From assembly GCA_029573975.1 (NCBI GenBank), contig JAKQBU010000499.1, positions 1-11,154 of the forward strand: a DNA stretch of 11,154 bases, in the 5' to 3' direction. Made by a program: the position numbers and the translations under genes. The DNA comes from Planctomycetota bacterium. Lineage in GTDB: Bacteria > Planctomycetota > Phycisphaerae > Sedimentisphaerales > SM23-30. Numbering within the stretch: the first letter of the stretch is position 1; each line of letters starts with the position of its first letter. The notes below the pieces were generated by a model, which saw nothing but the letters and a program-made list of their open reading frames with translations, made no database searches and was not told the origin of the DNA. Shown here piece after piece: positions 1 through 11,154 of this stretch.

Positions 1-601
1 GCGACAATGGCTGACTCGGCCACGGGGAACGCGTCAAACCCGGGGAACCTGTCGTGTAATCAGGCACCGATATCGGCTCAATCCGCAGCGAGGAAGAACC
101 CGACCGGCTTAAAGGCCGCACCGACAGATCACTGGAATAGGGAGAGGTTAGCAAATTCGCCCCCACCGGCGTCACCGGCCGGCTGTACACCTGGGCGGTA
201 TTCACTACCCGCCCGCCATACAAGCCCGTTACCGCCCGCGAAGGATCAATATAAATATTTGGCGCCGCCAAATTCACCGACAAATCCGTTACTCCAACGG
301 AATCTCTCCGAAAATTACTTAAGCTGCTGCTCCCCAGTACCGCCCCCATTTCTCCCGTGCTGCGATACGGCACCAATCCCTGAAAACTCGCCCCCTGCCC
401 CACATTCCCCGTTATATAAAGATTGGCACGCGGCACCAGGGCATCCAGCCGCATGGGGGTATTCCATCCCATCGACCCCTGCCGCGGATTGGCATCCAGC
501 AGATGACCGTCCTGCGAGGCATAGGTCTGGCCATACACCGCCTCTGACCCCCAAACTACCCCCATTAAAATTATCCATTTTACCATTCTTTTATTTTTCA
601 T
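1..601 (-). CDS. Secreted protein of unknown function, 5' part only (runs off the left edge)
   Basis: About 200 residues are visible from an ATG at 601-599; the frame is open to the window edge. The N-terminus is a typical Sec signal peptide: basic MKNKR, a hydrophobic stretch at about residues 7-18, and likely cleavage after Gly24 (VYG/QT). The mature part starts with LDANPRQGSMGWN (about 35-47), a pattern I recall from exported proteins of Phycisphaerae-type planctomycetes. The rest is rich in Ser, Pro, Gly, Val and Asn with no recognised enzyme motif. It overlaps the nadK stop by 11 nt (591-601) and has GGTGAG a few nt before the ATG, so it is probably translationally coupled as the last visible gene of the ispA-dxs-nadK operon. 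Function is unknown; a cell-surface or periplasmic role is inferred from the signal peptide only. The ORFs on the opposite strand here are high-GC shadows. Confidence 0.7.
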   Translation of the reverse strand, partial: MKNKRMVKWIILMGVVWGSEAVYGQTYASQDGHLLDANPRQGSMGWNTPMRLDALVPRANLYITGNVGQGASFQGLVPYRSTGEMGAVLGSSSLSNFRRDSVGVTDLSVNLAAPNIYIDPSRAVTGLYGGRVVNTAQVYSRPVTPVGANLLTSPYSSDLSVRPLSRSGSSSLRIEPISVPDYTTGSPGLTRSPWPSQPLS

Positions 602-1481
602 AATTCTCACCATAGTTGGGCATCGTGCCCCAATTGAGTTTAGCATTCAGCAAATGCCACTGACTTTCCGACGGATTATGCACCAGTTGAAAACACGCTT
701 CCGCTGCTGTGATGATCACTTCATCTTCATTGTTCAATGCCATACTTTCCTGGCCGTCAATCGCCACTACCGCGGTCCCTTCCGCCGATTTTTGCCGATG
801 GTGGCTGTCTCGGCATTGTACCGTGATCGGTTTGTCCAGGTTCACCACAATCGGCCGAAAACTCAGCGAATGGGCCGCCAGCGGCGTAATCACCGCCGCC
901 TGCAGCGTCGCTGCCAGGATCGGACCGCCGGCTGATAAATTATAGGCCGTCGAACCGGTCGGGGTGGCAATAATTAAACCATCCCCCGCACAAAGAGCCA
1001 AATGCTCGCTCCCGATCCGCACCGATACCTCAATCATGCGAAAGGGCGGCCCGGCAATCACCGCCAGCTCGTTCACAATTGTACCCTCATAATTCTCGCG
1101 GCGCGGACCCCGAATTTGGCATTTCAGCATCATCCGCCGCCGGATAAACGAGGATTCGGCGGTGATTTTCTCAAAATGATGTTTCAACTGCTCGACCGTG
1201 AATTCCGCCAGAAAGCCCAGCTTGCCCATATTAACCCCGATGATCGGCACCTGATTCCTGCCCATCCCCCGCACCGTCGAGAGAATCGTGCCATCCCCTC
1301 CCAATACCACCATAAAATCCGCCTGCGGCAAACTGCCAAGATTTACACCCTCTGAATGAACATTTTCTCCAGCAATCTCTGCCCGCCGGCCCAGCCATTC
1401 CAGCAATTCCGCCGCCACGGCCCGACAGTCCGGCTTGGACGGATTTTGCAGGAGGATGATTCGTTTCTGTTTCGCTGTCAT
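591..1481 (-). CDS. nadK: NAD kinase
   Basis: ATP-dependent phosphorylation of NAD to NADP in the cytoplasm, the only route to NADP(H). The protein has 296 residues, normal for bacterial NAD kinases. Visible family motifs are GGDGT at 61-65 (the GGDG nucleotide-binding signature), NMGKLGFL at 84-91, NE at 137-138 in place of the common ND, the glycine-rich block GDGLIIATPTGSTAYNLSAGG at 167-187, IDGQ at 241-244, and a C-terminal LNAKLNWG like the usual LRxKLxWG. The start ATG lies 4 nt after the dxs stop, with AAGG just before it, so nadK is co-transcribed and probably coupled to dxs. The pairing is sensible because the MEP pathway consumes NADPH at the DXR step. Nothing looks degraded. Confidence 0.95.
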   Translation of the reverse strand: MTAKQKRIILLQNPSKPDCRAVAAELLEWLGRRAEIAGENVHSEGVNLGSLPQADFMVVLGGDGTILSTVRGMGRNQVPIIGVNMGKLGFLAEFTVEQLKHHFEKITAESSFIRRRMMLKCQIRGPRRENYEGTIVNELAVIAGPPFRMIEVSVRIGSEHLALCAGDGLIIATPTGSTAYNLSAGGPILAATLQAAVITPLAAHSLSFRPIVVNLDKPITVQCRDSHHRQKSAEGTAVVAIDGQESMALNNEDEVIITAAEACFQLVHNPSESQWHLLNAKLNWGTMPNYGENYEK

Positions 1482-1485
1482 TACC

Positions 1486-3426
1486 TTATACCGCCCGGCT
1501 GGTCACTCGTTTCGGCGGAAACGCGATTTTTTGCGATAATACCGCCCGAATCGCCTTTTCAATGCCCTGCCGATCCAGTTGAATCTCCGCCAACTGCTCC
1601 AGCCGGCTGGCCTGTTCTATAAATCGGTCCGGAATACCTATTCGCGTGATATTTCGTGTATCAATTTTATGTTCCTGAGCAAATTCCAGGATGGCACTGC
1701 CAAATCCGCCCGGCAGCGCATGATCTTCCAGTATGAATATTGGCATCCCAGCCGCCTTTTCCAGCAAGGGCTGCCAAACGGCCGCTTCCAACGGTTTGGC
1801 AAAACGACCGCTGACCACTCCTGCCTCGATCCCCTCTTCCGCCAGCCGACAGGCGGCTTTCAATGCCTCATAACCCACGGTCCCATAGGCCAGTACCAGG
1901 GCATCCCGGCCTTCCCGCAGTATCGAGGGGCACCCGATCCGAAACGGTTCGCATCGATAATCCGGAACCACCGATCCCATGTCCCCCACCACATCGCGCG
2001 GATAACGGATTACCGCCGCCTTGCCGCACTCCAGCGAACATTCCAACGCCCCGGCCAGTTCCGCCTCGTTCATCGGCGCCATCAACACCAGATTCGGCAG
2101 ACTCCGCAGCAAGGCAATATCACAAAAGCCATGATGCACCGCTCCATCCCCCCCCACCAGCCCGGCCCGGTCCAGACAGAACACCACCGGCAAATCCTGC
2201 AGCGATACTTCCTGAAAAATCTGATCGAAACTCCGCTGCAAAAAGGTTGAGTAGATCGCCACTACCGGCCGCAGCCCCTTTTTCGCCAGTCCCGCCGCGA
2301 TATCCACCGCCGCACTCTCGGCAATGCCTACATCGAGTATCCGCCCGGGAAATCGGCTCCGCAGCGCCGCCAGACCCGTACCATCCGGCATCGCCGCCGT
2401 CAACGCCACCACCCGCGCGTCTTTCTCCATCCTTTCCCCCAGGATCCGCGAAAAAACCGAGGTAAAACTCTGCCCGCTGCTATGGCCAAAACTGGCCGTC
2501 TGACCAGTCACCGTAAACGGATTGGGACTGTGAAACCGGCAGGGATCCTCGCAGGCCGGCGTAAAGCCCCGCCCCTTCTCCGTCTGCACATGCAGAAGAA
2601 TCGGATGATTCACTTCCTTCAAGATCTGAAAAAGCTGAATCAGGGCCGGGATATCATGACCATCCACCGGCCCATAGCTCGGAATCCCCAATTGCTCGAA
2701 CTTCTGCTGACCTTGCAGGGTTGTTTTCAGCCCTCCCTTCAGCCGGCCCAGCGTATCGTGGATGGCATCTCCCACATACGGCAGACTCTTCACCAGCAGC
2801 TTGGTCCGACGGTGCAGATCGTCATAGGACCGTGTCAGCCGCAAATGGGTCAGATAACTGGCGAACGCTCCCTGCGTCTTGTCAATCGCCATCGAGTTGT
2901 CATTCAGAATAATCAGAAGTTGACGATGCAGCAGCGAGGTATTATTCAATCCCTCGAACGATAAACCATTCACGATGCTCGCGTCCCCCACCACCGCTAC
3001 GATCTTTTCGTCGGTATGCTGCAATTGCGCCCCCAGCGCCAGTCCCACCGCCGTAGCTATCGCTGTCCCCGCATGCCCCACCGAAAACTGGTCATACAGG
3101 CTTTCCCGCGGATCGGGAAAGCCGCTAACCCCCCCCTTCTGGCGCAAACGTTCGAAACCCTCCCACCGTCCCGTCAGAATCTTATGCACATAACACTGAT
3201 GGCCCACATCCCACACTATCCGGTCCGTATCGAAGGAAAAAACCCGGTGCAGGGCTATCGTCAGTTCCACAATCCCCAGATTGCTGGCAAGATGACCCCC
3301 ATTTTTGCTCACCGCGGCCTTGATCAGGTTGCGAATCTCCTCCGCCAAAGCTCCCAGTGACTCCGCCGGCAGCCGACGCAGATCGGCAGGCGAATGAATG
3401 CTTTTTACGAATTTCAAATCCATCAT
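1486..3426 (-). CDS. dxs: 1-deoxy-D-xylulose-5-phosphate synthase
   Basis: Thiamine diphosphate enzyme that joins pyruvate and glyceraldehyde-3-phosphate, the first step of the MEP isoprenoid pathway. 646 residues, close to the family norm of about 620-640. Seen in order: GGHLASNLG (43-51), DVGHQ (73-77), the ThDP/Mg site from GD at 147-148 to NDN at 175-177, YGPVDGHD (251-258), the pyrimidine-domain catalytic Glu370 in DVGIAE, YSTFLQRSFDQI (392-403), DRAGLVGGDGAVHHG (419-433) and C-terminal GIPDRFIEQASR. Two motifs differ from the E. coli type: GDASIVNG replaces GDGAMTAG, and ESAAV replaces EQHAV after the catalytic Glu. I recall the first as common in planctomycetes. The start is MM; no strong ribosome-binding site is seen (GGA at about -13), so it may be coupled to ispA, whose stop is 25 nt upstream. 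Confidence 0.95.
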   Translation of the reverse strand: MMDLKFVKSIHSPADLRRLPAESLGALAEEIRNLIKAAVSKNGGHLASNLGIVELTIALHRVFSFDTDRIVWDVGHQCYVHKILTGRWEGFERLRQKGGVSGFPDPRESLYDQFSVGHAGTAIATAVGLALGAQLQHTDEKIVAVVGDASIVNGLSFEGLNNTSLLHRQLLIILNDNSMAIDKTQGAFASYLTHLRLTRSYDDLHRRTKLLVKSLPYVGDAIHDTLGRLKGGLKTTLQGQQKFEQLGIPSYGPVDGHDIPALIQLFQILKEVNHPILLHVQTEKGRGFTPACEDPCRFHSPNPFTVTGQTASFGHSSGQSFTSVFSRILGERMEKDARVVALTAAMPDGTGLAALRSRFPGRILDVGIAESAAVDIAAGLAKKGLRPVVAIYSTFLQRSFDQIFQEVSLQDLPVVFCLDRAGLVGGDGAVHHGFCDIALLRSLPNLVLMAPMNEAELAGALECSLECGKAAVIRYPRDVVGDMGSVVPDYRCEPFRIGCPSILREGRDALVLAYGTVGYEALKAACRLAEEGIEAGVVSGRFAKPLEAAVWQPLLEKAAGMPIFILEDHALPGGFGSAILEFAQEHKIDTRNITRIGIPDRFIEQASRLEQLAEIQLDRQGIEKAIRAVLSQKIAFPPKRVTSRAV

Positions 3427-3451
3427 CGAACAAATATCCAGAAAGGTCCCT

Positions 3452-4348
3452 TTATCGTTTTCTCTTGATTAACATACGTACCAGCTCCCGTAAAGGTTCG
3501 GCCCGCTCTCCGAAATCCGCCAGGGCTTCAATTGCTTCCCGCATCAGCGATTCGGCATGCTCCTGCGACTGTTGCAGTCCCATAACCGCCGGATATGTCA
3601 ATTTCCCTGCCTGCATATCTTTTTGGGGGCTTTTGCCCAGTTCCTCTGCCGAACCGGTGATATCCAGTATGTCATCGGCAATCTAGAAGGCCAGCCCGAC
3701 TTTTAAGCCGTAATCCCCCAGCGTATCAATCTCCCGCCGCGCCGCATCGGCACAAATCGCCCCCATCCGCGCCGCCGCCCGAAACATCATCGCTGTCTTG
3801 TGCGTATGAATATACTGCACCGTTTCCAGATCCCCGCTGCGGTTCTGATGGTCCAAATCCTCCACCTGCCCCCCGATCATCCCCCCCGCTCCCGCCGCTT
3901 CGGAAAGTTCCAAAACCAGCTCTTTCACCAGGGCCACCTTGCTGATATGCCGCGCCAGCGTGGTAAATGCATACGTCAGCAGCGCATCCCCCGCCAAAAT
4001 CGCGATCCCATCCCCGAAAACCTTATGATTCGACGGCTGGCCCCGCCGGTAATCGTCATTGTCCATCGCGGGCAGATCGTCATGTATCAGCGAATAGGTA
4101 TGCACCATCTCGATCGCCGCCGCTGCCGGCACCGCAATAATCTCTTCCCCCCCGCAGGCCTGACAGCTCAGAACCACCAGCCCCGGCCGCAGCCGCTTTC
4201 CTCCCGCCCGCAAACTATAAAAAATCGCCTTCCGCAGTGTCTCAGGGATCCCAGACTCACGCGAAAGATACCCTTCTATAGCATTTTCCACCATCTGAGC
4301 AATCTCGGCCAATCGCTGATTTTCGCTCATACCTTGATTTCCTGTCAT
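3452..4348 (-). pseudogene. ispA: Short-chain polyprenyl (farnesyl/geranylgeranyl) diphosphate synthase interrupted by one in-frame TAG
   Basis: Trans-prenyltransferase that condenses IPP with allylic diphosphates. From ATG 4348 the frame reads 221 codons, hits TAG at 3685-3683 (codon 222), then continues in the same frame for 76 codons to TAA at 3454-3452, giving a normal 298-residue length. Before the stop: GGKRLRP (49-55), first aspartate-rich motif HDDLPAMD (89-96), GGQVEDL (159-165) and HTHKT (181-185). After it: IADDILDITGSAEELGKSPQKD, the second aspartate-rich motif (DDILD at 225-229), then LTYP. TAG replaces the conserved Gln of FQIADD. The product ending at 221 would lack the IPP/Mg site and should be inactive. 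AGGTG lies 5 nt before the ATG; Met7 is a weaker alternative. First gene of the operon with dxs. It could be a true nonsense allele, a recoded amber codon or a sequence error. Confidence 0.9.
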
Positions 4349-4388
4349 TCTGACACCTAATTAAATAACCGTTAATCACAAATACTGA

Positions 4389-4417
4389 ATTGTATTTCAT
4401 TTCCCTCCCTCATTCAA
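4389..4417 (-). promoter_or_regulatory. Putative sigma70 promoter of the ispA-dxs-nadK operon
   Basis: Reading the minus strand, TTGAAT (4417-4412) and TACAAT (4394-4389) are separated by exactly 17 nt. This gives 4/6 and 5/6 matches to TTGACA/TATAAT and a leader of about 35 nt before the ispA ATG. It lies in the 158-nt gap downstream of the doxX gene, where no strong terminator is visible. Confidence 0.5.
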
Positions 4418-4506
4418 ACAGATTTGCCGATGAAACTTGAATTGTGCCTTGGCAAAGATATCTTATTTTTCTTTTTATATTTTATAAATACTTATGTTTT
4501 AATTAT

Positions 4507-4965
4507 TTACAATTTAAGCCGCAATTCCGGCCTGCCGCTTCTTCGCCGAGTGCGGCCAAAAAGCAGTTTATCCACGGAAAACGCCCCTGGTCCGCCCAAA
4601 AATATCGACAAACTCATCAGCAACAGCGTGAAACAATATTCATACCCACTCTGGCGAATGTCAAAACCATTGGGGCCATGCACCGTCAGAATTGCCACCA
4701 CCATCACAAAACCCAGCCCCAAAGCCCAAAAACGGCTTAACAGCCCGACCAGCACCAGCATCCCCCCGAAAAATTCCGTCAAACCCGCCAGCCACCCCAG
4801 CAACGGCGGAAAAGGCGATCCCTTCGCCGCCATCAACTGGGCAATCCCCTCATGCCCGCCCGAAAAAACCTTCCCATACCCATGATAGATAAACACCACC
4901 CCCAGCCCAATACGAATGATCAGCGGCACAATATCCACATTTCTATAACTCTTTTCCTCTGCCAT
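4507..4965 (-). CDS. DoxX-family integral membrane protein
   Basis: 152 residues starting at Met 4965, chosen because GGAG lies 6 nt upstream; an ATG 12 nt earlier (4977) has only a poor ribosome-binding site. Four hydrophobic segments are seen at about 12-29, 54-75, 79-95 and 109-124, the usual four-helix DoxX layout. Family-like motifs are IRIGLGVVFIYHGYGKVF (17-34), LAGLTEFFGGMLVLVGLLSR (59-78) and GGPGAFSVDKLLFG (124-137). The tail is very basic (RTRRRSGRPELRLKL), which suggests a cytoplasmic C-terminus. DoxX relatives are named after the small subunit of thiosulfate:quinone oxidoreductase, but most members have no assigned reaction and some are linked to thiol stress or terminal oxidases. 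The upstream rubrerythrin-like gene on the same strand is compatible with an oxidative-stress role, but that is inference. Confidence 0.85.
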   Translation of the reverse strand: MAEEKSYRNVDIVPLIIRIGLGVVFIYHGYGKVFSGGHEGIAQLMAAKGSPFPPLLGWLAGLTEFFGGMLVLVGLLSRFWALGLGFVMVVAILTVHGPNGFDIRQSGYEYCFTLLLMSLSIFLGGPGAFSVDKLLFGRTRRRSGRPELRLKL

Positions 4966-5016
4966 ACATCTCTCCATCTGCCTGTATGTTATGTTCAGGA
5001 AATGATGTCTTCTGTC

Positions 5017-5045
5017 ATTTTATCCGATTGAAAGCGCGACTTCAA
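5017..5045 (-). promoter_or_regulatory. Putative sigma70 promoter of the doxX-family gene
   Basis: On the minus strand TTGAAG (5045-5040) and TAAAAT (5022-5017) are separated by exactly 17 nt (4/6 and 5/6 matches). The predicted leader is about 45 nt and ends in the GGAG ribosome-binding site before the ATG at 4965. Confidence 0.5.
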
Positions 5046-5142
5046 GACACAATATTTTCGCAAAAACAAAACCGCTGCCGTAAATTGTCCCAAAATCAGT
5101 ACCGTACGGTTTCCCCCTCTTCTCCTGAAAAGAAAATCCGAC

Positions 5143-5170
5143 TGAGGCATTCGGTTGAACCTGCGCCTCA
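5143..5170 (-). terminator. Weak candidate terminator after the rubrerythrin-like gene
   Basis: TGAGGC and GCCTCA form a 6-bp stem with a 16-nt loop. On the minus strand a T-rich run (TTTTCTTTT) follows only after a 6-nt spacer. The hairpin is about 100 nt past the gene's stop. Short stem and displaced T-run make this uncertain. Confidence 0.2.
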
Positions 5171-5268
5171 CTCACTCTGTCCCGATTAACCAGCCGCCGT
5201 TAAACTCCCGGCCCTGGCTTCAAAATACACTTCCCCTCGCTGCCGGTTTTCCAAACACCAAGCCCAGG

Positions 5269-5757
5269 TCAGCAATCATAGCCATAAAAGAGAAATTCGG
5301 CGTTTTCCAGAATGGTCTGCGGATTATCCACATATTCCAGGGTTAATTCCAAAAGTTTCTGGTGTTTATCTTCCTCGGACTGCAATTTCTGCCAGATTAC
5401 TTTTTCGTCTGCATCCGCCGTTTTGGCTGCGTTTTTACGATAGAGTTCCACACTTCGGGCTTCGATTTCCACCCCCTGGCGAAGAACCTCACTTAAACAG
5501 CCGTTTTCATTGATAAACGGCTGTTTGGCTGCCGCCAGCTTTTGAAAGACATTTTTAATACCGGCAAATTTTTTGCTGGCGATCATTCGAGCCTTACCCT
5601 GCTGCATTCCTTTCAGGATTTCTTCATGCCGCTTTTCGTCATCCGCCAGAATCTCCAGCATACGGCGGGCGGCTTCATCTTTTTGTTTTTGGGCAGATCG
5701 GAGGTAAAATTCGTACCCGTCGCGTTCCATCTGAATGGCATAATCCAGTATATCCAT
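5269..5757 (-). CDS. Rubrerythrin/ferritin-like di-iron protein
   Basis: 162 residues from ATG 5757. This start is preferred because AAAGGA sits 6 nt upstream; the ATG at 5763 abuts that site and a TTG at 5772 lies before it. The four-helix ferritin-like fold is recognised by two similar halves, each with a Glu helix and an ExxH helix: Glu11 in MERDGYEFY, Glu41/His44 in EKRHEE, Glu99 in EIEARSVELY, and Glu129/His132 in EEDKH. These six residues are the expected di-iron ligands. No C-terminal rubredoxin Cys4 domain is present, so it is the short form, which needs an outside electron donor if it acts as a peroxidase. Such proteins typically scavenge peroxide in anaerobes and microaerophiles. 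The C-terminal FLFYGYDC has a single Cys. It has its own promoter and is divergent from the LysE-family exporter. Confidence 0.85.
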   Translation of the reverse strand: MDILDYAIQMERDGYEFYLRSAQKQKDEAARRMLEILADDEKRHEEILKGMQQGKARMIASKKFAGIKNVFQKLAAAKQPFINENGCLSEVLRQGVEIEARSVELYRKNAAKTADADEKVIWQKLQSEEDKHQKLLELTLEYVDNPQTILENAEFLFYGYDC

Positions 5758-5822
5758 AAACATTCCTTTCAAGGTACCTAGCCAAAAAAATCCTGTCGAA
5801 GAGTATGGTATTGTTTTTTATG

Positions 5823-5851
5823 ATGATATACCTTACCATCCGAAAGGTCAA
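5823..5851 (-). promoter_or_regulatory. Putative sigma70 promoter of the rubrerythrin-like gene
   Basis: On the minus strand TTGACC (5851-5846, 5/6) and TATCAT (5828-5823, 5/6) are separated by 17 nt. Just upstream of the -35 lie two CCGTACC copies (5870-5876 and 5854-5860), 16 bp apart, which could bind an activator. The predicted leader is about 60 nt. Confidence 0.5.
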
Positions 5852-5885
5852 GCGGTACGGCAGACGGCAGGTACGGTATCCACCC

Positions 5886-5944
5886 GGAGAAAGGCATGCT
5901 TTATGGCCCAATATAGGCAAGAAAGCGAACTAAAAATCGAATGA
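5886..5944 (+). promoter_or_regulatory. Possible translational-coupling micro-ORF before the LysE-family gene
   Basis: GGAGAAAGG at 5886-5894 stands about 8 nt before ATG 5903, which opens a 13-codon frame (MAQYRQESELKIE). Its TGA at 5942-5944 overlaps the exporter ATG at 5941 in the ATGA arrangement. The exporter start itself has no good ribosome-binding site, so ribosomes may be delivered by this leader. It could also be chance. Confidence 0.3.
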
Positions 5945-6570
5945 GCCTCGTGATAGTTTTTTTGATGCAGGCGGTGGGTATTTCGCTCTCCGGCGTGCTG
6001 GCGCCGGGGCCGATGACGGCGGCCACACTGGCGGCGGGTGCCAAATCCCGCCATGCCGGGCTGCTGCTGGCGCTGGGGCATGGGATCGTGGAATTTCCGC
6101 TGATGCTTCTGATTATGGCAGGGATGGGAAAGATATTCCAATATCCCTTCGTACAAAATCTGATCGGATTCATCGGCGGCGGGTTTCTGATTTATATGGC
6201 GGTGGGCATGTTCCGCAACCAGAGGCAAAATACCGATGACACGGAATTCTCCCAATCCAAAAGCCCCCTGTTGACAGGGATCATCCTGACGGCGGGCAAT
6301 CCGTATTTTCTGCTCTGGTGGGCCACCATCGGTCTGGCACTGGCCAGCCAGGCCCTGCAGTTAGGGCCGCTGGCGTTTGCGATTTTTGCGGTGATTCACT
6401 GGCTGTGCGATCTGGTCTGGCTGGAGATCCTTTCCCAGGTCAGTTTCCGGGGAAGGGTATTTCTCGGCCCGCGCAGCCAGGACCGCATTCTGCTGGTCTG
6501 CGGAATAGCGCTGCTGATTTTCGGCATCCGCTTTGTAATTCTGGCAGGCAATTCGCTGGCAGGCCTCTAA
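5941..6570 (+). CDS. LysE/RhtB-family exporter (putative amino-acid efflux)
   Basis: 209 residues, the usual size for the family, with about six hydrophobic helices: roughly 2-20, 38-62, 72-92, 108-132, 140-162 and 182-204. The N-terminal SGVLAPGPMTA (17-27) is the typical APGP motif of the first helix. NPYFLLWWATIG (120-131) matches the NPxxxxFW-like motif of the fifth region. A gap of charged residues (NQRQNTDDTEFSQSK) separates the two halves, as expected for the cytoplasmic loop. Family members export Lys, Arg, Thr, homoserine or related molecules across the inner membrane; the substrate here cannot be told. The ATG at 5941 lacks a clear ribosome-binding site of its own. The gene ends 16 nt from the end of convergent gpmI, with no strong terminator between them. 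Confidence 0.85.
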   Translation: MSLVIVFLMQAVGISLSGVLAPGPMTAATLAAGAKSRHAGLLLALGHGIVEFPLMLLIMAGMGKIFQYPFVQNLIGFIGGGFLIYMAVGMFRNQRQNTDDTEFSQSKSPLLTGIILTAGNPYFLLWWATIGLALASQALQLGPLAFAIFAVIHWLCDLVWLEILSQVSFRGRVFLGPRSQDRILLVCGIALLIFGIRFVILAGNSLAGL

Positions 6571-6586
6571 AGGCTGTGACCACCGG

Positions 6587-8182
6587 TCATTCGATAATCA
6601 GCGAGGTTCCGGTCATTTCCCCGGGTTTTTCCAGGCCCATTATGTGCAGCATGGTCGGGATCACATCCGCCAACCGCCCGTTTTCACGCAATTGGCTGCG
6701 TTGATACTTTTTATCGACAAGAATCAAGGGTACCGACCCGGTAGTGTGCGAGGTAAAGGGACATTGATTCGCCAGATCGTACATCAATTCCAGATTGCCG
6801 TGATCGGCGGTGATAATGGCCGAACCTCCCAACTGTTCGATCTTTTCGACCAGGCGGCCCACGCAGGCATCCACCGTTTGCGCGGCGACAATAGCCGCTT
6901 CCATAACACCGGTATGTCCAACCATATCCGGATTGGCATAATTTACGACCATAACATCGTATTTTTGGCTGGCCAGCCGTTCCAGTACCACTTCCGTAAC
7001 CTCACAGGCAGACATTTCGGGTTTCAGATCATAGGTTTTGACCTTGGGGGAAGGAACAATCTGGCGATCCTCACCCGGGAATGGCGGCTCAGTATAATCA
7101 TTAAAAAAGAAGGTCACATGGGCATATTTTTCGGTCTCGGCACAGCGGAATTGTTTCAAGCCCAGACGGGACCAGTATTCACCGACGATGTTTTTCATTT
7201 TAGGCGGCTTGGGAAACGCCACAGGAGCAGGGATGGTGGCGTCATATTCGGTCATGCAGACATAAAACAAATCCGGTTTTTTCCCCCGGTCAAATCCGGT
7301 AAAGGCCGGATCGACAAAGGCGCGGGTGATTTCACGCGGGCGGTCGCCGCGATAATTGTAAAAGATGACCGAATCGCCTTCTTCCACCAGGGCCAGCGGC
7401 TGGGAATCCTGCCCCACGATTAAGGTTGGTTCCACAAATTCATCGGTAATCTCCTTTTCATAGCTGGCCTGCATGGCCTCGGTTACGGATTTGGCCTTGC
7501 CGCCCTTGCCATAGCGCAGACAACTATACGCTTTCTGCACACGGTCCCAGCGCTGATCCCGGTCCATACCCCAGAACCGGCCCATTACGGAGGCGATCTG
7601 CCCGATTCCCATTTCCTTCATTTTTAGTTCTACCTGCTGGAGATAGCCCAGGCCGCTGCGGGGCGGGGTATCGCGGCCGTCGGTAAAGGCATGCAGATAA
7701 ACCCGATCGACATTTTCCCGGCGTGCCAGTTCCAGAATCCCATAGAGATGCTCCAGCAGAGAATGGACACCGGCATCACTGACCAGCCCCATCAGATGGA
7801 GCTTGCTATGATTTTTTTTGCAATGTTCCATCGCCTGGAGCAGAACCGGATTGGTGAAAAAACCGCCTTCCCGGATTTCTTTGGTCAGCCGCATAGACTC
7901 CTGATACACAATCCGGCCGGCTCCGATATTCTGGTGCCCGACCTCGCTATTGCCCATCGTGCCCTGCGGCAGGCCCACATCTTCCCCGCTGGTGGCGATC
8001 AGACAATTCGGATACTCATTTCGCAGGCGGTCATCTACGGGAGTTTGGGCTACGCGCGTAGCATCATATTCCCAGGTATCCGGATTATCGTTATAACCCC
8101 ACCCATCCCGTATAATCAATACAACTGGTTTCACGCGAACCTCGTTTTTAGACGGTTTATCGTTTGGACTTTTCATATTCAT
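6587..8182 (-). CDS. gpmI: 2,3-bisphosphoglycerate-independent phosphoglycerate mutase
   Basis: Di-manganese enzyme of glycolysis/gluconeogenesis that interconverts 3- and 2-phosphoglycerate through a phosphoserine. 531 residues, slightly above the usual 510-515 because of a polar N-terminal extension (about 1-18). Seen: IIRDGWG with metal Asp26, SGEDVGLPQGTMGNSEVGH with phosphoacceptor Ser79, SDAGVHS with His140, HAFTDGRDTPPRSG (164-177), MDRDQRWDRV (206-215), YNYRGDRPREITRAF (275-289), KYAHVTFFFN (352-361), PFPGEDRQIVPSPKVKTYDL, NPDMVGHTG with Asp419/His423, TADHGN with Asp460/His461, and TSHTTGSVP with His479. All catalytic positions appear present. The block NDYTEPPFPG differs from the common NGGREEPFPG. 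Two starts are possible: ATG 8182 (AAGG 3 nt before) or ATG 8176 (9 nt). Monocistronic, convergent to the LysE-family gene, with a divergent upstream region shared with the protease gene. Confidence 0.95.
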   Translation of the reverse strand: MNMKSPNDKPSKNEVRVKPVVLIIRDGWGYNDNPDTWEYDATRVAQTPVDDRLRNEYPNCLIATSGEDVGLPQGTMGNSEVGHQNIGAGRIVYQESMRLTKEIREGGFFTNPVLLQAMEHCKKNHSKLHLMGLVSDAGVHSLLEHLYGILELARRENVDRVYLHAFTDGRDTPPRSGLGYLQQVELKMKEMGIGQIASVMGRFWGMDRDQRWDRVQKAYSCLRYGKGGKAKSVTEAMQASYEKEITDEFVEPTLIVGQDSQPLALVEEGDSVIFYNYRGDRPREITRAFVDPAFTGFDRGKKPDLFYVCMTEYDATIPAPVAFPKPPKMKNIVGEYWSRLGLKQFRCAETEKYAHVTFFFNDYTEPPFPGEDRQIVPSPKVKTYDLKPEMSACEVTEVVLERLASQKYDVMVVNYANPDMVGHTGVMEAAIVAAQTVDACVGRLVEKIEQLGGSAIITADHGNLELMYDLANQCPFTSHTTGSVPLILVDKKYQRSQLRENGRLADVIPTMLHIMGLEKPGEMTGTSLIIE

Positions 8183-8497
8183 TAACCTTGTTTCGTTCCT
8201 GTTGTGTTAAAATAGATAAACTTATTTCTGGTATTATAGCCAAACTATCACGAATTTTTGGCTATGTTGCTGAAAAAAAACGCAAAAATCACCTGTCAAA
8301 CCGCTCTAGCTGCGATTTTCACTTCGTTTCGACTCCTAAGGGGGGTATATTACAAGCAGGAACTTCAAATTGGTATCATTTTTTGACGGAACTGCCAAAA
8401 GTCGATATGGACATTCACAAAAACGGCTCTGAATCCCCAATAACAAGGAATCAAAAAGCTTTTGACGCTGGCGTCTTTTTGCAAGGATAGCGGCTTT
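8183..8497. other. Divergent intergenic region between gpmI and the S41 protease gene
   Basis: No gene is supported in these 315 nt. It contains a perfect TATAAT reading toward gpmI, a 9-bp inverted repeat overlapping it, and on plus a possible promoter TTGACG (8383-8388), 17 nt, TATGGA (8406-8411) toward the protease (5/6 and 3/6, weak). Near the protease start, a small GACG/CGTC hairpin followed by TTTTT (8463-8479) precedes the AAGGA ribosome-binding site. Confidence 0.5.
8233..8265 (-). promoter_or_regulatory. gpmI -10 box with overlapping inverted-repeat operator candidate
   Basis: On minus, TATAAT (8238-8233) is a perfect -10 box; no good -35 hexamer is found at 16-18 nt, which fits an activator-dependent promoter. 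ATAGCCAAA (8236-8244) and TTTGGCTAT (8257-8265) form a perfect 9-bp inverted repeat with a 12-nt gap, so the half-sites are 21 bp apart, two helical turns. No T-run follows on either strand, so it is not a terminator. Confidence 0.45.
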
Positions 8498-10219
8498 ATG
8501 AATCAATCCGCACAACTATTTTTACGGTATCCCATAAAACCGATTGTTTATTCCCCATTGCGAATAAGCCGGATGCAGTCTTTTCTTCCGGTTTTTCTGG
8601 TTTTATGTGTTTGGATTTTTGCTCGGACGCATAGAATTCCCGCTCTCAGCTTGGGCGCGGCCGACCCAGCCGTCACCGTTCGGGATTTTTTGGAAAAAGG
8701 CCACCTGGCCATTCAAAATTCCCAATGGCAATATGCCGAAAAATGGTTCGATCAGGCTCTTCTCTACGCCGAGGAACCGCAAAAAGGAGAAATCCACCAG
8801 CTATTGGAATGGTCGCGGGCCAATTCGATGGTGGAAAACCGGCATATGGACGGCAGCATTCGCCGTTATATGGAAACCATAAATCCGGCGGATTCGCAAA
8901 AACTGCTGGCCAATATCATCCAGCTCATCCGCAAAAATTATTATGGTTCTCTGGAACTGAATCGAATCTTTCCTGCGACGCTTCTGCAACTGCAGGCCTA
9001 CGTCGGAAATTCTGATCGCCTCTGCCCTTCTTCATCTCCTCTGCATGATTTGCACAAACAAAAGGAAGCGATTCATTCCCTGCCTATCCAGGACCTGCCC
9101 CAAAACGTGACCGACTGGAACTGTTTTTTAGCCCTGGAAGAGAATTTGCGCAACCTTAGCGATTATAACAGCTTAGGAGATTCCTGGCCCGCGGTGGAAC
9201 TGGCGTATGCCCTGTCCAATTCCCTGGACAAATATTCCTATCTGCTCAGTCCGGACCAGTATCGTATGATGCTCGATCAACTGGGGGGCTTCTATGTCGG
9301 AGTGGGAATCGATCTGGTTTTTGAAGGAGAGTATCCGGTAATTTTTGATGTTGTCCCCCGGTCCTCAGCTGCCCGGCAAGGGCTACAGCCCGGCGATCTG
9401 CTCCTCGAAGCGGCCGGCACGGATCTGCACCACCTGAGTTCCGCCCAGGTAAAAAAAGTACTCGCCGGAAGCGAGGGAACTTCTCTGTCGGTGACCATAA
9501 GCCGAGACGGGGAGAAAATCCGTCGGCCGCTGACCCGTGAATTGGTTGATGCGCCCAGCGTACGGTATGCAAAGATGCTCAGTCCGGATATCGGATACCT
9601 GCGGGTTGGGAATTTTGACTATGACACCGCTCTGGAAATGCAAAAATCCATTCAAATGCTGGAAAAAAACGGCGCTGACGCACTGATTCTGGATTTACGC
9701 AGCAACGGCGGGGGAATTCTCACCGCCGCCGTCGATGCGGCGGGACTATTTATCAAGGAGGGCATTCTGGTAACCGTCCATACCGCGGAAGAGCAAACCG
9801 AATATCAAGCCGAAAACCATCCTTTTGCCCGTTTCGATCTTCCTTTGGTGGTGCTGGTGGATAAAAATACCGCCAGTGCGGCGGAAATTTTTGCCGCGGC
9901 AATGCAAGATCACCATCGCGCCTTTCTGCTGGGAGAAAAAACCTTCGGAAAAGGCGTGGTGCAAACGATCTTTCAGATTCCCGGCAGTCCGGCGGCGTTG
10001 TGTTTGACCACGGCTTGCTTCCTTCCTCCCTCCGGAAAAAGCTTCCACGAAAGAGGCATCACACCCGATATTCTGGTTAAAAGGCCGGATAACAGCACAA
10101 AAAACACATTTTCGAATCCTTCGACCTCCCTGGCGGAGGATCCGGTTTTATACAAAGGGATGTGTCTCTTGAATCGCGAAAAAGAGAATATCCAAACCGC
10201 CAGCAGCTTTTCGAGATAA
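8498..10219 (+). CDS. Membrane-anchored S41 C-terminal processing peptidase with PDZ domain
   Basis: Serine-lysine protease of the CtpA/Prc family that acts outside the cytoplasmic membrane and cleaves proteins at C-terminal tails. 573 residues from ATG 8498, chosen over an upstream TTG because AAGGA lies 10 nt before it. A basic N-terminus and hydrophobic segment (about 29-43) form a signal anchor. Residues about 55-115 look helical and TPR-like (FLEKGHLAIQNSQWQYAEKW). A PDZ domain spans about 262-345 (GGFYVGVGIDL to RDGEK). The S41 core follows with LDLRSNGGG (398-406), then Ser460 in NTASAAEIFAAAMQD and Lys485 in TFGKGVVQ, exactly 25 residues apart as in E. coli Prc (Ser430/Lys455), so the dyad is intact. 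A low-complexity tail follows ITPDILVKRP. The gene stands alone; its substrate is unknown. Confidence 0.92.
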   Translation: MNQSAQLFLRYPIKPIVYSPLRISRMQSFLPVFLVLCVWIFARTHRIPALSLGAADPAVTVRDFLEKGHLAIQNSQWQYAEKWFDQALLYAEEPQKGEIHQLLEWSRANSMVENRHMDGSIRRYMETINPADSQKLLANIIQLIRKNYYGSLELNRIFPATLLQLQAYVGNSDRLCPSSSPLHDLHKQKEAIHSLPIQDLPQNVTDWNCFLALEENLRNLSDYNSLGDSWPAVELAYALSNSLDKYSYLLSPDQYRMMLDQLGGFYVGVGIDLVFEGEYPVIFDVVPRSSAARQGLQPGDLLLEAAGTDLHHLSSAQVKKVLAGSEGTSLSVTISRDGEKIRRPLTRELVDAPSVRYAKMLSPDIGYLRVGNFDYDTALEMQKSIQMLEKNGADALILDLRSNGGGILTAAVDAAGLFIKEGILVTVHTAEEQTEYQAENHPFARFDLPLVVLVDKNTASAAEIFAAAMQDHHRAFLLGEKTFGKGVVQTIFQIPGSPAALCLTTACFLPPSGKSFHERGITPDILVKRPDNSTKNTFSNPSTSLAEDPVLYKGMCLLNREKENIQTASSFSR

Positions 10220-10464
10220 TAATTTCTATCAGAAAAATTGTTAACAATTCGTTTTCCTGATCCGATTGGTTTCAACTTTTCATTTTTCTCACCTGCCTGT
10301 TATTCTGTTCATGATCGTCGCAATCCATTTGCGCAATCTGCCAAATCGTAAATTATATGAAGTTGTACGGGGTGAATGGACGATACTGGAAAAAGTTTAT
10401 GCGCGTAACGGAATAACGTATATGCTATTAGCAAGAAAAAATTTTTCAGAAATAAAAAATATTT

Positions 10465-10493
10465 TTGACACCCGTAACATCAACGGGTACTAT
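10465..10493 (+). promoter_or_regulatory. Strong sigma70 promoter with inverted-repeat operator in the spacer
   Basis: TTGACA (10465-10470) is a perfect -35; TACTAT (10488-10493) is a 4/6 -10; the spacer is exactly 17 nt. ACCCGT (10470-10475) and ACGGGT (10483-10488) form a perfect 6-bp inverted repeat with a 7-nt gap that fills the spacer exactly. A regulator bound there would block or remodel the promoter. Transcription would start near 10500, at the ribosome-binding site. Confidence 0.6.
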
Positions 10494-10500
10494 TTCTCCT

Positions 10501-10514
10501 AGAAAGGAGGTGAT
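10501..10514 (+). promoter_or_regulatory. Near-maximal Shine-Dalgarno sequence
   Basis: AGAAAGGAGGTGAT matches the complement of the usual 16S 3' tail over 14 nt, far more than a normal site. The AGGAGG core ends 9 nt before ATG 10520. CTCCT at 10496-10500 could pair with AGGAG at 10505-10509 over a 4-nt loop, but only if transcription starts upstream of it. Confidence 0.75.
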
Positions 10515-10519
10515 GTATA

Positions 10520-10633
10520 ATGGCGAAGAAGAAAGTTGCGAAGAAAGCTGCTAAGAAAAAAGTAGCGAAGAAGAAAGTGGCAAAGAAAGCTGCCAAGAAA
10601 CCGGCGAAGAAAAAAGCATGCTGCAAAAAGTAA
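10520..10633 (+). CDS. Lys/Ala-rich histone-like micro-protein, 37 residues
   Basis: ATG 10520 to TAA 10631-10633, 37 codons, below usual gene-caller limits. By my count it has 20 Lys, 10 Ala, 3 Val, 2 Cys, 1 Pro and 1 Met, and no acidic or aromatic residue, so it is extremely basic. Residues 2-15 and 16-29 are a tandem repeat of a 14-residue unit (AKKKVAKKAAKK plus two variable residues). Nine of 14 codons are identical, three differ synonymously and two non-synonymously, which points to an old duplication kept at protein level. It ends ACCKK. The composition resembles histone H1 tails, chlamydial Hc1 and the Lys/Ala tails of some bacterial HU proteins, so nucleic-acid binding or compaction is inferred. 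The strong promoter and exceptional ribosome-binding site indicate high expression. A structured 3' region and terminator follow. The Cys-Cys pair is unexplained; disulfide or metal binding is possible. Confidence 0.7.
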   Translation: MAKKKVAKKAAKKKVAKKKVAKKAAKKPAKKKACCKK

Positions 10634-10814
10634 GGTTTCGGTAGTTTTCGCCAAAGGTCCAAGGGCTTTATGCGTCACGGTGAAAAACAGCCCCTTTTCA
10701 AACGGACCTTGTCGAACATCGGGTTCGACGAAAAGTCGCCAAAGTACTTGCAAGCTTCGAAGCTTGTGCGAATGGAAGACTCTCATGCCACGGCAGAGTC
10801 TTCCATTTTTTTTT
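10634..10814 (+). ncRNA. Structured 3' region or candidate small RNA ending in an intrinsic terminator
   Basis: Between the histone-like stop and the terminator several helices can be drawn. An outer stem AAGGTCC (10654-10660) with GGACCTT (10704-10710) encloses GGGCT (10663-10667) with AGCCC (10689-10693). A 7-bp hairpin GTCGAAC/GTTCGAC (10711-10717, 10723-10729) has a 5-nt loop. A 16-bp palindrome CAAGCTTCGAAGCTTG spans 10751-10766, and the terminator stem follows. TCGCCAAAG occurs twice (10648-10656 and 10736-10744). I do not recognise a known RNA family; it does not look like SRP RNA, tmRNA or RNase P RNA. It may be a long 3' UTR protecting the micro-protein mRNA, or an RNA processed from it. 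Confidence 0.4.
10771..10814 (+). terminator. Strong intrinsic terminator
   Basis: AATGGAAGACTCT (10771-10783) pairs perfectly with AGAGTCTTCCATT (10795-10807), a 13-bp stem with an 11-nt loop; its last two pairs run into a 9-T tract (10806-10814). No matching T-run exists on the other strand, so it acts on plus-strand transcripts and ends the histone-like/structured RNA transcript before parA. Confidence 0.9.
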
Positions 10815-10919
10815 GCTTAACTGCCCGTCATTCGCTATACTAAGGCCCAATGTTAGGAACTTCGGAAATAATATATGTCTAACCTCCATTTTGCAAAACT
10901 TCCGTTAGGAACGTAGAAT
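10813..10919 (+). promoter_or_regulatory. Two candidate promoters and repeated motifs upstream of parA
   Basis: Candidate P1 is TTGCTT (10813-10818), 17 nt, TATACT (10836-10841). Candidate P2 is TTGCAA (10891-10896), 17 nt, TAGAAT (10914-10919). GTTAGGAAC occurs at 10852-10860, just past P1, and at 10904-10912, inside the P2 spacer. CGGAAA occurs at 10863, 10923 and 10962. The repeats suggest operators, possibly for autoregulation by the Par proteins. No canonical parS (TGTTTCACGTGAAACA-like) is seen. Confidence 0.4.
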
Positions 10920-10981
10920 GACCGGAAATCATGGAAAAAATGCCGAAATTGGGTTAATGATCGGAAAGAATTGGTAAAAAG

Positions 10982-11154
10982 ATGAGAATCATAGCACTTA
11001 CCAATCAGAAGGGAGGGGTCGGGAAAACTACCTCCACCGTCAATTTAGCCGCGGCACTAGCCGCCAAAGGCCGGAAAGTGATTTTGATGGACCTGGATCC
11101 CCAGGCCCATCTGACCACGTTTCTCGGCCAGGACCCCACCCAAAACCAGGCTTC
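10982..11154 (+). CDS. parA: ParA/Soj-family partition ATPase, 5' end only
   Basis: 57 codons are visible from ATG 10982, the only in-frame ATG after an upstream TGA at 10958-10960. The deviant Walker A motif KGGVGKTTS (10-18) includes the family signature Lys10 and catalytic Lys15. [13 protein letters not shown] (33-45) is the region after it, with DLDPQ as in ParA/Soj/MinD proteins. Such ATPases bind DNA non-specifically when ATP-bound and, with ParB and parS, segregate chromosomes or plasmids; some orphan ParA-like proteins position other cargo. No long N-terminal extension is present, as in chromosomal (type Ib-like) forms. The ribosome-binding site is weak (GGTAAAAAG). Whether parB follows cannot be seen. 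The strong terminator upstream separates it from the histone-like gene, so it probably has its own promoter. Confidence 0.88.

Follow-up and report, generated by a model that had tools for sequence, protein, structure and literature searches.

The ispA-type gene on the minus strand of the window (the whole stretch of 11,154 nucleotides analyzed here) is interrupted by a single in-frame TAG, for which an ordinary point mutation or a sequence error, rather than a changed genetic code, is the best explanation. It is highly probable, judging from comparison with related sequences, that one C-to-T change at a presumably ancestral CAG gave rise to this codon, that TAG is an ordinary stop here, and that we are dealing either with an error or with a recent null. 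The features concerned are:

3452..4348, minus strand: ispA-type short-chain polyprenyl (farnesyl/geranylgeranyl) diphosphate synthase gene with one amber codon inside; 298 codons plus TAA on read-through (NF045485, PF00348)
3683..3685, minus strand: in-frame TAG, codon 222, at the Gln preceding the second aspartate-rich motif (reading of the frame and alignment)
3683..4348, minus strand: open reading frame under the standard code, 221 amino acids, with the first aspartate-rich motif kept and the second absent (translation; FPPsyn score of 254.6 bits)
3452..3682, minus strand: distal 76 codons, conserved and open, with no ATG, GTG or TTG until codon 245 (translation and comparison)
1486..3426, minus strand: dxs, downstream of ispA and open in the window (comparison with the relative)

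Across positions 3452-4348, codon 222 (TAG) and codon 299 (TAA) are the only stops in the frame, and the minus-strand codons around the former read GCC TTC TAG ATT GCC GAT GAC ATA CTG GAT. The preliminary description of this DNA had placed the TAG at 3683-3685 in the ispA frame, at the conserved Gln of the second aspartate-rich motif, with 76 codons separating it from the TAA, and all of this was borne out. Residues 15-297 of the read-through product align with solved farnesyl diphosphate synthases (e.g., 7my6), codon 222 corresponds in the alignment to such enzymes to the Gln of FQxxDDILD, and Gln occupies this place in all relatives read. The gene gave a Pfam match to PF00348, and its read-through translation scored 339.4 bits with the FPPsyn model NF045485 against a cut-off of 275, whereas the 221-aa product remained below this cut-off. 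The latter retains the first aspartate-rich motif (DDLPAMD at residue 90) and is devoid of the second one, DDILD (residues 225-229), which lies 3' of the TAG.

The nearest genome compared (G001, 78% complete) has 40% of sampled 31-letter words in common with the window and stands in for the window's own genome in the genome-wide checks. Its ispA stretch (L002) is the same as L003 over 3717 bases, with no differences, L003 being a contig of Planctomycetota bacterium isolate UR.bin216 with a coverage of 2.03 given in its title. Identity between the window and this relative amounts to 96.5% over 5056 bases, 97.9% over 4643 bases and 91.6% over another 935 bases, the first two values corresponding to species level by the usual convention; the commonest class of relative-to-window differences is C>T and G>A (70 of 170). 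In the relative, codon 222 is CAG, and the gene is identical to that of the window at 889 of 921 bases. Glutamine is encoded at this codon in all 96 aligned loci (77 CAG, 19 CAA), i.e., in those having a tblastn match at 1e-20 out of 160; the 96 comprise L002, L003 and L146 (one locus in three copies) as well as the second G001 synthase, and some further overlap is possible. The same residue was found at position 222 in 120 of 120 homologous proteins (the best 120 of 7999 scored), as well as in P0002, a protein one residue away from that of L003, and in P0003-P0005. An order-wide search for ispA gave a match in 141 of 161 genomes, with no true internal stop among the matches listed. The genes of G087, G081 and G037, each flagged as having one TAG, carry it two codons 5' of the ATG, show no internal stop and end in TAA. 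Since these three TAGs lie upstream of the start and none is internal among the matches listed, internal stops in ispA are rare in the order, and so is an ispA null.

Under the preferred reading, one C-to-T transition would have converted the Gln codon CAG to TAG, and TAG would then be read as an ordinary stop, yielding a 221-aa product which, as the second aspartate-rich motif is missing from it, is presumably inactive. The preliminary description had also found the rest of the frame to be without decay, and the pN/pS value of ispA against L003, 0.090, agrees with this, being like those of dxs (0.098) and nadK (0.112); doxX and a rubrerythrin-like gene gave 0.140 and 0.128, respectively. Such absence of decay does not discriminate, since a readable codon would account for it just as well as a recent null or an error. 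Relaxed selection 3' of the stop was considered and rejected, as the rise of pN/pS from 0.058 upstream to 0.169 downstream of the TAG was not significant (Fisher p about 0.37, one count in the test on the two halves having been rounded down and one up); Q at residue 259, downstream of the TAG and found in 1 of 120 relatives, may be a weak hint of relaxation. Clustered errors near the TAG were likewise rejected: six differences fall within 3674-3707, yet 42% of random placements match that, and another stretch of equal length holds eight differences, so that the cluster looks like chance. In comparison with the relative, no nonsense change was seen in nadK, dxs, doxX, the rubrerythrin-like gene, gpmI and the S41 protease gene (lysE was left out).

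Within the preferred reading, a wrong base in the metagenomic consensus appears rather probable, and a very recent null allele in the window strain, for which a second synthase may compensate, is a quite real, if somewhat lesser, possibility. Our assessment, previously even, came to favor the error moderately because of the frameshifted dxs consensus of the relative, which makes a consensus error at the window TAG more credible. The relative's dxs is without the five bases found at 2554-2558 in the window (L003 about 3518), and its halves are in different frames. The frameshifted copy, with an open frame of 327 codons, is the sole full match to the dxs N-domain in G001, and the dxs region of the distant relatives L005, L006 and L032 aligns in one frame. 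The deletion probably reflects faulty assembly of a contig with coverage of about 2. It was also considered whether the isoprenoid pathway is being lost in parallel, through ispA in the window and dxs in the relative; two errors of low-depth consensus would be a simpler explanation.

Elsewhere, at 8380-8483, the window carries one member of an interspersed repeat family about 95 bases long. Of the 48 rows obtained in the search of G001, in which 40 of 181 candidates were scored, 44 are copies of this repeat, 78-89% identical. The window copy folds no better than its shuffles (z -0.31), and comparison of the window with Rfam gave no family reaching its gathering score. At window position 5054 the relative carries a 96-base insertion (L003 about 933-1022) matching the same repeat, which the window does not have; given this presence/absence between close relatives, the element may still be mobile or in the course of being lost. 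Perhaps another difference of this kind is located at window 10819-10945, where the relative's contig C50 has a repeat copy between two aligned stretches.

A recent nonsense mutation combined with a second synthase elsewhere had been proposed in the preliminary description; the second synthase was indeed found, in the relative G001, while the mutation itself is graded here as possible. The G001 protein consists of 318 aa, and its best matches among solved structures are octaprenyl and heptaprenyl synthases. In NCBIfam it scored 216.3 bits with IdsA_Meth and 215.3 bits with TIGR02748, all listed models being below their cut-offs, and is probably a medium- or long-chain synthase, with the NCBIfam scores not fixing the length of the product. 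Among the 13 genomes of the bacterial family, 12 gave at least one PF00348 row and 11 gave two or three, some of them being pieces of one gene. UppS was not found in G001 and is present in 12 of the 13 genomes of the family search; as all 12 other family genomes carry it, the incompleteness of G001 likely explains the missing gene.

The TAG had further been described as disabling an essential enzyme. The loss of the second motif was confirmed, and the essentiality proved weaker, as ispA mutants are viable in Staphylococcus aureus. According to the available part of the report on this species, HepT takes over part of the role of IspA in the mutant, and viable ispA mutants have been reported in further species (PMC12345219), whereas growth of Bacillus subtilis, in the available part of another report, required the expression of yqiD, an ispA homologue (PMC1914294). 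The viable S. aureus mutant and the dependence of B. subtilis indicate that some bacteria can live with an ispA null, whereas others pay a price for it.

Another way to retain the enzyme would be an amber suppressor tRNA in the window strain, or a near-cognate Gln-tRNA reading UAG often enough to supply it. The distal part of ispA, with no significant decay, is consistent with such suppression, and so is the presence in the relative of a Gln tRNA with the anticodon CUG, which pairs with UAG as a near-cognate. However, the 26 tRNAs of G001 confirmed by ARAGORN (out of 27 matches) include no suppressor, although this count comes from a genome 78% complete, and all the relatives read are without TAG at codon 222, so that programmed read-through has left no sign; we therefore regard suppression as very unlikely. 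A private amber suppressor tRNA in the window strain, absent from the 97%-identical relative and tolerating UAG at the otherwise invariant ispA Gln, appears less probable still; if true, it would be an early step to stop-codon reassignment in a planctomycete.

Recoding of TAG as glutamine throughout the lineage, as in genetic code 15, was raised in the preliminary description and is hardly credible in the light of the nearest relative. It could be invoked since the TAG occupies a Gln position common to every relative read, with the frame open beyond it, and since the stops of the other eight complete window genes do not include TAG. The 97%-identical relative, however, has CAG at codon 222 and uses TAG as a real stop. 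In a sample of 20 contig stretches of G001 (203,191 bases), 126 non-overlapping ORFs with a length of 150 aa or more were counted, of which 59 terminate in TAA, 52 in TGA and 15 (12%) in TAG; the counting of TAG stops, which had been suggested as a check on recoding, thus turned against it when run in G001. Pfam matches were found in 12 of the 15 TAG-ended ORFs and in none of the other 3, and the median in-frame extension past the stop was 20 codons for TAG, 22.5 for TGA and 13.5 for TAA. Among the genes ending in TAG are ffh and ftsK, in which the C-terminal domains SRP_SPB and FtsK_gamma precede the TAG. With these domains already present and no Pfam match in the extensions, L088 (ftsK, 278-codon extension) and L097 (ffh, 105 codons) were not taken as read-through genes; in the L097 extension the second residue is Met, and this stretch probably represents the following gene. 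G001 also possesses RF1: prfA scored over the curated cut-off, as it did in 18 of the 21 genomes searched, G001 among them, and contains the RF1 motifs PET (PxT) and GGQ. Glutamine tRNAs of G001 have the anticodons CTG and TTG, and the anticodon CUA occurs in none of the 26 confirmed tRNAs of this relative, which is not the window's own genome; considering its completeness of 78%, the missing CUA tRNA is no proof, and stop usage weighs more heavily.

The window itself adds to the case against recoding, as no in-frame TAG occurs in seven other genes holding 69 CAG and 44 CAA (113 Gln codons). The eighth gene is a 37-aa Lys/Ala-rich ORF at 10520-10633, located 3' of an AGGAGG site and presumably resembling a histone-H1-like basic tail peptide. 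The earlier count of stops in these eight genes, six TAA and two TGA, is correct, but as support for recoding it carries little weight: given the 12% TAG usage of the relative (15 of 126), the chance of zero TAG stops in eight genes is about 0.36. It is no easier to accept that ispA works as two pieces, the C-terminal one made by re-initiation: each piece still matches polyprenyl synthase models, but the first start past the TAG, with standard starts considered, is the ATG at codon 245, beyond DDILD, so that neither piece would contain the second aspartate motif.

Taken together, these data favor the preferred reading, a point mutation or sequence error under the ordinary code. Recoding should not be read from an in-frame stop found alone on a metagenomic contig until a close relative, RF1, the tRNAs and stop usage have been consulted. 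Should the allele be real, it would represent a further case of a bacterium losing a short-chain prenyl synthase, with a second synthase perhaps filling in for it.

Genetic code 15 (TAG = Gln) was reported for two crAss-like phages in the available part of the source (PMC9523058). In the part available of an eLife screen of >250,000 genomes, the three mentions of UAG refer to eukaryotic nuclear codes, yeast false calls and ciliate contamination, and the planctomycete word stem is absent from the main text (PMC8629427). The window ispA is similar to code 15 in having one TAG at a Gln site and differs from it in that TAG is an ordinary stop, and a CUA tRNA was not found, in the nearest relative; moreover, as far as the part of the source goes, code 15 was reported in phages, whereas the window case concerns a bacterial metabolic gene. 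With the farnesyl diphosphate synthase subfamily (NF045485; PF00348) the window ispA agrees only when read through (339.4 bits), its actual product differing in being 221 aa long, below the cut-off and without the second aspartate-rich motif. The S. aureus ispA mutant, as described in the available part of its report, is alike if IspA is lost in the window strain, a second prenyl diphosphate synthase (seen in G001) being available in both cases; the difference is that here this synthase is known from a relative, and its NCBIfam scores lie below the cut-offs and do not fix its class.
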